This document shows positions 1 through 64,000 of a stretch of 64,000 nt of DNA, piece after piece. How positions within the stretch are numbered: the stretch's first letter is position 1; each line of letters begins with the position of its first letter. Below the pieces are notes generated by a model that was not told the origin of the DNA, searched no databases, and worked only from the letters and a program-made list of their open reading frames with translations. The DNA is from an uncultured Pelagibacteraceae bacterium (lineage in GTDB: Bacteria; Pseudomonadota; Alphaproteobacteria; Pelagibacterales; Pelagibacteraceae), in NCBI GenBank assembly GCA_902524945.1, contig CABZFF010000004.1:22410-86409 (forward strand), in the 5' to 3' direction. The translations under genes and the position numbers were made by a program.

Positions 1-967
1 TTTTAGTAAAACATATTAGTTTAATATCTATTGAACTTGCGGCAAATTGATCGATTTTCACTGATAGCATTGTATTTTCTGATTTTGAAAATAATTCACT
101 ATTTTTTATAAAATTTTCTATCTGTTGTTTGATATCAATTAATTGTTTGCTTGTTGTTCTATACTCTAGGCCTATAATCCAATTAATCCTCCTATTGGTA
201 ATTAAAGAATTGTTTATTACTGCTTTTTCTGCAAACTGAAAATTAGGGATTGTTGCAAGAGATTTGTCAAATCTTCTAACAACTGTAGATCTAAAACCTA
301 TTGACTCAACTGTGCCTTCAATAACATCTTCAACATATATCCAATCTCCAACTTTAAATCTTTTCTCGACTAAAACTAATATTCCTGAAATTAAATTTTT
401 AAATAAATCTTGCGCTCCGAGTGCAACGGCAACACCAAATAATCCTAGTCCGGCTATAATTGGTCCAATTTTAATTCCCCAAAGTTCTAAGACAGCCGCT
501 AATCCTAGAATTACTATTAAGACCTTTAGAGCTTTGATAATCCAATTAACTAAATCCCTTGAGAGTAAATCACTGACTGATTTTACAACAGTTGAAAGGG
601 GTCCAATGATTTGGTGAAAGGTCCAGAATATAAGAATTGTAATTAAAGAGCGATTAATAGTTTCTAAAAAATCTGCAGCTTGAGATTCAATAGTTAGATA
701 ACTAGTAGCTACAAAAAAACCTAATACAATCGGAAAAAACTTAGCTGGCCCTTCCATAGACTTTACAAGGGTATTATCAAAGTTATTTGAGGTTTTTGAT
801 ACGTAATTCTCCAATCTTTTAATTACAAATTTTGAAAAAATTCCTCTTAAAAAAAGAAAAAATAAAAAAATTATTAAAGCAATAATAATTTCGGAAATAT
901 TAACTCCTGAAATACCTTTATTCCAAACATCTAAAAATAATATCTTAAAATTTTGCAATACTTCCAT
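1..967 (-). CDS. MscS-family mechanosensitive channel (3' end cut off by window)
   Basis: The reading frame starts at an ATG at 967 and runs off the left edge, so about 322 residues are visible. It is missing from the ORF track, which lists only its shadow at 264..617. I translated it by hand. The N-terminus is hydrophobic with several membrane segments. These are followed by the pore-lining helix and beta-domain signature 'AGLGLFGVAVALGAQDLFK' and then 'VEKRFKVGDWI', as in small-conductance channels that release solutes on hypo-osmotic shock. The start directly abuts the hemD stop (TAG at 968-970), so it looks like the last known gene of a hemC-hemD-mscS transcript. The family call is firm; the exact subtype is not. 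Confidence 0.88.
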   Translation of the reverse strand, partial: MEVLQNFKILFLDVWNKGISGVNISEIIIALIIFLFFLFLRGIFSKFVIKRLENYVSKTSNNFDNTLVKSMEGPAKFFPIVLGFFVATSYLTIESQAADFLETINRSLITILIFWTFHQIIGPLSTVVKSVSDLLSRDLVNWIIKALKVLIVILGLAAVLELWGIKIGPIIAGLGLFGVAVALGAQDLFKNLISGILVLVEKRFKVGDWIYVEDVIEGTVESIGFRSTVVRRFDKSLATIPNFQFAEKAVINNSLITNRRINWIIGLEYRTTSKQLIDIKQQIENFIKNSELFSKSENTMLSVKIDQFAASSIDIKLICFTK

Positions 968-1666
968 CTAATTACCAATTTTTATAAGTTCATCTCCAGC
1001 TTCGAAGGTTTCTAAATTTTTCCATCCAGCTTCTTTGAAAACATTTATAACTTTTTCACTTATACACATAACTCTTGAGCCTGTCATCAGTCCATTGAGT
1101 GAATACTTTTTTGCTAAATCAATAAAGCTTTCTGCACTCCTTTTTGAGTAAACAAAAATTATGTCAGGAGAATGATCGTTGATTAAATTATTAGTATTTT
1201 CATTTAATTCTTTAATTTTTTCTGAAGTATAATTGATAATTTTATCTATTTGAAAACCTTCCTTTTGTAGCTCTAAATCCAAGTCTGATGTAATATTATC
1301 TCCGCATATATACGCCAAGACTTTTTTTTTATCTAAGTCACCTGAATTAACAATAATATTCTTTAAGGCATTTATCGTCCCTCCAGCTGAAATAGTATTA
1401 TTATAACCTTGCTGCCTTACAATCTTTTCTGTAATTGCTCCAACGCAGAAACAAAGTTTATTTCTATCTGGTTTTAATAGTTTTAGACTCCTTATTGCAT
1501 TAGCACTTGTAAATATAAATGCGTTGTATTTCTCGGAGTCAATAGGATCAAGTTCCGCTTTAGAGATCTTTAAAGTAGGTACATGAATAATTTTATGGCC
1601 TAAAGAAAGTAATTTGCCCATTAAATCTTCAGAGTCAATTAAGGGTCTTGTTATTATAATATTCAT
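968..1666 (-). CDS. hemD: uroporphyrinogen-III synthase
   Basis: A 232-residue protein with the weakly conserved two-lobed HemD fold. It opens with 'IIITRPLIDSEDL' and has 'FIFTSANAIRSL' near residue 50 and 'IIFVYSKRSAESF' near 170, both typical of the family. It closes the linear tetrapyrrole hydroxymethylbilane into uroporphyrinogen III with inversion of ring D. It overlaps the end of hemC by 4 bases, which implies translational coupling, and it follows hemC directly in the pathway. HemD sequences diverge strongly, so the call rests partly on the hemC neighbour. The next step, HemE, is encoded about 16 kb away in this window. Confidence 0.88.
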   Translation of the reverse strand: MNIIITRPLIDSEDLMGKLLSLGHKIIHVPTLKISKAELDPIDSEKYNAFIFTSANAIRSLKLLKPDRNKLCFCVGAITEKIVRQQGYNNTISAGGTINALKNIIVNSGDLDKKKVLAYICGDNITSDLDLELQKEGFQIDKIINYTSEKIKELNENTNNLINDHSPDIIFVYSKRSAESFIDLAKKYSLNGLMTGSRVMCISEKVINVFKEAGWKNLETFEAGDELIKIGN

Positions 1667-2580
1667 TTTTTTTTAAATTTTTCTCCAGCTAGATTTAATA
1701 ATTTTTCTCCAACACTTTTTCCAATAAAAGAAGCGTCAACCTCTCTGCCTGTAAGTTCATATTCAAAACTCTCTTCACCGCTATCTGAAAAAAGCTGAGC
1801 TTTAAGTCTTAAATTATGGTTTTCAATTTCGGCTAACCCACCTATTGCAGTATCGCAATCACCTCCAATGGTTTGAAGCATCTTTCTTTCAGCGATTGCG
1901 CAAAGACTTGTTGTTTTATTGTTAATTCTCTTTATTAAATTTTTAATTTTATCTTCTTTTCTACATTGTACAGCAATTATTCCTTGTCCCACTGCTGGTA
2001 AAATATGTTCACAATTAAAAGTGAAGCTAATTTTTTTATCGAGTTTAAGTGATTTAACTCCAGCAGCTGCAAGAATAATACCGTCTAAATTGTTTTCGTT
2101 AATTTTATTAATTCTAGTATCAATATTTCCCCGAATATTGATTACAGAAATATTATTATTTATTTTTTTTAATTGAAGTTCTCTCCTTTTTGAACTTGAG
2201 CCAATTTTTACGCCATTTCTTAAATCAGAAATATTTTTAATTTTTTCACTAATTATTACATCTCGGTAATCGTTTCTTTTTAAATATGCTCCTATCAAAA
2301 GACCCTCGTTCTCGTTTGCTTCCATATCTTTTAGAGAATGTACAGCAATATCTATTTCTTTCTTTAATAAACTTTCTTCAATTTCTTTACAAAATAAATT
2401 TTTTCCACCTATTTCTGAGATGTTCTTATTTAAATTTAAATCACCTGATGTTTTTATGGCTTTAAGAGTGATATTTTCCTCTTTAAGTTCTTTATTATTT
2501 TTTACTAATAGCTCCTTAACTTTTGCCACATATGCTAATGAAAGTTTACTGCCTCGAGCTCCAATTGTAATTTTTGTCAT
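1663..2580 (-). CDS. hemC: hydroxymethylbilane synthase (porphobilinogen deaminase)
   Basis: A 305-residue protein of normal family length. It starts 'ITIGARGSKLSLAYV', carries 'VHSLKDME' near residue 80, and has the dipyrromethane-cofactor cysteine in 'GGDCDTAIGG' (Cys242). It polymerises four porphobilinogen units into hydroxymethylbilane in the cytosol. The gene is first in a leftward hemC-hemD-mscS run and is divergent from tsaD, with about 56 bases between the two likely start codons. Any promoter for both genes must sit in or around that gap. Nothing unusual is seen in its catalytic residues. Confidence 0.96.
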   Translation of the reverse strand: MTKITIGARGSKLSLAYVAKVKELLVKNNKELKEENITLKAIKTSGDLNLNKNISEIGGKNLFCKEIEESLLKKEIDIAVHSLKDMEANENEGLLIGAYLKRNDYRDVIISEKIKNISDLRNGVKIGSSSKRRELQLKKINNNISVINIRGNIDTRINKINENNLDGIILAAAGVKSLKLDKKISFTFNCEHILPAVGQGIIAVQCRKEDKIKNLIKRINNKTTSLCAIAERKMLQTIGGDCDTAIGGLAEIENHNLRLKAQLFSDSGEESFEYELTGREVDASFIGKSVGEKLLNLAGEKFKKK

Positions 2581-2636
2581 TAATTGATTATATATTTGAT
2601 AGTATCATTTTATACTATTTTAATTTTTTTAAAGAG

Positions 2637-3713
2637 ATGACAAAAAAGATAACATTTTTAGGAATTGAAACTAGCTGCGATGAAACAGCAGCAGCTATTA
2701 TTAGGGAAAATGATAAAGACACTGCTGATGTTTTATCGAATATTGTTTCAAGTCAAATTTCTGAGCATAGAAAATTTGGAGGAGTAGTGCCTGAACTAGC
2801 CGCTAGGGCACATTTAGAAAATATTGAATATGTAATCAAAGCCGCTCTAAAGGAAAGTAAAATTTCTTTAAATAAAATAGATGGGATTGCAGCTACTGCA
2901 GGCCCAGGTTTAATTGTATGTTTGACAGTGGGACTAAACATAGGTAAATCAATCGCTGCATTTTCAAAAAAACCATTCGTTGCAGTTAATCATTTAGAAG
3001 GTCATGCTCTTAGTCCAGGTTTAGAATATAATATTCAATTCCCTTATTTACTTTTATTAATTTCTGGAGGTCATTCTCAATTTTTAATTGTGAAAGACAT
3101 AAATAGATACGAACAATTAGGTACCACGATAGATGATGCGTTAGGTGAAGCTTTTGATAAAACTGCAAAAATGCTTGATCTAGGTTATCCAGGTGGGCCA
3201 AGCGTTGAAAAGGCTTCAAAACTAGGAGATAAAAATTTTTTTAAACTTCCTGAACCAATAATAAATAAAGCAGGATGTAATCTATCATTTGCTGGACTTA
3301 AAACTGCAGTTTTAAGAGAATCGAAAAAAATAAATGGAAACAATGAATTAAAATTTAATCTTGCAGCATCTTTTCAAAATACAATAAACAAAATTCTTTA
3401 TAAAAAGACAAGTATTGCAATTGAAATGTTTAAAAAAAAAATTAATACATCAGATATTAATTTAGTAGTAGCTGGTGGTGTGGCTGCTAATATTTCGATA
3501 AGAGAAAATTTAAAAAAACTTTCAAAAGAAAAAGGATTTAAAATTGTTTATCCCGATATAAAATTTTGTGGTGATAATGCTGCTATGATTGCTTGGGCTG
3601 GTATTCAAAGATTTAAAAAAAATTTATCAAATAAAATAGATATTGAAGCAAAATCAAGATGGCCTTTGGATAAAGACGCTCCCTTCATGAAAGGGCCAGG
3701 TTTAAAGTTATAA
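2637..3713 (+). CDS. tsaD: tRNA N6-threonylcarbamoyladenosine transferase subunit TsaD
   Basis: The track ORF begins at 2574, but the family start is the internal ATG at 2637, giving 'MTKKITFLGIETSCDETAAA' and 358 residues. The upstream part overlaps hemC, is hydrophobic and matches nothing in the family, and 'AAAGAG' precedes the chosen ATG. The metal-binding 'NHLEGHA' motif and the ASKHA nucleotide motif 'LLISGGHSQ' are intact. TsaD, with TsaB and TsaE, transfers threonylcarbamoyl to A37 of ANN-decoding tRNAs. Its last base is also the first base of the next gene's ATG, so the two are coupled. Confidence 0.96.
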   Translation: MTKKITFLGIETSCDETAAAIIRENDKDTADVLSNIVSSQISEHRKFGGVVPELAARAHLENIEYVIKAALKESKISLNKIDGIAATAGPGLIVCLTVGLNIGKSIAAFSKKPFVAVNHLEGHALSPGLEYNIQFPYLLLLISGGHSQFLIVKDINRYEQLGTTIDDALGEAFDKTAKMLDLGYPGGPSVEKASKLGDKNFFKLPEPIINKAGCNLSFAGLKTAVLRESKKINGNNELKFNLAASFQNTINKILYKKTSIAIEMFKKKINTSDINLVVAGGVAANISIRENLKKLSKEKGFKIVYPDIKFCGDNAAMIAWAGIQRFKKNLSNKIDIEAKSRWPLDKDAPFMKGPGLKL

Positions 3714-4126
3714 TGAAATATTGGTTACTTAAGTCTGAGCCCGATGTTTGGTCGATTGAACATCAAATAAAGGCTGGAGAAAAAGGTGCCACCTGGGATG
3801 GAGTCAGAAATTATCAAGCTGCGAACAATTTAAGAGAAATGAAAAATGGTGACTTATGTTTTTTCTACCATTCAAATATTGGAAAAGAAATTGTTGGTAT
3901 AGTCAAAGTAATTAAAACAGCGTTTATCGATAAAACTGATAAGAAAAAGAAATTTGTAGCTGTTCAAGTTAGGTTTGTGAGTAAATTTAAAAGGGCTGTT
4001 TCTTTGAAAAAAATTAGAGAAAATAAGAAAATTTCTCATTTAGCGTTGCTAAAACAGAGCAGGTTGTCAGTTATGTCAATAGATTATAAAAGCTGGAAAA
4101 TTATATGTAACATGGGTAAAGTATAG
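3713..4126 (+). CDS. EVE-domain protein (PUA-like modified-nucleotide-binding fold)
   Basis: A 137-residue protein consisting of one EVE domain. Diagnostic segments are 'YWLLKSEPDVWSIEHQ' at the start, 'TWDGVRNYQAANNLR', 'GDLCFFYHSN' and 'KEIVGIVKV'. EVE domains are relatives of PUA and YTH folds and are thought to recognise modified bases, but no enzymatic role is established for the stand-alone bacterial proteins. It shares one base with the end of tsaD (TAATG), so it is very likely translated from the same mRNA. That fits a loose link to tRNA or nucleic-acid modification, which is inference from position. Confidence 0.9.
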   Translation: MKYWLLKSEPDVWSIEHQIKAGEKGATWDGVRNYQAANNLREMKNGDLCFFYHSNIGKEIVGIVKVIKTAFIDKTDKKKKFVAVQVRFVSKFKRAVSLKKIRENKKISHLALLKQSRLSVMSIDYKSWKIICNMGKV

Positions 4127-4143
4127 AAAATTAAGGGGTGTTT

Positions 4144-6279
4144 GTGGCTAAAAAAAAGAAAAAGAAAAAATCAAAAGTAAAAAAGTCTAGAAAAAAATCT
4201 AGAAAAGTAAAAAAGTCTAGAAAAGTTAGTAGGCCTTCAAAGAGAACTAAAAATTCCAAAAAAAGAAAAAAATCTAGAAAAAAAGCTAAAAAAGAAAGAC
4301 GATTTAATTTTAAAGCTCCTACACACTCAAAAGACAGTGACGGTAATTCAATTATAAAAGTCTCAGATAGTTGGGCAAATTATGCCTATGTGAACGATTC
4401 AAAATATAAAAAGAAATATAAGATGTCTGTCAAAGAAAACGACAAGTTTTGGGCAAAGGAGGGAAAAAGAATTACTTGGATGAAAAAGTATACAAAAATT
4501 AAAGATGTTAAGTACAGCAAAGATGAAGTTAAAATAAAATGGTATTATGATGGAACTTTAAATGCTTCAGCAAATTGTATAGATAGACATTTAAAGAAAA
4601 ATCCCAGCAAAACAGCAATAATTTGGGTAGGAGATGATCCTGCTGATACAAAGAAAATTTCTTACAAAGAATTACACCAAAATGTATGCAAAGCTGCAAA
4701 CGGTTTAAAAAGTTTAGGTATACAAAAAGGAGACAGGGTTACAATTTATCTGACCATGATCCCCGAATTAGCATACATTATGTTAGCTTGTGCGAGAATT
4801 GGTGCTGTTCACTCAATAATTTTTGGTGGCTTTTCACCAGATTCAATAGCTACTAGAATTACTGATTGTGAGTCTGAATATTTAATAACTGCAGATGAAG
4901 GAGTTAGAGGTGGAAAAATAATTCCGCTTAAAAAAATTGCTGACGAAGCTTTAGACCAATGCCCTGGAGTTAAAAAATGTGTAGTAGTTGAAAGGACTGG
5001 TAATCAAGTTAACTGGAATAACGAAAGAGACGTATCTTACAAAGACTTAATTTCATCAGTGCCCTCTAAATGCGAACCTGAAGAAATGAGCGCAGAAGAT
5101 CCGTTATTTATTCTATATACATCCGGTTCCACTGGTAAACCTAAAGGAGTACTTCACACAACAGGTGGTTATATGGTTTATGCATCAATGACGCATCAAT
5201 ATATTTTTGATTATAAGTCAAATGATATTTATTGGTGCACTGCCGACATAGGTTGGGTAACTGGCCACAGTTATATAATTTATGGACCACTTTCTAATGG
5301 TGCGACTACAATAATGTTTGAGGGTGTCCCTAATTATCCTGACAGCTCTAGGTGGTGGCAGATAGTTGATAAACATAAAGTAAATATTTTTTATACTGCA
5401 CCAACAGCTATAAGAGCTTTGATGAGAGAAGGAGACGAACCAGTAAAAAAAACTAGTAGAAAAACATTAAAATTGTTAGGAACTGTTGGTGAACCGATAA
5501 ATCCTGAGGCTTGGATGTGGTATTACAAGACTGTTGGGGATTCAAGATGTCCGATTGTAGATACTTGGTGGCAAACTGAAACTGGGGGAATTTTAATAGC
5601 GCCTCAACCAGGAGCTATAGATTTAAAGCCTGGTTCAGCAACAAAGCCTTTTTACGGAATTAAGCCTGTTTTAGTAGATAAAGATGGTAAAGTTATTAAA
5701 GGAGAGGGTAAAGGTAGGCTTTGCATGGCGTCATCTTGGCCAGGACAAATGAGAACAGTTTATGGCGATCATCAAAGATTTATAGACACTTATTTCTCTC
5801 AATTTGATGGAAAATATTTCACAGGAGATGGGTGTAGAAGGGATAAAGATGGATATTACTGGATTACAGGAAGAGTCGATGACGTAATTATTGTTTCTGG
5901 CCATAATCTTGGTACTGCTGAAATAGAGAGTGCTTTTGTTGCACATCCAAAAGTAGCTGAAGCAGCAGTTGTAGGTTTCCCACACAGCATTAAAGGCAAT
6001 GGGTTATATTGTTACGTAACTTTAAACGCAGGTGAAAATCCAACAGGGGATCTAGAAAGAGATCTCAAACTCTGGGTAAGAAAACAAATTGGTCCAATAG
6101 CTACTCCTGACGTAATTCAATTTGCTCCTGGTTTGCCTAAAACAAGATCTGGAAAAATTATGAGAAGGATTTTAAGAAAAATAGCTGCCAATGAGCCAGA
6201 TAATTTAGGGGACACTACTACTCTTGCAGACCCTAGCGTTGTTACATCCTTAGTGGAAAATAGAAAAAATAAAGATTAA
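4144..6279 (+). CDS. acs: acetyl-CoA synthetase (AMP-forming) with a lysine-rich N-terminal extension
   Basis: Activates acetate to acetyl-CoA through acetyl-AMP. The adenylation motif '[11 protein letters not shown]' lies near residue 325, and the C-terminal '[11 protein letters not shown]' holds the catalytic lysine near 671 that protein acetylases normally modify. The track starts at GTG 4138. I prefer GTG 4144, because 'AAGGGG' at 4133-4138 is then correctly spaced as a ribosome-binding site. The first ~55 residues are an unusual run of Lys, Arg and Ser ('[14 protein letters not shown]') before the normal Acs N-terminus. The gene sits next to a symporter for small organic acids, giving a likely uptake-plus-activation pair. 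Its stop shares TTAA with the convergent gene. Confidence 0.96.
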
Positions 6280-6917
6280 TTGAATTTTAAATTTTTTGTT
6301 AATTTTTTAAACTCGTCCTTCATCAACCCCCATTTTAAATGAATTGAATTTAAAACTATTTTTTTATCAAGCGATTTTAATTCATCTGCAATTGGTGACC
6401 AATAGTATAAAGCTTGACCGCTCTCTTTAAAAGGATCATTTAAATAATAGTTTGAAAAATTTATTTTCTCTAATCTATCTAGAAAATTTTTTTTACCTTT
6501 ATCAAAAATTTCATCACTTAAACCATTTTTTTTCTCATTTTCTATAATATTTAAAAAAATTTCTTTACAATCATTATCTCTCAAGTTTTTTTCTGAGGTC
6601 AGATAAGAAAAAACGTAAAAAGTGCAATCAGCCAAAGCAACCATATAGATATTCCATTTTGCGATATTGATAGATTTGAGAAAAACTTCATCCTCCATCA
6701 TAGCTATATACTTAACCCCAATTCTCGTTTTTAAATAACCGTATAGTGTCGTTTGAGTAACATGAGCAGATCTCTCCTGAATAAAATTTTCTAAATCCTT
6801 TTTTGATTTAATTCCTTTAAATAAACCAGAAATTTTCCAAATCGGAATTACGTATTCCCAAATGTTAATTAGAGTGGTTCTAAGAGTGTTTCGCAATTTA
6901 TTTAGATTCAATTTCAC
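6276..6917 (-). CDS. conserved hypothetical protein
   Basis: A 213-residue soluble-looking protein whose family I cannot name with confidence. It contains '[20 protein letters not shown]' and '[20 protein letters not shown]'. These resemble a widespread but uncharacterised alphaproteobacterial family as I remember it; I assign no function. No signal peptide, clear membrane helix or nucleotide-binding loop is visible. It converges on acs, and the two stop codons share the bases TTAA. Its 5' end faces the symporter operon across a 154-base gap, so it could be controlled together with the symporter. The tail is rich in lysine and hydrophobic residues. Confidence 0.75.
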
Positions 6918-7032
6918 GTTGTATTTAAAAAACCCTTTATTTACTTGTCTTATAGCATTTCAATTTGGTTTTGGGGTCCTTTTTTCTCTTTAAATTCAAC
7001 TCATAATCAGTATGCTCCCCTCCAATAAAAGT

Positions 7033-7050
7033 ACTTTTTACGTAAAAAGT
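7033..7050. promoter_or_regulatory. perfect 18-bp palindrome upstream of the symporter operon
   Basis: The sequence ACTTTTTACGTAAAAAGT equals its own reverse complement across all 18 bases. It lies about 20 bases before the symporter small-subunit start and just before its strong 'AGGGGG' ribosome-binding site. With no loop it is a poor RNA hairpin, so a dimeric-protein operator is more plausible than a terminator. No binding protein is suggested by the sequence. Confidence 0.5.
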
Positions 7051-7071
7051 TAAAAATAAATAGGGGGAAAT

Positions 7072-7329
7072 ATGTCAAATAAAGACGCATATTGGAATAA
7101 GACCAAAAACCATATGATAGTAACATTGGTTCTTTGGGCTTTCTTCTCATTAGTGATCTTCATGTTTGGTTCTGAACTGAACACGATGTCTTTTCTTGGC
7201 TATCCACTGGCATATTACATGACTGCGCAAGGTTCACTTCTTGCCTTTGTGATAATTTTGTTTTGGACTGCAAATAAACAAGAAAAAATCGACGAAGAAC
7301 ATGGTTTCTCAGAAAGAGAGGATGACTAA
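7072..7329 (+). CDS. DUF4212 small subunit of sodium:solute symporter
   Basis: An 85-residue protein with two membrane segments, roughly residues 16-36 and 48-66 ('VLWAFFSLVIFMFG' and 'AQGSLLAFVIILFW'), and an acidic tail. This matches the DUF4212 / YjcH-like small partner encoded upstream of VC_2705-type symporters. Its stop shares a base with the start of the large subunit (TAATG), so the pair is translationally coupled. An unusually strong ribosome-binding site (AGGGGGAAAT) and more C-ending codons than its neighbours suggest high expression. Its precise contribution to transport is not established. Confidence 0.9.
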   Translation: MSNKDAYWNKTKNHMIVTLVLWAFFSLVIFMFGSELNTMSFLGYPLAYYMTAQGSLLAFVIILFWTANKQEKIDEEHGFSEREDD

Positions 7330-9185
7330 TGTTTAAAGGAGATTTTATACAAAACCTTCCTAAAATATATGGTACCTACACTGGTGGCTTTATAGTGTTC
7401 ATCATTTTGATGGCATTAGCAGAGCAAGCAGGTGTGTCAGCTAAAAACATCGGAGTGATGTTTGTAGCTTTCACGGTATTGATTTATGCCTTAATCGGTT
7501 ATTTATCAAGAACCATACAAGTAGATGCCTACTATGTTGCAGGAAGACAAGTGCCAACCGTATTTAACGGGATGGCGACAGCAGCTGACTGGATGTCAGG
7601 TGCATCATTCGTAGCTTTAGCGGGTGGAGTTTACTTTGGTGGCTATACTTATATGGCCTTCTTAGTTGGTTGGACAGGTGGATACGTACTTGTTGCAACT
7701 CTAATGGCTCCGTACCTAAGAAAGTTTGGATGTTACACAGTTCCTGATTTTATCGGAACACGGTACGGTGGTAACCTCGTAAGAGCTTGCGCAGTATTCG
7801 TGCTTTTCATAGCATCATTTACTTACGTAACAGCTCAAATTAATGCTACGGGAACAATTGCTTCTAGAGCTCTTGGAATTCCGTTTGAAGCAGGTGTATG
7901 GGTAGGATTAATAAGTATCCTTATCTGTTCAATGCTTGGTGGAATGAGAGCCGTAACTTGGACACAGGTTGCTCAGTATATTGTATTAATCGTCGCATAC
8001 TTAATACCAGTATTCTGGATAAGTTCTAACGTAGGTGGAGGAATATTCCCTCACTTAATGTTAGGTGATGAGGTTGCAAGACTTGGTGAACTTGAACAGC
8101 AATTTGGACTAGTTAAAAACAGCGCCGCAGATATGAAAGCAGCTGGGGTACCAGGAGGATTGAAATACATCTCTGGAACTCACTCTGGAGTACCTGAAGG
8201 TGGAATGGCTGTCTGGAAATACTTATCGTTAGCGATTTGTATGATGGTGGGAACAGCATCGTTACCTCATATCTTAATGAGATACTTTACAACTCCTACA
8301 GTAAGAGCAGCAAGAAAATCAGTAGCTTGGTCGCTATTCTTTATTTTCTTACTTTACTCTTCAGCGCCTATGTTAGCGACATTGTCTAAATTAGCATTGA
8401 TGGATCCAAATCTACCAACTGGAATTATCGGAAAATCTATTTCTGAAGTTCAGTCGATAGAGTGGGTGCAGAGATGGTCTGAAGTTAAACAAGTATTTAT
8501 CGCAGACTTTAATGGTGACGGAATACTTCAGTTGAACGAATGGTTCATGAGAGGTGACGTTGTAGTATTAGCTACTCCAGAAGTAGCGGGTCTACCGTTC
8601 GTAATCTCAGGACTTGTGTTTGCTGGTGGTATGGCTGCTGCCATGTCAACTGCCGATGGATTAGTTCTTGCGATCTCAAATGCGTTATCGCACGACATTT
8701 ATTACAAGATCATAAATCCAAAAGCAGAAACTGCTAAAAGACTATTAGTTGCTCGTGTACTTCTAGTATTAATCGGAGCCGCTGGTGCTTACATAGCCTC
8801 TTTCAGGCTGACAAGTATCTTAGGTTCGGTTGCTTGGGCATTCGACTTTGCAATGTCAGGCTTATTCTTCCCACTTGTACTTGGTGTATGGTGGAAGAGA
8901 GCTACTAGAGAAGGTGCAATCGCTGGAATTGTAGCGGGAATTGCCTCAGGAACATTATACTTATTGTGGGTGTTCCCTAAATTCTCAGTTCCAATATTCG
9001 GTGGTGTTAATACTCCATTCTTAGGTATTGATCACTTAAGATTTGGTTTAATCGGAGCTCCAATTTGTTTAGTTGTAATGGTGGTAGTCAGTTTAATGAC
9101 TAAAGAGCCAAGTCCAGCTACACAAAAATTAGTAGACGACACAAGAATACCGACAGGTAAGGCCATTCTTGGTAAGCAACACTAA
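7329..9185 (+). CDS. sodium:solute symporter, large subunit (acetate-permease-like, VC_2705 type)
   Basis: A 618-residue polytopic protein of the SSS family. Family segments include 'YYVAGRQVPTVFNGMATAADWMSGASF' near residue 70 and 'PFVISGLVFAGGMAAAMSTADGLVLAISNALSHD' in the second half. It should import a small carboxylate with sodium across the inner membrane. Acetate is favoured by the adjacent acs gene, but other short acids are possible. Residues 393-404 ('DFNGDGILQLNE') form an EF-hand-like calcium loop. Codon choice (TTC, TAC, ATC and AAC are frequent) differs from neighbours and fits high expression. A strong terminator follows. Confidence 0.93.
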   Translation: MFKGDFIQNLPKIYGTYTGGFIVFIILMALAEQAGVSAKNIGVMFVAFTVLIYALIGYLSRTIQVDAYYVAGRQVPTVFNGMATAADWMSGASFVALAGGVYFGGYTYMAFLVGWTGGYVLVATLMAPYLRKFGCYTVPDFIGTRYGGNLVRACAVFVLFIASFTYVTAQINATGTIASRALGIPFEAGVWVGLISILICSMLGGMRAVTWTQVAQYIVLIVAYLIPVFWISSNVGGGIFPHLMLGDEVARLGELEQQFGLVKNSAADMKAAGVPGGLKYISGTHSGVPEGGMAVWKYLSLAICMMVGTASLPHILMRYFTTPTVRAARKSVAWSLFFIFLLYSSAPMLATLSKLALMDPNLPTGIIGKSISEVQSIEWVQRWSEVKQVFIADFNGDGILQLNEWFMRGDVVVLATPEVAGLPFVISGLVFAGGMAAAMSTADGLVLAISNALSHDIYYKIINPKAETAKRLLVARVLLVLIGAAGAYIASFRLTSILGSVAWAFDFAMSGLFFPLVLGVWWKRATREGAIAGIVAGIASGTLYLLWVFPKFSVPIFGGVNTPFLGIDHLRFGLIGAPICLVVMVVVSLMTKEPSPATQKLVDDTRIPTGKAILGKQH

Positions 9186-9204
9186 TTAAAAATTATTTAA
9201 AATT

Positions 9205-9236
9205 AAAAGGGGCGATTTATTCGCCCCTTTTTTTTT
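9205..9236 (+). terminator. strong intrinsic terminator of the symporter operon
   Basis: A perfect 11-bp stem (AAAAGGGGCGA / TCGCCCCTTTT) with a 5-base loop is followed by an uninterrupted T tract. It begins 20 bases after the symporter stop codon. It is one of only two strong intrinsic terminators I see in the window. Confidence 0.95.
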
Positions 9237-9261
9237 ACCTAAATCATGGTAATTTATAAAT

Positions 9262-9597
9262 ATGATACCAACTTGGGCAATTGTTTTAGATTACGCTTTA
9301 GGAACTATTATGTGGACTTTAATAGGCCGGGCATTTATGAATATTTTTCAAAAAGAAGACTCCACCTTTTTTTTCATGAGAATATTTGTGAAAACAACAA
9401 ACCCCATTATTAATTTATTTAAATTTATTACTCCAAGCTTTTTGTTTGGTCCTTTCATAGCTTTATACGTTGCATGGTTTTTTTATCTATTCAGATTCTA
9501 TGCAATGCCTTATATATTAGGCTATGATGTCTGGGGAATGCTTGCTTTTCCATTAGAAAGTGATTTTTCAAGACAATTATATCAACTGTTTAATTAA
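9262..9597 (+). CDS. YggT-like small membrane protein
   Basis: A 111-residue integral membrane protein with an N-terminal hydrophobic segment ('WAIVLDYALGTIMWTLIGRAF') and one or two later ones ('FGPFIALYVAWFFYLFRFY'). Between them 'TTNPIINLFKFITPSF' resembles the 'dP-ll-l-r-i-P' core of YggT/Ycf19 proteins, small membrane proteins linked to cell envelope and division but without a firm biochemical role. It stands just after the symporter terminator and before rpe, so it probably begins a new transcript. The family assignment is moderate; the membrane nature is clear. Confidence 0.65.
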   Translation: MIPTWAIVLDYALGTIMWTLIGRAFMNIFQKEDSTFFFMRIFVKTTNPIINLFKFITPSFLFGPFIALYVAWFFYLFRFYAMPYILGYDVWGMLAFPLESDFSRQLYQLFN

Positions 9598-9640
9598 GCT
9601 TATTTTTTGACAAAGTTTTGGATTAAAATATAAATGTGTA

Positions 9641-10303
9641 ATGAGTAATCTTATCAAAATCTCACCGTCTATTTTATCTGCTGACTTTAGTAAATTAGGA
9701 GCTGAGGTCATATCGTTAGAAGAAGCTGGTGCTGACTATATACACATAGACGTTATGGACGGACACTTTGTGCCTAATCTAACAATAGGACCTGAGGTGA
9801 TTAAAAAACTTAGACCTCTTACAAAAAAAATATTTGATGTTCATTTAATGATTTCTCCAGTTGATAATTTCATAAAAGACTACGCGGATGCAGGAGCTGA
9901 TATAATTACTTTTCATCCAGAAGCCACTGAAAGTACATCAAAAACCATAGGTTTAATAAAAAAAGAGAATAAAAAAGTAGGTATTTCTCTTAAACCAAAA
10001 TCTAAAATAGATTTGATAAAGAATCATCTAAGTGAAATCGATTTAGTCCTTATCATGAGTGTAGAACCAGGATTCGGTGGACAAAAATTTATACCTGAAG
10101 TTCTAGAAAAAACTAAAAAGTTAAAAGAAATTATTAGCAAAAATAATCTTAAAGTTGATATTGAAATAGATGGAGGTATAAATTTTGAAAATTGTTCTTT
10201 AGCTAAGAAAGCAGGAGCAAATATTCTAGTCTCTGGATCAACAATTTTTAAAGAGAACAAAGGTAATCTAAAGAAAAATATAGAAATTCTAAGAAAAAAT
10301 TAA
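9641..10303 (+). CDS. rpe: ribulose-phosphate 3-epimerase
   Basis: A 220-residue TIM-barrel enzyme interconverting ribulose 5-phosphate and xylulose 5-phosphate in the pentose phosphate pathway. Intact motifs include 'SPSILSADFSKLG', 'YIHIDVMDGHFVPNLT', 'FDVHLMI', 'MSVEPGFGGQKF' and 'IEIDGGI', covering the metal-binding His and Asp residues. It leads directly (3-base gap) into the heparinase-like gene and purH. The rpe-heparinase-purH order is, as I recall it, common in alphaproteobacteria, so the trio is likely one operon. Confidence 0.96.
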   Translation: MSNLIKISPSILSADFSKLGAEVISLEEAGADYIHIDVMDGHFVPNLTIGPEVIKKLRPLTKKIFDVHLMISPVDNFIKDYADAGADIITFHPEATESTSKTIGLIKKENKKVGISLKPKSKIDLIKNHLSEIDLVLIMSVEPGFGGQKFIPEVLEKTKKLKEIISKNNLKVDIEIDGGINFENCSLAKKAGANILVSGSTIFKENKGNLKKNIEILRKN

Positions 10304-10306
10304 TAG

Positions 10307-11950
10307 ATGTTTGGCTTAAAAGTTGCCTATTTTTATTTAATCGCTTTACAAATTACTTTTATAAAATTTTTTAAAAAGTTATATTTTTCTTCAAGTCAAT
10401 ATAACAAGTCTTTAGTTTCAAAAATACCAACTCAAGTTCATTTTAATCCTAACCCTTTTCTACTTTCAATCATATCTCCTTATAAAAAGAGACTATTTAA
10501 AATAAATGAAATAGATCCAAACAACTTTTGGTTAGAAAATAAAAATACTAATATTCTAGAACAACATAATTTCTTGTGGCTTAATTTGATTGATAGGAAA
10601 ATTGATGGGAAAAATATCCAAAAAATAATTTATATTTGGATGCTTAAATATTCCAATTTTAAAAAAAATGTTTGGGAAACTACGACGTTATGCTCAAGAA
10701 TTATTAGCTGGATGTTAAATATTGATATTATTATTAACAATGGAACCTTTGATTTCAAAAAGAACTTGTTTAAAAATATTATTTCTCAGTGCAACCACTT
10801 AAAAAAAAATATTAAATTTGAGAAAGATCCCCTTAAAAAAATCGAGATAATAACTACTTTAACCTTATCTGGCATAGTCTTTAAAGAGTACGAGGAAAAC
10901 TATAATTCTGGAATTAAAGAATTAGAGAGGTTTGTAAAATATTATTTTGATGATGATGGTTTTCCTCTAACTAGAAGTCCAAATGACTTAATCAATTTCA
11001 CAAAATACCTAATATTGTGCCATGAAAATATTAGAGATGCTCATCAATATATGCCGGAGTTTCTTGATGATATTATTAAAAAAAACTTAGAATGTATAAA
11101 ATTTTTAAAAACTCCAGATAACCAAGTGCCGCTTTTTAATGGAAGTTTCGAAAATGATTTAAGTATTTTCGATAAATATCAAGAAAATTTTAAATTAAAT
11201 AAAAAAAATAAAAAGGATATTCTTGGAGGAATTTATAATGCTAAATCGAAACATCAAATTCTTTATTATGATGTTGGCAGTCCTCCTAACAAGAATTTTT
11301 CAAAAAATTATCAATCTGGCCCTCTATCTTTTGAATATTTTATAGATGGAATTAAAATTATAACAAATTGTGGTTTCGGAAAAAAGATTTCTTCAAAGGC
11401 AGAACTAATTAGTAGATTAACTGCAAGTCAATCTACGCTAACAATAAATGATACAAGTATTACTAAATTTGAAAGAAATAAACTTATAAATAGAATTTTT
11501 GGTAATTCAATTAAAAATACCTTTAAAACAAGCGATTTTAAAATCAAGAATGATAAACATTTAACAGGCTCAACGATATCACATAATGGATATGAAAAAG
11601 ATTTTAATTGTATTCATAAAAGAGAAATTTTTCTAAACCATGAAAATAATTACTTACAAGGAAAAGATTATATTTTCAAGAAGAGTGACGGTATACCTAT
11701 AAGATACGTTTTTAGATTTCACTTAAATCCTAAATTATCTGCAATAAAAACTATTAGTGGTAATAGCGCTTTAATTCAAATATCAAAGAATAAATCACTA
11801 ATTTTTACCGTCAAAGATGAAGATATAGAGTTGGAGAGAAGCGTATATCTTGGAGGAGAAAAAATATTAGATAACACTTGTATAACTATTTCAGGTAATT
11901 TAGTTAATAAAAGTAAATCTTTTATCTGGGAAATAAAGAAAAAACTATAA
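10307..11950 (+). CDS. heparinase II/III-family protein
   Basis: A 547-residue protein with an alpha-helical N-terminal half ('NFWLENKNTNILEQHNFLWLNLIDR', 'WMLKYSNFKKNVWETTTLCSRIISWM') and a beta-sandwich C-terminal half from about residue 320 ('GPLSFEYFIDGIKIITNCGFG', 'LTASQSTLTINDTS'). This is the layout of polysaccharide-lyase heparinase II/III proteins. No signal peptide is evident, which argues against a secreted lyase; in this conserved position it may act on an envelope glycan, but the substrate is unknown. It lies 3 bases after rpe and 1 base before purH, in one transcript. Confidence 0.82.
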   Translation: MFGLKVAYFYLIALQITFIKFFKKLYFSSSQYNKSLVSKIPTQVHFNPNPFLLSIISPYKKRLFKINEIDPNNFWLENKNTNILEQHNFLWLNLIDRKIDGKNIQKIIYIWMLKYSNFKKNVWETTTLCSRIISWMLNIDIIINNGTFDFKKNLFKNIISQCNHLKKNIKFEKDPLKKIEIITTLTLSGIVFKEYEENYNSGIKELERFVKYYFDDDGFPLTRSPNDLINFTKYLILCHENIRDAHQYMPEFLDDIIKKNLECIKFLKTPDNQVPLFNGSFENDLSIFDKYQENFKLNKKNKKDILGGIYNAKSKHQILYYDVGSPPNKNFSKNYQSGPLSFEYFIDGIKIITNCGFGKKISSKAELISRLTASQSTLTINDTSITKFERNKLINRIFGNSIKNTFKTSDFKIKNDKHLTGSTISHNGYEKDFNCIHKREIFLNHENNYLQGKDYIFKKSDGIPIRYVFRFHLNPKLSAIKTISGNSALIQISKNKSLIFTVKDEDIELERSVYLGGEKILDNTCITISGNLVNKSKSFIWEIKKKL

Positions 11951-11951
11951 A

Positions 11952-13502
11952 ATGAGTTCAAAAATTAAAAACGCTTTGATTTCTGTTTCTGACAAAGAAA
12001 ACATTGCGTCTTTATTGAAAGTTTTAAAAAAGTATAAAATTAATATGATAAGTTCTGGCGGCACATATAAATCGATAAAAAAACTTGGTTTTAGATGCAC
12101 TGAATTATCAAAGTATACTGGTTTTAAAGAGATGCTTGATGGTAGAGTTAAAACTCTACATCCAAAAATTCATGCAGGAATTCTCCATGATAGACGAAAT
12201 AAAGTTCATACTAATGAGATGTCCAAAAATAAATTTCCACCAATAGATTTAATTATAGTTAATTTTTATCCATTTCAAAAAGTGGTTAGTAATACCAAAA
12301 ATTTTAAAAGTATTATTGAAAATATAGATATTGGGGGGCCTACAATGGTAAGAGCTGCGGCTAAAAACTTCGAAAATGTTGCAATAATAACTAATAAAAA
12401 TGATTATCCGCTTCTGATAAATGAATTAGAAAGAAATGGAGGTTCGACAAGTCTAAAATTTAGACAACTTATGTCGTCAAAGGCTTTTGGATTGACTGCT
12501 TATTACGACTCGATGATAGCTAACTGGTTCAATAAAAAGTTAAAAATACAATTTCCTGAAAGAAAAACTATTTTCGGAAAAAGATTAAAAAAACTTAGGT
12601 ATGGTGAAAATCCTCATCAACAGAGCTCTATATATTTAAGTGATTACAACGATAAAGAAATTGGTTTTAAACAATTACACGGTAGAGAATTGAGTTTTAA
12701 TAATTATAACGATATTTTCGCCTCTCTGGATATTTTAGGTTCCACCAAAGAAAAAAATTGTACCGTCATTATTAAACATGCGAATCCTTGTGGAGTTTCT
12801 GAAAATTCAAAATCAATTGACTCATTAAAAAATGCTTTTGCATCTGATCCAATAAGTGCTTTTGGTGGAGTTATAGCTTGTAATTATAAAATTACAAAAG
12901 AAATCGCTAAAGAAATTACAAAAAATTTTGCTGAAGTTATATTGGCTAAAGAATTTGATAATGAGTCTTTAAAAATTTTAAAACTAAAAAAAAATTTAAG
13001 AATTATTGATATATCTAAATTTAAATCAAAAAAATCATCTCTCATTAAATCATACGATGGCGCTTTTATGATTCAAGAAAAAAATCAAATTATCTTAGAT
13101 AAAAAAAAGTTAAGATGTGTTACAAGACTTAAGCCAAGTAGAAAAGAATTATCTGACATTAAGTTTGCAATTAATATCAGTAAACATATCAAATCAAATG
13201 CTATTGTATTGTGCAACAATCTTTCAACTATAGGAATAGGAGGTGGCCAACCGAGTAGACTCGATAGTTGTAAAATAGCTATTCAAAAAGCAAAAAAATT
13301 TCTTCCTAAAAAAATAAAAAATTCTATAGCTGCTTCCGACGCTTTTTTTCCATTTGTAGATGGCGTGAAAATTTTAGTAAATGCAGGAGTAAAAATTATA
13401 GTTCAACCGGGGGGATCTATAAGAGATAAAGAGATTATCGATTTTGCGAATAAATCAAAGATAAAAATGTTATTTACAGGTCTAAGACACTTTAATCATT
13501 AA
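11952..13502 (+). CDS. purH: bifunctional AICAR formyltransferase / IMP cyclohydrolase
   Basis: A 516-residue protein catalysing the last two steps of IMP synthesis. The N-terminal MGS-like cyclohydrolase domain (residues ~1-190) shows 'ALISVSDKENIASLLK' and 'DGRVKTLHPKIHAGIL'. The C-terminal transformylase domain has 'RYGENPHQQ', 'IKHANPCGVSE' and the terminal 'GGSIRDKEIIDFANK'. All are normal for the family, and the length is typical. The final TAA overlaps the stop of the convergent phhB gene through a shared TTAA, so no terminator can lie between them. Confidence 0.97.
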   Translation: MSSKIKNALISVSDKENIASLLKVLKKYKINMISSGGTYKSIKKLGFRCTELSKYTGFKEMLDGRVKTLHPKIHAGILHDRRNKVHTNEMSKNKFPPIDLIIVNFYPFQKVVSNTKNFKSIIENIDIGGPTMVRAAAKNFENVAIITNKNDYPLLINELERNGGSTSLKFRQLMSSKAFGLTAYYDSMIANWFNKKLKIQFPERKTIFGKRLKKLRYGENPHQQSSIYLSDYNDKEIGFKQLHGRELSFNNYNDIFASLDILGSTKEKNCTVIIKHANPCGVSENSKSIDSLKNAFASDPISAFGGVIACNYKITKEIAKEITKNFAEVILAKEFDNESLKILKLKKNLRIIDISKFKSKKSSLIKSYDGAFMIQEKNQIILDKKKLRCVTRLKPSRKELSDIKFAINISKHIKSNAIVLCNNLSTIGIGGGQPSRLDSCKIAIQKAKKFLPKKIKNSIAASDAFFPFVDGVKILVNAGVKIIVQPGGSIRDKEIIDFANKSKIKMLFTGLRHFNH

Positions 13503-13837
13503 TTCAATTTATCAATTTTAGCTGCTAGAATAAAATCACTTTCAGCAAGACCTTTTATTGCATGTGTAAAAATTTTTATGTTACAATATCCCCATCCAAA
13601 AGTAATATCGGGATGGTGATTTTCATTCTCTGCCAAATCACTTATTTTGTTTACAAAATTTTGACTGTCTTTAAAATTTTTAAATTTAAATTCCTTGATT
13701 AAAAAAAAGCTACCTTCCTGATCACTTTTTACATCCCAACCATCAACTTTTTTTAAATACTTATGAACTTCACTTTTGTCAAAAGGAGGAATATTTCCCT
13801 CACACGGAATACATTTTTTATTTGATAAATCACTCAT
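13499..13837 (-). CDS. phhB: 4a-hydroxytetrahydrobiopterin dehydratase (pterin-4a-carbinolamine dehydratase)
   Basis: The track ORF (to 13903) reads through a tRNA; the true start is ATG 13837, giving 112 residues beginning 'MSDLSNKK'. The family core 'FVNKISDLAENENHHPDITFGWGYCNIKIFTHAIKGLAESDF' holds the catalytic His-His-Pro motif. The enzyme recycles oxidised tetrahydropterin cofactor or, in bacteria without aromatic hydroxylases, may serve other pterin chemistry. No hydroxylase gene is in the window. The start lies only 5 bases after the encoded CCA of tRNA-Gly, so it almost certainly depends on the tRNA promoter and on tRNA 3'-end processing. Confidence 0.93.
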   Translation of the reverse strand: MSDLSNKKCIPCEGNIPPFDKSEVHKYLKKVDGWDVKSDQEGSFFLIKEFKFKNFKDSQNFVNKISDLAENENHHPDITFGWGYCNIKIFTHAIKGLAESDFILAAKIDKLN

Positions 13838-13842
13838 AAAAT

Positions 13843-13917
13843 TGGAGCGGGCAAAGGGACTTGAACCCTCGACCTTCTCGTTGGCAACGAGACGCTCTAC
13901 CACTGAGCTATGCCCGC
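13843..13917 (-). tRNA. tRNA-Gly (anticodon GCC)
   Basis: On the minus strand the 75-base sequence folds as a full cloverleaf. The 7-bp acceptor GCGGGCA/TGCCCGC is intact, the D arm reads GCTC-AGTGGTA-GAGC, and the anticodon stem TCTCG/CGAGA encloses loop TTGCCAA with anticodon GCC. The T arm is GAGGG-TTCAAGT-CCCTT, and discriminator T is followed by an encoded CCA. It is the only tRNA I find in this window. Confidence 0.98.
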
Positions 13918-13929
13918 AAATTACATAGA

Positions 13930-13959
13930 TTTATAATATAAAGCCTCTAGAATGGTCAA
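13930..13959 (-). promoter_or_regulatory. probable sigma70 promoter of tRNA-Gly / phhB
   Basis: On the minus strand a TTGACC -35 element is separated by 18 bases from TATAAA (-10), which ends 12 bases before the first tRNA base. Both hexamers are one mismatch from consensus. It is the clearest -35/-10 pair I see in the window and would drive the tRNA and the phhB gene behind it. Confidence 0.65.
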
Positions 13960-14012
13960 CTAAAATAAAATGTCACTACCGATACTGAAAATTTTTTAAT
14001 ATAGTATAAGTT

Positions 14013-14630
14013 ATGAAAGTTTTTCCTAAAACTATACCTGTATTTCCACTAAGCGGAGTAATTTTTTTCCCTAAAACAAATCTTCCACTTAATATTTTTG
14101 AGGAGAGATATATTGACCTAGTTAATCACGCTTACAGCAAAGATAAATTTATGGGCATGGTACAATCACAAAAAAATGGGAATGATGTTTATAAAGTTGG
14201 GTGTCTAGGCAAAATAAGCGACCTTCAGAAAAGTAAAGATGGGAGAATATTAATAAATCTCACAGGTGTTACTAGGTTTAAAATCTTACAGGAGATTAAA
14301 AGTTCAAAATTATATAGAGAATTTAAAGTTGATTATAAAAGTTTCGAATTAGATTTACAGAATTCATCAGGTAATCTTAACACTGAAAAATTAATGTCTA
14401 AAGCTAAAACTTTTTTCAAAAAAAATGGATTGCTTCTTAATTGGAGAGAGTTTGAGAAATTAGATAAAAATCAGAGAATTAATACTTTATCAATGATTTC
14501 TCCAGTTACAAATGAGGAAAAACAAAAACTATTAGAGTCCTTAACTATTGAAGATAAAGTTGAAACTTTAGAAAACATAATCAGCTTTTACTTACACGAA
14601 GTAAACTTTAACAATCAGACAGTGCAATGA
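14013..14630 (+). CDS. LON substrate-binding (N-terminal) domain protein
   Basis: A 205-residue stand-alone Lon-N domain with no ATPase or protease part. Family motifs are 'IPVFPLSGVIFFPKTNLPLNIFEERY' at the start and 'GRILINLTGVTRFKI' in the middle. Such PUA-fold proteins are common in alphaproteobacteria, often near thioredoxin genes, and are presumed to bind proteins, but their role is unproven. The gene faces rho tail to tail with a 3-base gap. Its 5' side shares a 95-base divergent region with tRNA-Gly. Confidence 0.88.
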   Translation: MKVFPKTIPVFPLSGVIFFPKTNLPLNIFEERYIDLVNHAYSKDKFMGMVQSQKNGNDVYKVGCLGKISDLQKSKDGRILINLTGVTRFKILQEIKSSKLYREFKVDYKSFELDLQNSSGNLNTEKLMSKAKTFFKKNGLLLNWREFEKLDKNQRINTLSMISPVTNEEKQKLLESLTIEDKVETLENIISFYLHEVNFNNQTVQ

Positions 14631-14633
14631 TAA

Positions 14634-15908
14634 CTAATTTGCTGACTTGTTCATAGAGTCGAAGAAATCTGAATTGTTTTTAGTATTTTTCAGTTTAGAA
14701 ATTAAAAACTCAATACCGTCCATTGTGCCCATTGGACTTATTATTCTTCGTAAAACATTCATTTTTGATAATTCATCTTTTTCAAATAATAACTCTTCTC
14801 TTCTTGTGCCAGACCTTGTTATATCCAACGCTGGGTAAATTCTTTTATCTGCAACTTTTCTATCGAGAATTAATTCTGAATTACCTGTTCCTTTAAATTC
14901 CTCGAATATTACCTCGTCCATTCTGCTTCCAGTGTCAATCAAAGCGGTAGAAATTATTGTTAAGGAACCACCTTCCTCAACATTTCGGGCAGCACCAAAA
15001 AATCTTTTTGGCCTTTGAAGGGCATTTGCGTCTACACCACCAGTAAGCACCTTTCCAGAGCTAGGGATAACTGCATTATAGGCTCTTCCTAATCTAGTAA
15101 TGGAGTCAAGCAAAATTACTACATCTTTTTTATGTTCCACTAATCTTTTTGCTTTCTCGATTACCATCTCTGCAACAGCTACGTGCCTTGACGCTGGTTC
15201 ATCAAATGTTGAAGCTACTACTTCACCTTTAACAGATCTTTGCATATCTGTTACCTCTTCGGGTCTTTCGTCAATTAACAATACCATCAGGTAACATTCT
15301 GGATGATTTGCGGTTATAGATTGTGCAATGTTTTGAAGAATTATAGTCTTGCCAGCTCTGGGCGGTGATACTATTAAAGACCTTTGACCTTTACCTATTG
15401 GGCTTACTAAGTCGATAAGTCTTGCAGTATTGTCAGGTTTTTTCTCAACTTTATTAGTTTCTACCTCTAACTTGATTCTTTCATTGGGATACAGCGGTGT
15501 GAGGTTGTCAAAAGCTATTTTATTTTTTCCTTTATCAGGATCATCAAAATTAATTTTGTTTACTTTGAGTAAAGCAAAATATCTTTCTGCATCTTTTGGT
15601 CCGCGTATCTCTCCTTCAACCGAATCTCCTGTTCTAAGACCAAACCTTCTAATTTGGCTCGGGCTTACATAAATATCATCTGGTCCAGGAAGATAGTTAG
15701 ACTCAATTGCTCTTAAAAAACCAAATCCATCTTGTAATACCTCTAGAACTCCTGTAGCAGTTATTTGCTCATTTTTCTCAGCAAGTTTTTTCAAAATCGC
15801 AAAAAGTATTTCTTGCTTTCTTAATGTGCTAGGATTCTCTATACCCAGCTTCTCTGCTTCACTAATAAGCTCTGCGGGATTTTTTTGCTTGAGTTCTTGT
15901 AAATTCAT
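14634..15908 (-). CDS. rho: transcription termination factor Rho
   Basis: A 424-residue hexameric RNA helicase. It has an N-terminal helical domain, a cold-shock-like RNA-binding domain (~50-120, 'DGFGFLR', '[15 protein letters not shown]'), a Walker A 'SPPRAGKT' near residue 181, a Walker B region '[16 protein letters not shown]', and an R-loop/Q-loop region '[20 protein letters not shown]'. Length and motifs are normal. Rho should carry much of the termination load here, since intrinsic terminators are rare in the window. It lies downstream of hemE-hemH-hemJ on the same strand with a 67-base gap, as near the origin of other alphaproteobacteria. Confidence 0.98.
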
Positions 15909-15975
15909 TTGATTTTATTGATTTAAGGAAAGTATCTAAAATATATGTCTTTTTATGAAAAATTCAACCCCTTAA

Positions 15976-16407
15976 TTACAAAGGTTTAAAAATTGCAACA
16001 AATATTACCACAATTAGTATAACTGTTGGTATTTCGTTATATATTCTAAAAAATTTAGAGGATTTATTATTAATATCCTTAGCGAAATCATTTAAAAATT
16101 TCCCTAGAGTGAAATGATAATAAGTTAAAATTATTACTGCAACAAGCTTTATCTTCATCCACAATTCCAGAAGAATTGAAAAACCGATATTATGTATTAG
16201 CAATAAACCAAGTAACCACGAAAGTAGCATAGCTGGCATCATAATGAAATTGTAAAGTTTTTTTTCCATAACCTTAAAAACTTTTTTTTGGGAATCGTGA
16301 TCTGCTTGTGAATGGTAAACAAATATTCTAGGTAAATAAAGCAAACCGGCCATCCAAGAAATTACTGTGATAAGATGAAGAGATTTTAACAATAAGTAAG
16401 AATTCAT
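15976..16407 (-). CDS. hemJ: HemJ-type protoporphyrinogen IX oxidase
   Basis: A 143-residue membrane protein with about four helices. The conserved HemJ features are the His in 'LLLKSLHLITVISWMAGLLYLPRIFVYH' (helix 1) and the Lys in 'WMKIKLVAVIILTYYHF' (helix 3). HemJ oxidises protoporphyrinogen IX to protoporphyrin IX where HemG and HemY are absent. Its location one base after hemH in a hemE-hemH-hemJ string confirms the role and rules out the copper-resistance label (CopD family) sometimes given to it. Confidence 0.92.
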   Translation of the reverse strand: MNSYLLLKSLHLITVISWMAGLLYLPRIFVYHSQADHDSQKKVFKVMEKKLYNFIMMPAMLLSWLLGLLLIHNIGFSILLELWMKIKLVAVIILTYYHFTLGKFLNDFAKDINNKSSKFFRIYNEIPTVILIVVIFVAIFKPL

Positions 16408-16408
16408 T

Positions 16409-17404
16409 TTATAAATATTTACTGATCAATTTTTCAAACAAACTTATTTGATCGGAATTGTCATTTAAACATGGAATTAAATCGAAATTTTTTCCCCCAT
16501 TTTCAAGAAAACTTTCTCTGCCTTGAATGTTAATTTCTTCTAAGGTTTCAACGCAGTCAGATGCAAAACCAGGACATATTACTAATAAATTTTTTACCCC
16601 TTCTTTCGGCAAAGTTTCTAAAGTTTTATCTGTATATGGAGTTAACCATTCTTGTGGCCCAAAACGAGATTGGAATGTTGTCCTTATTTCAATTTCATTG
16701 TATTTTTCTTTCATTAACCTTGTGGTCTTATGACAATAACAATGATATGGATCTCCTTTATCAAAGTAAGATTTAGGTATACCATGATAAGAAGAGACTA
16801 TTAGATCGGGTTTCCAATTAATTTCTTTAACTTTCTTTTTAATGCTATTAATTAAAGCGCTAATATAAAAGTGATTGCTTTCATAATGTGGAATTATTTG
16901 TAAACTAGGTTGCCATCTCATTCTCATCAAAGATCTATAAACTTCATCACAAACTGTGGCTGTTGTAGCAGCTGCATATTGTGGATATAGAGGTAGAATT
17001 ATAATATTTTCACATCCTGCTTCTTTTAATTTAATTAATTTAGATTTAATGCTGGGGTTGCCGTATCTCATGGCAAAATCAACAATTGTTTTTTCATTTC
17101 CAACTTTTTTATTAAGTTTAGAGGCTTGATTTTTAGTAAAATATAGTAAAGGTGACTCATTACTTTCTTTCCTCCAAATTTGCTTGTATGCGTGAGCTGT
17201 TTTTGATGGTCTAAAAGTTAAAATAAATACATTTAATATAATTTGCCAAATAATTGGGTTTATCTCTATTACTCTTCTATCTGAGAGAAACTCTTTTAGA
17301 TATCTCCTAATATCAAGCCAACTAGTAGAATCTGGTGTGCCTAAGTTAACTATTAGAACTCCAGTTTTACCAAACTTTACTTCTGGGTGGTCTTTATTCG
17401 TCAT
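16409..17404 (-). CDS. hemH: ferrochelatase
   Basis: A 331-residue enzyme inserting ferrous iron into protoporphyrin IX. Signature segments are 'TGVLIVNLGTPDS' at the N-terminus, 'LPLYPQYAAATTATV', 'SYHGIPKSY' with the catalytic His, and 'PGFASDCVETLEEI' with the conserved Glu. A 'YHCYCHKTTRL' segment follows. The start overlaps the hemE stop by 4 bases, and its stop lies one base from hemJ, so hemE-hemH-hemJ form a coupled terminal heme operon. Confidence 0.97.
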   Translation of the reverse strand: MTNKDHPEVKFGKTGVLIVNLGTPDSTSWLDIRRYLKEFLSDRRVIEINPIIWQIILNVFILTFRPSKTAHAYKQIWRKESNESPLLYFTKNQASKLNKKVGNEKTIVDFAMRYGNPSIKSKLIKLKEAGCENIIILPLYPQYAAATTATVCDEVYRSLMRMRWQPSLQIIPHYESNHFYISALINSIKKKVKEINWKPDLIVSSYHGIPKSYFDKGDPYHCYCHKTTRLMKEKYNEIEIRTTFQSRFGPQEWLTPYTDKTLETLPKEGVKNLLVICPGFASDCVETLEEINIQGRESFLENGGKNFDLIPCLNDNSDQISLFEKLISKYL

Positions 17405-18411
17405 TCATCAAAATTCCTATAAAATTTTATTAACTTCATTACTTTATCAGGATCTGTTTCAGGAAGTAACCCGTGTCCTAAATTAAAGATATAAGGTACA
17501 TTTTTAAAAGCCTTAATATATTTTGTCGCTCCCTCTATCATTTCTTTATCATTTTTTAAAAGAACTTGTGGTGCCAAGCCACCTTGTAAAACTACATTTT
17601 TTAAATTATTTTTTGCCCATGTTGGGTCTACTTCGGGGTCTAGACTTATGCCATCTGGTTTTACAAAATTATTAAATTCTTCATATTTTTGCTTGATGCC
17701 TTTTGGGAAACAGATGTTTGGTATTTTATTTTTTTTACAAAAATTGATAATTTCTAGATTAGGTAAATAGCAATATTCTTTTATTTTATTTTCGGGTATT
17801 AAACCTGCCCAGGAATCAAATACTTGAACAACATCAGCTCCTGCATTTATTTGATTATTTATATGAATACATAAGTATTTTATTAATTCTTTAATTACTA
17901 AATCTAAGTTTAATTTTTTATCTTCTAACTTATTTACGTCTAAATCTTTTTTATTTTTTTTGAGGTTTAAGATGTAAACTAAAATTGTCCATGGAGCACC
18001 AATAAAAGAAATTAATGTCTTTTTTTTATCTAATTTTTTCCTTGTTATATTTATAGCCTTGTAAACTGGTTCAAGCTTCTTAGAAAATATTTTTTCATTA
18101 TTGTCTAGGAACATGTCAACATTAAACTTGCTTAATTCAGGGCCTAAGTCTTTTGAAAATTTTACATCCTGCCCTAGAGCGTAAGGAACCATTAAGATGT
18201 CTGAAAAAATTATTGCAGAATCTAGGTCGAATCTTTCAATTGGTTGGAGGGTGATCTTAGAGCTTAATTCACTATTTAAGCAAAGATTTATAAAATCAGG
18301 ATTCTTATTTCTTAAGTTTCTAAATTCTGGTAAATATCTACCTGCTTGTCTCATAAACCACACAGATTTACAACTTTTTTTTTTTATTAATATTTCTTTA
18401 AGATTGCTCAT
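17401..18411 (-). CDS. hemE: uroporphyrinogen decarboxylase
   Basis: A 336-residue TIM-barrel enzyme converting uroporphyrinogen III to coproporphyrinogen III. It has the signature 'VWFMRQAGRYLPEFR' near residue 20 with the substrate-binding Arg residues, 'IIFSDILMVPYALG', and 'FNLGHGLLPETDPD' at the C-terminus. It is the first gene of the leftward hemE-hemH-hemJ(-rho) group and borders the hemE-ppsR gap that marks oriC in several alphaproteobacteria. Confidence 0.97.
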   Translation of the reverse strand: MSNLKEILIKKKSCKSVWFMRQAGRYLPEFRNLRNKNPDFINLCLNSELSSKITLQPIERFDLDSAIIFSDILMVPYALGQDVKFSKDLGPELSKFNVDMFLDNNEKIFSKKLEPVYKAINITRKKLDKKKTLISFIGAPWTILVYILNLKKNKKDLDVNKLEDKKLNLDLVIKELIKYLCIHINNQINAGADVVQVFDSWAGLIPENKIKEYCYLPNLEIINFCKKNKIPNICFPKGIKQKYEEFNNFVKPDGISLDPEVDPTWAKNNLKNVVLQGGLAPQVLLKNDKEMIEGATKYIKAFKNVPYIFNLGHGLLPETDPDKVMKLIKFYRNFDE

Positions 18412-18684
18412 AAAATAAAATAGGTTTTAGAATCCTTTTTGAGGTACTATGTGCTGTTAAATACTCATATAACTTTTAATACATATTTTATACATATTCT
18501 AGTTAATAACTTTTTTAATAAATATTTCTATTTACTGACTTTATTAATCTTATAAACATTAGTAAAACAACAATATTAACATCGTATAAAATGTTAAAAT
18601 ATTGTTAATTAATGTTAGTTTTTTTGTCAGTTTCTTTACAAGAAGTGGAAAAACTTAGTTTATTATTTATTTATTAACAAAAAT
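18412..18684. other. oriC: candidate chromosomal replication origin (oriC), hemE-ppsR intergenic region
   Basis: The longest non-coding gap in the window (273 bases) lies between divergent hemE and ppsR, the place of oriC in Caulobacter and Rickettsia. By my count the 120 bases 18481-18600 hold only 18 G or C. Near matches to the DnaA box TTATNCACA, each one mismatch off, are TTATACATA (18488-18496), TTATAAACA (18550-18558) and TTATTAACA (18671-18679). TTAA-N7-TTAA, the CtrA pattern, occurs at 18594-18608 but could be chance in such AT-rich DNA. Promoters for hemE and ppsR must also be here. Confidence 0.6.
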
Positions 18685-19503
18685 ATGAACCAAAAATACA
18701 ATGTATATCTTGTGTCTGACTCTACGGGCGAAACTCTAGATAGAATATTTTTGTCACTTAAATCTCAATTTTCAAATTTTGAGTATGAAAAAAAAGAGTA
18801 TGCTTTTGTGAGAACAGAGCAACAAATTGATAGAATTATAAGTGAGTGTATTAACTTAGAAAATTCTTTAATACTATATACTATTGTAGAAACAAAACTT
18901 GCAAAATATATTTCTAAACAAAGTGAAAAAAATAATCTACCATGTTTCGGAATACTAGGTAATCTTATTTTAAGTTTTTCTAAACTTTTAAACCAGAAAG
19001 CAATACATAAACCAAGCGCGCAACATGTATTAGATGATGATTATTATAAAAGAATTGAAGCTATTCAATTTACCATGGCGCATGATGATGGAAAAAAAGT
19101 AGATGACATAAAAAATGCCGATATTGTTTTGTTAGGTGTAAGTAGAACCAGTAAAACTCCTACCTCAATTTATTTAGCTAATAGAGGATATAAAACAGTA
19201 AATATTCCTTTAGTATTAGATCAAAAAATTCCTGAAGATTTGGTTAATGACGAAAAAATTTGTGTAATAGGATTAATAGCAGATCCTGTTAGACTAGCGG
19301 ACATTAGAAGAAATAGAGTAGCTATTATGAAAGATCGTAAATTAAAAGAATATACTGATATTGATCATATTAGAGAAGAGGTAGAAGGTTCCAAAAATCT
19401 TTTTAAAAAAAATAATTGGCCATCAATAGATGTTACCCGAAGATCTGTCGAGGAGACAGCTGCATCTATTTTAAAGATCATAGAAATTAAAAGAAATAAA
19501 TGA
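18685..19503 (+). CDS. ppsR: pyruvate,phosphate/water dikinase regulatory protein (DUF299 kinase-pyrophosphorylase)
   Basis: A 272-residue protein of the PDRP/PpsR family, which phosphorylates and dephosphorylates pyruvate,phosphate dikinase or PEP synthase on the regulatory threonine. The start 'YLVSDSTGETLDRI' and the nucleotide loop 'LLGVSRTSKTPTSIYLA' near residue 150 are typical. It is first in a tightly overlapping ppsR-maf-aroE-coaE-dnaQ run (4-base ATGA overlaps) leading away from the hemE-side gap, exactly as in other alphaproteobacteria next to oriC. Whether the target is PPDK or PpsA cannot be told from the window. Confidence 0.92.
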   Translation: MNQKYNVYLVSDSTGETLDRIFLSLKSQFSNFEYEKKEYAFVRTEQQIDRIISECINLENSLILYTIVETKLAKYISKQSEKNNLPCFGILGNLILSFSKLLNQKAIHKPSAQHVLDDDYYKRIEAIQFTMAHDDGKKVDDIKNADIVLLGVSRTSKTPTSIYLANRGYKTVNIPLVLDQKIPEDLVNDEKICVIGLIADPVRLADIRRNRVAIMKDRKLKEYTDIDHIREEVEGSKNLFKKNNWPSIDVTRRSVEETAASILKIIEIKRNK

Positions 19504-20090
19504 AAATAATTTTAGCTTCTAAAAGCGGTGTAAGAAAACAAATACTAGAAGATCACAAAATTGATTTTGAAGTTATTGTATCAAATGTCGATGAAGACGA
19601 AGTTAAAAACTCACTATTGGCAGAAGGAGCAGGTCCATTATTAATTTCAAAAAATCTTGCTGAAATAAAATCAACCAAAGTTAGTATACAGCATCCAAAT
19701 AAATTAGTTTTAGGTGCAGATAGTGTTATTTCGCTCAATAACAGATTAATAAATAAACCTAATTCACGAGAGGAAGCTCTTGCTATATTAAAAGAGCTTA
19801 ACAATTCAAAGCACTTTTTAATTAGTTCAGTATGTATTTCTAAAAACGGAGCAATGATTTGGAACCACACGGATTCTTCAGAATTGAAAATGAAAAATTT
19901 TTCGGAGGCGCAGCTTAAAAATTATTTAAGCAAGATCAAGACAGAAACTCTATCAGCTTATGGTGTTTACCAAATAGAGTCTGAGGGATTAAAACTTTTT
20001 GAATATATAAAAGGCGATCATAAGTCGATTATGGGTTTGCCTATAAAAGATATAATCAGCTATATTGAGCAGTATAAAAAAAAAAAATGA
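19500..20090 (+). CDS. maf: Maf-like nucleotide pyrophosphatase
   Basis: A 196-residue Maf/HAM1-superfamily house-cleaning pyrophosphatase. It begins 'IILASKSGVRKQILEDHKIDFEV' and has 'LVLGADSVISLNNR' and the C-terminal 'GVYQIESEGLKLFEYIKGDHKSIMGLPI'. The family hydrolyses non-canonical or modified NTPs. It overlaps ppsR by 4 bases and aroE by 4 bases. A run of 11 adenines immediately precedes the overlapping stop/start (ATGA), a possible slippage site. The subtype (dTTP/UTP or m7GTP preference) is not resolved. Confidence 0.9.
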   Translation: MKIILASKSGVRKQILEDHKIDFEVIVSNVDEDEVKNSLLAEGAGPLLISKNLAEIKSTKVSIQHPNKLVLGADSVISLNNRLINKPNSREEALAILKELNNSKHFLISSVCISKNGAMIWNHTDSSELKMKNFSEAQLKNYLSKIKTETLSAYGVYQIESEGLKLFEYIKGDHKSIMGLPIKDIISYIEQYKKKK

Positions 20091-20908
20091 AAAAATATTT
20101 TGGAATAATTGGAAACCCAATAAAGCATTCACTGTCTCCAGTTTTACATAATTACTGGTTTAAAAAATATGGAATTAATGCTGATTATAGTTTAATTGAT
20201 ATTAAACAAAATAAGATTTCAGAGTTAGTGCAAAAGATTAGAAAAAAAGAAATATTTGGTATTAATATCACTCTTCCTTACAAGCAAAAAATCGTACCTT
20301 ATGTAGATCTCCTTGTTAAGGATGCTTTATTAACAAGTTCGGTTAATACACTATACCTCGATGAAAAAAGCTCTGTTGTAGGAGACAATACAGATGTATT
20401 TGGATTACAAGCTGCTTATTTAAAAGAAGTAGACCGTGCACCGCAAAAAAAAGCATTAGTTATTGGAGCAGGTGGTGTATCACCATCTGTTATACTTTCC
20501 TTACAAAAATCAGGTGTTCAAGATGTTTCAATAACAAATAGGACAATGGAAAAATGTATTTTTTTAAAAAAAAAATTTAAAAATATAAATATTTTAGAGT
20601 GGCAACATTTAAAAGATGAATTAAAAAAATATGATATTATAATTAACGCTACTAGCTTAGGCTTAAAAAATAATAATGATTTTGAGTTTGATTTTGAGCC
20701 CACCAAAAAAGATTTAATTTACATTGACACGATTTATAATCCTTTGGAAACAAGAACTTTAAAATTTTTAAAAGATAGAGATATTAAAGTTTTTAATGGT
20801 CTAGAAATGTTTATTTATCAAGGTCAAAAAGCTTTTTACTTGTGGAATAAAGTAAACCCTGAGATAGATCAAAAATTAGTTGATTTATTAATATCTAAAC
20901 TTAAATGA
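20087..20908 (+). CDS. aroE: shikimate dehydrogenase
   Basis: A 273-residue NADPH-dependent enzyme reducing 3-dehydroshikimate in aromatic amino-acid synthesis. The substrate domain shows 'GNPIKHSLSPVLHNYWF' and 'GINITLPYKQKIVPY' with the catalytic Lys. The NADP domain has 'KALVIGAGGVSPSVILSL', and 'GLEMFIYQGQKAFYLW' lies near the end. Length and motifs are normal. It is coupled by 4-base overlaps to maf upstream and coaE downstream. Confidence 0.95.
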   Translation: MKKYFGIIGNPIKHSLSPVLHNYWFKKYGINADYSLIDIKQNKISELVQKIRKKEIFGINITLPYKQKIVPYVDLLVKDALLTSSVNTLYLDEKSSVVGDNTDVFGLQAAYLKEVDRAPQKKALVIGAGGVSPSVILSLQKSGVQDVSITNRTMEKCIFLKKKFKNINILEWQHLKDELKKYDIIINATSLGLKNNNDFEFDFEPTKKDLIYIDTIYNPLETRTLKFLKDRDIKVFNGLEMFIYQGQKAFYLWNKVNPEIDQKLVDLLISKLK

Positions 20909-21471
20909 AAAAAATTGGTATTACAGGTTCATTAGCCTCAGGAAAAACAACAGCTAGTAAAATTTTATCAATGCGAAAAGGTCCACTTTTTAGTGCCGAT
21001 GATGTTGTCAAGAAACTTTACACAAAAGCTTACTTTAGAAAAATATTATCAAAAAAATTTAAAATTAAAGATGACCAAAAGTTTAAAAATTCTCTAAGAA
21101 AAAAAGTTTTAAATGATAAATCATTTATTAAAAGACTTGAGAAAATGATCCATCCTATTGTTAGAAGAGAGATGAGAAAGTTTATTAAAATTAATAAAAA
21201 AAAATCACTAATTTTTCTTGAAATTCCCCTTTTAGTAGAAAGTAACTTAGTAAAATACTTTGATGTTACTTTTTTTATAAAAGCAAAAAAAAAAATTAGG
21301 TTACAAAGATTTATATATAAAGGTGGAAACAAAAATCTATTCGATATCTTAAATGAAAAACAATTAAGTGACTCAAAAAAAAGCAGTAAATGTGATTATG
21401 TGGTTGTTAATGAAAAAAATATTAAGATTCTAAAAAAGAAATTATTGGATATACTAAAAAAATATGAATGA
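20905..21471 (+). CDS. coaE: dephospho-CoA kinase
   Basis: A 188-residue P-loop kinase for the last step of coenzyme A synthesis. The Walker A 'GSLASGKTTASKIL' is at residues ~7-20, followed by 'FSADDVVKKLY'; 'HPIVRREM' and 'IFLEIPLLVES' are family motifs. It starts 4 bases inside aroE and overlaps dnaQ by 8 bases. The protein is unusually lysine-rich, in line with the AT-driven amino-acid bias of the genome. Confidence 0.93.
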   Translation: MKKIGITGSLASGKTTASKILSMRKGPLFSADDVVKKLYTKAYFRKILSKKFKIKDDQKFKNSLRKKVLNDKSFIKRLEKMIHPIVRREMRKFIKINKKKSLIFLEIPLLVESNLVKYFDVTFFIKAKKKIRLQRFIYKGGNKNLFDILNEKQLSDSKKSSKCDYVVVNEKNIKILKKKLLDILKKYE

Positions 21472-22123
21472 AATTTTTTTAGACACAGAAACAACTGGCT
21501 TATCATTCAAAGAGGGGCATAAAATTGTAGAAATAGCTTGTGTGGAAACCAAAGATTTAATTTCTACTGGTAAAATTTTTCATAAATTAATTAATCCTGA
21601 AAGAGATGTGCCTGATGAAGCGTTTAGAGTTCACGGATTTTCACGAGATTTTTTAAGCAAAGAAAAAACATTTAGCGGAATAGTTGATGAATTTCTTGAA
21701 TTTATCAAAGATAAAAAGATTATAATTCATAATGCTCAATTTGATTTAAGTTTTCTTAATGGAGAGTTAAGTTATTTAAAGAAGGAACAAATTAATAAAA
21801 ACATGGTATTCGATTCTCTTGAGTTAGCTAGAAATAAATTTCCAGGAACATCAAATTCTTTAGATGCTTTATGTAAAAGATTTAATATAGATATTTCTAA
21901 AAGAACCAAGCATAATGCATTGTTAGATTGCGAGCTTTTAAGAGAAGTTTATATTAACTTACTTGACGCAAAGGAGCCAAAGTTTAATTTATTAAATAAA
22001 GAAAATGATAAAAATATCTTTAAAAACAACGATTACAACAAGAAAATATATAAAGTTTCAGAAGAAGAAGTAAAGTTACACAGAGATTTTTTGAAAAAGG
22101 AGATAAAAAAAAATTTTTATTGA
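21464..22123 (+). CDS. dnaQ: DNA polymerase III epsilon subunit (3'-5' proofreading exonuclease)
   Basis: A 219-residue DEDD exonuclease. ExoI is 'EIFLDTETTGLSFKEGHKIVEIACVE', ExoII 'IIHNAQFDLSFLNGEL' and ExoIII 'RTKHNALLDCELLREVY' with the catalytic His and Asp. A C-terminal tail of ~45 residues would reach the polymerase alpha subunit. It is the last gene in the ppsR-maf-aroE-coaE-dnaQ string, and its stop overlaps the convergent secB by 7 bases. Confidence 0.94.
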   Translation: MNEIFLDTETTGLSFKEGHKIVEIACVETKDLISTGKIFHKLINPERDVPDEAFRVHGFSRDFLSKEKTFSGIVDEFLEFIKDKKIIIHNAQFDLSFLNGELSYLKKEQINKNMVFDSLELARNKFPGTSNSLDALCKRFNIDISKRTKHNALLDCELLREVYINLLDAKEPKFNLLNKENDKNIFKNNDYNKKIYKVSEEEVKLHRDFLKKEIKKNFY

Positions 22124-22536
22124 ATTCTTTTTGCATTATAAAGTTTCTCAAAATCAACGTTCTCACTAATCTTGATATCTCTAAAGCCCGAATTTTCGAA
22201 CAAATTTATAAATATTATTCTTAGTTCTTTGTAAATTTTAGACGGCACATCAACAAGTACTATCTTCTCAATCTTTTTTTTATCTATTTTTTCTTCTGTA
22301 ATTTCAATAATCGTTGAAAATACAATCTTAGCATCAATTTTTTCAAAATTCTCTGTTATCGGTAAAAGATTTAGTGAGGTATAAACTTCTATAATATTTT
22401 CTTTTACCTGGTTACTCTTTATATCTATGTTTATTTTATATTTTTGAATATCTTTAGTAAGTAAAAAAAAAGTTTTTGGATTTGGAATGTGGAAATTTAA
22501 GTCTTTTATATATTTACCAATTATTTTATAACTCAT
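22117..22536 (-). CDS. secB: SecB-like protein-export chaperone
   Basis: A 139-residue protein with the SecB fold pattern: 'IGKYIKDLNFHIPNPKTFF' at the start and alternating strands through the middle. It keeps secretory precursors unfolded for SecA. Family similarity is moderate, but position between dnaQ and fxsA matches the usual alphaproteobacterial order and supports the call. It overlaps fxsA by 11 bases at its start and convergent dnaQ by 7 at its end. It is more lysine- and isoleucine-rich than enteric SecB. Confidence 0.82.
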   Translation of the reverse strand: MSYKIIGKYIKDLNFHIPNPKTFFLLTKDIQKYKINIDIKSNQVKENIIEVYTSLNLLPITENFEKIDAKIVFSTIIEITEEKIDKKKIEKIVLVDVPSKIYKELRIIFINLFENSGFRDIKISENVDFEKLYNAKRIQ

Positions 22537-22948
22537 CTTTATTTTTTTTTACTATCTCACCATCTATTATCTCACTATTTTTTTTTGGTTTATCAGTATC
22601 TTTTTTATTTCTTAAAAAGAACTTAAATAATAAACTCCTGGAGAATGGAATTAACAATACAAGACCTAAAAAATCGGTAAGAAATCCGGGAAAAATTAAT
22701 AGCACAGCTGCAAAAGCTATCGATGCCCCTGAAAGTAACTCATAAATTGGTGTCTTGTTTTGATAAATGTTAATTAGTCCTGATCTCAATGTTTGGATAC
22801 CTTGTATTCTCGCAAAATAAACACCAATTATTGCTGTTAAGAATATTAAAGCTATAGTGTTAAAAGCACCAATTTCTCCACCAATTTTGATCATTAAAAA
22901 TATCTCTATGGCTGGTAATCCTACAAATATTAGGAAAAATGTGTTCAT
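22526..22948 (-). CDS. fxsA: FxsA-family membrane protein
   Basis: A 140-residue inner-membrane protein. Family features are 'PAIEIFLMIKIGGEIGAFNTIALIFLTAIIGVYFARIQG' and 'LLIFPGFLTDFLGLVLLIPFSR', giving three or four membrane segments and a charged cytosolic tail. Named for suppression of F exclusion of phage T7 in E. coli, its normal role is unknown. It precedes and overlaps secB by 11 bases and is divergent from the Tim44-like gene with about 45 bases between starts, an arrangement shared by many alphaproteobacteria. Confidence 0.88.
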   Translation of the reverse strand: MNTFFLIFVGLPAIEIFLMIKIGGEIGAFNTIALIFLTAIIGVYFARIQGIQTLRSGLINIYQNKTPIYELLSGASIAFAAVLLIFPGFLTDFLGLVLLIPFSRSLLFKFFLRNKKDTDKPKKNSEIIDGEIVKKNKDEL

Positions 22949-22992
22949 TTGTCAGATACAAAATTATATTATTCATGTATATTTATCAAATA

Positions 22993-23595
22993 ATGAGTAA
23001 CAGTTTTGGATATTTAGATATAATTTTACTGGGAATGATAGCAGGATTTATAATCCTTAGATTAAGAAGCATATTAGGTAGAAAAACTGGACATGAGTCC
23101 AAAGTTTATCCAAATTTTGCTGAAAAAAAATTCAGTATGCCTCAAAAAGACACTAAAGCTGCTGAACAAAATCTAGAAATTCTTGAAGGAAAAGACAAAA
23201 AAGAATTTTTGAAAGGCGCTGAGATAGCTTATGAAAGTATTCTAACTTCTTTCGCATCAGGTGATTTGATCAAACTAAAGGCTTTGTTATCACCGAATAT
23301 GTTTTCTAATTTTTCTGATGCAATAAAATCTAGAAATAAAGATAATATTAAATCAGAATTTACATTTATCGGAGTGAAAGAGTCTTCTGTAGAAAAATAT
23401 GAGAAAATCAAAGATAATTTATTTGCTACTGTTAAGTTCGTTGCTGAAGTGATATCTGTAAAAAAAGATAAAGATAATAAAATAATCGAGGGAAATCCTG
23501 ACAAAATTAAATTTGTAACTGATAGTTGGAAATTTACAAAAAACATTAATAAGAAAAGTCCAAACTGGTATTTATCTGAAATTATCAGTCAGTGA
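22993..23595 (+). CDS. Tim44-domain (TimA-like) membrane-associated protein
   Basis: I start it at ATG 22993 ('MSNSFGYLDIILLGMIAGFIILRLRSILGRK'), giving 200 residues; ATG 22975 is possible, and the longer track start at 22939 overlaps fxsA. One N-terminal membrane helix is followed by a charged linker and a Tim44-like domain from about residue 70 ('FLKGAEIAYESILTSFASGDLIKLKALLSPNMF'). Bacterial homologues are adaptor-like proteins related to the mitochondrial import motor subunit. It overlaps smr by 4 bases. Confidence 0.85.
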   Translation: MSNSFGYLDIILLGMIAGFIILRLRSILGRKTGHESKVYPNFAEKKFSMPQKDTKAAEQNLEILEGKDKKEFLKGAEIAYESILTSFASGDLIKLKALLSPNMFSNFSDAIKSRNKDNIKSEFTFIGVKESSVEKYEKIKDNLFATVKFVAEVISVKKDKDNKIIEGNPDKIKFVTDSWKFTKNINKKSPNWYLSEIISQ

Positions 23596-24008
23596 ATAAA
23601 AAAAAAGATCTTTCCCAGGAAGACAAACAAACTTGGGAAAATTATATTAAAGATCCATTAGATATTTTCGATAAAGATAATAATAATCAAAAGAGAATCA
23701 AAAAAGAAAGATTTAAGTTTGATCTTCATGGTTTTACTCTAGATGAAGCGAACATAAAGGTAAAAGAAATTTTACTCTTTTGTATCAAGAATAAGTATAA
23801 AGAATTATTATTAATTACAGGTAAGGGATTACATTCTACGAGTGATAAAGGTGTTTATGTTTCAAAAGACTTAGGAAAATTGAAATTTTCTGTTCCGGAA
23901 TATATTAAATCCGATTTTGAGACAAATAAACTTATAGTATCGATTAATGAAGCTGAAGTAAAAGATGGTGGAGAAGGTGCAATTCTAATAAAGCTAAAGA
24001 ATTTATAG
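23592..24008 (+). CDS. Smr-domain protein
   Basis: A 138-residue protein starting at GTG 23592 inside the stop of the Tim44-like gene. Its C-terminal two thirds are an Smr domain with '[19 protein letters not shown]' and '[11 protein letters not shown]'. Smr domains are nucleic-acid binding, and some are endonucleases; here the usual 'TGkG' motif is kept. Other alphaproteobacteria often have the lytic transglycosylase mltA between the Tim44 gene and smr; here it is absent. It converges with hslU, with a 6-base overlap of the ends. Confidence 0.9.
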
Positions 24009-25379
24009 TATAAACTTTGATAGGTCCGTATCCTTAACTAAATTACCCAGATTATCTTGAACAAATTTTTTGTCTACTGTGATTGTTTCGCCAGCTTTAT
24101 CTGTTGCGTTGAAACTAATATCGTCTAATACTTTCTCAATAATAGTATGAAGTCTTCTCGCTCCAATATTTTCAACTGAAGAATTAACTTCCGCAGATAT
24201 TTTTGCAAGCATATCAATACCATCATCTGAAAATTCAAGTTTAACGTCTTCAGTTTTTAAAAGGGCTTTGTATTGTTTTATTAAACTATTATCTGGCTCT
24301 TTTAGAATTCTTTTGAAATCATCCTCATTTAGGGCATTCAATTCCACTCTAATTGGCAATCTCCCTTGTAATTCTGGTAGTAGATCTGAGGGTTTTGCTA
24401 ATTGGAACGCTCCGGATGCAATAAATAAAATATGATCAGTTTTTATTGGACCGTGCTTAGTACTTACTGTTGTCCCTTCAATTAGAGGCAACAAGTCTCT
24501 TTGGACTCCTTCTCTAGAAACATCACCACCTACTCTGTCACTTCTTGCTGAAACTTTATCAATTTCATCTAAAAAGACTATTCCATTTTCTTCAGTAGCT
24601 TTTTTGGCTTCTTTTATAATTTTATCTTCTTCGATCATTTTATCAGATTCCTGAGCTACTAAAATTCCGTGGGATTCTTTAACTGACATTTTTTTCTTTT
24701 TTCCTTTTTTCCCTCCCATAGATTTACCTAAAATATCCCCAAGGTTAACCATACCAACGTTACCTCCTGGCATTCCCGGTATTTCAAAGCTTTGAATTCC
24801 AGATGATGAGTCCTGAACTTCTATTTCAATTTCGTTATCATCTAGATCACCGGTTCTAAGTCTTTTTCTAAAACTTTCTCTTGTAGCAACACTTGCTTTA
24901 TTTCCGACTAATGCATCTAATACTTTTTCCTCTGCTTTTAATTCTGCTTTGGCTTTAACTTCTTTTCTTTTTCTTTCTCTTTCCATAGCAATTGCTATTT
25001 CTATCAAATCTCTTACGATCTGTTCTACGTCTCTTCCAACATACCCAACCTCTGTAAATCTTGTTGCTTCAACTTTTATAAACGGTGCCTCAGCTAATTT
25101 TGAAAGTCTTCTTGATATTTCGGTTTTTCCTACTCCTGTTGGACCGATCATAAGTATGTTCTTCGGCAATACTTCATCTCTCATTTCATCAGTAAGAGCC
25201 TGTCTTCTCCATCTATTTCTTAATGCAACAGCAACAGCCTTTTTTGCTTCCTTTTGACCGATTACATATCTATCCAGTTCTGAAACTATTTCTCTTGGGG
25301 AAAGAGCGCTGACCTTTGAGTTATCAGATTTAGATCCTCTGACAAGTTTTAAATTTATCTCTTTTTTTGATTTAGACAT
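24003..25379 (-). CDS. hslU: ATP-dependent protease ATPase subunit HslU
   Basis: A 458-residue AAA+ unfoldase partner of HslV. The Walker A '[14 protein letters not shown]' is near residue 73, followed by the pore-loop region '[17 protein letters not shown]'. A glycine/methionine- and lysine-rich inserted I-domain ('[26 protein letters not shown]') precedes Walker B '[11 protein letters not shown]', and the C-terminal sensor-2 region is '[22 protein letters not shown]'. Its start abuts the hslV stop directly, so the two are one transcript read away from hisB. Confidence 0.98.
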
Positions 25380-25919
25380 TTAAATTTTTTCCATTGTTAC
25401 ATTATTGTTTGTAAATACGCAGATATCTGATGCTACTTTTAACGCTTTTCTTGCGATCTCTTCTGCTTTCATATCAGTTTCAATTAACACCTTTGCAGCC
25501 GCAAGAGCATAGTTACCTCCAGACCCTATTCCAATTATTCCATCCTCTGGTTCTAAAACATCACCAGTTCCAGAAATTATAAAGCTGTGACTCTTATCTG
25601 CAACTGCCATTAATGCTTCTAATCTTCTTAAAAATTTATCACTTCTCCAATCTTTAGCTAATTCAACAGCTGCTCTTTGTAAGTTGCCGGCATGCTTTTC
25701 TAGTTTTGCCTCAAGCCTTTCAAATAAAGTTAAAGCGTCTGCAGTTGAACCAGCAAAGCCTGCAATCACACCTCTGCTCTCAATTTTTCTTACTTTCTTG
25801 GCCTTGCTTTTTAAAACTGTATTACCCAGACTGACTTGACCGTCACCTGCAACAATCGTCTCACCACCCTTTCTAAGAAGGACTATTGTGGTGCCATGCC
25901 ATTTTTCAGCTGTATTCAT
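25380..25919 (-). CDS. hslV: ATP-dependent protease peptidase subunit HslV
   Basis: A 179-residue proteasome-like peptidase. The catalytic threonine follows the short propeptide in '[32 protein letters not shown]'. Other family motifs are '[22 protein letters not shown]' and '[17 protein letters not shown]'. It forms double hexameric rings capped by HslU. It is divergent from hisB across a 96-base gap, which must hold both promoters; I could not pick a convincing heat-shock promoter there. Confidence 0.98.
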
Positions 25920-26015
25920 GGAGTTATATGTGGAGATTAATTTGCAATCTTCAATAGTGATTTATTGATAAAATGAGCATTTAAATATATATCAAAGGTA
26001 AATCAGGCATAGTTT

Positions 26016-26606
26016 ATGATTAGAAAAGCAAAAATAACCAGGAAAACAAAAGAGACCAGTATTTCTGTCGCGGTTAATCTAGACGGTAAAGGAAAGTATA
26101 AAATTAAAACTGGAATAGGTTTTTTAGATCACATGTTGGAGCAACTATCAAAACACTCTCTTATAGATCTAGAAGTTAAAGCAAAAGGTGACACACATAT
26201 AGATTTACACCATACTACTGAGGATACAGGCATAGCAATTGGAGAAGCTATTAAAAAAGCAGCTGGTAATAGAAAAGGTATAACAAGATATGCATCGACC
26301 ATGATACCTATGGATGAAACTCTAAGCCGAGTTTCAATTGATGTATCGAACAGACCTTATTTAATATGGAAAGTAAATCTGCCGGTTGAGAAACTTGGTG
26401 AAATGGATACAGAATTATTTAAAGAGTGGTTTCAAGCATTTTCACAATCAGCTGGAGTTACATTACACATAGAAAATATATACGGTGAAAATAGTCACCA
26501 CAAGATTGAGTCATGTTACAAAGGTTTAGCTAGATCATTAAAAGATGCTTTAGTGATTGATAAAAGAATTAAAAACTCAATACCTTCGACAAAAGGCTCT
26601 ATTTAA
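26016..26606 (+). CDS. hisB: imidazoleglycerol-phosphate dehydratase
   Basis: A 196-residue monofunctional HisB with the double metal-binding pattern '[16 protein letters not shown]', '[21 protein letters not shown]' and '[13 protein letters not shown]'. It makes imidazole acetol phosphate in histidine synthesis. It heads a compact hisB-hisH-hisA-hisF-hisE cluster read rightward from hslV. No leader peptide or attenuator is visible in the 96 bases upstream. Confidence 0.97.
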
Positions 26607-26611
26607 AATTG

Positions 26612-27238
26612 ATGAACGTCACAATTGTTGACTACCAATCGGGCAATATTAGCTCTGTCATAAATTCTTTTACAGAGGTAGCTAAAGGTAAAGTTAATCT
26701 AGAGGTAACTTCGGATATTAATAAAATCAAGATTTGTGATAAAATTGTTTTACCAGGGCAAGGTTCATTTAAAAGCTGCGTAGAATCTTTAAATAATATT
26801 TCTGGACTAGTAGATACGCTAAAAGATTTTGTAATTACAAATAAGAAACCCTTATTAGGTATCTGTGTAGGCTTACAAATGTTCGCAGATATTGGATATG
26901 AAGAAGCAGAAACAAAAGGCTTAGGTTGGATTTCTGGCAAAGTTTCTAAAATTAATAATCAGAATGGAAAATTTAAGCTTCCACACATTGGGTGGAACGA
27001 AATTGAAATTCAAAAGGAAAGTAAAATATTTAAAGACATAAAAAATAAATCTCATATGTATTTCGTTCACAGTTACGAGTTTATACCTGAGGATAAATCA
27101 GTCATCTCAGCGACAACAGATTATTCATCAAAAATTGTCTGCTCTGTTGAAAGAGATAATTTATTTGGAACACAGTTTCACCCAGAGAAGAGTGATAAAA
27201 TCGGATTAAAAGTAATTGATAACTTTTTAAGATTATAA
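26612..27238 (+). CDS. hisH: imidazole glycerol phosphate synthase, glutaminase subunit
   Basis: A class-I glutamine amidotransferase of 208 residues. The track adds a TTG codon at 26609, but ATG 26612 ('MNVTIVDYQSGNISSV') is the natural start. The catalytic Cys lies in 'LLGICVGLQMFAD' and the His/Glu pair in 'GTQFHPEKSDKIG'. It supplies ammonia to HisF. It lies 5 bases after hisB and shares one base with hisA. Confidence 0.96.
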   Translation: MNVTIVDYQSGNISSVINSFTEVAKGKVNLEVTSDINKIKICDKIVLPGQGSFKSCVESLNNISGLVDTLKDFVITNKKPLLGICVGLQMFADIGYEEAETKGLGWISGKVSKINNQNGKFKLPHIGWNEIEIQKESKIFKDIKNKSHMYFVHSYEFIPEDKSVISATTDYSSKIVCSVERDNLFGTQFHPEKSDKIGLKVIDNFLRL

Positions 27239-27963
27239 TGAAAATATTTCCAGCTATAGATATTAAAGACAAGAAGTGCGTAAGATTAATCAAAGGAGAC
27301 TTTAAAAACAAAACTGAATATGAAACTTCACCTATTGAGCAAGCAGGTAAATACAAAGATCATGGCTTTAAAAATTTACATATCGTTGATTTGGATGGCG
27401 CATTAACCGGAAAGACGGTTAATTTAGATATTATAAAAAAAATAGTAAGTAAATACGATTTGAAAATTGAAATAGGTGGTGGTGTTAGATCCCTCGATAG
27501 CATTAAGCAATATATCGATGCAGGCGCTGAAAAAGTAATTTTAGGAAGTGGTGCTATTAAGAATAAAGAATTTTTAAAAGAGTCTTGTGAAAAGTTTAAA
27601 GGTCAAATTGCTTTAGGATTAGATGCAAAAGATGGAAATCTTTCTGTGTCAGGCTGGAAAGAAAATTTAAATATTAAAACCATAGATTTTCTCAAAGAAG
27701 TAAATAACTATGGAGTAAGTCGAATTATTTATACAGATATTTATAGAGATGGAATGAAAAATAGTCCTAACCTAAATGGGACTGTAAAAATTGCAGAGCT
27801 TTCAAATTGCCCTGTTGTAATTTCAGGAGGTGTTTCTTCAATAAACGACATTAAGAAAGCTAAAGAATTAAATCATGAAAAAATAGAAGGTATCATTGTT
27901 GGAAAAGCTATTTATGATGGTGATATAAAACTAGATGAGTTAGCAAAGGAGATCAGTGCTTAA
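27238..27963 (+). CDS. hisA: phosphoribosylformimino-5-aminoimidazole carboxamide ribotide isomerase
   Basis: A 241-residue (beta/alpha)8 isomerase. The N-terminal '[20 protein letters not shown]' carries the catalytic Asp, and '[13 protein letters not shown]', '[15 protein letters not shown]' and '[13 protein letters not shown]' form the phosphate-binding loops. It carries out the Amadori rearrangement before HisF/HisH. It starts on the last base of hisH and overlaps hisF by 8 bases; the DUF2628 gene that some relatives carry between hisH and hisA is absent. Confidence 0.97.
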
Positions 27964-28714
27964 AAATAGAATTATACCTTGCCTTGATGTTAAAGATGGA
28001 AGAGTTGTTAAAGGTATAAACTTTGTGAAATTAAAAGATGCTGGAGATCCAGTAGAACAAGCTAAAATATATAGCGACAGTGGCGCTGACGAGATTTGTT
28101 TTTTAGATATCACTGCATCAAATGAAAATAGAGATACAATTATTGATATTGTTAGAAAAACAGCTAAAGAATGTTTTGTTCCTTTAACTGTCGGTGGGGG
28201 TGTTAGAACAATTCAAAACATAACTGATTTATTATTAGCAGGTGCTGATAAGGTTTCTATAAATACTGCTGCAGTAAATAATGTTAACTTTGTAAAAGAG
28301 GCTTCAAAAAAATTTGGATCTCAATGCATTGTTTTAGCGATTGATGCTAAAAAAGTTTCAGAAAATAAATGGGAAGTGTTTACCCACGGTGGAAGAAATA
28401 AAACCGGTATCGATGCAGTGGAGTTTGCTAAAAAAATAGAAGAAAATGGAGCTGGAGAAATTTTATTAACATCAATGGATAAAGATGGAACTAAATCTGG
28501 TTACGATATTGAATTATTAAAAACAATTACAAATAATACTAATATTCCCGTAATAGCTTCCGGTGGAGTTGGAACTCTAGATCATTTATACGATGGCATT
28601 GTTAAAGGTGGTGCAAGTGCAGTTTTGGCGGCTTCTATTTTTCATTATGGTGAATATAAAATTAAAGATGTTAAAGAATATTTGAATTCTAAAAATGTAT
28701 CGGTAAGGTTATAA
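27956..28714 (+). CDS. hisF: imidazole glycerol phosphate synthase, cyclase subunit
   Basis: A 252-residue (beta/alpha)8 cyclase paired with HisH. It starts at GTG 27956, preceded by 'AAAGGAGA', with '[19 protein letters not shown]' holding the first catalytic Asp. '[13 protein letters not shown]', '[12 protein letters not shown]', '[15 protein letters not shown]' with the second Asp, and '[13 protein letters not shown]' follow. It overlaps hisA by 8 bases. Motifs and length are fully normal. Confidence 0.97.
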
Positions 28715-28715
28715 A

Positions 28716-28988
28716 ATGTTTGAAAATTTAGAACAATTAATTAAAACAATCAGAGAGAGAAAAAATTCTTCTCCAGATAAGTCTTATACTAATAAACTTT
28801 TGAAGGATAAAAACCTAAGTGTTTCTAAAGTAAAAGAGGAAATAGGCGAATTAATAGAATCTGTGGAAAAAAATTCAAATAAGATACACGAAGCTGCTGA
28901 TGTGGTTTATCATTTGATGGTTTACTTAGAGTCTAACAACATAAAAATTGAAGATGTGATGAGCGAACTGAAGAAAAGACAAAAATGA
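28716..28988 (+). CDS. hisE: phosphoribosyl-ATP pyrophosphatase
   Basis: A 90-residue MazG-superfamily enzyme for the second step of histidine synthesis. 'KSYTNKLLKDKNLSVSKVKEEIGELIESVEKN' carries the EExxE metal site, and 'HEAADVVYHLMVYLE' the second metal motif. It follows hisF after a single base and overlaps the HIT gene by 4 bases. As in many alphaproteobacteria it is separate from hisI, which is not in this window. Confidence 0.94.
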   Translation: MFENLEQLIKTIRERKNSSPDKSYTNKLLKDKNLSVSKVKEEIGELIESVEKNSNKIHEAADVVYHLMVYLESNNIKIEDVMSELKKRQK

Positions 28989-29341
28989 GTTACGATAAAA
29001 ATAATATATTTGCTAAAATTCTAAGGGGAGAAATTCCATGTAAAAAAGTTTATGAAAATGATCACGCTTTAGCTTTTCATGATATTAATCCTCAAAAGAA
29101 AATTCATGTTTTAGTTATTCCTAAAGGTGAATACGTAGATCTTAATGATTTCAACAGCAAAGCTTCAGATAAAGAAATTGTAGAGTTAAATAAAGCTGTG
29201 ACACATGTTGCAAATTTAGTGGGCGCAAAAGATAAAGGTTACCGTGCTTTAACTAATATTGGGAGCGATGGCGGTCAGGAAGTTCCTCACTTACATTTTC
29301 ATATATTTGCTGGTGAAAAAATTGGAAAGATGGTTAGCTGA
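28985..29341 (+). CDS. hinT: HIT-family purine nucleoside phosphoramidase
   Basis: A 118-residue histidine-triad protein. 'NIFAKILRGEIPCKKVYENDHALAFHDINPQKKIHVLVIPK' is the family N-terminus, and the catalytic triad motif is 'HLHFHIF' near residue 100. HinT hydrolyses adenosine phosphoramidates and acyl-AMPs. It lies inside the his transcript, overlapping hisE by 4 bases and the GNAT gene by one base, a usual position in alphaproteobacteria. Confidence 0.95.
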   Translation: MSYDKNNIFAKILRGEIPCKKVYENDHALAFHDINPQKKIHVLVIPKGEYVDLNDFNSKASDKEIVELNKAVTHVANLVGAKDKGYRALTNIGSDGGQEVPHLHFHIFAGEKIGKMVS

Positions 29342-29847
29342 TGGTTTCAAGAGTAAAAAGATATTTTTTAGAAATAAAAGATTTTTCAAAAACAGTTGAT
29401 TTAAATCTTCCAGAAAATTTTCAAATTATTTTGGATGATAAAGATAATTTTCATTTAAATAGATTTTTTTATAAACAAATAGGAGTAGACCACTATTGGA
29501 GAGACAGATTACTTTGGTCTGATAGCGAATGGGTAAAGTATGTTACGAATAAAAATTTAGAGACTCACGTTCTGAAAAAAGGTGAAGATCTTGTAGGATA
29601 TTACGAACAAGAATATCATCCTGGATTAAATGAAGTAGAGCTTATTAATCTAGGAGTGCTAAAAGAATTCAGAGGTTTGAAACTTGGTTCAACACTTGTA
29701 AACCATGCTATTGCAAGCGCATCAAGAAAAAATCCTAAAAGAATGTGGGTTCATACTTGTAGTTTAGACCATAAACATGCATTACAAAATTATAAATCTA
29801 AAGGTTTTGAAATTTTTAAAGAAGAAGAAATTGATTTTGTAGCTTAG
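29341..29847 (+). CDS. GNAT-family N-acetyltransferase
   Basis: A 168-residue protein whose second half has the GNAT acetyl-CoA core: 'VELINLGVLKEFRGLKLGSTLVNHAIASA' contains the R/Q-x-x-G-x-G/A-like loop ('RGLKLGS'), and 'RMWVHTCSLDHKHALQNYKSKGFEIFKEE' is the C-terminal strand and helix. The substrate is unknown. It is last in the his-hinT string, starting on the last base of hinT. Its TAG shares bases with the TAA of convergent lolA (TTAG). Confidence 0.85.
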   Translation: MVSRVKRYFLEIKDFSKTVDLNLPENFQIILDDKDNFHLNRFFYKQIGVDHYWRDRLLWSDSEWVKYVTNKNLETHVLKKGEDLVGYYEQEYHPGLNEVELINLGVLKEFRGLKLGSTLVNHAIASASRKNPKRMWVHTCSLDHKHALQNYKSKGFEIFKEEEIDFVA

Positions 29848-30413
29848 TTTATTTCAGGCACTTTAAAGGTGCCCTTTTTAAAAATATCGTTTTTAGCAAC
29901 AATGTTAAGGGAGAAATTTATATTATTGTTGTATTGATCTGTAATCTTCCATCCTTTCAAATCAAGATTCTTTTTATCAAAAAAAATTGTAATTTCGTTA
30001 TCACCAAAATAAACAAGCTTAATTATTTCATCAGCTACCTCTAATTCTCCTAATTGCACAATTTCTAAAAGTTTATCTTTATATAAAATATTTAAGAATG
30101 GAGATTTTGAAATAGGATAATGGTAAGTCTTATCATACCTCTTTTGTGTTATTGCTAACCTCTTATTATTAATAACTAGTTCTTTTTTCTTGTCATCAAA
30201 GTAATTGCATTTTAATTTTCCAGGAAACTCTAAAATACAACTACCCTTTTCTGTTTTTTCATTAATTAATTGATCAAATGTAAATTCTAAAGAATTTAAT
30301 CTATTTAATTGTGCAATTATTTGATCTTTTTCATTAGCTAGTAAACTCGTTGTTATTAATAGAAAAAACGAGATTAAAAATGTTTTTCTAAAGAACTTCA
30401 CGTTTACCAACAT
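29844..30413 (-). CDS. lolA: outer-membrane lipoprotein carrier protein LolA
   Basis: A periplasmic chaperone carrying lipoproteins from LolCDE to the outer membrane. I prefer ATG 30413 (189 residues, 'MLVNVKFFRKTFLISFFLLITTSLLANE', a clear signal peptide); the track start at 30431 adds six residues. 'LEFTFDQLINEKTEKGSCILEFPGKLKCNY' is the family core, related to 'F-Q-...-G-...-kPg-mRw-Y'. It overlaps the end of ftsK, as in other alphaproteobacteria. The last codons contain a hairpin that may terminate the opposing his transcript. Confidence 0.88.
   Translation of the reverse strand: MLVNVKFFRKTFLISFFLLITTSLLANEKDQIIAQLNRLNSLEFTFDQLINEKTEKGSCILEFPGKLKCNYFDDKKKELVINNKRLAITQKRYDKTYHYPISKSPFLNILYKDKLLEIVQLGELEVADEIIKLVYFGDNEITIFFDKKNLDLKGWKITDQYNNNINFSLNIVAKNDIFKKGTFKVPEIN
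29857..29879 (+). terminator. possible intrinsic terminator of the his-hinT-GNAT transcript, inside lolA
   Basis: Ten bases after the GNAT stop the plus strand reads GGCAC-TTTAAAG-GTGCC-CTTTTT: a 5-bp GC-rich stem, a 7-base loop and a five-T tail. It lies entirely within the last codons of convergent lolA. The short stem makes it a weak candidate. Confidence 0.45.
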
Positions 30414-32496
30414 GATTTGCCTTACTAACAATACCTTTTTCTTCCATCATATCAATAATTCTAGCAGCTCTATTGTATCCGATCTGTAATTTTCTCTGTA
30501 AGAAGCTTGTAGAGGCCTTTCCTTCAGCTTTTATTATTTCTACAGCCTGATTGAATAATTCATCCTCATCACCCTCATTTCCAGGCGTTAATGAGCTTTC
30601 AGTTGTTTCTTGAGAAGTAATTTCTTCCATATAATCTGGTTCTCCTTGTGCTCTTAACGAATTTGCAATTTTCTCAATTTCTTGTTCTGAAACGTAAGGG
30701 CCATGAATTCTAACTATTCTGTTTGCTGATGACATGAATAACATGTCTCCTTTTCCAAGTAATTGTTCGGCACCCTGCTCTCCTAAGATAGTTCTGCTAT
30801 CAATTTTGGAACTTACTTGAAAAGATATTCTTGTTGGAAAATTTGCTTTGATTGTACCAGTTATCACATCAACACTCGGTCTTTGTGTTGCCATGATGAT
30901 ATGAATACCTGCAGCTCTGGCCATTTGAGATAATTTTTGAATGTAGTTTTCAATTTCTTTTCCAGCTACAAGCATTAGATCTGACATCTCATCAACTACT
31001 ACAACGATGTAAGGCATTTTAAGTTTGTGCTTAGCATTATAGCCATCAATGTTTCTTACTCCTACATTGCTCATCAATTTATATCTGCTGTTCATTTCTT
31101 TGACTGTCCAAGATAAAGCTGACGTAGCTTTTTTAGCATCAGTAATGACTGGAGTTAATAAATGAGGTATTCCTTCGTAAGAGGATAGCTCTAACATTTT
31201 TGGATCGATTAAAATAAATTTACAGAGATCTGGACTTAGTTTGTAAAGTAGTGAAACGATTATAGTATTAACACAAACTGACTTTCCTGAACCAGTGGTA
31301 CCTGCAATTAAAAGATGAGGCATCGATGTTAAGTCACCAACAATAGGCATTCCCGAAATACTTTTTCCTAGTGCTATCGGAAGTCTTACATCTTTCTTTT
31401 GAAATTTATCAAAAGAAATAATTTCTCTTAGTGATACGCCCTCTCTTTCTTCGTTTGGAATTTCAATTCCAACTGTGTTTTTTCCTGGAATCACCGAAAC
31501 TCTTGTAGAAGTCGAACTAGTATTTCTTGCTAAATCCTCAGATAAATTAATTATTTTTGATACTTTTACACCGGGAGCTGGTTCAAATTCATAAAGGCTT
31601 ACTACAGGACCATTGTTAATTGTTTTAATTTTTCCGTTTATACCAAAGTCCAATAAAATCTTTTCCATAAATTCAGCGTCAGGACGATTTTTATTTCCAT
31701 CAGAACTAAGTTTAGATAAATTTTTTTCTAAATAATTTATATCTGGTAATTTATATTTAGTTTTTGTAGTAACTTGCTCTGTTTTAGAACTTGTGTCGGT
31801 GTCAAACGAAAAAGATTGCTGTGGTTTTTCTAAAGTCTGCGGCTGATCTTCAATATTAATTTTACTAAAATCTGGTTCAATATTTTCCACAGGCTTTTTT
31901 CTAAAAAGTGAAATAATTACTGAGAATACCTTTTTATAATTTATATCAGCTGAAAATGAAAAAAAAATTATAGTTAATAAAAGTAGTCCATAAATTGAGT
32001 ATGTGTTGTCTATCCATGGAGCCCAAGTATTAATAAAGTTATAAGTAATTTTTCCAACAAAACCTGAATTGCCATTGTCGATTAGCCAAAAAGAATTATC
32101 GAAAGTTAAATAGATAAAAACTGTGCCTACGGTCAAGTAGGCTATTACTAAAAATAATTTTAAAATTATTCTTCTTAATTCTTTCTTAATTATTAAATCT
32201 AATCCCCAAAATAAAAAATTAAGTAATAACAAAAAAGAAGCCAACCCAAAACTCTGTAATAAAAAATCTGCAACGCTGCTTCCATAAATCCCAAAAAAAT
32301 TTTGAATTTCGAAGCTCCTATCTCCATAAATAAATGAGGGATCTTCAGGAGAATATGTTGTAAAGGCGATTGCCAGTGCGACACTTGATAAAACTAAGAC
32401 TAAACCTAGCAATTCAAAGGTTCGCTTTTTCAAAAAATTTGTTACACTATTTAAAAAGTTTGTATTCATCACGAATCGATTACGTACTTTTACCAT
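30388..32496 (-). CDS. ftsK: DNA translocase FtsK
   Basis: A 702-residue septal DNA pump. Four N-terminal membrane segments lie between residues ~25 and 180, followed by a short linker (~200-240). The alpha/beta motor domains carry Walker A 'IAGTTGSGKSVCVN' and Walker B 'PYIVVVVDEMSDLM', with 'MARAAGIHIIMATQRP' after it. A C-terminal gamma winged helix ('LQRKLQIGYNRAARIIDMMEEKGIVS') reads KOPS polarity. ATG 32469 ('MNTNFLNS') is an alternative start. It is divergent from the monooxygenase gene with 27 bases between. Confidence 0.97.
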   Translation of the reverse strand: MVKVRNRFVMNTNFLNSVTNFLKKRTFELLGLVLVLSSVALAIAFTTYSPEDPSFIYGDRSFEIQNFFGIYGSSVADFLLQSFGLASFLLLLNFLFWGLDLIIKKELRRIILKLFLVIAYLTVGTVFIYLTFDNSFWLIDNGNSGFVGKITYNFINTWAPWIDNTYSIYGLLLLTIIFFSFSADINYKKVFSVIISLFRKKPVENIEPDFSKINIEDQPQTLEKPQQSFSFDTDTSSKTEQVTTKTKYKLPDINYLEKNLSKLSSDGNKNRPDAEFMEKILLDFGINGKIKTINNGPVVSLYEFEPAPGVKVSKIINLSEDLARNTSSTSTRVSVIPGKNTVGIEIPNEEREGVSLREIISFDKFQKKDVRLPIALGKSISGMPIVGDLTSMPHLLIAGTTGSGKSVCVNTIIVSLLYKLSPDLCKFILIDPKMLELSSYEGIPHLLTPVITDAKKATSALSWTVKEMNSRYKLMSNVGVRNIDGYNAKHKLKMPYIVVVVDEMSDLMLVAGKEIENYIQKLSQMARAAGIHIIMATQRPSVDVITGTIKANFPTRISFQVSSKIDSRTILGEQGAEQLLGKGDMLFMSSANRIVRIHGPYVSEQEIEKIANSLRAQGEPDYMEEITSQETTESSLTPGNEGDEDELFNQAVEIIKAEGKASTSFLQRKLQIGYNRAARIIDMMEEKGIVSKANHVGKREVL

Positions 32497-32523
32497 TTTT
32501 ATGAAAGTGTTAAAAATTGTTAT

Positions 32524-33633
32524 ATGATAAAACAGAGATTATGCATTGTCGGAGACGGTCTTTCAGGCTTAATGACAGCTGCAGTTCTAGCTAAAGTACC
32601 AGGTGTAGAGGTAAATTTAATAGCAAAAAAAGGCACAAAAAACGCAGATAAAAGAACTACCGCTATTTCAGATACAAATTTTAAGTTCGTAAATGAAAAT
32701 ATCTCTACTTTAGGACAAAAGTTTTTCTGGCCTTCAAAAAAAATTGAGCTTTTTTACGAAACTTCCAAAGAAAAAATAAATTTTTTAAATCTTAACGAAA
32801 ATAATTCAAATCTTATGTATGTCTTTGAAAATGACAAAGTTAAAAGTTTATTATTGAAAGAAATTTCAAAAAATAAAATTAGATTATTAAAAAAGGATGT
32901 AAAGAACTTAGAAGATTTAAAAAATTATGATTTAATCATTCTCTGTATAGGCGGACAATCTAAAATTTATGATAAAATAATTAAGACAAGATCTATTAAG
33001 AAGAATTATAAAGAAGTAGCTATAACAGGCTATGTAAGGCACAATTTCAAAACTTTAAACACAAGCCAATTTTTTTTAAAAGAGGGACCATTAGCTATGC
33101 TCCCTTTTTCAAAAAATTATTTCTCGTTTGTGTGGAGCGTAAAAAAATATTTCTTCGAGCATAATTCTAAAAAAATTACAAATTTAGTTAAAGAAAAAAT
33201 AATAGAGATACTAAAGTGTAAACAAGATATAACTATTAGTAATATTCAGTCTTATCCAATCTCACTAACCTTAAGAAGACAGTATCATCAAAAAAATATA
33301 TTAATTCTTGGAGAGGGTTTGCACACTATTCATCCTGTCGCTGGACAAGGTTTTAATCTTGTTCTTAGGGATATTAAAAAATTAAAGGAAATTATTAAAT
33401 ATTATGTGGGGCTTGGTATATCTATAAAAAACAGTTATGCGTTAAATGACTTTTATAATAGCAGAAAACCGGAAAATACTATCATGAGTTTAGGCGTTGA
33501 TGCTACTCATAGCTTCTTTAAACAAAATAAAATTTTAGATCCATTCAAAGAAATAATTGTAAAAAATATTAAGAACAATGAGACATTAAAAAAATTCAGT
33601 AAAATAATCTCTAATCGAGGTTTATCATTATAA
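32524..33633 (+). CDS. UbiH/UbiF/Coq6-type FAD-dependent monooxygenase
   Basis: A 369-residue flavoprotein. The N-terminal dinucleotide loop is 'LCIVGDGLSGLMTAAVLAK' and the second FAD motif 'ILGEGLHTIHPVAGQGFNLVLRDI', which is characteristic of ubiquinone-ring hydroxylases. Which ring position it acts on cannot be told. It is shorter than typical ~400-residue members and has a divergent central region. It sits between divergent ftsK and mnmE (4-base gap). Ubiquinone synthesis is the most likely role. Confidence 0.85.
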   Translation: MIKQRLCIVGDGLSGLMTAAVLAKVPGVEVNLIAKKGTKNADKRTTAISDTNFKFVNENISTLGQKFFWPSKKIELFYETSKEKINFLNLNENNSNLMYVFENDKVKSLLLKEISKNKIRLLKKDVKNLEDLKNYDLIILCIGGQSKIYDKIIKTRSIKKNYKEVAITGYVRHNFKTLNTSQFFLKEGPLAMLPFSKNYFSFVWSVKKYFFEHNSKKITNLVKEKIIEILKCKQDITISNIQSYPISLTLRRQYHQKNILILGEGLHTIHPVAGQGFNLVLRDIKKLKEIIKYYVGLGISIKNSYALNDFYNSRKPENTIMSLGVDATHSFFKQNKILDPFKEIIVKNIKNNETLKKFSKIISNRGLSL

Positions 33634-33637
33634 TTCA

Positions 33638-34966
33638 ATGAACATTTATGCTTTATCTTCGGGTAGAGGACCCTCTGGAATAGCTATTGTTAGAATATCA
33701 GGCAGTGAAACACTTAAGATTTGTCAAAATTTGACTAAGTTTAAAGATATAAAGTCGAACGAAGTTAATTTTTGTAAATTCTATGACCCTAAAAATGATA
33801 ATGTAATAGATCCAGAAGCTCTATTGTTGTGGTTTCCCGGGCCAAATAGCTATACTGGGGAGGATTTAGCAGAACTTCAAATCCATGGAGGTAACGCAGT
33901 TATAAACGCCTTATTGAGGGTTTTATCTGAGCAAAAAAACTGCAGACTAGCTGAACCTGGTGAGTTCACGAAAATTGCTTTCCAAAATGATAAAATTGAT
34001 TTGTTAAAAGCAGAAAGTATAGGAGATCTTATTCATTCCGAAACAGAACTACAAAGACAGCAAGCAGTAAAATTAGTTCAGGGAAACGCATCAAATTATT
34101 ATAATGACTTGAGGGAAAAAATAATAAAATCTCTTGCTTTCATAGAAGCAAAAATTGATTTCGCAGAGGAAGATCTTCCAGAAAAAGTACTAAAAGATGC
34201 TCACAAATCAATCAAAGAAATTCACTCAGAAATTACTAAAATTATTGAGGATAATAAAGTTGGAGAAAAAATTAGAGACGGTTTTAGGGTTTCGATTTTA
34301 GGAGAAATTAACGCTGGAAAATCATCATTATTAAATCTACTTTCAAAAAGAGAAGTAGCAATTGTTTCAGATGAGGCTGGAACAACTAGAGATGTTATAG
34401 AAACTTATTTAAATTTAGATGGATATCCTGTTCTTCTAGCTGACACTGCCGGCATTAGAGACACTAAAAATGAAGTAGAGAAAAAAGGAATTTCATTAGC
34501 CCTTGGAAAATTAAAAGAAGCAGATTTAAATATAATAGTCATTGATAACTCATCAAAAAAAATTAACAAAGAAATACTGAATATGATTAATAGAGATACT
34601 ATAATTTTTTTAAATAAATCAGATGTTTTAGATAGACAAAATCATAAATTCAACGTTGATACTGTTTTAGCTTCAGTAAAAAATAATAAAAATATCGATA
34701 AATTAATAGATTTGATTAAAGCTAAGTTAAGCAAAAAATTTACATCCAATAATAGCGCTTTAATTACTAGAGAAAGACACAGAGTTAAGCTTAATGATTG
34801 TTTAAAAGAAATTGATAAGTTTCTTAAAAAGGATCAAAACAAAGACCTCGAATTAGCAGCAGAAGACCTAAGAATGGCCACACGCCATCTCGGTAGCATC
34901 GTTGGCAAGGTAGATGTGGAAGAAATACTTGGATCTATATTTAAAGACTTCTGTATCGGTAAATAA
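33638..34966 (+). CDS. mnmE: tRNA modification GTPase MnmE
   Basis: A 442-residue protein with an N-terminal folate-binding domain ('IYALSSGRGPSGIAIVRISG', 'FPGPNSYTGEDLAELQIHGG'), a G domain with P-loop 'ILGEINAGKSSLLNLL', switch 'GTTRDVIE' and G3 'DTAGIR', and the invariant C-terminal 'FKDFCIGK' cysteine motif. With MnmG it modifies the wobble uridine of some tRNAs. It starts the mnmE-mnmG-rsmG-parA-parB series, with 42 bases before mnmG. Confidence 0.97.
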   Translation: MNIYALSSGRGPSGIAIVRISGSETLKICQNLTKFKDIKSNEVNFCKFYDPKNDNVIDPEALLLWFPGPNSYTGEDLAELQIHGGNAVINALLRVLSEQKNCRLAEPGEFTKIAFQNDKIDLLKAESIGDLIHSETELQRQQAVKLVQGNASNYYNDLREKIIKSLAFIEAKIDFAEEDLPEKVLKDAHKSIKEIHSEITKIIEDNKVGEKIRDGFRVSILGEINAGKSSLLNLLSKREVAIVSDEAGTTRDVIETYLNLDGYPVLLADTAGIRDTKNEVEKKGISLALGKLKEADLNIIVIDNSSKKINKEILNMINRDTIIFLNKSDVLDRQNHKFNVDTVLASVKNNKNIDKLIDLIKAKLSKKFTSNNSALITRERHRVKLNDCLKEIDKFLKKDQNKDLELAAEDLRMATRHLGSIVGKVDVEEILGSIFKDFCIGK

Positions 34967-35008
34967 AATATTACTTGTATTCTTAATCTAGACGGTTAAA
35001 TTCACAAC

Positions 35009-36877
35009 ATGACAAAACAAAACTATGATGTAGTAGTTATAGGTGGAGGACATGCCGGATGTGAGGCAGCAGCAGCTTCAGCTAGAATGGGCGTAAATAC
35101 TGCCCTTTTTACCCATAAAATCGAGACTATTGGTGAAATGTCGTGTAATCCCGCTATAGGAGGACTTGGAAAAGGGCACCTTGTGAGAGAAATCGATGCT
35201 TTAGATGGTGTGATGGGCGTAGTAGCTGATAAATCAGGTATTCAATTTAGATTATTAAATAGAAGTCGTGGCCCTGCAGTTCAAGGACCAAGGACTCAAT
35301 CAGATAGAGCTCTTTATAAAGAGTATATGCAAAAGATTTTGTTAAATTACGAAAATTTAGAGGTCGTAGCCGATCCAGTAGTAAAATTCTTATTTGATAA
35401 CAACAAAGTTATAGGATTTGTTTGCCAGAGCGGTAAAGAAATAAGAATTAAAGAACTAATACTTACTACGGGAACTTTTTTAAATGGTTTAATACATATA
35501 GGTGAAACACAGATACCAGCCGGTCGGTATGATGAAAAACCATCTACCGGTTTAAGTGAACAATTAGCAAAATTTGAAATGCAGATTGGAAGATTAAAAA
35601 CAGGGACACCTCCTAGACTAGATGGTGATACAATTAATTATGATGGCTTAGAAATGCAGCCTGCTGATGATGATCATTATTATTTCTCTTTCTTGACGAA
35701 CAAGATCAGCAATAAGCAGATTAAATGTGGGATGACTTACACAAATAATGATGTTCATAAAATCATTAATGAAAACATTTCAAGAAGCGCTATGTATTCA
35801 GGAAAAATAAAAGGTGTAGGCCCTAGGTATTGTCCATCTATAGAGGATAAAATTGTTAAGTTTAAGGAAAAAGAAAAACACCAAATATTCCTAGAACCAG
35901 AAGGATTAAAGGACAATACTATTTACCCAAATGGTATATCAACTTCACTTCCGGAGGAGATTCAGCTTAAAATATTGAGTAAAATCAAGGGTTTAGAGCA
36001 TGTTGAGATGAAGAGAGCTGGATACGCAATTGAGTATGATTATGTGGATCCAAGGGAGTTAAAAGCAACATTAGAAACCAAAAAAATTAATTCTTTATTT
36101 CTCGCCGGACAAATTAATGGAACTACAGGTTATGAAGAAGCTGCGGCTCAAGGTTTGATAGCTGGGATTAATGCAGCTTTAAAAATTCGAAATCACAAGG
36201 AGTTTATTCTAGATCGATCAACTTCTTATATTGGTGTTATGATTGATGACCTTATTACCAAAGGAGTAACAGAACCTTATAGAATGTTTACTTCTAGAGC
36301 CGAATACAGATTAACTTTAAGAGCTGATAATGCCGATCAAAGACTAACTGATTTTGGAATCAATTTAAATTTAGTGAAGTCTGAAAGAAAAAAAATATTT
36401 AATGAAAAGAAAAAAAATATTTTGGCTCTTAATTCTATTTTAAAAAATAATTATTTATCACCTAATCAAGCTAAGAAATATGATATTAAAATTGCTATGG
36501 ATGGAGTAAAAAGATCTTGCTTAGAGATAATGGGTCAGCGAAAAGTAAATATGGCAAAAATAAGGCAAGTATTTCGAAATATTCCTATTTTTCCAAGGCA
36601 TATAGAAAACCAAGTTGTAACAGATGCTCATTATATAGGTTACCTGGACAGACAAGATAGAGATATACAGTCTTTTAAGAAAGACGAGTCCGTTATCATA
36701 CCTGAGGGTATAGATTATGAAAAACTGAGCGGTCTATCTAATGAGATTAAGAGCAAGCTCCTTCAGGTGAAGCCTAAAACGCTAGGCCAAGCTATTCGTA
36801 TTGATGGCGTCACGCCAGCAGCTGTAATTATCCTTCTTTCACACATAAAAAAACTTAGATATAAAGCCACTGCTTGA
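35009..36877 (+). CDS. mnmG: tRNA uridine-5-carboxymethylaminomethyl modification enzyme MnmG (GidA)
   Basis: A 622-residue FAD protein partner of MnmE. '[20 protein letters not shown]' binds FAD. '[26 protein letters not shown]' and '[13 protein letters not shown]' are GidA signatures, '[28 protein letters not shown]' is the second dinucleotide region, and '[23 protein letters not shown]' the C-terminus that contacts MnmE and tRNA. It overlaps rsmG by 4 bases. All expected motifs are present. Confidence 0.98.
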
Positions 36878-37491
36878 TGCAGCAGCTTGAAGTCATAAAT
36901 ATTCTAAAAAAGAGTCTTAATTTTAGCGATTATTCAATTGAGAAGCTTAAAAGGTTCACAAATTTAGTTTTAAAAGAAAATAAAAATTATAATTTAATTG
37001 CTAAAAGCACAGAAAATCAAATTTGGTTTAGGCACATACTTGATTCAGCTCAATTAGTTAAGTTTATTGATTTTAAGCCTAGATCATTAGCTGATCTAGG
37101 CACAGGAGCAGGTTTTCCAGGTCTCGTTGTAGAAATATTCAATAATAATAAGGCTTTTCACGTGAAATTATATGAAAAATCACCTGTAAAAAGAAGGTTC
37201 TTAATGTATGTAATTAAAGAACTGAGTTTAAATGCAGAGGTTTTAGGGGATGTCAGAGACGAACTGATTGATTCCGAGATAATAATATGCAGAGCTTTTA
37301 AAAAATTGGATCAAATAATACAAGTTTCACGTGAAATTGCTAAAAAGCCCCATAAACTTATGATTCTGAAAGGTCAAAATGCACAGAAAGAAATAAAAAA
37401 TTCTTTCAAAACAAAAAAATACCCTTATAAATTAAAAACTAGCATGACAAATAAAGATTCAAAAATAATTATAATGGAGATTGATAAGTAA
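36874..37491 (+). CDS. rsmG: 16S rRNA (guanine-N7)-methyltransferase RsmG (GidB)
   Basis: A 205-residue SAM-dependent methyltransferase for G527 of 16S rRNA. '[27 protein letters not shown]' and the SAM loop '[17 protein letters not shown]' are diagnostic. It overlaps mnmG by 4 bases and abuts parA with no spacer. The coding sequence hosts two copies of the palindrome TTTCACGTGAAA read in different frames, which look like parS sites for ParB encoded just downstream. Confidence 0.96.
37154..37169. promoter_or_regulatory. parS: parS-like ParB-binding site 1 (inside rsmG)
   Basis: Contains the perfect 12-base palindrome TTTCACGTGAAA (37156-37167), the core of the bacterial parS consensus TGTTTCACGTGAAACA; 12 of 16 positions match. 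It is read in rsmG as Phe-His-Val-Lys. parA starts about 320 bases downstream. Confidence 0.82.
37323..37338. promoter_or_regulatory. parS: parS-like ParB-binding site 2 (inside rsmG)
   Basis: A second TTTCACGTGAAA palindrome (37325-37336), matching the 16-base parS consensus at 13 positions and lying 169 bases from the first. Here it is read in a different codon frame (Val-Ser-Arg-Glu), so the repeated DNA string is not explained by a repeated peptide. Confidence 0.85.
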
Positions 37492-38289
37492 ATGTCATCA
37501 CCAACAATATTAGCGATCATAAATCAAAAAGGCGGTGTAGGAAAAACAACTACAGTAATAAACTTAGCTGCGTCACTGTCCATTATGGGTCGAAACAATC
37601 TGGTAATTGACTTAGATCCACAAGGCAATGCAACAACTGGGTTAGGTAAGAATAATAATGATGAAGATAAAAATGTTTACAATCTTTTAATAAAAAAAAT
37701 TGACATAGAAAATACAATTCAGAAAACAGATATAAAAAATCTAGATTTAATAGGTTCACACGTAAATCTTTCTGGTCTCGAAGTTGAGACAGCCAATGAT
37801 TCAAATAGAGCATTTGTTTTAAAAGAAATTCTAAATTTGAAAAAAAACAGCGCATTAAAAAAATATGATAATATTTTTATAGACTGTCCCCCGTCCTTGA
37901 GCTTACTAACTATAATGGCATTGGTTGCTTCAGATGAATTGTTGGTGCCACTTCAAACAGAATTTTTTGCATTAGAAGGTATTACTCAACTTGTAAAAAC
38001 TATAGACCGCATTAAAGAAAATCTTAATCCTAGTCTTAAGATCAGAGGTATCTTGCTAACAATGTTTGACAAAAGAAATAAACTTTCTTCTGAGGTTGAT
38101 AGAGAAGCTAGAAACTATTTCAAAGAAAAAGTGTATCAAACTGTTATTCAAAGAAACGTTCGTTTATCCGAGGCGCCTTCACACGGATTACCTTGCGTAG
38201 TATATGACAAAAATTGTGTTGGAAGTAAATCTTATTTCAAATTAGCCGAAGAATTTTTAAAAAAAAATCAAATTGAAAGTGCCGCATGA
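37492..38289 (+). CDS. parA: chromosome partitioning ATPase ParA
   Basis: A 265-residue Walker-type partition ATPase. The deviant P-loop 'INQKGGVGKTTTVINLA' is at residues ~10-26, with 'NLVIDLDPQGNATTGLG' (A') and 'YDNIFIDCPPSLSLLT' (Walker B) following. It drives segregation of ParB-parS complexes. It follows rsmG with no spacer, overlaps parB by 4 bases, and lies next to two parS-like sites, so a full chromosomal Par system is present. Confidence 0.97.
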   Translation: MSSPTILAIINQKGGVGKTTTVINLAASLSIMGRNNLVIDLDPQGNATTGLGKNNNDEDKNVYNLLIKKIDIENTIQKTDIKNLDLIGSHVNLSGLEVETANDSNRAFVLKEILNLKKNSALKKYDNIFIDCPPSLSLLTIMALVASDELLVPLQTEFFALEGITQLVKTIDRIKENLNPSLKIRGILLTMFDKRNKLSSEVDREARNYFKEKVYQTVIQRNVRLSEAPSHGLPCVVYDKNCVGSKSYFKLAEEFLKKNQIESAA

Positions 38290-39140
38290 GTCCAGGAAAA
38301 AAGAAAGGTCTAGGTAGGGGATTGTCCGCATTATTTGGAGACACTACTCCTGAAGAAAAAAAACCTCTAACTAATCAATATAATACAGCGGCAATTTCTG
38401 ATTTATCTCGAAATCCATATCAACCAAGACAAAGTTTTAAAGAGGAAAAACTTGAGGAATTAACTAATTCTATAAGGAAAAATGGCATTATTCAGCCAAT
38501 AGCAGTAAGACCCAGCAAGTCAGATTCCAACAAATATGAAATAGTAGCAGGGGAAAGAAGATGGCTAGCAGCTCAAAGGGCAGGATTGCACGAAATCCCA
38601 ATTACAATATTAGATTTATCTGATGTTGAGTCTCTAGAAGTTGCAATTGTTGAGAATATTCAGAGAGATGATCTTAATCCGATTGAAGAAGCAAAAGGAT
38701 ACAAAAGATTGAATGAGGAATTTGAATATGACCACGAAAGTATTTCAAAATTGATGTCTAAAAGCAGAAGTCATATTAGCAACACATTAAGATTACTTTC
38801 ATTACCTTCAGATGTAATTGCAATGTTAGAGGAAGGCACATTGTCTTCTGGTCAAGCAAGACCATTAATCGGGATTTCTAATGCTTCTTCTATTGCTGAA
38901 GAAATAGTTTCAAAAAATTACAGCGCAAGGAAAGTTGAGTATTTAACTCGAAACAAAAAGAGTAATCTAAAAGAAAAAACTGTTGATGCTAATATTCTTA
39001 AAACACAAGAAAGAATCGAAAAAATATTAGGGTTAAAGGTTAATATTATTAACAAAAAAAATAATTCAGGTAAGGTAACTATTCAATATAAAGATTTAGA
39101 TCAGTTCGAGTTAATATCAAGTCTTCTGACTAAGCATTAG
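38286..39140 (+). CDS. parB: chromosome partitioning protein ParB
   Basis: A 284-residue CTPase and parS-binding protein. The N-terminal 'KKGLGRGLSALFGD' is the ParA-stimulating region. 'NPYQPRQSFKEEKLEELTNSIRKNGIIQPIAVRP' and 'YEIVAGERRWLAAQRAG' (the CTP-binding GERR-W box) come next, then the helix-turn-helix 'HESISKLMSKSRSHISNTLRLLSLP', and a C-terminal dimer domain. It overlaps parA by 4 bases and convergent holA by 11. Confidence 0.97.
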   Translation: MSPGKKKGLGRGLSALFGDTTPEEKKPLTNQYNTAAISDLSRNPYQPRQSFKEEKLEELTNSIRKNGIIQPIAVRPSKSDSNKYEIVAGERRWLAAQRAGLHEIPITILDLSDVESLEVAIVENIQRDDLNPIEEAKGYKRLNEEFEYDHESISKLMSKSRSHISNTLRLLSLPSDVIAMLEEGTLSSGQARPLIGISNASSIAEEIVSKNYSARKVEYLTRNKKSNLKEKTVDANILKTQERIEKILGLKVNIINKKNNSGKVTIQYKDLDQFELISSLLTKH

Positions 39141-40122
39141 CAATTCTACAAATATCCACTATTAATTTTTTAATCAATACTGAATTATTCGTGGGGTAGC
39201 TTGATTTTAAACTTATCTCCAAGTTATAGGTCTTTTTAAGCAAAGTTATTATTTTTTTTTTATTCCACTTTTTTGCTTGTAAAATAAAATTTTGTTTGTC
39301 TTTCCAAAAAATAGGCGGTTTTAGCTCACTTATTGCTTGTTCTATGTTATTTTTATTAGTTTCTCTTATTTCTAATAGTTTTTTTAACCTTTGATTAATT
39401 AAATTGATGTAATACACATTTTTATCATTATCTATAACAGTGTCACTTAGTAATTCATTAGTTTTATTTCTATCTCCAATTAATGCTTTATCTTTAAGTT
39501 TATTAAAATCATCATTAATTTTAGTATTTAATAGTTCCTCTAATTTTTCTGTATCAAGATTTTTGTCTTGAAAATACATTACTATTTTATCTAATTCATT
39601 TTGCAACTTTGATCTTTCTAAATTAGAATTATTTAAAATAATATTGATATTGTCAGGTGTCATACTTTTAAAGTCTTTTAATTTTTTTTGAATTAATTTT
39701 CTAATTCCAATTTCATTATCTTGATAGCATGCAATAATAGCAAGATCTTTTGCTTTTTCAAAAAAATTTCTTAGTTTAGATCTTTTTTCTAAATTTTCTG
39801 AAAATAAAAAAATTTTTTGGTCTTTTATAATTTTACTAATTTCCTCAATTAAATTATATATTTTATCATCCGTTTGATCTATTAAAATAACTTTTTCTTC
39901 TTGAAATAGTGAATCATTTTTTATTTCATTAAATAGTAATTCATTATTTTTTAAAAGTTCATCTTGAGCAAATCTTATTATGCTATTTTTTTTATTTTTT
40001 TCTTTTATTAAGCTTTTAAATTCATTTATTAGCCCAAGATTCTCGCCATAAAATAAAGCAATATTAACACTTTTTAAATTTTCGAAATTTTCTTCGAGAT
40101 TGTAACTTTTATATTGCATCAA
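39130..40122 (-). CDS. holA: DNA polymerase III delta subunit
   Basis: A 330-residue clamp-loader subunit. Sequence identity is low, as usual for delta, but 'NIALFYGENLGLINEFKSLI', 'DSLFQEEKVILIDQTDDKIYNLIEE' and 'FLFSENLEKRSKLRNFFEKAKDLAIIACYQDNE' match the family pattern. Its position after leuS and lptE is the conserved alphaproteobacterial order. It overlaps lptE by 14 bases at its start and parB by 11 at its end. Confidence 0.87.
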   Translation of the reverse strand: MMQYKSYNLEENFENLKSVNIALFYGENLGLINEFKSLIKEKNKKNSIIRFAQDELLKNNELLFNEIKNDSLFQEEKVILIDQTDDKIYNLIEEISKIIKDQKIFLFSENLEKRSKLRNFFEKAKDLAIIACYQDNEIGIRKLIQKKLKDFKSMTPDNINIILNNSNLERSKLQNELDKIVMYFQDKNLDTEKLEELLNTKINDDFNKLKDKALIGDRNKTNELLSDTVIDNDKNVYYINLINQRLKKLLEIRETNKNNIEQAISELKPPIFWKDKQNFILQAKKWNKKKIITLLKKTYNLEISLKSSYPTNNSVLIKKLIVDICRIANA

Positions 40123-40576
40123 GTTTAATTACTAATTCTTTTTTTAAATCTTCTGACAAACTATCTATTAACAATTCTACTAATTTTTTTTCATTACTTA
40201 GTGTCTCTGACATTTTTGATTGAACGCTATAATCTCCAGTGGCAAACTTGGAGAACGAATAAATATTTAAATCGCCTATTAAATTAAACTTGATTTCTGA
40301 TTTTATAGTTATTTGATATTTCGTAATCTCATTTTTAATATTTTTTTCTTTAATGCTCTTAGATTTTGAACTATTTAATTTAATTTTAATAAGTTTTTTT
40401 TCTCCAACTTTTGAACTAATAAGAAGCTTATTTTTAATTACAAAATTTATTTTTTTATCACCAGATGTTTCAATACTTGAAATTTCAAAATTACTTAATT
40501 TTGATTGATCTACAATTTTAAAACCACATCCTGTAGTCATTAAAATAAGCAAAAATACTTTTAAGTAATTTTTCAT
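40109..40576 (-). CDS. lptE: LPS-assembly lipoprotein LptE
   Basis: A 155-residue lipoprotein with signal peptide '[19 protein letters not shown]', whose Cys near residue 17 would be lipidated. LptE plugs the LptD barrel that inserts lipopolysaccharide in the outer membrane. Similarity is weak by nature, so position between leuS and holA carries much of the call. It overlaps leuS by 4 bases and holA by 14. Confidence 0.8.
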
Positions 40577-43095
40577 TGTTTATTGATTATATAATTCAAA
40601 ATTCTATTTTTAACGAAAATAGTTCTAATAATTTTTTTTCTATCAATATATTTTTTGACTTTAGAATTTTTGAGAATAATTTCATTTATTTCATTTTCCA
40701 TCAAATCTTTTTTTATATCGACTATATCTCTTGTTTTCCCATTTACTTGAATAGCAATTTTTACTTGATTTAAAAGGTTCTTTTTATCGATTTTTGGCCA
40801 AGTATCGTATGTTTTACAATTAAGTAACTCTAAACACTCATAAGCTAAGTGAGGTGTAAATGGAATCATTAGTTTCATAATATTGGTTAGATTAATCTTT
40901 AATGATTGATTGCTTACTTCAGTGTCTAATTGATCTCTAATTAATTTATGAATTTCATAAAAAAGTGCAATAGCTACGTTAAATCTAAAGTTTTTAATTG
41001 CATTATCAATTTTATTTACAAACTCATTTATTTTCGAATTAAATTCTTTTTGAATTTTATTATTAATCTTTTTTTCTTTTCTAGTTGCAGTTAAAAAATT
41101 TAAATTCCAAACTCTTTGTAAAAATTTGTTTGCTGAGGAAACTCCAGAATCTGACCACTGAACATCTTTTTCAGGAGGACTGTCCGATAAGATAAACCAT
41201 CTAACTGCATCAGCTCCATATTCATTTATCATTTTTTCTGGATCAATTGTATTTTTCTTAGATTTCGACATGGACTCTGGAGGACCTATTATAACTTTTG
41301 AATTATCTAATTTTCTCTTTGCTGTATTAGCGTCTATTTTTTCAATTTCATCAGGGTATAACCAATTACCATCTAGATCCTTATAAGATTCATGGCAGAC
41401 CATTCCTTGTGTAAATAAGTTCTTAAACGGTTCATTCAAATCAAAATCCTTGTAACAACTACTTATTCCTTTTGTGAAGAATCTGGAATAGAGAAGGTGT
41501 AATATAGCATGTTCTATACCTCCAATATATTGGTCAACAGGCATCCAATAATCTATTTCACTTTTTTCAAAAGGTGAAGATTTATGATTAGGTGAACAAA
41601 ATCGCAGAAAGTACCAAGAGGAGTCCACAAAAGTATCTAAAGTATCTGTTTCTCTTGTTGCCTTTTTTCCAGTAGATTTTTGAGTTGTATTTTTCCAAGT
41701 TGGATGAGAGTCCAAGGGGTTACCGTTAGTATCTAAATCAATATCTTCAGGTAGCTCTATAGGTAATTCACTTTTGTCTACAGGAACCACTTTGCCATCT
41801 TCAAGATAGATCATAGGTATAGGACATCCCCAGTATCGTTGTCGAGAAACTCCCCAATCTTTTAATCTATATAAAGTTTTTCTTTTACCTAAATTTAACC
41901 TCTCAATTTCAGTGATAATTTTTTCTTTAGCTTTTAGAACTTCTAAACCATTTAAAAAATCAGAATTTATTATATTACCGTTTCCGGTATAAGCTTCTTT
42001 AAGATTAGTACTGTTCGAACCATCAGAAACAACTTTAATAATTTCAAGATCATATTTTTTTGCAAAATCAAAATCTCTCTGGTCATGAGCTGGACATCCA
42101 AATATTGCACCTGTTCCATAATCCATTAAAACGAAGTTTGCAAAATAAACCGGTATTTTTTTATCTTTTAAAAAAGGATGTTTAACGAGTAAATTAGTAT
42201 TAAAACCTAACTTTTCTGCATTTGCCAAAGCTTCCTCAGTAGTACCAGTTTTGTTGCACTCTTTTTTAAATTTTACAAACTCCTCGTTATCAATAAATTT
42301 TTCATTTAATTTATGGTCAACCGATAACGCTATAAAAGTAGCTCCAAATATAGTATCAGGTCGCGTTGTAAAAATATTTATTCTTTCATCACTTTCATTT
42401 ATTTGGAAATTAATTTCACACCCAAAAGATTTTCCTATCCAATTTTTTTGCATGAGCTTAACCTTTTCAGGCCAACCTTTTAAAACTTCTAAATCATTGA
42501 GCAAATTTTCTGAAAATTTTGTGATATTGAAGAACCATTGAGAAAGCTTTTTCCTTTGAACAACAGCGTTAGATCTCCATCCTTTACCGTTAATAACTTG
42601 TTCATTTGCAAGTACAGTTTTTTCGACAGGATCCCAGTTGACATAATTTTCTTTTTTAGAAACAAGCCCTGAATTATAAAAGTCAATAAATAGCTCTTGC
42701 TGATGTTTATAATATTCTTTATCACAAGTAGAGATTTCTTTTGACCAATCGATTGATAAACCTAGCAATTTTAATTGATTTTTCATGACTTTAATATTTT
42801 CATTAGTCCATTTCTTTGGATGTAGGTTGTTAGTTTTCGATGCATTTTCTGCAGGTAAACCAAACGCATCCCATCCCATTGGATGTAAAACATTAAATCC
42901 ATTAAGGTATTTGTATCGAGCAATCACATCACCAATTGTATAATTTCTTACATGTCCCATGTGTATTTTACCCGATGGATATGGAAACATTTCTAAACAA
43001 TAATATTTTTTATCTGAATTATTTCTAGATACAGAATTAGTAGTTTCTTTTTCTCGCCACTTTTTTTCTACGTTTAGAAAGTTGTATCTTTCCAT
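40573..43095 (-). CDS. leuS: leucyl-tRNA synthetase
   Basis: An 840-residue class-I synthetase. The HIGH-type motif is '[19 protein letters not shown]' near residue 38. The CP1 editing domain has '[18 protein letters not shown]' and '[21 protein letters not shown]', and the KMSKS motif is '[16 protein letters not shown]' near residue 610. Length is normal. It is read leftward before lptE and holA and follows the DUF3576 gene by 14 bases. Confidence 0.98.
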
Positions 43096-43109
43096 TTAAT
43101 TAAATTTGA

Positions 43110-43661
43110 TTATTTCTTTTTTTTTGGATTTTTTGAGTCAATTTCAAATCTTGCAGCTTTTGCTAAAATAGACTTTTGTAATTCAAATTTTATTTTTGAG
43201 TCAATTTCTCTTACTGTGCAATTTTCGTTTATTTTACATTTTTTATTATGTACTATTACTTTTATACTATCTGATCTAACTTCATTAGATAAAAATCTCA
43301 AAGTAATCTTTATTGAGTCGTTCGTACCTGCGCCATCACTGTACCAATCTGTGATGATTATTCCTCCGGAGTAATCAACTGTAGTTAGTGGCATAAAATC
43401 AATAGTTTCTAAAGATGCTCGCCACAAAGGATTTGAGGTACTGAACTCATAATTAGTTGATTTATTTCCCCCAAATGCACCCTTAAGACTAATTCCTCTT
43501 CCCATCTCAATGTTTTGTCTTGCTCTATCTTGCGCGTTAACTGGCCTATCTTTTTCAACTTTTCCTGGCTTTAAAGCTTGAGGCACAGAGCATGAAGCCG
43601 TAAAAATTAATAAACACACTAAGATTTGTAGATTTTTAATAGTCATTTGATTTAAATACAT
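43110..43661 (-). CDS. DUF3576 lipoprotein
   Basis: A 183-residue predicted lipoprotein ('LQILVCLLIFTASCSVP'). The body matches the DUF3576 pattern: 'NPLWRASLETIDFMPLTTVDYSGGIIITDWYSD' and 'DSIKITLRFLSNEVRSDSIKVIVH'. Function is unknown. In alphaproteobacteria this gene typically precedes leuS-lptE-holA, as here, hinting at an outer-membrane role. Its tail ends in a run of lysines. It is divergent from the porin gene across a 173-base gap. Confidence 0.88.
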   Translation of the reverse strand: MYLNQMTIKNLQILVCLLIFTASCSVPQALKPGKVEKDRPVNAQDRARQNIEMGRGISLKGAFGGNKSTNYEFSTSNPLWRASLETIDFMPLTTVDYSGGIIITDWYSDGAGTNDSIKITLRFLSNEVRSDSIKVIVHNKKCKINENCTVREIDSKIKFELQKSILAKAARFEIDSKNPKKKK

Positions 43662-43834
43662 TTATAGAACAAAAAATACAGATTCTACAGTCTTTTTAGA
43701 GTTGCAAAAATATCACACATTAGAAAAAATTGCCAGTTAAATTGAGGATTTTAACTAAAATCTTAGACCATCAGTTATAAATCTACAATTAATAATTAAT
43801 TTTATTAATTTTGTTAAATTAACAAAGGAAATAT

Positions 43835-44842
43835 ATGAAACTAACAAAAATATTAGTTGCTTTATCATTCTTGTTTGCAGTTTCAACAGCTAACGCTGGT
43901 GAATTAACTGTAACAGGTAGTATGCAAGCAACTTACCAATCAGAAGTTGATGGTGTAACTGGTAACCCATTAGGTATGGACAGAGAATTAAAATTCGCTG
44001 GTTCAACTGAATTGGATAACGGCATCACAGTTTCTGTAATGCAAGATACAGGTGATTCATTAACATTTGGTAACTCTTTAATTACCTTCGGAGGTGTTGC
44101 TGGTCTAGTAGACGTAAGCATAGGTTCTGACGGTGGAGTTGTAGATGCAATTGATGATATCACTCCAAATGCTTTTGAAGAAGCTAACGCAACTTCAGGA
44201 ACATACAATGATATCGGTGACGACGCGAGTAACACTGGTATAACTTTAGCATTTGCAGTACCTTACTTAGGTGACTTCAAAACTAAATACATTCCAAAAC
44301 ACGATGGTAACAAGAACGCAGATAAAGAAGCATCTGCTGCTACTGATTCTGCTGTAGGAAGTATGTCTTCATACTCACTAGTAACAGACTTAGGTGCGTT
44401 ACCAGTTGCTGGAGATGTATTAGGTGGTGCTAAATTAACATTAGGTTATTTAGATCATGACCATTCAACTGTAGCTGGAACAGACGACGCAATGGATGCA
44501 ACAGCAGCTTTAACTTATGGAAACGGACCATTATCTCTTGGTATCCAATACAAATTCCATAACGAAGGTTCTTCAAATTCTGCAAACTCTGTGGAGTACA
44601 AAGATACAGTTATCGGTTTAGCTTATGCTGTAAATGACGCTTTATCTATTTCTTACAATAGATATGAGTCATATAAGCATGACAAAGCTGGTTCACCTAT
44701 CCAAGAAACTGACGCGATAAGCATTGGTTACACAATGGGTGGAATGACTATCGGTTTCCAAGACGCAGGAACTGATAATGCTGCTTATGTAAAAGACTCA
44801 ACTGACGATACTAGAACAGTATCTGTTGTAGTTGCGTTCTAA
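43835..44842 (+). CDS. outer-membrane porin
   Basis: A 335-residue protein with a cleavable signal peptide ('MKLTKILVALSFLFAVSTANA', 21 residues) and a barrel of short alternating strands rich in Gly, Thr, Asp and Ala, ending in the C-terminal Phe ('VSVVVAF') needed for BAM recognition. It resembles the general porin fold of alphaproteobacteria. A good ribosome-binding site (AAAGGAAAT), biased codons and a strong terminator mark it as highly expressed. Low lysine-to-acid ratio contrasts with its neighbours. Substrate selectivity cannot be read from the sequence. Confidence 0.88.
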   Translation: MKLTKILVALSFLFAVSTANAGELTVTGSMQATYQSEVDGVTGNPLGMDRELKFAGSTELDNGITVSVMQDTGDSLTFGNSLITFGGVAGLVDVSIGSDGGVVDAIDDITPNAFEEANATSGTYNDIGDDASNTGITLAFAVPYLGDFKTKYIPKHDGNKNADKEASAATDSAVGSMSSYSLVTDLGALPVAGDVLGGAKLTLGYLDHDHSTVAGTDDAMDATAALTYGNGPLSLGIQYKFHNEGSSNSANSVEYKDTVIGLAYAVNDALSISYNRYESYKHDKAGSPIQETDAISIGYTMGGMTIGFQDAGTDNAAYVKDSTDDTRTVSVVVAF

Positions 44843-44861
44843 TAGTATAATACTTTAAAAA

Positions 44862-45434
44862 TTAAAAAAGCCGGCTAATTATCTTAGCCGGCTTTTTTTT
44901 TATTTCGGATAAAATTGCAAAACCTTCACACTTAACCATCTTTAATTTATTTAGTGTAGTAAAGTTTATACCTCCTAAAGGTATAATTCCTTTAAATACC
45001 AAACTATGATTGTTGAACTTATTTATACCCAAAAAACTCTGTTTAGTTTTATAACTCACCAGAAATATTCTTGATAGAAATATATTTTTACAACCTTGTT
45101 TTCTTTTTTGGCTTATTTCGTTGTAATTATGAGCTGAACCAATAACTTCAAAATTATTTCTTTTATAATTTAAAGATTTTAAACTCTTGTTATGGGCAGA
45201 TAAATATATTCCATCCGATCTCACTGAAGATGCTAATCCAAAATTATTTGCAATAAAAAATTTTATTGATTTTAATTTGCATCTTTTTCTAAATTTGATT
45301 AAATCGGAGATATTTTCTTTATTTTCTTTATTTCTATATATAATAATAAACTTATTGTATTTTTTAATATCATCAATATTAATATCTCTGGTATTTTGTA
45401 TAATTAAGAAATAAAATTTTTTAAATGAAAACAT
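44862..45434 (-). CDS. divergent thiamine-phosphate-synthase-like (ThiE/TenI) protein
   Basis: A 190-residue protein with the ThiE/TenI barrel pattern. 'FFIANNFGLASSVRSDGIYLSAHN' stands where ThiE has 'inDrvdlAlavgAdGvHlGq', and 'VIGSAHNYNEISQKRKQGCKNIFLSRIF' and 'IIPLGGINFTTLNKLKMVKCEGFAILSEI' fit the later strands. The Asp-Arg and His-Leu-Gly-Gln residues of true ThiE are missing, so catalysis is doubtful. Its last residues are encoded by the porin terminator hairpin. Its ATG directly abuts that of the divergent PLP-binding gene (CATATG). Confidence 0.7.
   Translation of the reverse strand: MFSFKKFYFLIIQNTRDINIDDIKKYNKFIIIYRNKENKENISDLIKFRKRCKLKSIKFFIANNFGLASSVRSDGIYLSAHNKSLKSLNYKRNNFEVIGSAHNYNEISQKRKQGCKNIFLSRIFLVSYKTKQSFLGINKFNNHSLVFKGIIPLGGINFTTLNKLKMVKCEGFAILSEIKKKPAKIISRLF
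44864..44900. terminator. strong bidirectional terminator of the porin gene, overlapping a convergent CDS
   Basis: A perfect 15-bp stem, AAAAAAGCCGGCTAA / TTAGCCGGCTTTTTT, encloses a 5-base loop and ends in a T tract on the plus strand, 21 bases after the porin stop. On the minus strand the same stem is followed by TTTTTT-AA-TTTTT. The hairpin supplies the last codons of the ThiE-like gene, whose stop is at 44862-44864. Confidence 0.95.
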
Positions 45435-46085
45435 ATGAGTAATATAATTGATAGTTTTAACAAAATAAAATCCAATATTACTAAATTAAAAGTAAAAAAA
45501 GATGTCAATATAGTTGCTGTAAGTAAAACTTTCTCACTTCAACATATAAAGCCATTAATTGATGTTGGCCATATTCATTTTGGTGAGAACAAAGTGCAAG
45601 AAGCTATTGCGAAATGGACAGAACAAAAAAAAAGCAATAGAGAAATTAAATTACATATGGTTGGTAAATTACAGAGCAATAAGGCGAAGGACGCTGCTAG
45701 AATTTTTGATTATATTCATTCCTTAGGTTCACAGAAGCTAGCTGATATTCTTTCCAATTTTGAAAAAGATAATAATAAATCTTTAAAGTATTTTATTCAG
45801 GTAAATATTGGAAATGAAGCTCAAAAATCAGGTATTCCAGCTAATGAATTGGAACCTTTTTTTTATTACTGCGCAAAAGAAAAAAACTTAGATATTATTG
45901 GTTTAATGGTAATACCTCCAAATGATCAAAATTCAAAAAAATATTTCAAAATTATAAACGAATTAAATGCATCTATGGGTTTAAAAGAATTAAGCATGGG
46001 GATGTCGGCTGATTATGAGGAAGCCATCTCTCATAACGCAACTTTTGTGAGAATTGGAAGCCTTATATTTGGAAATAGATCTTAA
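45435..46085 (+). CDS. YggS-family pyridoxal-phosphate-binding protein (PLPBP)
   Basis: A 216-residue TIM-barrel PLP-homeostasis protein. The PLP lysine is in 'NIVAVSKTFSLQHIKPLIDVGHIHFGENKVQEA'. 'LHMVGKLQSNKAKDAARIFDYIHSLGS' and the phosphate loop 'LSMGMSADYEEAISHNATFVRIGSLIFG' are conserved. These proteins have no known catalytic activity but balance B6 vitamers. It has no 5' gap to the divergent ThiE-like gene, and its TAA shares TTAA with the convergent L,D-transpeptidase gene. Confidence 0.95.
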   Translation: MSNIIDSFNKIKSNITKLKVKKDVNIVAVSKTFSLQHIKPLIDVGHIHFGENKVQEAIAKWTEQKKSNREIKLHMVGKLQSNKAKDAARIFDYIHSLGSQKLADILSNFEKDNNKSLKYFIQVNIGNEAQKSGIPANELEPFFYYCAKEKNLDIIGLMVIPPNDQNSKKYFKIINELNASMGLKELSMGMSADYEEAISHNATFVRIGSLIFGNRS

Positions 46086-46573
46086 AAAATTTTTATCTTT
46101 GTATTTCTGTTAATTATTTTCAATAACTTTTTAAGTTCATTTTTTTTAATAGCTACACATCCTTTAGTAGGGGAAAAGTCTCTCTTAGCAACATGAATAA
46201 AAATAGCACTCCCTTTGTTTTTTTTAAATGGTCTCATATTAAAATTTATAACTAAAATTAAATCATAAATATTATCTTTACGATAAAGTTTTTCATGTGA
46301 AAAGTTAAATGGAAGTTTTATAATTTTATTATATTTACTAGAGCTAGAGTCATCACACCAACCCATATTTTTTTTAATAATAATTTTTTTAACTTTAGTT
46401 CTAAGGCCTTTTATTCTGTCTTTCCGGTAGTATAACTCTTTAATTTTAAATATTCCTCTTGGGGTAGTAAGATCTCCCTCTTTTTTCCTGCTTTTTATTC
46501 CCCTTTTACCAATCGTACATTTTACTTTATAATCCTTATAAGAAAGAATTTTATTTTTAACAATTATATGCAT
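46082..46573 (-). CDS. L,D-transpeptidase (YkuD domain)
   Basis: A 163-residue protein that is almost entirely a YkuD domain. 'CTIGKRGIKSRKKEGDLTTPRGIFKI' is the N-terminal strand pair, and 'IFIHVAKRDFSPTKGCVAIKKNEL' holds the catalytic His and Cys. Such enzymes form 3-3 peptidoglycan crosslinks or attach proteins to the wall. No signal peptide is visible, unusual for a periplasmic enzyme but seen in short alphaproteobacterial versions. Its start codon interlocks with that of the divergent regulator in the palindrome ATGCAT. Confidence 0.9.
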   Translation of the reverse strand: MHIIVKNKILSYKDYKVKCTIGKRGIKSRKKEGDLTTPRGIFKIKELYYRKDRIKGLRTKVKKIIIKKNMGWCDDSSSSKYNKIIKLPFNFSHEKLYRKDNIYDLILVINFNMRPFKKNKGSAIFIHVAKRDFSPTKGCVAIKKNELKKLLKIINRNTKIKIF

Positions 46574-47194
46574 AAATTAAATATTTTAGTTCTAGGTCCA
46601 GCTGAATTTCTATCCACTTTAAACGAACTTAAGCATTTTTTAAAGTTTAACTTAACAACAGATGAAAATCTAATTTCAGAAGAAAATTTAATGAAATTTG
46701 ATGCATTTATTTGTCATAATAATTTTTTAATACACCAAAAAAATCAAATCTTTTTGAATAAAGTTAAATGTACTAAAATATTAGCAGGCAAAAAAGAGCA
46801 CAAATATACGCGATACTTTGATGAGGTAATCAATTTACCAACAACATTGAAAGACATAAATACTATAGTCGAGAGTAGAGTGGCTAAGAAACAATTTCAT
46901 AAAAATTCATCTATAAGAATTAAAAATTATTTTTTAGACAAAAATGAAAAAAAATTATCTAAAAATGAAGATCATATAATTTTGACTGAAAAAGAAATAC
47001 AATTGTTAGAGCTTTTTTTACAAACTACAGTCCCCATTTCTAAAAAAAAGATACTTTCTACGGTTTGGCATTATTCTGATAATGCTGATACTCATACAGT
47101 TGAGACACATATTTATAGATTAAGGAAAAAAATTAATGATAAATTTTCTGATAGTAATTTTATATTAAATGATAAACAGGGATATTATCTTTGA
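46568..47194 (+). CDS. OmpR-type winged-helix regulator with a degenerate receiver
   Basis: A 208-residue protein. The C-terminal ~90 residues are an OmpR/PhoB DNA-binding domain ('ILTEKEIQLLELFLQTT', 'KKKILSTVWHYSDNADTHTVETHIYRLRKKIND', 'NDKQGYYL'). The N-terminal ~110 residues have a receiver-like strand order, but where the phosphoacceptor Asp should be it reads 'KFDAFICHNN', and the acidic pocket after strand 1 is missing. It probably works without phosphorylation. Target unknown. Its start overlaps the divergent L,D-transpeptidase start by 6 bases, and its stop overlaps the ArfA-like ORF. Confidence 0.82.
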   Translation: MHKLNILVLGPAEFLSTLNELKHFLKFNLTTDENLISEENLMKFDAFICHNNFLIHQKNQIFLNKVKCTKILAGKKEHKYTRYFDEVINLPTTLKDINTIVESRVAKKQFHKNSSIRIKNYFLDKNEKKLSKNEDHIILTEKEIQLLELFLQTTVPISKKKILSTVWHYSDNADTHTVETHIYRLRKKINDKFSDSNFILNDKQGYYL

Positions 47195-47298
47195 AAAAAA
47201 GAAACAAAATAGCAATTGATTTATTTACAAGCAAGTATCGAAAAAGGATTATTAAACCAAAAAAAGGTAAAGGAAGTTTCAAAAGAAAAAAAAAATAA
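47191..47298 (+). CDS. arfA: ArfA-like alternative ribosome-rescue factor (35 residues, not in ORF track)
   Basis: I found this by reading past the regulator's stop. A TTG start overlaps that stop (TTGA), with AGGGA about 8 bases upstream. The product contains 'YRKRIIKPKKGKGSFKRK', which lines up without gaps with the E. coli ArfA core 'FRQRVEKNKKGKGSYMRK' as I remember it; upstream 'AIDLF' parallels 'AIEALL'. ArfA enters the empty mRNA channel of stalled ribosomes and recruits RF2. The hydrophobic tail of enterobacterial ArfA is absent, leaving only the active core. It ends in a 9-base A run before TAA, one base from the convergent kinase stop. Confidence 0.75.
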   Translation: MKKRNKIAIDLFTSKYRKRIIKPKKGKGSFKRKKK

Positions 47299-47299
47299 T

Positions 47300-48229
47300 T
47301 TAACTTATTCTCGCTCCAATTATCTGAATCACTTTTGAAGACATTTCTGTACCTTTATTTAAGCTTTCTTTTATCGTCTTCTTATTTAAATATCCGTGTA
47401 GAAAGCCACCTGCAAACAAATCTCCTGCACCAGTCAGATCTTTAACGCTTAGATTTTTTTTAGCTGTACATTCAGTTACTTCCTCACTATTTATTGCAAT
47501 AGAACCTTTTTCTCCTCTAGTAATAATTACTAATTTTTTTATTTTCTTTGCAAACTCAATCACTTCCTCAAATTTTTTAGCATCGGTCAAAGCCATTATT
47601 TCTTGCTCATTTGCAAAAGTAATATCTAATTTTGATTTAACTAATCGTAAAAAATGAGGCTTATGCCTTTCTACACAAAACAAATCAGATAGAGACATTG
47701 CAACTTTATTAGCACCATCTATTGCTTTTTCAAAAGCTTTTTGTGGATCACCCTTGTCCCATAGATATCCTTCGAGAAATAAAATTTCACTTCTTTTGAC
47801 AGCGTCAATATCAATGTCATCTTTATTAATTTTACCTGCAGTGCCTAAAAAAGTTATCATTGTTCTTTCGGAGTCTGGTGTGATCAAAATTAGACAAGTA
47901 CCAGTTGGTATTGTTTCCCTTTTTTTTGAGTAAAAATATTTGACATGTTCTTTTTTTAAACCTTCTTCATATTTTGCACCAAGCTCATCATCACTTACCT
48001 TACCTATAAAGCCTACTTCGTTACCTAATTGAGCAAGACCGACAATAGAATTAGCAACTGATCCTCCAGCGATAGTTTGCTCAATTTTGAGATTCGAAAG
48101 AAGTTTCTTGAATTCATTTTCATCAACTAATTTCATAGTACTTTTTGTCAACGAATTTTGTCTTAGATAATCTTCTTCTACTTTACAGATAACATCTACA
48201 ATAGCGTTTCCTATACCTAAAATTTTCAT
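47300..48229 (-). CDS. PfkB-family carbohydrate/adenosine kinase
   Basis: A 309-residue ribokinase-fold kinase. 'LGIGNAIVDVICKVEEDYL' opens the protein, 'TIAGGSVANSIVGLAQLGNEVGFIGKVSDDELG' is the first PfkB signature, and 'KDLTGAGDLFAGGFLHGYL' the second, with the anion hole and catalytic Asp. Sequence style is that of alphaproteobacterial adenosine-kinase-like proteins, but the substrate is not certain. It is the last gene in the leftward dnaK-to-kinase run and follows nth by 7 bases. Confidence 0.9.
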   Translation of the reverse strand: MKILGIGNAIVDVICKVEEDYLRQNSLTKSTMKLVDENEFKKLLSNLKIEQTIAGGSVANSIVGLAQLGNEVGFIGKVSDDELGAKYEEGLKKEHVKYFYSKKRETIPTGTCLILITPDSERTMITFLGTAGKINKDDIDIDAVKRSEILFLEGYLWDKGDPQKAFEKAIDGANKVAMSLSDLFCVERHKPHFLRLVKSKLDITFANEQEIMALTDAKKFEEVIEFAKKIKKLVIITRGEKGSIAINSEEVTECTAKKNLSVKDLTGAGDLFAGGFLHGYLNKKTIKESLNKGTEMSSKVIQIIGARIS

Positions 48230-48236
48230 TATCTTA

Positions 48237-48890
48237 TTAAGCTTTTTTAGTTTTAATTGCTCTTTTTCTATTTGGATAACAGCTTTTACAAATTTTACAA
48301 GTTATTCCATAACAATCTCTAGCTTTACAAAATTCACGTCCGTACCAAATAATTTGTAAATGTAGTTTATTCCAATATTTTTTTGGAAATATTTTTTTTA
48401 AATCCTTTTCCGTTCGAACTACATTCTTACCATTTGTAAGCCCCCATCTTTGAGCTAATCTATGTATATGAGTATCAACCGGAAAAGCAGGATAGCCGAA
48501 ACCTTGGGACATGACTACACTAGCTGTTTTATGTCCAACACCTGGAAGTTGCTCAAGCTCTTCATATGTTTTAGGAACTTTTCCATCATATTTTTCAATT
48601 AACGTCTTAGATAAATAAAAAATACTTTTAGCTTTAACGCGAAAAATTCCGATTTTTTTTATTAAATTTTCAATTCTTTTCCTTCCTAACTCAACAAAAT
48701 GTTGGGGTTTATTATATTTTGGATAAATTTTTTTTGTAACATTATTAACGTTTACGTCGGTGCATTGTGCTGAAAGGAGCACTGATACTAAAAGAGTAAA
48801 TGTATTTTTATAATTGAGTGGAATAGGAACTTTTGGATAGGTTTTGTTTAAAATCTTAATAATGATCTTAGATTTTTTTTTATTATTCAC
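48237..48890 (-). CDS. nth: endonuclease III (DNA glycosylase/AP lyase)
   Basis: A 217-residue base-excision enzyme for oxidised pyrimidines. The helix-hairpin-helix 'LEQLPGVGHKTASVVMSQGFG' with its catalytic Lys and 'FPVDTHIHRLAQRWGL' with the catalytic Asp are normal. The C-terminal iron-sulfur region is 'FCKARDCYGITCKICKSC', where five cysteines have spacing C-x4-C-x4-C-x2-C-x2-C instead of the usual C-x6-C-x2-C-x5-C. It overlaps dapB by 4 bases. Confidence 0.93.
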   Translation of the reverse strand: MNNKKKSKIIIKILNKTYPKVPIPLNYKNTFTLLVSVLLSAQCTDVNVNNVTKKIYPKYNKPQHFVELGRKRIENLIKKIGIFRVKAKSIFYLSKTLIEKYDGKVPKTYEELEQLPGVGHKTASVVMSQGFGYPAFPVDTHIHRLAQRWGLTNGKNVVRTEKDLKKIFPKKYWNKLHLQIIWYGREFCKARDCYGITCKICKSCYPNRKRAIKTKKA

Positions 48891-49663
48891 TTAAAGTTTA
48901 AAAGATCTCTCATTGAATAAAGACCTGGCTTTTTATTAAACAACCATTGAGCAGCGGTAAGCGCACCATCAGAATATAAAGATCTATCAAAAGACTCATG
49001 ATTTAGGGTTATTACTTCTTTCCCACTTGAAAAAGCTACTTCATGTTCACCAATTACTTCTCCTTTTCTAATTGAGTTAAAGTTTATCTTGATCCCGTAG
49101 GGGAATAATTTTTTATTTAAGTATTTTCTGCCAATCATTTTATAAAAATCTTTATTTTTACCCTTAGCAATTCCTCTACCTAACATTAAAGCTGTGCCTG
49201 ATGGATAATCTTTTTTATGTCTGTGGTGTACTTCATAGATTTTGCTTAAAAAATCTTTACTTAAAGATTTTGACGCTATTTCAGTAAGGTATGTTAATAG
49301 ATTTACACCTAAGCTCATATTACCAGCTTTTAAAATTGGAATTTTTTTTGAAAATTTTTTAATTAAATTTTCTTCTTTTTTTGTAAACCCAGTTGTTCCA
49401 ATTACAACTTTCTTTTTTTGTTTAACAGCAATTTTAAGAATTTCTAAAGTACATTTTGGCACTGTAAAATCAATAATCATACTAGCTTTTTTAAATGCAT
49501 TTATTGAATTGATACTTGGTCTGATTCCTGAAATCTTTTTATTAATTTTTCTATTTTCAGTTAAAGAAACAAGTTTGAAATTTCTATTATTATTGGCTGA
49601 TTTAATGAGCTGCTTGCCCATCCTTCCCATGCATCCTGAAATTGCTAAATTAATTTTTTTCAT
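48887..49663 (-). CDS. dapB: 4-hydroxy-tetrahydrodipicolinate reductase
   Basis: A 258-residue enzyme of lysine and diaminopimelate synthesis. The dinucleotide loop 'LAISGCMGRMGKQLIKS' starts the protein; 'VVIGTTGFTKKEENLI' and the catalytic 'EVHHRHKKDYPSGTALMLG' are intact. It shares one base with the stop of the small membrane protein upstream (TAATG) and overlaps nth by 4 bases, so dnaJ, the small ORF, dapB, nth and the kinase are likely co-transcribed. Confidence 0.96.
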   Translation of the reverse strand: MKKINLAISGCMGRMGKQLIKSANNNRNFKLVSLTENRKINKKISGIRPSINSINAFKKASMIIDFTVPKCTLEILKIAVKQKKKVVIGTTGFTKKEENLIKKFSKKIPILKAGNMSLGVNLLTYLTEIASKSLSKDFLSKIYEVHHRHKKDYPSGTALMLGRGIAKGKNKDFYKMIGRKYLNKKLFPYGIKINFNSIRKGEVIGEHEVAFSSGKEVITLNHESFDRSLYSDGALTAAQWLFNKKPGLYSMRDLLNFK

Positions 49664-49830
49664 TATCCAATTAAATAAATAACTACAATAATTACTAGTA
49701 CAATTATAGTCCAGATAGATAAATTATTAAAAAATTGCTTTAACTTATTATTGGTGGATAAAAAACCAGGTAAGATTAAAGCTAGCACTGCAATAAGAAA
49801 TATTGCAGACATTATTTGATCAGTTTCCAT
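49663..49830 (-). CDS. 55-residue two-helix membrane protein between dnaJ and dapB (not in ORF track)
   Basis: Hand translation gives 'METDQIMSAIFLIAVLALIL' then 'PGFLSTNNKLKQFFNNLSIW' and a final hydrophobic stretch 'TIIVLVIIVVIYLIG'. Two membrane helices flank a polar loop of ~15 residues with several Asn and Lys. It begins 6 bases after the dnaJ stop and its TAA shares a base with the dapB ATG, the spacing of a real gene in a coupled operon. I do not recognise the family. Length is below the ORF-track cutoff. Confidence 0.72.
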   Translation of the reverse strand: METDQIMSAIFLIAVLALILPGFLSTNNKLKQFFNNLSIWTIIVLVIIVVIYLIG

Positions 49831-49836
49831 TTTAAA

Positions 49837-50958
49837 TTAAGTATTTCGCCAGAACTTTTTGGCTTTTTCAAAAAAGCTTTTAATAACTGGGTCTGGTTTA
49901 TTTGACTCAATTTCGTTAAATTCTTCTAATATTTCTTTTTGTCTTTTAGAAAGTGCTGAAGGCACTTGAGTGACAACTCTAATATAAAGATCACCAAAAA
50001 TACTTCTTCTAAGAATCGGCATGCCTTTACCCTTTAGCCTAAATTGTTTACCATGTTGAGTACCAGCAGGAATTTTAATTTTTGATTTTCCACCATCAAT
50101 AGAAGGAACTTCTACTGAAGTGCCTAATGCAGCATCAGAAAAACTGATAGGAAGCTCATAGTATAAATTCTCATCAGATCTTTTAAAAATATTATGATTA
50201 TCTATTGAAATGAACAAGTATAAATCTCCACTTGATCCACCTTTAGATCCTGCTTCACCTTTACCTGATAACCTAATTCTTGTTCCATCGTCTACACCTT
50301 TGGGAATTTTAACAGTTACATTTTCATTAGCTTGAGCTTTTCCATTACCACTACAAACATTACATGGAGTACCAATCATTTCTCCGTAACCACTACATTG
50401 CGGACATGTTTGTTGAACTGTAAAGAAACCTTGATTTGTTCGCACCTTTCCTCGACCGGAACAATAATCACATCTTATTGGTTTAGAGCCTTTTGCTGCC
50501 CCACTACCTGAGCAAGATTTACAGGTTTTATAAGTTGTATACCTTACATTTTTTTCAGTTCCCCTATAAGCATCCTCTAAACTGATACTCACATCGTATC
50601 TTAAATCATTACCTCTATTGCTAGTTCTTCTCGAGGAACTACCGCCAAAGTCACTAAAGAAATCTTCAAAAATATCGGAGAAAGAAGAATTATCAAATCC
50701 ACCAAAACCTTGAAATCCGCCTCCACCGCCTCCTTCAAAAGCAGCATGACCGAACTGATCATAGTTTGCCTTTCTTTTTTCGTCCGAAAGAATGTGATAG
50801 GCCTCACTTGCTTCTTTGAACTTATCTTCAGAGGCTTTGTCACCTTTAGTTTTATCTGGATGGAACTTTAAAGCTAATTTTCTGTAAGCTTTTTTAATAT
50901 CGTCTTTTGAAGCACCTTTTGGGATACCTAAGACATCATAACAATCTCTTTTAGCCAC
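49837..50958 (-). CDS. dnaJ: chaperone DnaJ
   Basis: A 373-residue type-I J protein. The J domain (1-70) has 'HPD' in 'ALKFHPDKTKGDK'. A Gly/Phe-rich linker ('GGGGGGFQGFGGF') follows, then a zinc domain with four CxxCxGxG repeats ('CKSCSGSG', 'CDYCSGRG', 'CPQCSGYG', 'CNVCSGNG') and the C-terminal substrate domains. It stimulates DnaK ATP hydrolysis. It lies 20 bases after dnaK. Confidence 0.98.
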   Translation of the reverse strand: MAKRDCYDVLGIPKGASKDDIKKAYRKLALKFHPDKTKGDKASEDKFKEASEAYHILSDEKRKANYDQFGHAAFEGGGGGGFQGFGGFDNSSFSDIFEDFFSDFGGSSSRRTSNRGNDLRYDVSISLEDAYRGTEKNVRYTTYKTCKSCSGSGAAKGSKPIRCDYCSGRGKVRTNQGFFTVQQTCPQCSGYGEMIGTPCNVCSGNGKAQANENVTVKIPKGVDDGTRIRLSGKGEAGSKGGSSGDLYLFISIDNHNIFKRSDENLYYELPISFSDAALGTSVEVPSIDGGKSKIKIPAGTQHGKQFRLKGKGMPILRRSIFGDLYIRVVTQVPSALSKRQKEILEEFNEIESNKPDPVIKSFFEKAKKFWRNT

Positions 50959-50978
50959 AGGACGTCTCCTTTTTTATC

Positions 50979-52907
50979 TTAGGCGCTTTTTTCTTTATCT
51001 TCTTTTACGTCTTCAAAATCTGCATCAACTACGTTATCTTTTTCACCAGGTTTAGCCTCTTTTGAACTACCACCAGATCCTTTATCTTTGTCATTTGGTT
51101 TTTGTTGGCTTTTATAAACTGCTTCACCTAATTTCATAGAAACTTGAATTAAACTTTGTGTTTTTTTCTTTATGTCATCAATATCTGTTCCTTCTAAAGA
51201 TTTTTTAAGATCAGCTATTCCATTTTCAATAGCTTTTTTTTCTTCAGCTGAAACTTTATCACCGTGTTCTTTTAAACTTTTTTCTGTTGAAAAAACTAAA
51301 CTATCTGCTTGATTTCTTGCATCCACTGACTCTCTTTTCTTTTTATCAGCTTCTTTATTAGCCTCAGCATCTTTGACCATTTTTTGAATTTCTTCATCGG
51401 ACAAACCACCAGAGGCTTGTATTTGAATTTTTTGCTCTTTTCCTGTTCCTTTATCTTTTGCTGACACGCTCACTATTCCATTTGCATCAATATCAAATGT
51501 TACCTCTATTTGAGGTGTTCCTCTTGGTGCTGGAGGTATACCAACTAATTCAAAGTTACCTAAAATTTTATTATCTGCTGCCATTTCTCTTTCACCTTGT
51601 AACACTCTTATCGAAACTGCAGGCTGATTGTCCTCGGCTGTTGAAAAAACTTGGCTTTTCTTCGTAGGAATAGTTGTATTTTTTTCAATTAATTTTGTTG
51701 AAACTCCACCTAAAGTTTCAATACCCAAAGAAAGAGGTGTAACATCTAAAAGTAAAACATCTTTTACATCACCTTGTAACACTCCACCTTGAATAGCTGC
51801 CCCCATCGCAACTACTTCGTCCGGGTTTACACTTTTGTTAGGTTCCTTACCAAAGAAATTTTTTACAGTTTCTATAATTTTGGGCATTCTAGTCATTCCA
51901 CCTACAAGCACAACTTCATTTATTTCTGCTGCAGAGAAACCAGAGTCTTTCAAAGCAGTTTTACATGGTTCTAAAGTTCTTTCGACTAAACTTTGAACTA
52001 AAGCCTCTAATTTAGCTCTAGTAAATTTAAGATTAAGATGTTTGGGACCAGTTTTATCGGCTGTTATAAATGGTAAGTTTATTTCTGTTTGAGCTGCAGA
52101 CGATAATTCAATTTTAGCTTTCTCAGCAGCCTCTTTTAATCTTTGTAGCGCAAGCTTGTCTAATTTTAAATCAATACCGTTATCTTTTTTAAATTCAGTA
52201 GCTAGATATTCAACTATTGAGTCATCAAAATCTTCTCCACCTAGAAAAGTGTCACCGTTAGTTGATTTTACCTCAAATACTCCATCTCCAATTTCTAATA
52301 TTGATATATCAAAAGTTCCACCCCCTAAATCATAAACAGCAATTTTTTTTGCACCTTTTTTGTCTAAACCATAAGCTAATGATGCAGCAGTTGGTTCATT
52401 AATAATTCTTAGTACCTCCAAACCTGCGATTTTACCAGCATCTTTAGTGGCTTGTCTTTGAGAATCATTAAAATAAGCAGGAACAGTTATAACTGCTTTT
52501 GTAACTGCTTGCCCCAAATATTTTTCCGCTGTCTGTTTCATTTTTTGTAAAACAAAAGCTGAAATTTGTGCGGGTGAATATTTTTTTCCTTTTCCTTCAA
52601 CCCAAGCATCTCCATTATCTGATTTTACTATTTTATAAGGTACTTTAGAGATATCTTTTTGAACTGACGGTCCATCAAATTTTCTTCCAATAAGTCTCTT
52701 TACAGCAAAAATTGTGTCGCCAGCATTTGTAACTGCTTGTCTTTTCGCAGGTTGCCCTACTAATTTTTCCTCTTTTTCTAAAAAAGCAACAACAGAAGGA
52801 GTTGTTCTTGCGCCTTCAGTGTTTTCTAAAACCTTAGCTTGTGAACCATCCATGATAGCTACACATGAATTAGTTGTTCCTAAATCTATTCCAATAACTT
52901 TACTCAT
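50979..52907 (-). CDS. dnaK: chaperone DnaK (Hsp70)
   Basis: A 642-residue Hsp70. '[17 protein letters not shown]', '[18 protein letters not shown]' and '[13 protein letters not shown]' are the three Hsp70 signatures of the ATPase domain. The substrate domain begins around residue 395 ('[14 protein letters not shown]'), and the end is the usual acidic tail '[13 protein letters not shown]'. It is encoded between grpE (73-base gap) and dnaJ, so the whole chaperone cycle is here. Confidence 0.99.
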
Positions 52908-52980
52908 TAATAATATTCCTATCTTAGGTTTATGTGGGTGCTCTTTTGCTTTCTACAAGGCCGAATTTTCAATTTTTTTG

Positions 52981-53538
52981 CTATTTTTCCTCATTTTTTG
53001 ATTTTTTTTTTGCCACACCCACTAATGCCGGTCTTAACAACCTTTCACCCAACATGTAGCCAGCTTGAATTTCTTGTAAAATTATCCCATTTTCAGCTTT
53101 ATCATCTTCTATCTCAGTCATCGCTTGGTGAAGGTTAGGATCAAATTTTTTATTTTTTGTTGAAATTTTTTTGATATTATTTTTCTCAAATATAGAAACT
53201 AGATCATTTTCAATAATTGTAATATTTTCTAAAAATTTATTTAAATCTTTATTATCCCTAAGAACATTGTCATTCTTAATAGCAGCTTTTGCTCTTTCTA
53301 AATTATCTAAAATTGCTAAACTTTCTTTTGCAAAATTAAATGAACCAAATTCAAATGCATCTTTAATTTCTTTCTCAAAACGTCTTCGCTGATTTTCTAT
53401 TTCCGCTAAAGATCTTAATAATTTATCCTCAGTATCTTTAAGCTTTTCCTCTATACTAATGTCTTTTTTGGAGTTTTCATTAGACTCTTTGAAGGATTTA
53501 TTATCGTGATTTGTTTTTTTTTCATTTTTTTCAGACAT
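52981..53538 (-). CDS. grpE: nucleotide exchange factor GrpE
   Basis: A 185-residue protein. A charged N-terminal tail is followed by a long coiled coil from ~30 to 85 ('DTEDKLLRSLAEIENQRRRFEKEI') and a beta domain with 'KKFDPNLHQAMTEIEDDKAENGIILQEIQAGYMLGERLLRPALVGVAK', the diagnostic GrpE end. It releases ADP from DnaK. It is first in the chaperone operon and divergent from rdgB across 43 bases that hold an inverted repeat. Confidence 0.97.
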   Translation of the reverse strand: MSEKNEKKTNHDNKSFKESNENSKKDISIEEKLKDTEDKLLRSLAEIENQRRRFEKEIKDAFEFGSFNFAKESLAILDNLERAKAAIKNDNVLRDNKDLNKFLENITIIENDLVSIFEKNNIKKISTKNKKFDPNLHQAMTEIEDDKAENGIILQEIQAGYMLGERLLRPALVGVAKKKSKNEEK

Positions 53539-53550
53539 TTGATTGCTATA

Positions 53551-53574
53551 TAGTAATTATTTTTAAAATTACTA
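53551..53574. promoter_or_regulatory. inverted repeat between divergent grpE and rdgB
   Basis: TAGTAATT, 8 spacer bases, then AATTACTA: perfect 8-bp arms inside the 43-base gap between the two start codons. It could be an operator for either gene or a chance AT-rich repeat. It is not a CIRCE element, which has different arms. Confidence 0.3.
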
Positions 53575-53581
53575 GCTTTAT

Positions 53582-54157
53582 ATGAAAAAAATTTTAATTG
53601 GCACACATAATCAAGGAAAATTTAGAGAAATTGCGCATTTGATTTCTAAAAAAATAAAAAAAATTTCTCCAATTGTGCTTAAAATTTCAAGTCCTAAAGA
53701 GACTGGAAAAACATTTAATGCTAACTCTAAACTTAAAGCTAATTACTTTGCAAAATTTGTAAATTTTCCAGTCATTTCAGATGACTCAGGGCTTTGTATC
53801 AAATCACTTAATTATAAACCCGGAATATATTCAGCAAGACTTGCTAAAAAGCATGGTAGTTTTACAAAAGCAATGAGGGTTTTATTAAAAAAAATGAAAA
53901 ATAAAAAAGATAGATCTGCTTACTTTATATGTTCTTTAACTTTTAAAAACACAAAAAAGAAATCAGTTACTGTTACTGGTAAAATAAATGGTACAATATC
54001 AAAAAAAATAATTGGAAAAAATGGTTTTGGTTATGATCCAATATTTATACCTAAATTATACAAAAAAACTTTTGGTCAAATACCTCAATCAAAGAAAATG
54101 CTTATTGATCATAGATATTTGGCGTTTAAAAAATTAAAAAAAAAAATTAAAATTTAA
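53582..54157 (+). CDS. rdgB: XTP/dITP pyrophosphatase (RdgB/HAM1)
   Basis: A 191-residue house-cleaning enzyme removing non-canonical purine nucleotides. It begins 'ILIGTHNQGKFREIAHLIS' and has 'FPVISDDSGLCIKSLNYKPGIYSARLA' with the metal-binding acids, 'GFGYDPIFIPK' and the terminal 'KMLIDHRYLAFKKL'. It is divergent from grpE and converges on the LppC-like gene with an 11-base overlap of their ends. Confidence 0.95.
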   Translation: MKKILIGTHNQGKFREIAHLISKKIKKISPIVLKISSPKETGKTFNANSKLKANYFAKFVNFPVISDDSGLCIKSLNYKPGIYSARLAKKHGSFTKAMRVLLKKMKNKKDRSAYFICSLTFKNTKKKSVTVTGKINGTISKKIIGKNGFGYDPIFIPKLYKKTFGQIPQSKKMLIDHRYLAFKKLKKKIKI

Positions 54158-55301
54158 TAAACTTATTATTCTCAGTTTTGTAAATATTTAGTTCCTGCGT
54201 TACTGTTTTGTTCTTGAAACTGAATGTTCCTATTTTACCTTTTATTTTACTACTAAAATTAAAATCATTTATTGAATTGATTTTTCCAACTTTTTTCCAG
54301 GTATAATAGATCAAACCTAAAGCATCATATGCAAGTATTGTAATTTCATTCGGATAAGATGAATATTTTTCATAATATATTTTATTGTATTTAGTAAATT
54401 CTTTGTAACTTATCGAAGGATAATAGATTGTTTTTATTGTATTTTCGTAGAATATACTTTCATCAAACCATTGATTCACAGTTGTAAATAAAACATTTTT
54501 TTGGTTAACATCTGTATAAACTAAAGATGTTAAAACGCTTTTTAGATTGTTTCCAAAATCGATGATTATAACAGAGTCAAAGTTGACATTTCCTAAAGTA
54601 TAGAGTTGTTCAAGTCTTTCCAATTCTTTAGTTGATTGTTCATCGTCTTTATCCTCGAACATTTTTTTTCGCAATTCAAGATTTCTTTTTCTTTGCGTAT
54701 AATTAGTTAAATTCTCTATTTCACCGGTGAGGATCTTTGGATCAGGGCTATATTGAAATATTTTAGTTTTTTTTAAATCAAATTTTTTTAATTTACTCTC
54801 TACAAATTTTGCGTATTGATTTTTGGGAAAAAGGATCACAGTTTTTTTCTTTTTTTGTTTTTTTAAAAAATCAAACAAAGCGATCAATTGAGACTCTAAA
54901 CTTATTCCAATACTAATAATATTATTAGTAAAATCCGGAGACATATTTGATGGTGAAATAAAAATTAAATCATTATATTTCTTTACCTCATTAAAATCCT
55001 TATTATCTATAGGTCCAATTACGATATTCGCTCCTTCAGATTTAATATCTTGAATTGCTTTGTTGAGTTTTTCTTTATCATTCAAACCCGAGTCTTTAGG
55101 AATTATAAAAACCTTATCATCACCTATTTCCTCTAAAGCTAATTGCAAGGAATACATTAAAGAATTTCCTAAATCTTTATATTCCCCCGTCAAAGGAGCG
55201 AGTAAACCAATTTTAAGGGATTGGTTATTCTCTTTACTAAAAACATTAGAATTAAAAAATATTATTATGTAATATATAAAAATAAGAATTACTTTTTTCA
55301 T
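54147..55301 (-). CDS. penicillin-binding-protein activator-like periplasmic protein (LppC/LpoA family)
   Basis: A 384-residue secreted protein ('MKKVILIFIYYIIIFFNSNVFSKE') with a periplasmic-binding-protein fold. 'LKIGLLAPLTGEYKDLGNSLMYSLQLALEEIGDDKVFIIPKDSG' is typical of type-1 ligand-binding domains and of LppC proteins. No lipobox Cys is visible, so unlike enteric LpoA it is probably soluble. Divergent pairing with rsmI is the classic LppC context. The two start codons are only 3 bases apart. Confidence 0.85.
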   Translation of the reverse strand: MKKVILIFIYYIIIFFNSNVFSKENNQSLKIGLLAPLTGEYKDLGNSLMYSLQLALEEIGDDKVFIIPKDSGLNDKEKLNKAIQDIKSEGANIVIGPIDNKDFNEVKKYNDLIFISPSNMSPDFTNNIISIGISLESQLIALFDFLKKQKKKKTVILFPKNQYAKFVESKLKKFDLKKTKIFQYSPDPKILTGEIENLTNYTQRKRNLELRKKMFEDKDDEQSTKELERLEQLYTLGNVNFDSVIIIDFGNNLKSVLTSLVYTDVNQKNVLFTTVNQWFDESIFYENTIKTIYYPSISYKEFTKYNKIYYEKYSSYPNEITILAYDALGLIYYTWKKVGKINSINDFNFSSKIKGKIGTFSFKNKTVTQELNIYKTENNKFIKF

Positions 55302-55304
55302 TTT

Positions 55305-56144
55305 ATGAATTTATCATTAAACACTTTATACATTGTTTCAACTCCAATTGGAAATTTGGATGATATTACTTTACGTGCTATTAAAGTATTAGAAAATTCA
55401 GACATTATCTTATGCGAAGATACAAGGCGATCATTAAAGTTACTAAACCATCTTAAAATTGAAAAAAAATTAGTTTCCTACCATAAATTTAATGAAAAAA
55501 AACAAACTACATTAATGATAGAATACATTAAACGAGGCAAAATTTTGTCTTTAATTTCTGATGCTGGAACCCCAATGCTCTCAGATCCGGGAAAAATTCT
55601 TTTAAACGAATGTATAAAAAATAAAATAAATGTTACACCAGTTCCGGGAGCTTCATCCATAACTGCAGCAATGAGCGTCTCTGGATTTGATGATAAATTT
55701 TTGTTTTATGGTTTTTTACCTAAAACTGATAACGAACTTGAAAAAGTATTTAAAAAATTATCTAATTTCGATTTTTGCCAAGTATTTTTCGTCCCGGCGC
55801 AAAAAATAAACTTTTATTTAAAAAAAATTAAAATGTACTACCCGTCAAGAAATTTGATTATCGCAAAAGAAATGACAAAATTACACGAAAATTTTTATAG
55901 ACATGAGGTGAAAAGTCTAAAGACACTTAAAATACCTTTTAAAGGTGAAATTACACTTATTCTATCAATGGGCAAGATAAAATATCAATCTTTAAATAAG
56001 ACTAAAATTGTTAATAAAGTTAAAAAATTTTTAAAAAAATATAGCTTAAAAGATACTGTTGAATTAATTATGGAAACTGAAAAAGTAAGTAAAAAAGAAA
56101 TTTACCAATTGTGTTTAAATGTCAAAAACAAAAGTAATATTTAG
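55305..56144 (+). CDS. rsmI: 16S rRNA (cytidine-2'-O)-methyltransferase RsmI
   Basis: The track start at 55221 lies inside the divergent LppC gene; the family start is ATG 55305 ('MNLSLNTLYIVSTPIGNLDDITLRAIKVL'), giving 279 residues. 'DIILCEDTRRSLKLLNHL', 'LISDAGTPMLSDPG' and 'VTPVPGASSITAAMSVSGF' are diagnostic of this tetrapyrrole-methylase-fold enzyme that modifies C1402. yraN, which usually follows rsmI, is absent; instead the BON lipoprotein gene overlaps its end by 26 bases. Confidence 0.95.
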   Translation: MNLSLNTLYIVSTPIGNLDDITLRAIKVLENSDIILCEDTRRSLKLLNHLKIEKKLVSYHKFNEKKQTTLMIEYIKRGKILSLISDAGTPMLSDPGKILLNECIKNKINVTPVPGASSITAAMSVSGFDDKFLFYGFLPKTDNELEKVFKKLSNFDFCQVFFVPAQKINFYLKKIKMYYPSRNLIIAKEMTKLHENFYRHEVKSLKTLKIPFKGEITLILSMGKIKYQSLNKTKIVNKVKKFLKKYSLKDTVELIMETEKVSKKEIYQLCLNVKNKSNI

Positions 56145-56706
56145 TGTATTTTTAATATTTGTCTTAGTAGGCTGTTCATCAGTTGGAAGATTTGGAACGG
56201 GTGTTGACATAACTTTTGATCCTAGAACTATAGGGATGCAAATAGATGATACTATAATGCAAAAAAATTTATCAGCACGTCTTGCATTGAAAGAGAAAAA
56301 ATATTTCCTCACTATCCAATCAGAGGTTATAGATGGAAGAATTTTTTTATCAGGAAAAGTAGACAGACCTGAAGAAAAAATAAAAATAACAAAAATAGCC
56401 TGGGAAACAAAAGGAGTTCGTTCGGTAAAAAATGCAATTACCATTAGAGGTCAAAGTAATTTTAAATCAACTGCAAAAGATATTTTAATAACAAGTCAAC
56501 TCCGATCTGCTCTAATTTTTAATAAGAAAACTAAATCAAGAAATTACACGTTAGAGACAATTAATAGAAATATTTATATTTTTGGTATCGCAATGGACCA
56601 AGAAGAAAAAAAAGAAGTAGTCAATGAAGCTAACAAAATTTATGATGTTAAAGAAGTTTTCCCTTCAATTTATCTAGCTAATGAACTTAGTAGAAATAAA
56701 CTTTAA
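56119..56706 (+). CDS. BON-domain lipoprotein
   Basis: A 195-residue lipoprotein: signal 'KVIFSVFLIFVLVGCSSVG' has a good lipobox (LVGC). Two BON-type repeats follow: 'LKEKKYFLTIQSEVIDGRIFLSGKVDRPEEKIKITKIAWETKGVRSVKNAI' and a second around residues 115-190. Such proteins (DolP/YraP-like) bind anionic phospholipids and support outer-membrane integrity. The rsmI/lppC neighbourhood is the usual one for this gene. Its stop shares TTAA with convergent maeB. Confidence 0.88.
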   Translation: MSKTKVIFSVFLIFVLVGCSSVGRFGTGVDITFDPRTIGMQIDDTIMQKNLSARLALKEKKYFLTIQSEVIDGRIFLSGKVDRPEEKIKITKIAWETKGVRSVKNAITIRGQSNFKSTAKDILITSQLRSALIFNKKTKSRNYTLETINRNIYIFGIAMDQEEKKEVVNEANKIYDVKEVFPSIYLANELSRNKL

Positions 56707-58985
56707 TTATTGTAATCAATTACGTCAGATGAGTACGCCGCAATTGAAGCTAAGTTTAAAATTTCAGAGGTGCTGGCTCTCAAAGGCGCTACCTCGATTG
56801 GTGAACCTAAACCAATTAAAAGGGGTCCAATGAGTTTTCCGCCCCCAAAGACCTTCATAAGTTTTGTAGAAATTGCTGCACTGTGAAGTGCAGGCATGAT
56901 TAAAATATTCGCATTTCCAACAATCTTTGAAAAAGGATAAATCTCTTGATAAATAGGATTTAATGCTACATCAGGTTGCATCTCCCCATCAAAATCAAAA
57001 TCTACTTTTTCTTTTTTTAATAATTCAATAGCATTTCTAACGTGTTTGGTATTTTTTGAAATTGGCTTTCCAAAAGTTGAATGAGATAAGAAAGCTACCT
57101 TTGGATCAAAACCAAATAATCTAGCAACTCTCACACATGATTTTGAGACTTTAACTAATCTTTCTGGAGATGGAAAATCTTGAACATTTGTATCCGCAAC
57201 GAGTATTGTTTTTCCTTTCAAAGTAATCATAGTCATACCAAAAATTTCTTCTCCTGGTCGAGGATCTGTCACTTTTTTTAATTTTTCAATTGAAGCTGCA
57301 TAATGCCTTATATTTCCCGTCACCATTGCATCTGCATCTTTACATGCAATCATAGACGCACCCCAAGCAATCCGATCGTTTCTTACCAATCGATCCACAT
57401 CTCTTTCTAATTGCCCTTCTCTTTGAAGTCTTCTGTAAAGGTGTTTTGTATACTTCGCTCTTTTTTCTTTGTCTGTAGAGTTAACAACTTCTATTTTATA
57501 ATTCTCATCAAGCCCTATGTTTTTAAGTTGTTCCTTTATTCTTTTTTCAGCCCCTATTAAAATAGGAGTGCCCAATTTGTTTCTTCCAAACTCTATAGCT
57601 GCTTTAAGCATATTTTCATCTTCCCCTTCAGCAAAAATTACTCTTTTAGGATTTTTTCTTACTTTTGCATTAATACCTTGCATTAATGACATTGTTGGAT
57701 CAAGCCTGTTAGTTAGTTCATCTTTATATATTTCCAAGTCTTTAATATTTTTTCTTGCCACTCCACTCTTCATTGCAGCATCAGCTACTGCAGCAGGAAT
57801 TACACTGATTAATCTTGGATCAAAAGTTGAAGGTATTATATATTCTTTACCATATCTTGGTCGATCCCCTCCATATGCGGAAACAACTTCATCAGGAACA
57901 TTTTCGCGTGCAAGAAGAGCTATAGCTTTCGCGGCTGCTATTTTCATTTCTTCATTTATTTCTTTAGCTCTAACATCGAGAGCTCCTCTGAAAATATATG
58001 GAAAGCCAATCAAATTATTAACTTGATTAGGATAATCAGATCTTCCAGTTGCAATTATTGCGTCAGACCTTACTTCTTGAATTAATTCAGGTTTTATTTC
58101 TGGATCAGGATTTGCACAAGCAAAAATAATTGGGTTTTTTGCCATTGATTTAATCATATTTTTTGAAACAACGTCTTTGGCTGACAAACCTAAGAAAACG
58201 TCTGCGCCTTTTATTGCTTCGTCTAAAGTTCTTAGTTTAGTATCAGTTGCAAATGCTGATTTAAACTGATCAATGTTTTTACGTCCTTTATAAATAACCC
58301 CTTTGCTATCACACATTATAATATTTTCATTTTTAACTCCTGAACTTTTAAATAAGTTTGCACAAGCTTGAGCCGAAGCCCCAGCACCGTTAACAACAAT
58401 TTTTACTTTATCAATTTTCTTTTTTGAAATATTTAGAGCATTAATAAGAGCAGCAGTAGTAATAATCGCAGTTCCGTGTTGATCGTCATGAAAAATAGGA
58501 ATATCTAAAAGTTCTTTCAACTTTTGTTCGATTATAAAACAATCTGGAGCAGCAATATCCTCTAGGTTTATCCCTCCAAAAGTCCCTCCAATATTTTTAA
58601 TTGTTTCTATAATTGATTCAGGATTGTTATTATTAATTTCAATATCTATCGAATCTATATCTGCAAATCTTTTAAATAACACAGATTTTCCTTCCATAAC
58701 AGGTTTTGATGCTAAAGACCCAAGATTTCCTAGACCTAAGATTGCGGATCCATTACTTATGACCGCAACTAAATTCCCTTTACTTGTGTAGTCGTAAGCA
58801 AGATCCGGGTTTTTTGCAATTTCTTTAACTGGTGCTGCTACACCTGGAGAATATGCTAGTGAGAGATCTCTTTTAGTTGTGAGAGGTTTACTTGAACTTA
58901 TCTCAATTTTGCCTGACTTTCCCTTTATATGAAAATCAAGTGCTTCTTTATCTGAATAATGATCGATCTCTGTTTTCTTTGGCAT
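56703..58985 (-). CDS. maeB: NADP-dependent malic enzyme with phosphotransacetylase-like domain
   Basis: A 760-residue two-domain protein. The malic enzyme part (~1-430) has 'LSLAYSPGVAAPVKEIAKNPDLAYDYTSKGNLVAVISNGSAILGLGNLG' and 'IPIFHDDQHGTAIITTAALINAL'. The C-terminal part (~440-760) is phosphate-acetyltransferase-like ('RVIFAEGEDENMLKAA', 'ADAMVTGNIRHYA'), which in MaeB proteins is regulatory rather than catalytic. It decarboxylates malate to pyruvate with NADPH formation, linking TCA intermediates to acetyl-CoA. Length is typical. Confidence 0.96.
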   Translation of the reverse strand: MPKKTEIDHYSDKEALDFHIKGKSGKIEISSSKPLTTKRDLSLAYSPGVAAPVKEIAKNPDLAYDYTSKGNLVAVISNGSAILGLGNLGSLASKPVMEGKSVLFKRFADIDSIDIEINNNNPESIIETIKNIGGTFGGINLEDIAAPDCFIIEQKLKELLDIPIFHDDQHGTAIITTAALINALNISKKKIDKVKIVVNGAGASAQACANLFKSSGVKNENIIMCDSKGVIYKGRKNIDQFKSAFATDTKLRTLDEAIKGADVFLGLSAKDVVSKNMIKSMAKNPIIFACANPDPEIKPELIQEVRSDAIIATGRSDYPNQVNNLIGFPYIFRGALDVRAKEINEEMKIAAAKAIALLARENVPDEVVSAYGGDRPRYGKEYIIPSTFDPRLISVIPAAVADAAMKSGVARKNIKDLEIYKDELTNRLDPTMSLMQGINAKVRKNPKRVIFAEGEDENMLKAAIEFGRNKLGTPILIGAEKRIKEQLKNIGLDENYKIEVVNSTDKEKRAKYTKHLYRRLQREGQLERDVDRLVRNDRIAWGASMIACKDADAMVTGNIRHYAASIEKLKKVTDPRPGEEIFGMTMITLKGKTILVADTNVQDFPSPERLVKVSKSCVRVARLFGFDPKVAFLSHSTFGKPISKNTKHVRNAIELLKKEKVDFDFDGEMQPDVALNPIYQEIYPFSKIVGNANILIMPALHSAAISTKLMKVFGGGKLIGPLLIGLGSPIEVAPLRASTSEILNLASIAAYSSDVIDYNN

Positions 58986-59054
58986 TTTATTTTATGAGTA
59001 TGTAATATAAAGAAAATTAATTCACTATAAATTTATGGCTTAATTTAGATTTCT

Positions 59055-60581
59055 ATGAACTTACTATCTTCAGCTTCTATATTCAGTTTTTTTACAATAA
59101 TTAGTAGGATTTTAGGCTACTTAAGAGACATATTAATAGCAATATTTTTAGGAGCTTCAATTTCTGCTGATGCCTTCTTTGTCGCCTTTAGATTACCTAA
59201 TACTTTCAGACGACTTTTTGCTGAAGGAACTTTCAATGCTGCCTTCATTCCTAGTTACACTTCTGCTCATTTGAAAAGCCGGAAAGAAGGAAAAAAATTT
59301 GCTGATGATGTTTTAAGTCTCCTTTTATTAATTTTACTTTTCATAGTCACACTTGTTGAAATATTTACTCCTTATTTGGTTTATTTAATCGCTCCAGGAT
59401 TTGTAGATGATAATATTAAGTTCAATCTAGCGGTAGAGTTTACTAGAATTATTTTCCCCTTTTTATTATTTGTAAGTTTATCTTCATTTTTTTCAGGTAT
59501 TCTAAATTCAAATGATAAATTTGCAGCCGCTGCTGCTGCACCAATCATTTTGAATATAATTTTGATAATTAGTATTTTAATTTCATATTTTCAGAGTTTA
59601 AATATTGCTAAACATCTGTCCTATGGTGTCACGCTTGCAGGAGTTTTGCAGTTGATATTCTTAATTTTTTTCACCTTGAAGTTTTATAAACCAAATATTA
59701 AATTTAATTTTAAAATTACCAGTAAAGTAAAATTTTTCTTCAAAAAACTTTTACCAAGTGTCTTCTCATCTGGCGTTACACAAATTAATATTTTGGTAGG
59801 TACAATTATTGCTTCATTTCAGTCTGGAGCAGTTTCTTACTTGTACTATGCAGATAGAGTGTATCAAATCAATCTAGCTATTGCGGGAATAGCTGTAGGA
59901 ACTGTTTCATTACCTGTGCTATCAAAAGCATTTCAATCGAAAAATTACTCTAAAATTGCAAACATACAGAATAAGTCTTTACAATTATCTTTACTATTAT
60001 CAGTACCTGCCAGTTTAGGATTAATTATTGCTTCAGAAGAAATAGTTAATGGACTGTTTGGATATGGATCTTTTACCAATAAAGATGTTGAAATGACCTC
60101 AGACGCTTTGATGTTTTTTGGTTATGGAGTTATTGCATTTGCTTTAGTAAAAATTTTAGCTAATTTCTTCTTTGCAAGAGATAACACCACAACGCCATTT
60201 TACATTTCCTCATTTATTGTTTTTTTAAATGTAATAATAAGTATTAGTTTTTTTAGTAAAATTGGATTTTTAATTATTCCCATCGCAACCTCTATTTCAA
60301 CTTGGATAGGAGTATTAATATTTCTATATTTATTAGTGAAAAATAATTATTTATTTTTACAAAAAAAACTGTTTTATAACACTTTAAAAATTCTTATTTC
60401 ATCTTCAATTATGGCTTCCGTGCTCTTTTACTTTTTAAATAAATACTCAAGCTATTTTGAATATACAAGCTCATTAAAATCAGTTTATTTATTAATTATT
60501 GTAGGTTTCGTGGGAACTATTTATTTGTTATCTTGTTATATGTTTGGATTATTAAAAATAAAAAACTATAAAACAAATTAG
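59055..60581 (+). CDS. murJ: lipid II flippase MurJ
   Basis: A 508-residue membrane protein with about 14 helices of the MVF family. 'SIFSFFTIISRILGYLRDILIAIFLGASISADAFFVAFRLPNTFRRLFAEGTFNAAFIPSY' is the conserved N-terminus with the essential Arg residues; 'SYLYYADRVYQINLAIAGIAVGTVSLPVLS' is a mid-protein family motif. It moves lipid-linked peptidoglycan precursor across the inner membrane. It is directly followed by trpS with no gap, so they are probably co-transcribed. Confidence 0.96.
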   Translation: MNLLSSASIFSFFTIISRILGYLRDILIAIFLGASISADAFFVAFRLPNTFRRLFAEGTFNAAFIPSYTSAHLKSRKEGKKFADDVLSLLLLILLFIVTLVEIFTPYLVYLIAPGFVDDNIKFNLAVEFTRIIFPFLLFVSLSSFFSGILNSNDKFAAAAAAPIILNIILIISILISYFQSLNIAKHLSYGVTLAGVLQLIFLIFFTLKFYKPNIKFNFKITSKVKFFFKKLLPSVFSSGVTQINILVGTIIASFQSGAVSYLYYADRVYQINLAIAGIAVGTVSLPVLSKAFQSKNYSKIANIQNKSLQLSLLLSVPASLGLIIASEEIVNGLFGYGSFTNKDVEMTSDALMFFGYGVIAFALVKILANFFFARDNTTTPFYISSFIVFLNVIISISFFSKIGFLIIPIATSISTWIGVLIFLYLLVKNNYLFLQKKLFYNTLKILISSSIMASVLFYFLNKYSSYFEYTSSLKSVYLLIIVGFVGTIYLLSCYMFGLLKIKNYKTN

Positions 60582-61586
60582 ATGATTAAAAAAAAATTAG
60601 TATTTTCTGGAGTACAACCAACTGGTAATTTACATTTAGGTAATTACCTTGGAGCTTTAAAAAATTTTGTTGCACTTCAAAAAGAAATGAAATGTATTTA
60701 CTGTGTTGTAGATTTACATGCTATTACTACTTTTCAAAAACCTAATGATCTACAAAATAATGTTTTAGAAACTGTTGCCAGTTTCATATCCACAGGACTA
60801 GATCCAAATAAAAGTATAATATTCAATCAATCGTCGGTACCAGGACATACTGAATTAGCTTGGATTTTAAATTGTGTTTCAAGAATTGGTTGGTTAAATA
60901 GGATGACACAGTTTAAGGATAAAGCTGGCTCTGATAAAGAAAAAGCAAGTGTTGGATTATATATTTATCCTAATCTCATGGCAGCTGACATTTTACTTTA
61001 TAAATCAACTCATGTACCAGTCGGAGCAGACCAAAAACAACACTTAGAACTCTCAAGGGATATTGCTCAAAAATTTAATAACGATTTTAATTGTAAAGAT
61101 TTTTTTCCAATTCCTGAGCCTTTAATTCCAAAGAAAGTATCAAGGGTAATGAGCTTAAGAGATGGTACAAAAAAAATGAGTAAGTCAGAAGAATCAGATC
61201 TTTCAAGAATCAATTTGAAAGATAACGCAGATGAAATAATAAAAAAAATTAAAAGAGCTAAATCTGACTCCGAGCCTATTCCAGAAAATTTGAGCAATTT
61301 AGAAAAAAAACCTGAAGCTTTTAATTTAATAAATATTTATGCTGAAATGACTAAAAAAAATTTAGAAGCTGTGCTTAACGATGTAGCAGGCAAGGAGTAT
61401 TCATTTTTAAAAACAAAGTTATCAGAGGTCCTTATCAGTGAGATAGTTCCAATAGGCAAAGAAATTAGAAAACTTTTAGAGGATAAGGCTCACTTGATGC
61501 AAATTTTGAAAAAAGGCAAAGAAAAAGCCAATATTATTGCTGAGGAAAACTTAAAAAATATACGTGAAAAAGTGGGACTGATATAA
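60582..61586 (+). CDS. trpS: tryptophanyl-tRNA synthetase
   Basis: A 334-residue class-I synthetase. The HIGH-like motif is 'GVQPTGNLHLGNYLGALKNFV', 'QSSVPGHTELAWILNCVSRIGWLNRMTQFKDKAG' lines the substrate pocket, and the KMSKS motif is 'DGTKKMSKSEESDLSRI' near residue 200. All are normal. It begins right after the murJ stop and is followed by nfu after 12 bases, the murJ-trpS-nfu order found in many alphaproteobacteria. Confidence 0.98.
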   Translation: MIKKKLVFSGVQPTGNLHLGNYLGALKNFVALQKEMKCIYCVVDLHAITTFQKPNDLQNNVLETVASFISTGLDPNKSIIFNQSSVPGHTELAWILNCVSRIGWLNRMTQFKDKAGSDKEKASVGLYIYPNLMAADILLYKSTHVPVGADQKQHLELSRDIAQKFNNDFNCKDFFPIPEPLIPKKVSRVMSLRDGTKKMSKSEESDLSRINLKDNADEIIKKIKRAKSDSEPIPENLSNLEKKPEAFNLINIYAEMTKKNLEAVLNDVAGKEYSFLKTKLSEVLISEIVPIGKEIRKLLEDKAHLMQILKKGKEKANIIAEENLKNIREKVGLI

Positions 61587-61598
61587 TATAAATTTCTC

Positions 61599-62147
61599 AT
61601 GATACAAACTGAAACTACACCGAACCCAAATTCACTTAAATTTCTCTCAGAGAAAGTTATTTCTGCTATTGGAACGGAAGAGTTTCAAAAAAAAAAATCA
61701 AAAGATTTAACAAATTCATTTGTTAAGGAACTTTTAGAATTTAAAGGTGTTGAGCTAGTCCTTTTATCTAAGAATTTTCTATCAGTAAAAAAAAATGACG
61801 ATGTTACATGGAATGAATTAAAACCCATGGTCATTTCTCATTTAAACCACTATTTTGAAAATAATGACGAGCCGATTTTAAAAGAAAACATAAAATCTAA
61901 AGTTAACAATAATGAAAACGATGAAACAGTAAAAAAAATAATTGATGTTTTAGATACCAAAATTAGGCCCGCAGTGGCAAGGGATGGCGGAGACATAAAG
62001 TTCAAATCTTTTGAAAATGGTGTCGTTAAAGTGGAATTACAAGGAAGCTGTTCTGGCTGCCCAAGTTCTCTTATGACATTGAAACAAGGAGTTCAAAATC
62101 TTTTGAAACATTATGTTAAAGAGGTAAACTCCGTAGAGGCAAATTAA
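61599..62147 (+). CDS. nfu: NifU-like iron-sulfur cluster scaffold protein
   Basis: A 182-residue Nfu protein. The N-terminal Nfu_N domain shows 'IQTETTPNPNSLKFLSEKVI', and the C-terminal NifU domain 'IRPAVARDGGDIKFKSFENGVVKVELQGSCSGCPSSLMTLKQGVQNLLKHYV' has the CxxC cluster site. It carries 4Fe-4S clusters to target enzymes. The mitochondrial NFU1 has the same two-domain layout. It lies 3 bases before the glucosaminidase gene. Confidence 0.96.
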   Translation: MIQTETTPNPNSLKFLSEKVISAIGTEEFQKKKSKDLTNSFVKELLEFKGVELVLLSKNFLSVKKNDDVTWNELKPMVISHLNHYFENNDEPILKENIKSKVNNNENDETVKKIIDVLDTKIRPAVARDGGDIKFKSFENGVVKVELQGSCSGCPSSLMTLKQGVQNLLKHYVKEVNSVEAN

Positions 62148-62150
62148 ATT

Positions 62151-63725
62151 ATGAAAAAAAAATTAAGTTATAGAGATAAATTATTAGAATTAGCCTACAT
62201 CTATAACGTAAAAGAGATACAAGACTATACTAAAAACAAAAAAAACTTAACGACTGGCCAAATAGAATTAATTTTAAAAAAAAATAAGATCGTTATTCCA
62301 AAAGAATTTAAAACAAATTTTTTTAAAGAAAATTTTGTTAAACCTGTAACAAAATTAAAATCAGATATTATTAATTATAAAGAAGAAAAAATTAAAGATA
62401 AAAATAGATTTTTTAGAAGAGTCGAAAACTATAAATACGATACATCTAGAAAACTTAATCACGGTGTAAACAATTTGTGGAAGGGTGCTGGATCTGCTGG
62501 AATAAACTTTTTAAATGTTTTACCTAAATTAGGAACCACAGTTAAAAACTTTTTTGGTAATCTTTTCACTGATGTATTTAATTCAATTTATAATCAACAA
62601 ATTGATCAAAAAAGTGCAAGAAATGTAATTGTAGGCTTTTTTATAATTATTGGAGTCACGACTGCTATTTACTCTGGTTACAACGCTTACAAAAATTACG
62701 ATTTTTCAAGCAAAAAAATAGAAACAAAAAAACCAGAACCTAAAATTAAAAAAGAAACAAAAAAACCAGAACCTAAAATTAAAAAAGAAACAAAAAAACC
62801 AGAACCTAAAATTAAAAAAGAAACAAAAAAACCAGAACCTAAAATAAAAAACGAAACAAAAAAACCAGAACCTAAAATAAAAAAGGAAACTAAAAAACCT
62901 GAGCTTAAAGTAAAAAGAAACAATGTTGCGGAAGTAATTTTACCTGATTTAAATCTTAAAACAGAGACAGTTATTCAACTGTTTAAAGATGTAGATTATG
63001 ATCTTAGAACCGTAAGAAATGAAAAACTAGTAAAACCTATTTACTTTACACAGTTTCCAAGAGATCTAGACAACTTACAAAGCGTGCAACTAAAAAAAGA
63101 GACATTTATTAAAATTGTACTCCCTCTAATAGTTGCTGAAAATGAAAAAATACTCGACGACAGAGAAAAACTTAAAACATTAATAGAGAAAAAATTTACT
63201 ACTGATACTGAAAAACAATGGTTAAGACAAAAACTTTTGGAGTACAAAGTTAAGAAAAGTGATCTAAAAGAATTATTATTTAGGATGGATATGATACCTG
63301 TTTCTATTGCTCTCGCACAAGCGGCTAAAGAAAGTGGTTGGGGAACGTCAAGATTTGCTTTAGAGGGTAATGCTATTTTTGGTCAATGGACTTGGGATGG
63401 TCAAGGAATAGCTCCATTGAAGAGAGATGGAGACAAAAATCATAAAATTTTAAAGTTTCCAATCTTACGTGCATCAGTTAAAGCTTATAAAAATAACTTA
63501 AATACACATAAAAGTTATTTAAAATTCAGAGAGAAAAGAAATGAATTAAGAGAAAAGGATAAAAATATAACTGGCTTAGCTTTAACAAGCACACTCAAAA
63601 ATTATGCTCAAACAGGATCTGAATATACGAAGATATTAAATCAAATAATTACTCAAAATAGATTGTCAGATTTCGAATTAGTAAGATTAGTCAACTCTGT
63701 TAAGCAAATTGAATTAAACTCCTAA
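62151..63725 (+). CDS. Bax-like glucosaminidase-domain protein with Lys/Pro repeat linker
   Basis: A 524-residue protein. Residues ~1-155 are basic and cytosolic, one helix at ~161-180 ('ARNVIVGFFIIIGVTTAIYSGY') spans the membrane, and six 11-residue KKPEPKIKKET-type repeats (~191-256) form a likely periplasm-spanning linker. The C-terminal ~150 residues are an N-acetylglucosaminidase domain with 'IPVSIALAQAAKESGWGTSRFALEGNAIFGQWTW', the catalytic Glu lying in 'AKESGWG'. It should cleave peptidoglycan while anchored in the inner membrane. The large N-terminal cytosolic part is not recognised. Confidence 0.87.
   Translation: MKKKLSYRDKLLELAYIYNVKEIQDYTKNKKNLTTGQIELILKKNKIVIPKEFKTNFFKENFVKPVTKLKSDIINYKEEKIKDKNRFFRRVENYKYDTSRKLNHGVNNLWKGAGSAGINFLNVLPKLGTTVKNFFGNLFTDVFNSIYNQQIDQKSARNVIVGFFIIIGVTTAIYSGYNAYKNYDFSSKKIETKKPEPKIKKETKKPEPKIKKETKKPEPKIKKETKKPEPKIKNETKKPEPKIKKETKKPELKVKRNNVAEVILPDLNLKTETVIQLFKDVDYDLRTVRNEKLVKPIYFTQFPRDLDNLQSVQLKKETFIKIVLPLIVAENEKILDDREKLKTLIEKKFTTDTEKQWLRQKLLEYKVKKSDLKELLFRMDMIPVSIALAQAAKESGWGTSRFALEGNAIFGQWTWDGQGIAPLKRDGDKNHKILKFPILRASVKAYKNNLNTHKSYLKFREKRNELREKDKNITGLALTSTLKNYAQTGSEYTKILNQIITQNRLSDFELVRLVNSVKQIELNS
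62721..62918 (+). repeat. six 33-bp in-frame tandem repeats
   Basis: Units start at 62721, 62754, 62787, 62820, 62853 and 62886. The first three are identical in all 33 bases, the next two differ by a few bases, and the sixth is clearly diverged. Each encodes an 11-residue unit of the KKPEPKIKKET type. The identity of the first three points to recent expansion. Confidence 0.95.
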
Positions 63726-63726
63726 T

Positions 63727-64000
63727 TTATCTCTCACTAATTACGTATTGAACACCTAGCCATCTCCAAAAGCCATTACTTTCTTTTAGTGAGCAATTAA
63801 TCCTTCCTCTTTCACCTAAAAATTTTTCAGCTATTTTAATTTCTAAAGTATTTTTTTCACTAAAAAGTATTTTAGAATTTCTCCATTTATTTCCTTCATT
63901 TGAGAAACAATTTAATTGTTGAAGATTTTTAATATTATCATGAAATTTTACGATTATTTTTGGCGGATTTTTTTCCTGTATTAAATATCTATCTTCCGGA
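63727..64000 (-). CDS. C-terminal fragment, possibly a polysaccharide-deacetylase-family protein
   Basis: A frame with stop at 63727-63729 stays open to the right edge (about 91 residues), and its beginning lies outside the window. The visible end includes 'NCFSNEGNKWRNSKILFSEKNTLEIKIAEKFLGERGRINCSLKESNGFWRWLGVQYVI'. The 'GR-R-NCTL-...-WRWLG-QY' tail is one I associate with the ends of some alphaproteobacterial polysaccharide deacetylases, but this is memory rather than a match, and the catalytic domain is not visible. It converges with the glucosaminidase gene, with 1 base between stops. Confidence 0.5.
   Translation of the reverse strand, partial: PEDRYLIQEKNPPKIIVKFHDNIKNLQQLNCFSNEGNKWRNSKILFSEKNTLEIKIAEKFLGERGRINCSLKESNGFWRWLGVQYVISER

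Follow-up and report, generated by a model that had tools for sequence, protein, structure and literature searches.

The window analysed here is a 64-kb stretch (contig positions 22410-86409) of a draft genome of 30 contigs and 1.01 Mb from an uncultured bacterium of the Pelagibacteraceae (SAR11), a family in which several closed genomes exist. Within it, an intergenic gap separates hemE from ppsR, and the genes point away from the gap on both sides, as a sequence-only reading of the window had noted: rho-hemJ-hemH-hemE lie to the left and ppsR-maf-aroE-coaE-dnaQ-secB to the right. The ppsR product is 81-88% identical to its counterparts in uncultured Pelagibacteraceae single-cell genomes. The features to which we refer below are the following.

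17401-18411, minus strand: hemE, uroporphyrinogen decarboxylase (TIGR01464), left boundary gene, with its start at 18411
18412-18684, no strand: candidate oriC, the hemE-ppsR intergenic region, 273 bp, 17.9% GC
18437-18454, plus strand: DnaA-trio-like stretch with a G/C-containing spacer, 5' of the hemE-side box, resembling the architecture of PMC8287927 (genus consensus TAATAGGTCC; window copy TACTATGTGC, weak)
18455-18463, minus strand: putative hemE-side DnaA box TATTTAACA, at an orthologous position, with more than two mismatches in the window copy
18475-18496, plus strand: tandem repeats of TTWATACATA that vary little within the genus
18550-18558, plus strand: DnaA-box-like site TTATAAACA, matrix score 10.6
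18573-18581, plus strand: DnaA-box-like site ATATTAACA, matrix score 8.4
18592-18600, minus strand: weak DnaA-box-like site ATTTTAACA with genus-wide conservation, matrix score 3.8
18603-18611, minus strand: DnaA-box-like site TAATTAACA, matrix score 8.5, its columns being 94% identical on average among the 50 sequences aligned
18671-18679, plus strand: putative ppsR-side DnaA box TTATTAACA, matrix score 11.4
18685-19503, plus strand: ppsR, COG1806/DUF299 kinase-pyrophosphorylase (NF003742, PF03618), right boundary gene
37155-37168: second parS-like copy, one mismatch
37324-37337, plus strand: parS-like palindrome GTTTCACGTGAAAT, inside gidB
37492-38289, plus strand: parA, downstream of gidA and gidB
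38286-39140, plus strand: parB, downstream of gidA and gidB

As the earlier reading stated, the gap is the longest internal non-coding stretch of the window, also when genes with GTG and TTG starts are included in the count. It is clearly richer in A and T than the window as a whole (29.9% GC), in line with what characterizes an oriC of the hemE-ppsR type. The same reading had described a core of 18 G/C in 120 bases. A low-GC core is indeed present, with 17 rather than 18 G/C at 18457-18576, but it is not distinctive, and we rejected it as evidence for an origin because nine other places in the window hold 14-17 G/C per 120 bases. An Rfam search matched tRNA alone. Concerning the flanks, hemE and ppsR are the boundary genes of the alphaproteobacterial oriC type: the Caulobacter origin has been mapped, and the Rickettsia origin predicted, at the hemE/COG1806 boundary (PMC1914354). 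The proposal that the gap lies where these two bacteria have their origin was therefore borne out, with hemE on the minus strand and ppsR, a member of the COG1806 family, on the plus strand.

We also compared the gap across SAR11. Its length varies between 263 and 284 bp in 50 genus-level sequences and between 258 and 286 bp in all the SAR11 genomes of other genera that were measured. The alignment revealed an ordered array of conserved blocks, in which the mean column identity is 88% for the box-like sites versus 67% for the spacers, a comparison that leans toward the boxes as their columns were partly picked by eye. Mean conservation over the whole gap (71%) is unexceptional when set against other intergenic regions.

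Searching the gap of the window for TTATCCACA, the strict E. coli form of the box, gave no site at 0 or 1 mismatch, which confirms the earlier statement that a perfect DnaA box is absent. Against TTWTNCACA, one mismatch being allowed, the gap contains five sites, two of them overlapping, where 0.92 would be expected from the window average; one-mismatch sites had thus been correctly recognized, although three had been counted. Results from other SAR11 genomes showed what occupies the two outer positions elsewhere. At the hemE-side position, on the minus strand, TTATCCACA is found exactly in one sister genome and TTATTCACA, TTATCAACA or TTATTAACA in others, and at the ppsR-side position other SAR11 genomes carry TTTTCCACA, TTATACACA, CTATCCACA or TTATCAACA where the window has TTATTAACA. 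Therefore, at two orthologous positions, the canonical boxes TTATCCACA, TTATTCACA, TTTTCCACA and TTATACACA of sister genera face TTATTAACA-type sites in the genus of the window. Judging from this comparison of sequences, the hemE-side and ppsR-side sites appear to be the same ones across genera, progressively departing from the canonical DnaA box, with loss of C at positions 5 and 6 as the main change. The textbook DnaA-box motif is gone, the sites having shifted toward A and T.

A scoring matrix was built solely from the boxes of other genera at the hemE-side and ppsR-side positions and scanned over five large contigs of the genus, about 1.4 Mb in total (G000, G060, G062, G068 and G015). The gap contains 4-8 matrix sites, compared with 0.65-1.2 expected at thresholds 5 and 6, the two stricter ones, corresponding to a 4- to 10-fold enrichment. 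In G000, G068, G062 and G015 it is, at most settings, the top or tied-top cluster of sites per 273 bp, while in G060 it is not top-ranked. Judged against the lineage's own box, as given by the matrix from other genera, the gap is richer in DnaA boxes than the rest of the genome.

The genome encodes DnaA, the initiator, and the DNA-contacting residues of its domain IV are unchanged (sequence match to 1J1V). Across the order, RPRQ and RDHTTV/I are kept in 29 of 30 DnaA proteins, the 29 being those in which the motif was parsed. As the contacts are unchanged, it is the sites that appear to have drifted and not the initiator. The sequence-only reading had left open whether recognition was relaxed or the sites had diverged; these results favour divergence.

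Bacterial parS sites are typically origin-proximal. In the window, the parS-like sites lie about 18.6 kb from the gap, beside parA and parB, in agreement with the earlier placement of parABS at about 19 kb. Each of the 12 genomes examined has essentially one parS locus (GTTTCACGTGAAAY), always at 7-20 kb from ppsR, so that the proximity to parS expected of a bacterial oriC holds beyond the window. Both palindromes of the window are located within the coding sequence of gidB and not in intergenic DNA.

Gene polarity was scanned in two complete genomes (G128 and G124), each sampled at about 30%. In G128, which is closed, the leading-strand coding fraction reaches its maximum of 0.668 at 605 kb, the best of 276 trial origins, and the hemE-ppsR position is 604.8 kb; in G124, hemE-ppsR falls in the top 4% for the same quantity. 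The leading-strand gene bias expected around an origin is therefore found on the complete genomes and approximately on contigs of the genus, where, in 4 of 5 draft contigs, gene strand switches best at a distance of 16-28 kb from the gap.

The sequence-only reading had also proposed a GC-skew check, which speaks neither way. Raw cumulative GC-skew minima on contigs of the genus lie away from the gap, and raw cumulative skew was set aside as an origin marker as it is dominated by gene orientation. Strand-corrected skew, computed at third-position and at fourfold sites, does flip at the gap, with its sign inverted. In pooled data of the genus, the fourfold-site GC skew changes from +0.064 +/- 0.013 to -0.050 +/- 0.009, the reverse of the G excess normally seen on the leading strand. 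Intergenic skew shows no flip and is flat in the genus, and is weakly canonical in G124. We infer that the coding signal stems from the codons preferred by expressed genes on the leading strand and not from replication mutation bias, and the corrected flip was not counted as proof of an origin, considering that the intergenic control suggests codon usage. GC skew is uninformative in the SAR11 clade. On the five large contigs scanned with the matrix, strand-corrected TA skew at fourfold sites flips at hemE-ppsR as GC skew does, with a sign opposite to leading-strand G and T excess.

The proposal of an oriC candidate is hence supported by the position and gene order of the gap, its conserved array, the orthologous boxes of sister genera, the rank of its site cluster, the proximity of parS and gene polarity, all of which are direct observations, and we conclude that the hemE-ppsR gap is very probably the chromosomal oriC of this SAR11 bacterium. 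As hemE and ppsR diverge, both of their promoters must sit in the gap, and its tandem TATAAC/TTATACAT blocks are promoter-like; one could accordingly see there a mere divergent regulatory region with repeated transcription-factor sites, the origin being elsewhere. We consider this improbable: canonical DnaA boxes occur at the orthologous positions of sister genomes, the cluster comes out top in the scan of about 1.4 Mb, the gene order matches known alphaproteobacterial origins, and a promoter function would leave both the proximity of parS and gene polarity unexplained. The TTWATACATA repeats at 18475-18496 are possibly weak DnaA sites or promoter elements. The two copies, about 10-11 bp apart, rank among the most conserved columns of the gap and fit a DnaA box poorly; they might be promoter elements or sites of another protein.

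An origin situated nearby, as in many bacteria, would be at dnaA, which is 60-85 kb from ppsR in the compared genomes that have both on one contig, or in the gidA/gidB-parAB-parS cluster, 7-20 kb away. SAR11 whole-genome alignments customarily begin at DnaA (PMC12421898). In addition, gidA and parAB are neighbours of the origin in many phyla, and the strand-switch optima on contigs of the genus are displaced by the 16-28 kb given above. However, dnaA and dnaN are nearly contiguous with few bases between them, and the 273 bp upstream of dnaA contain 0-4 box-like sites versus a mean of 7 in the hemE-ppsR gap (these counts concern cleanly parsed loci, about a third of the loci being excluded together with L308, an artefact near a record end). 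Moreover, the leading-strand bias of G128 peaks within 5 kb of hemE-ppsR, and we regard a neighbouring origin as very unlikely. The inverted strand-corrected skew, positive to negative across the gap for fourfold GC and TA in pooled contigs of the genus, would by itself suggest that hemE-ppsR is near a terminus-like switch. This is hardly credible, given that the genes diverge and do not converge, parS is adjacent, an array of DnaA boxes is present and intergenic skew does not flip, so that the coding signal probably comes from codon choice in leading-strand genes with high expression. A search for E. coli-like dif gave only matches with 2-3 mismatches at no consistent place, providing no terminus anchor.

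Returning to the gap as oriC, DnaA binding, the unwinding site and firing are what we infer from the above observations. DnaA would occupy the ordered array of about seven degenerate TTATNAACA-type boxes on both strands, and its filament may nucleate from the hemE-proximal box and extend. AT-rich DNA would then melt at the hemE end, the hemE-side box being adjoined there by TAG-type DnaA-trio-like triplets, followed by helicase loading and the bidirectional departure of forks, while parS, 18.6 kb off, would segregate the new origins. The basal unwinding system, known from Bacillus subtilis and predicted widely, consists of a DnaA box, a short G/C-containing spacer and DnaA-trios (PMC8287927); to qualify as such a system, a box should have three or more DnaA-trios no farther than 16 bp away. 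Its likeness here is that 5'-TAG-type triplets at the hemE end are found 5' of the box complement across a short spacer, where 3'-GAT-5' trios would be expected. Trio scores exceed those of shuffled sequences modestly, with 3.70 versus 2.72 in the genus and 5.03 versus 3.16 in other SAR11. In contrast to the basal system, the window copy has only two clear triplets, a weak match and a modest signal, and unwinding at this place is a prediction.

Concerning known origins, the gap resembles Cori of Caulobacter crescentus in its boundary genes and their orientation, in being AT-rich with several DnaA sites and in having parAB nearby, but differs in that the SAR11 boxes have drifted to TTATNAACA types. 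The predicted oriC of Rickettsia prowazekii shares the hemE-COG1806 boundary genes and an AT-rich small genome. Rickettsia origins were, however, assigned using CtrA and IHF sites as criteria, and in SAR11 CtrA control is not expected. CtrA sites (TTAA-N7-TTAA) and CtrA control are present in Caulobacter and are variable or absent in other members of the hemE-ppsR type. In the genome that we searched, CtrA gave no family match above the cut-off and ctrA is reported absent from Pelagibacter (PMC2877005), which makes CtrA control unlikely; the CtrA brake of Caulobacter Cori is probably absent in SAR11. In kind the SAR11 oriC, although well supported, is ordinary, its drifted DnaA boxes being its one unusual feature. 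More tentatively, and with the odds somewhat against it, replication in SAR11, and above all in this genus, may start from a minimal alphaproteobacterial origin, a compact one of about 270 bp that consists nearly entirely of low-affinity boxes (TTATNAACA instead of TTATNCACA) and works with an unaltered DnaA and no CtrA. If true, the timing of initiation would depend on the level of DnaA alone.

In the second family of the order (f2, G073-G086), no ppsR match was present among the members listed; if these genomes have their origin at hemE, a different gene must adjoin it on the right.

Metagenomic read coverage of SAR11 is reported to be V-shaped, with a single origin, whose locus is unnamed in the relevant passages of that report (PMC9589681), and the origin of HTCC1062 is stated to have been identified manually, its place not being given in the corresponding excerpt (PMC4033161). 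Among the papers searched, none was found that names hemE-ppsR as the SAR11 origin; databases such as DoriC may contain a prediction of this kind. One growth-rate tool sets dnaA fragments at the origin (PMC7852909). A fixed origin coordinate would allow metagenomic growth estimates to be anchored correctly, as dnaA, used by some, is 60-85 kb off. Moreover, with the initiator constant, SAR11 genomes form a natural gradient from canonical DnaA boxes to drifted ones.
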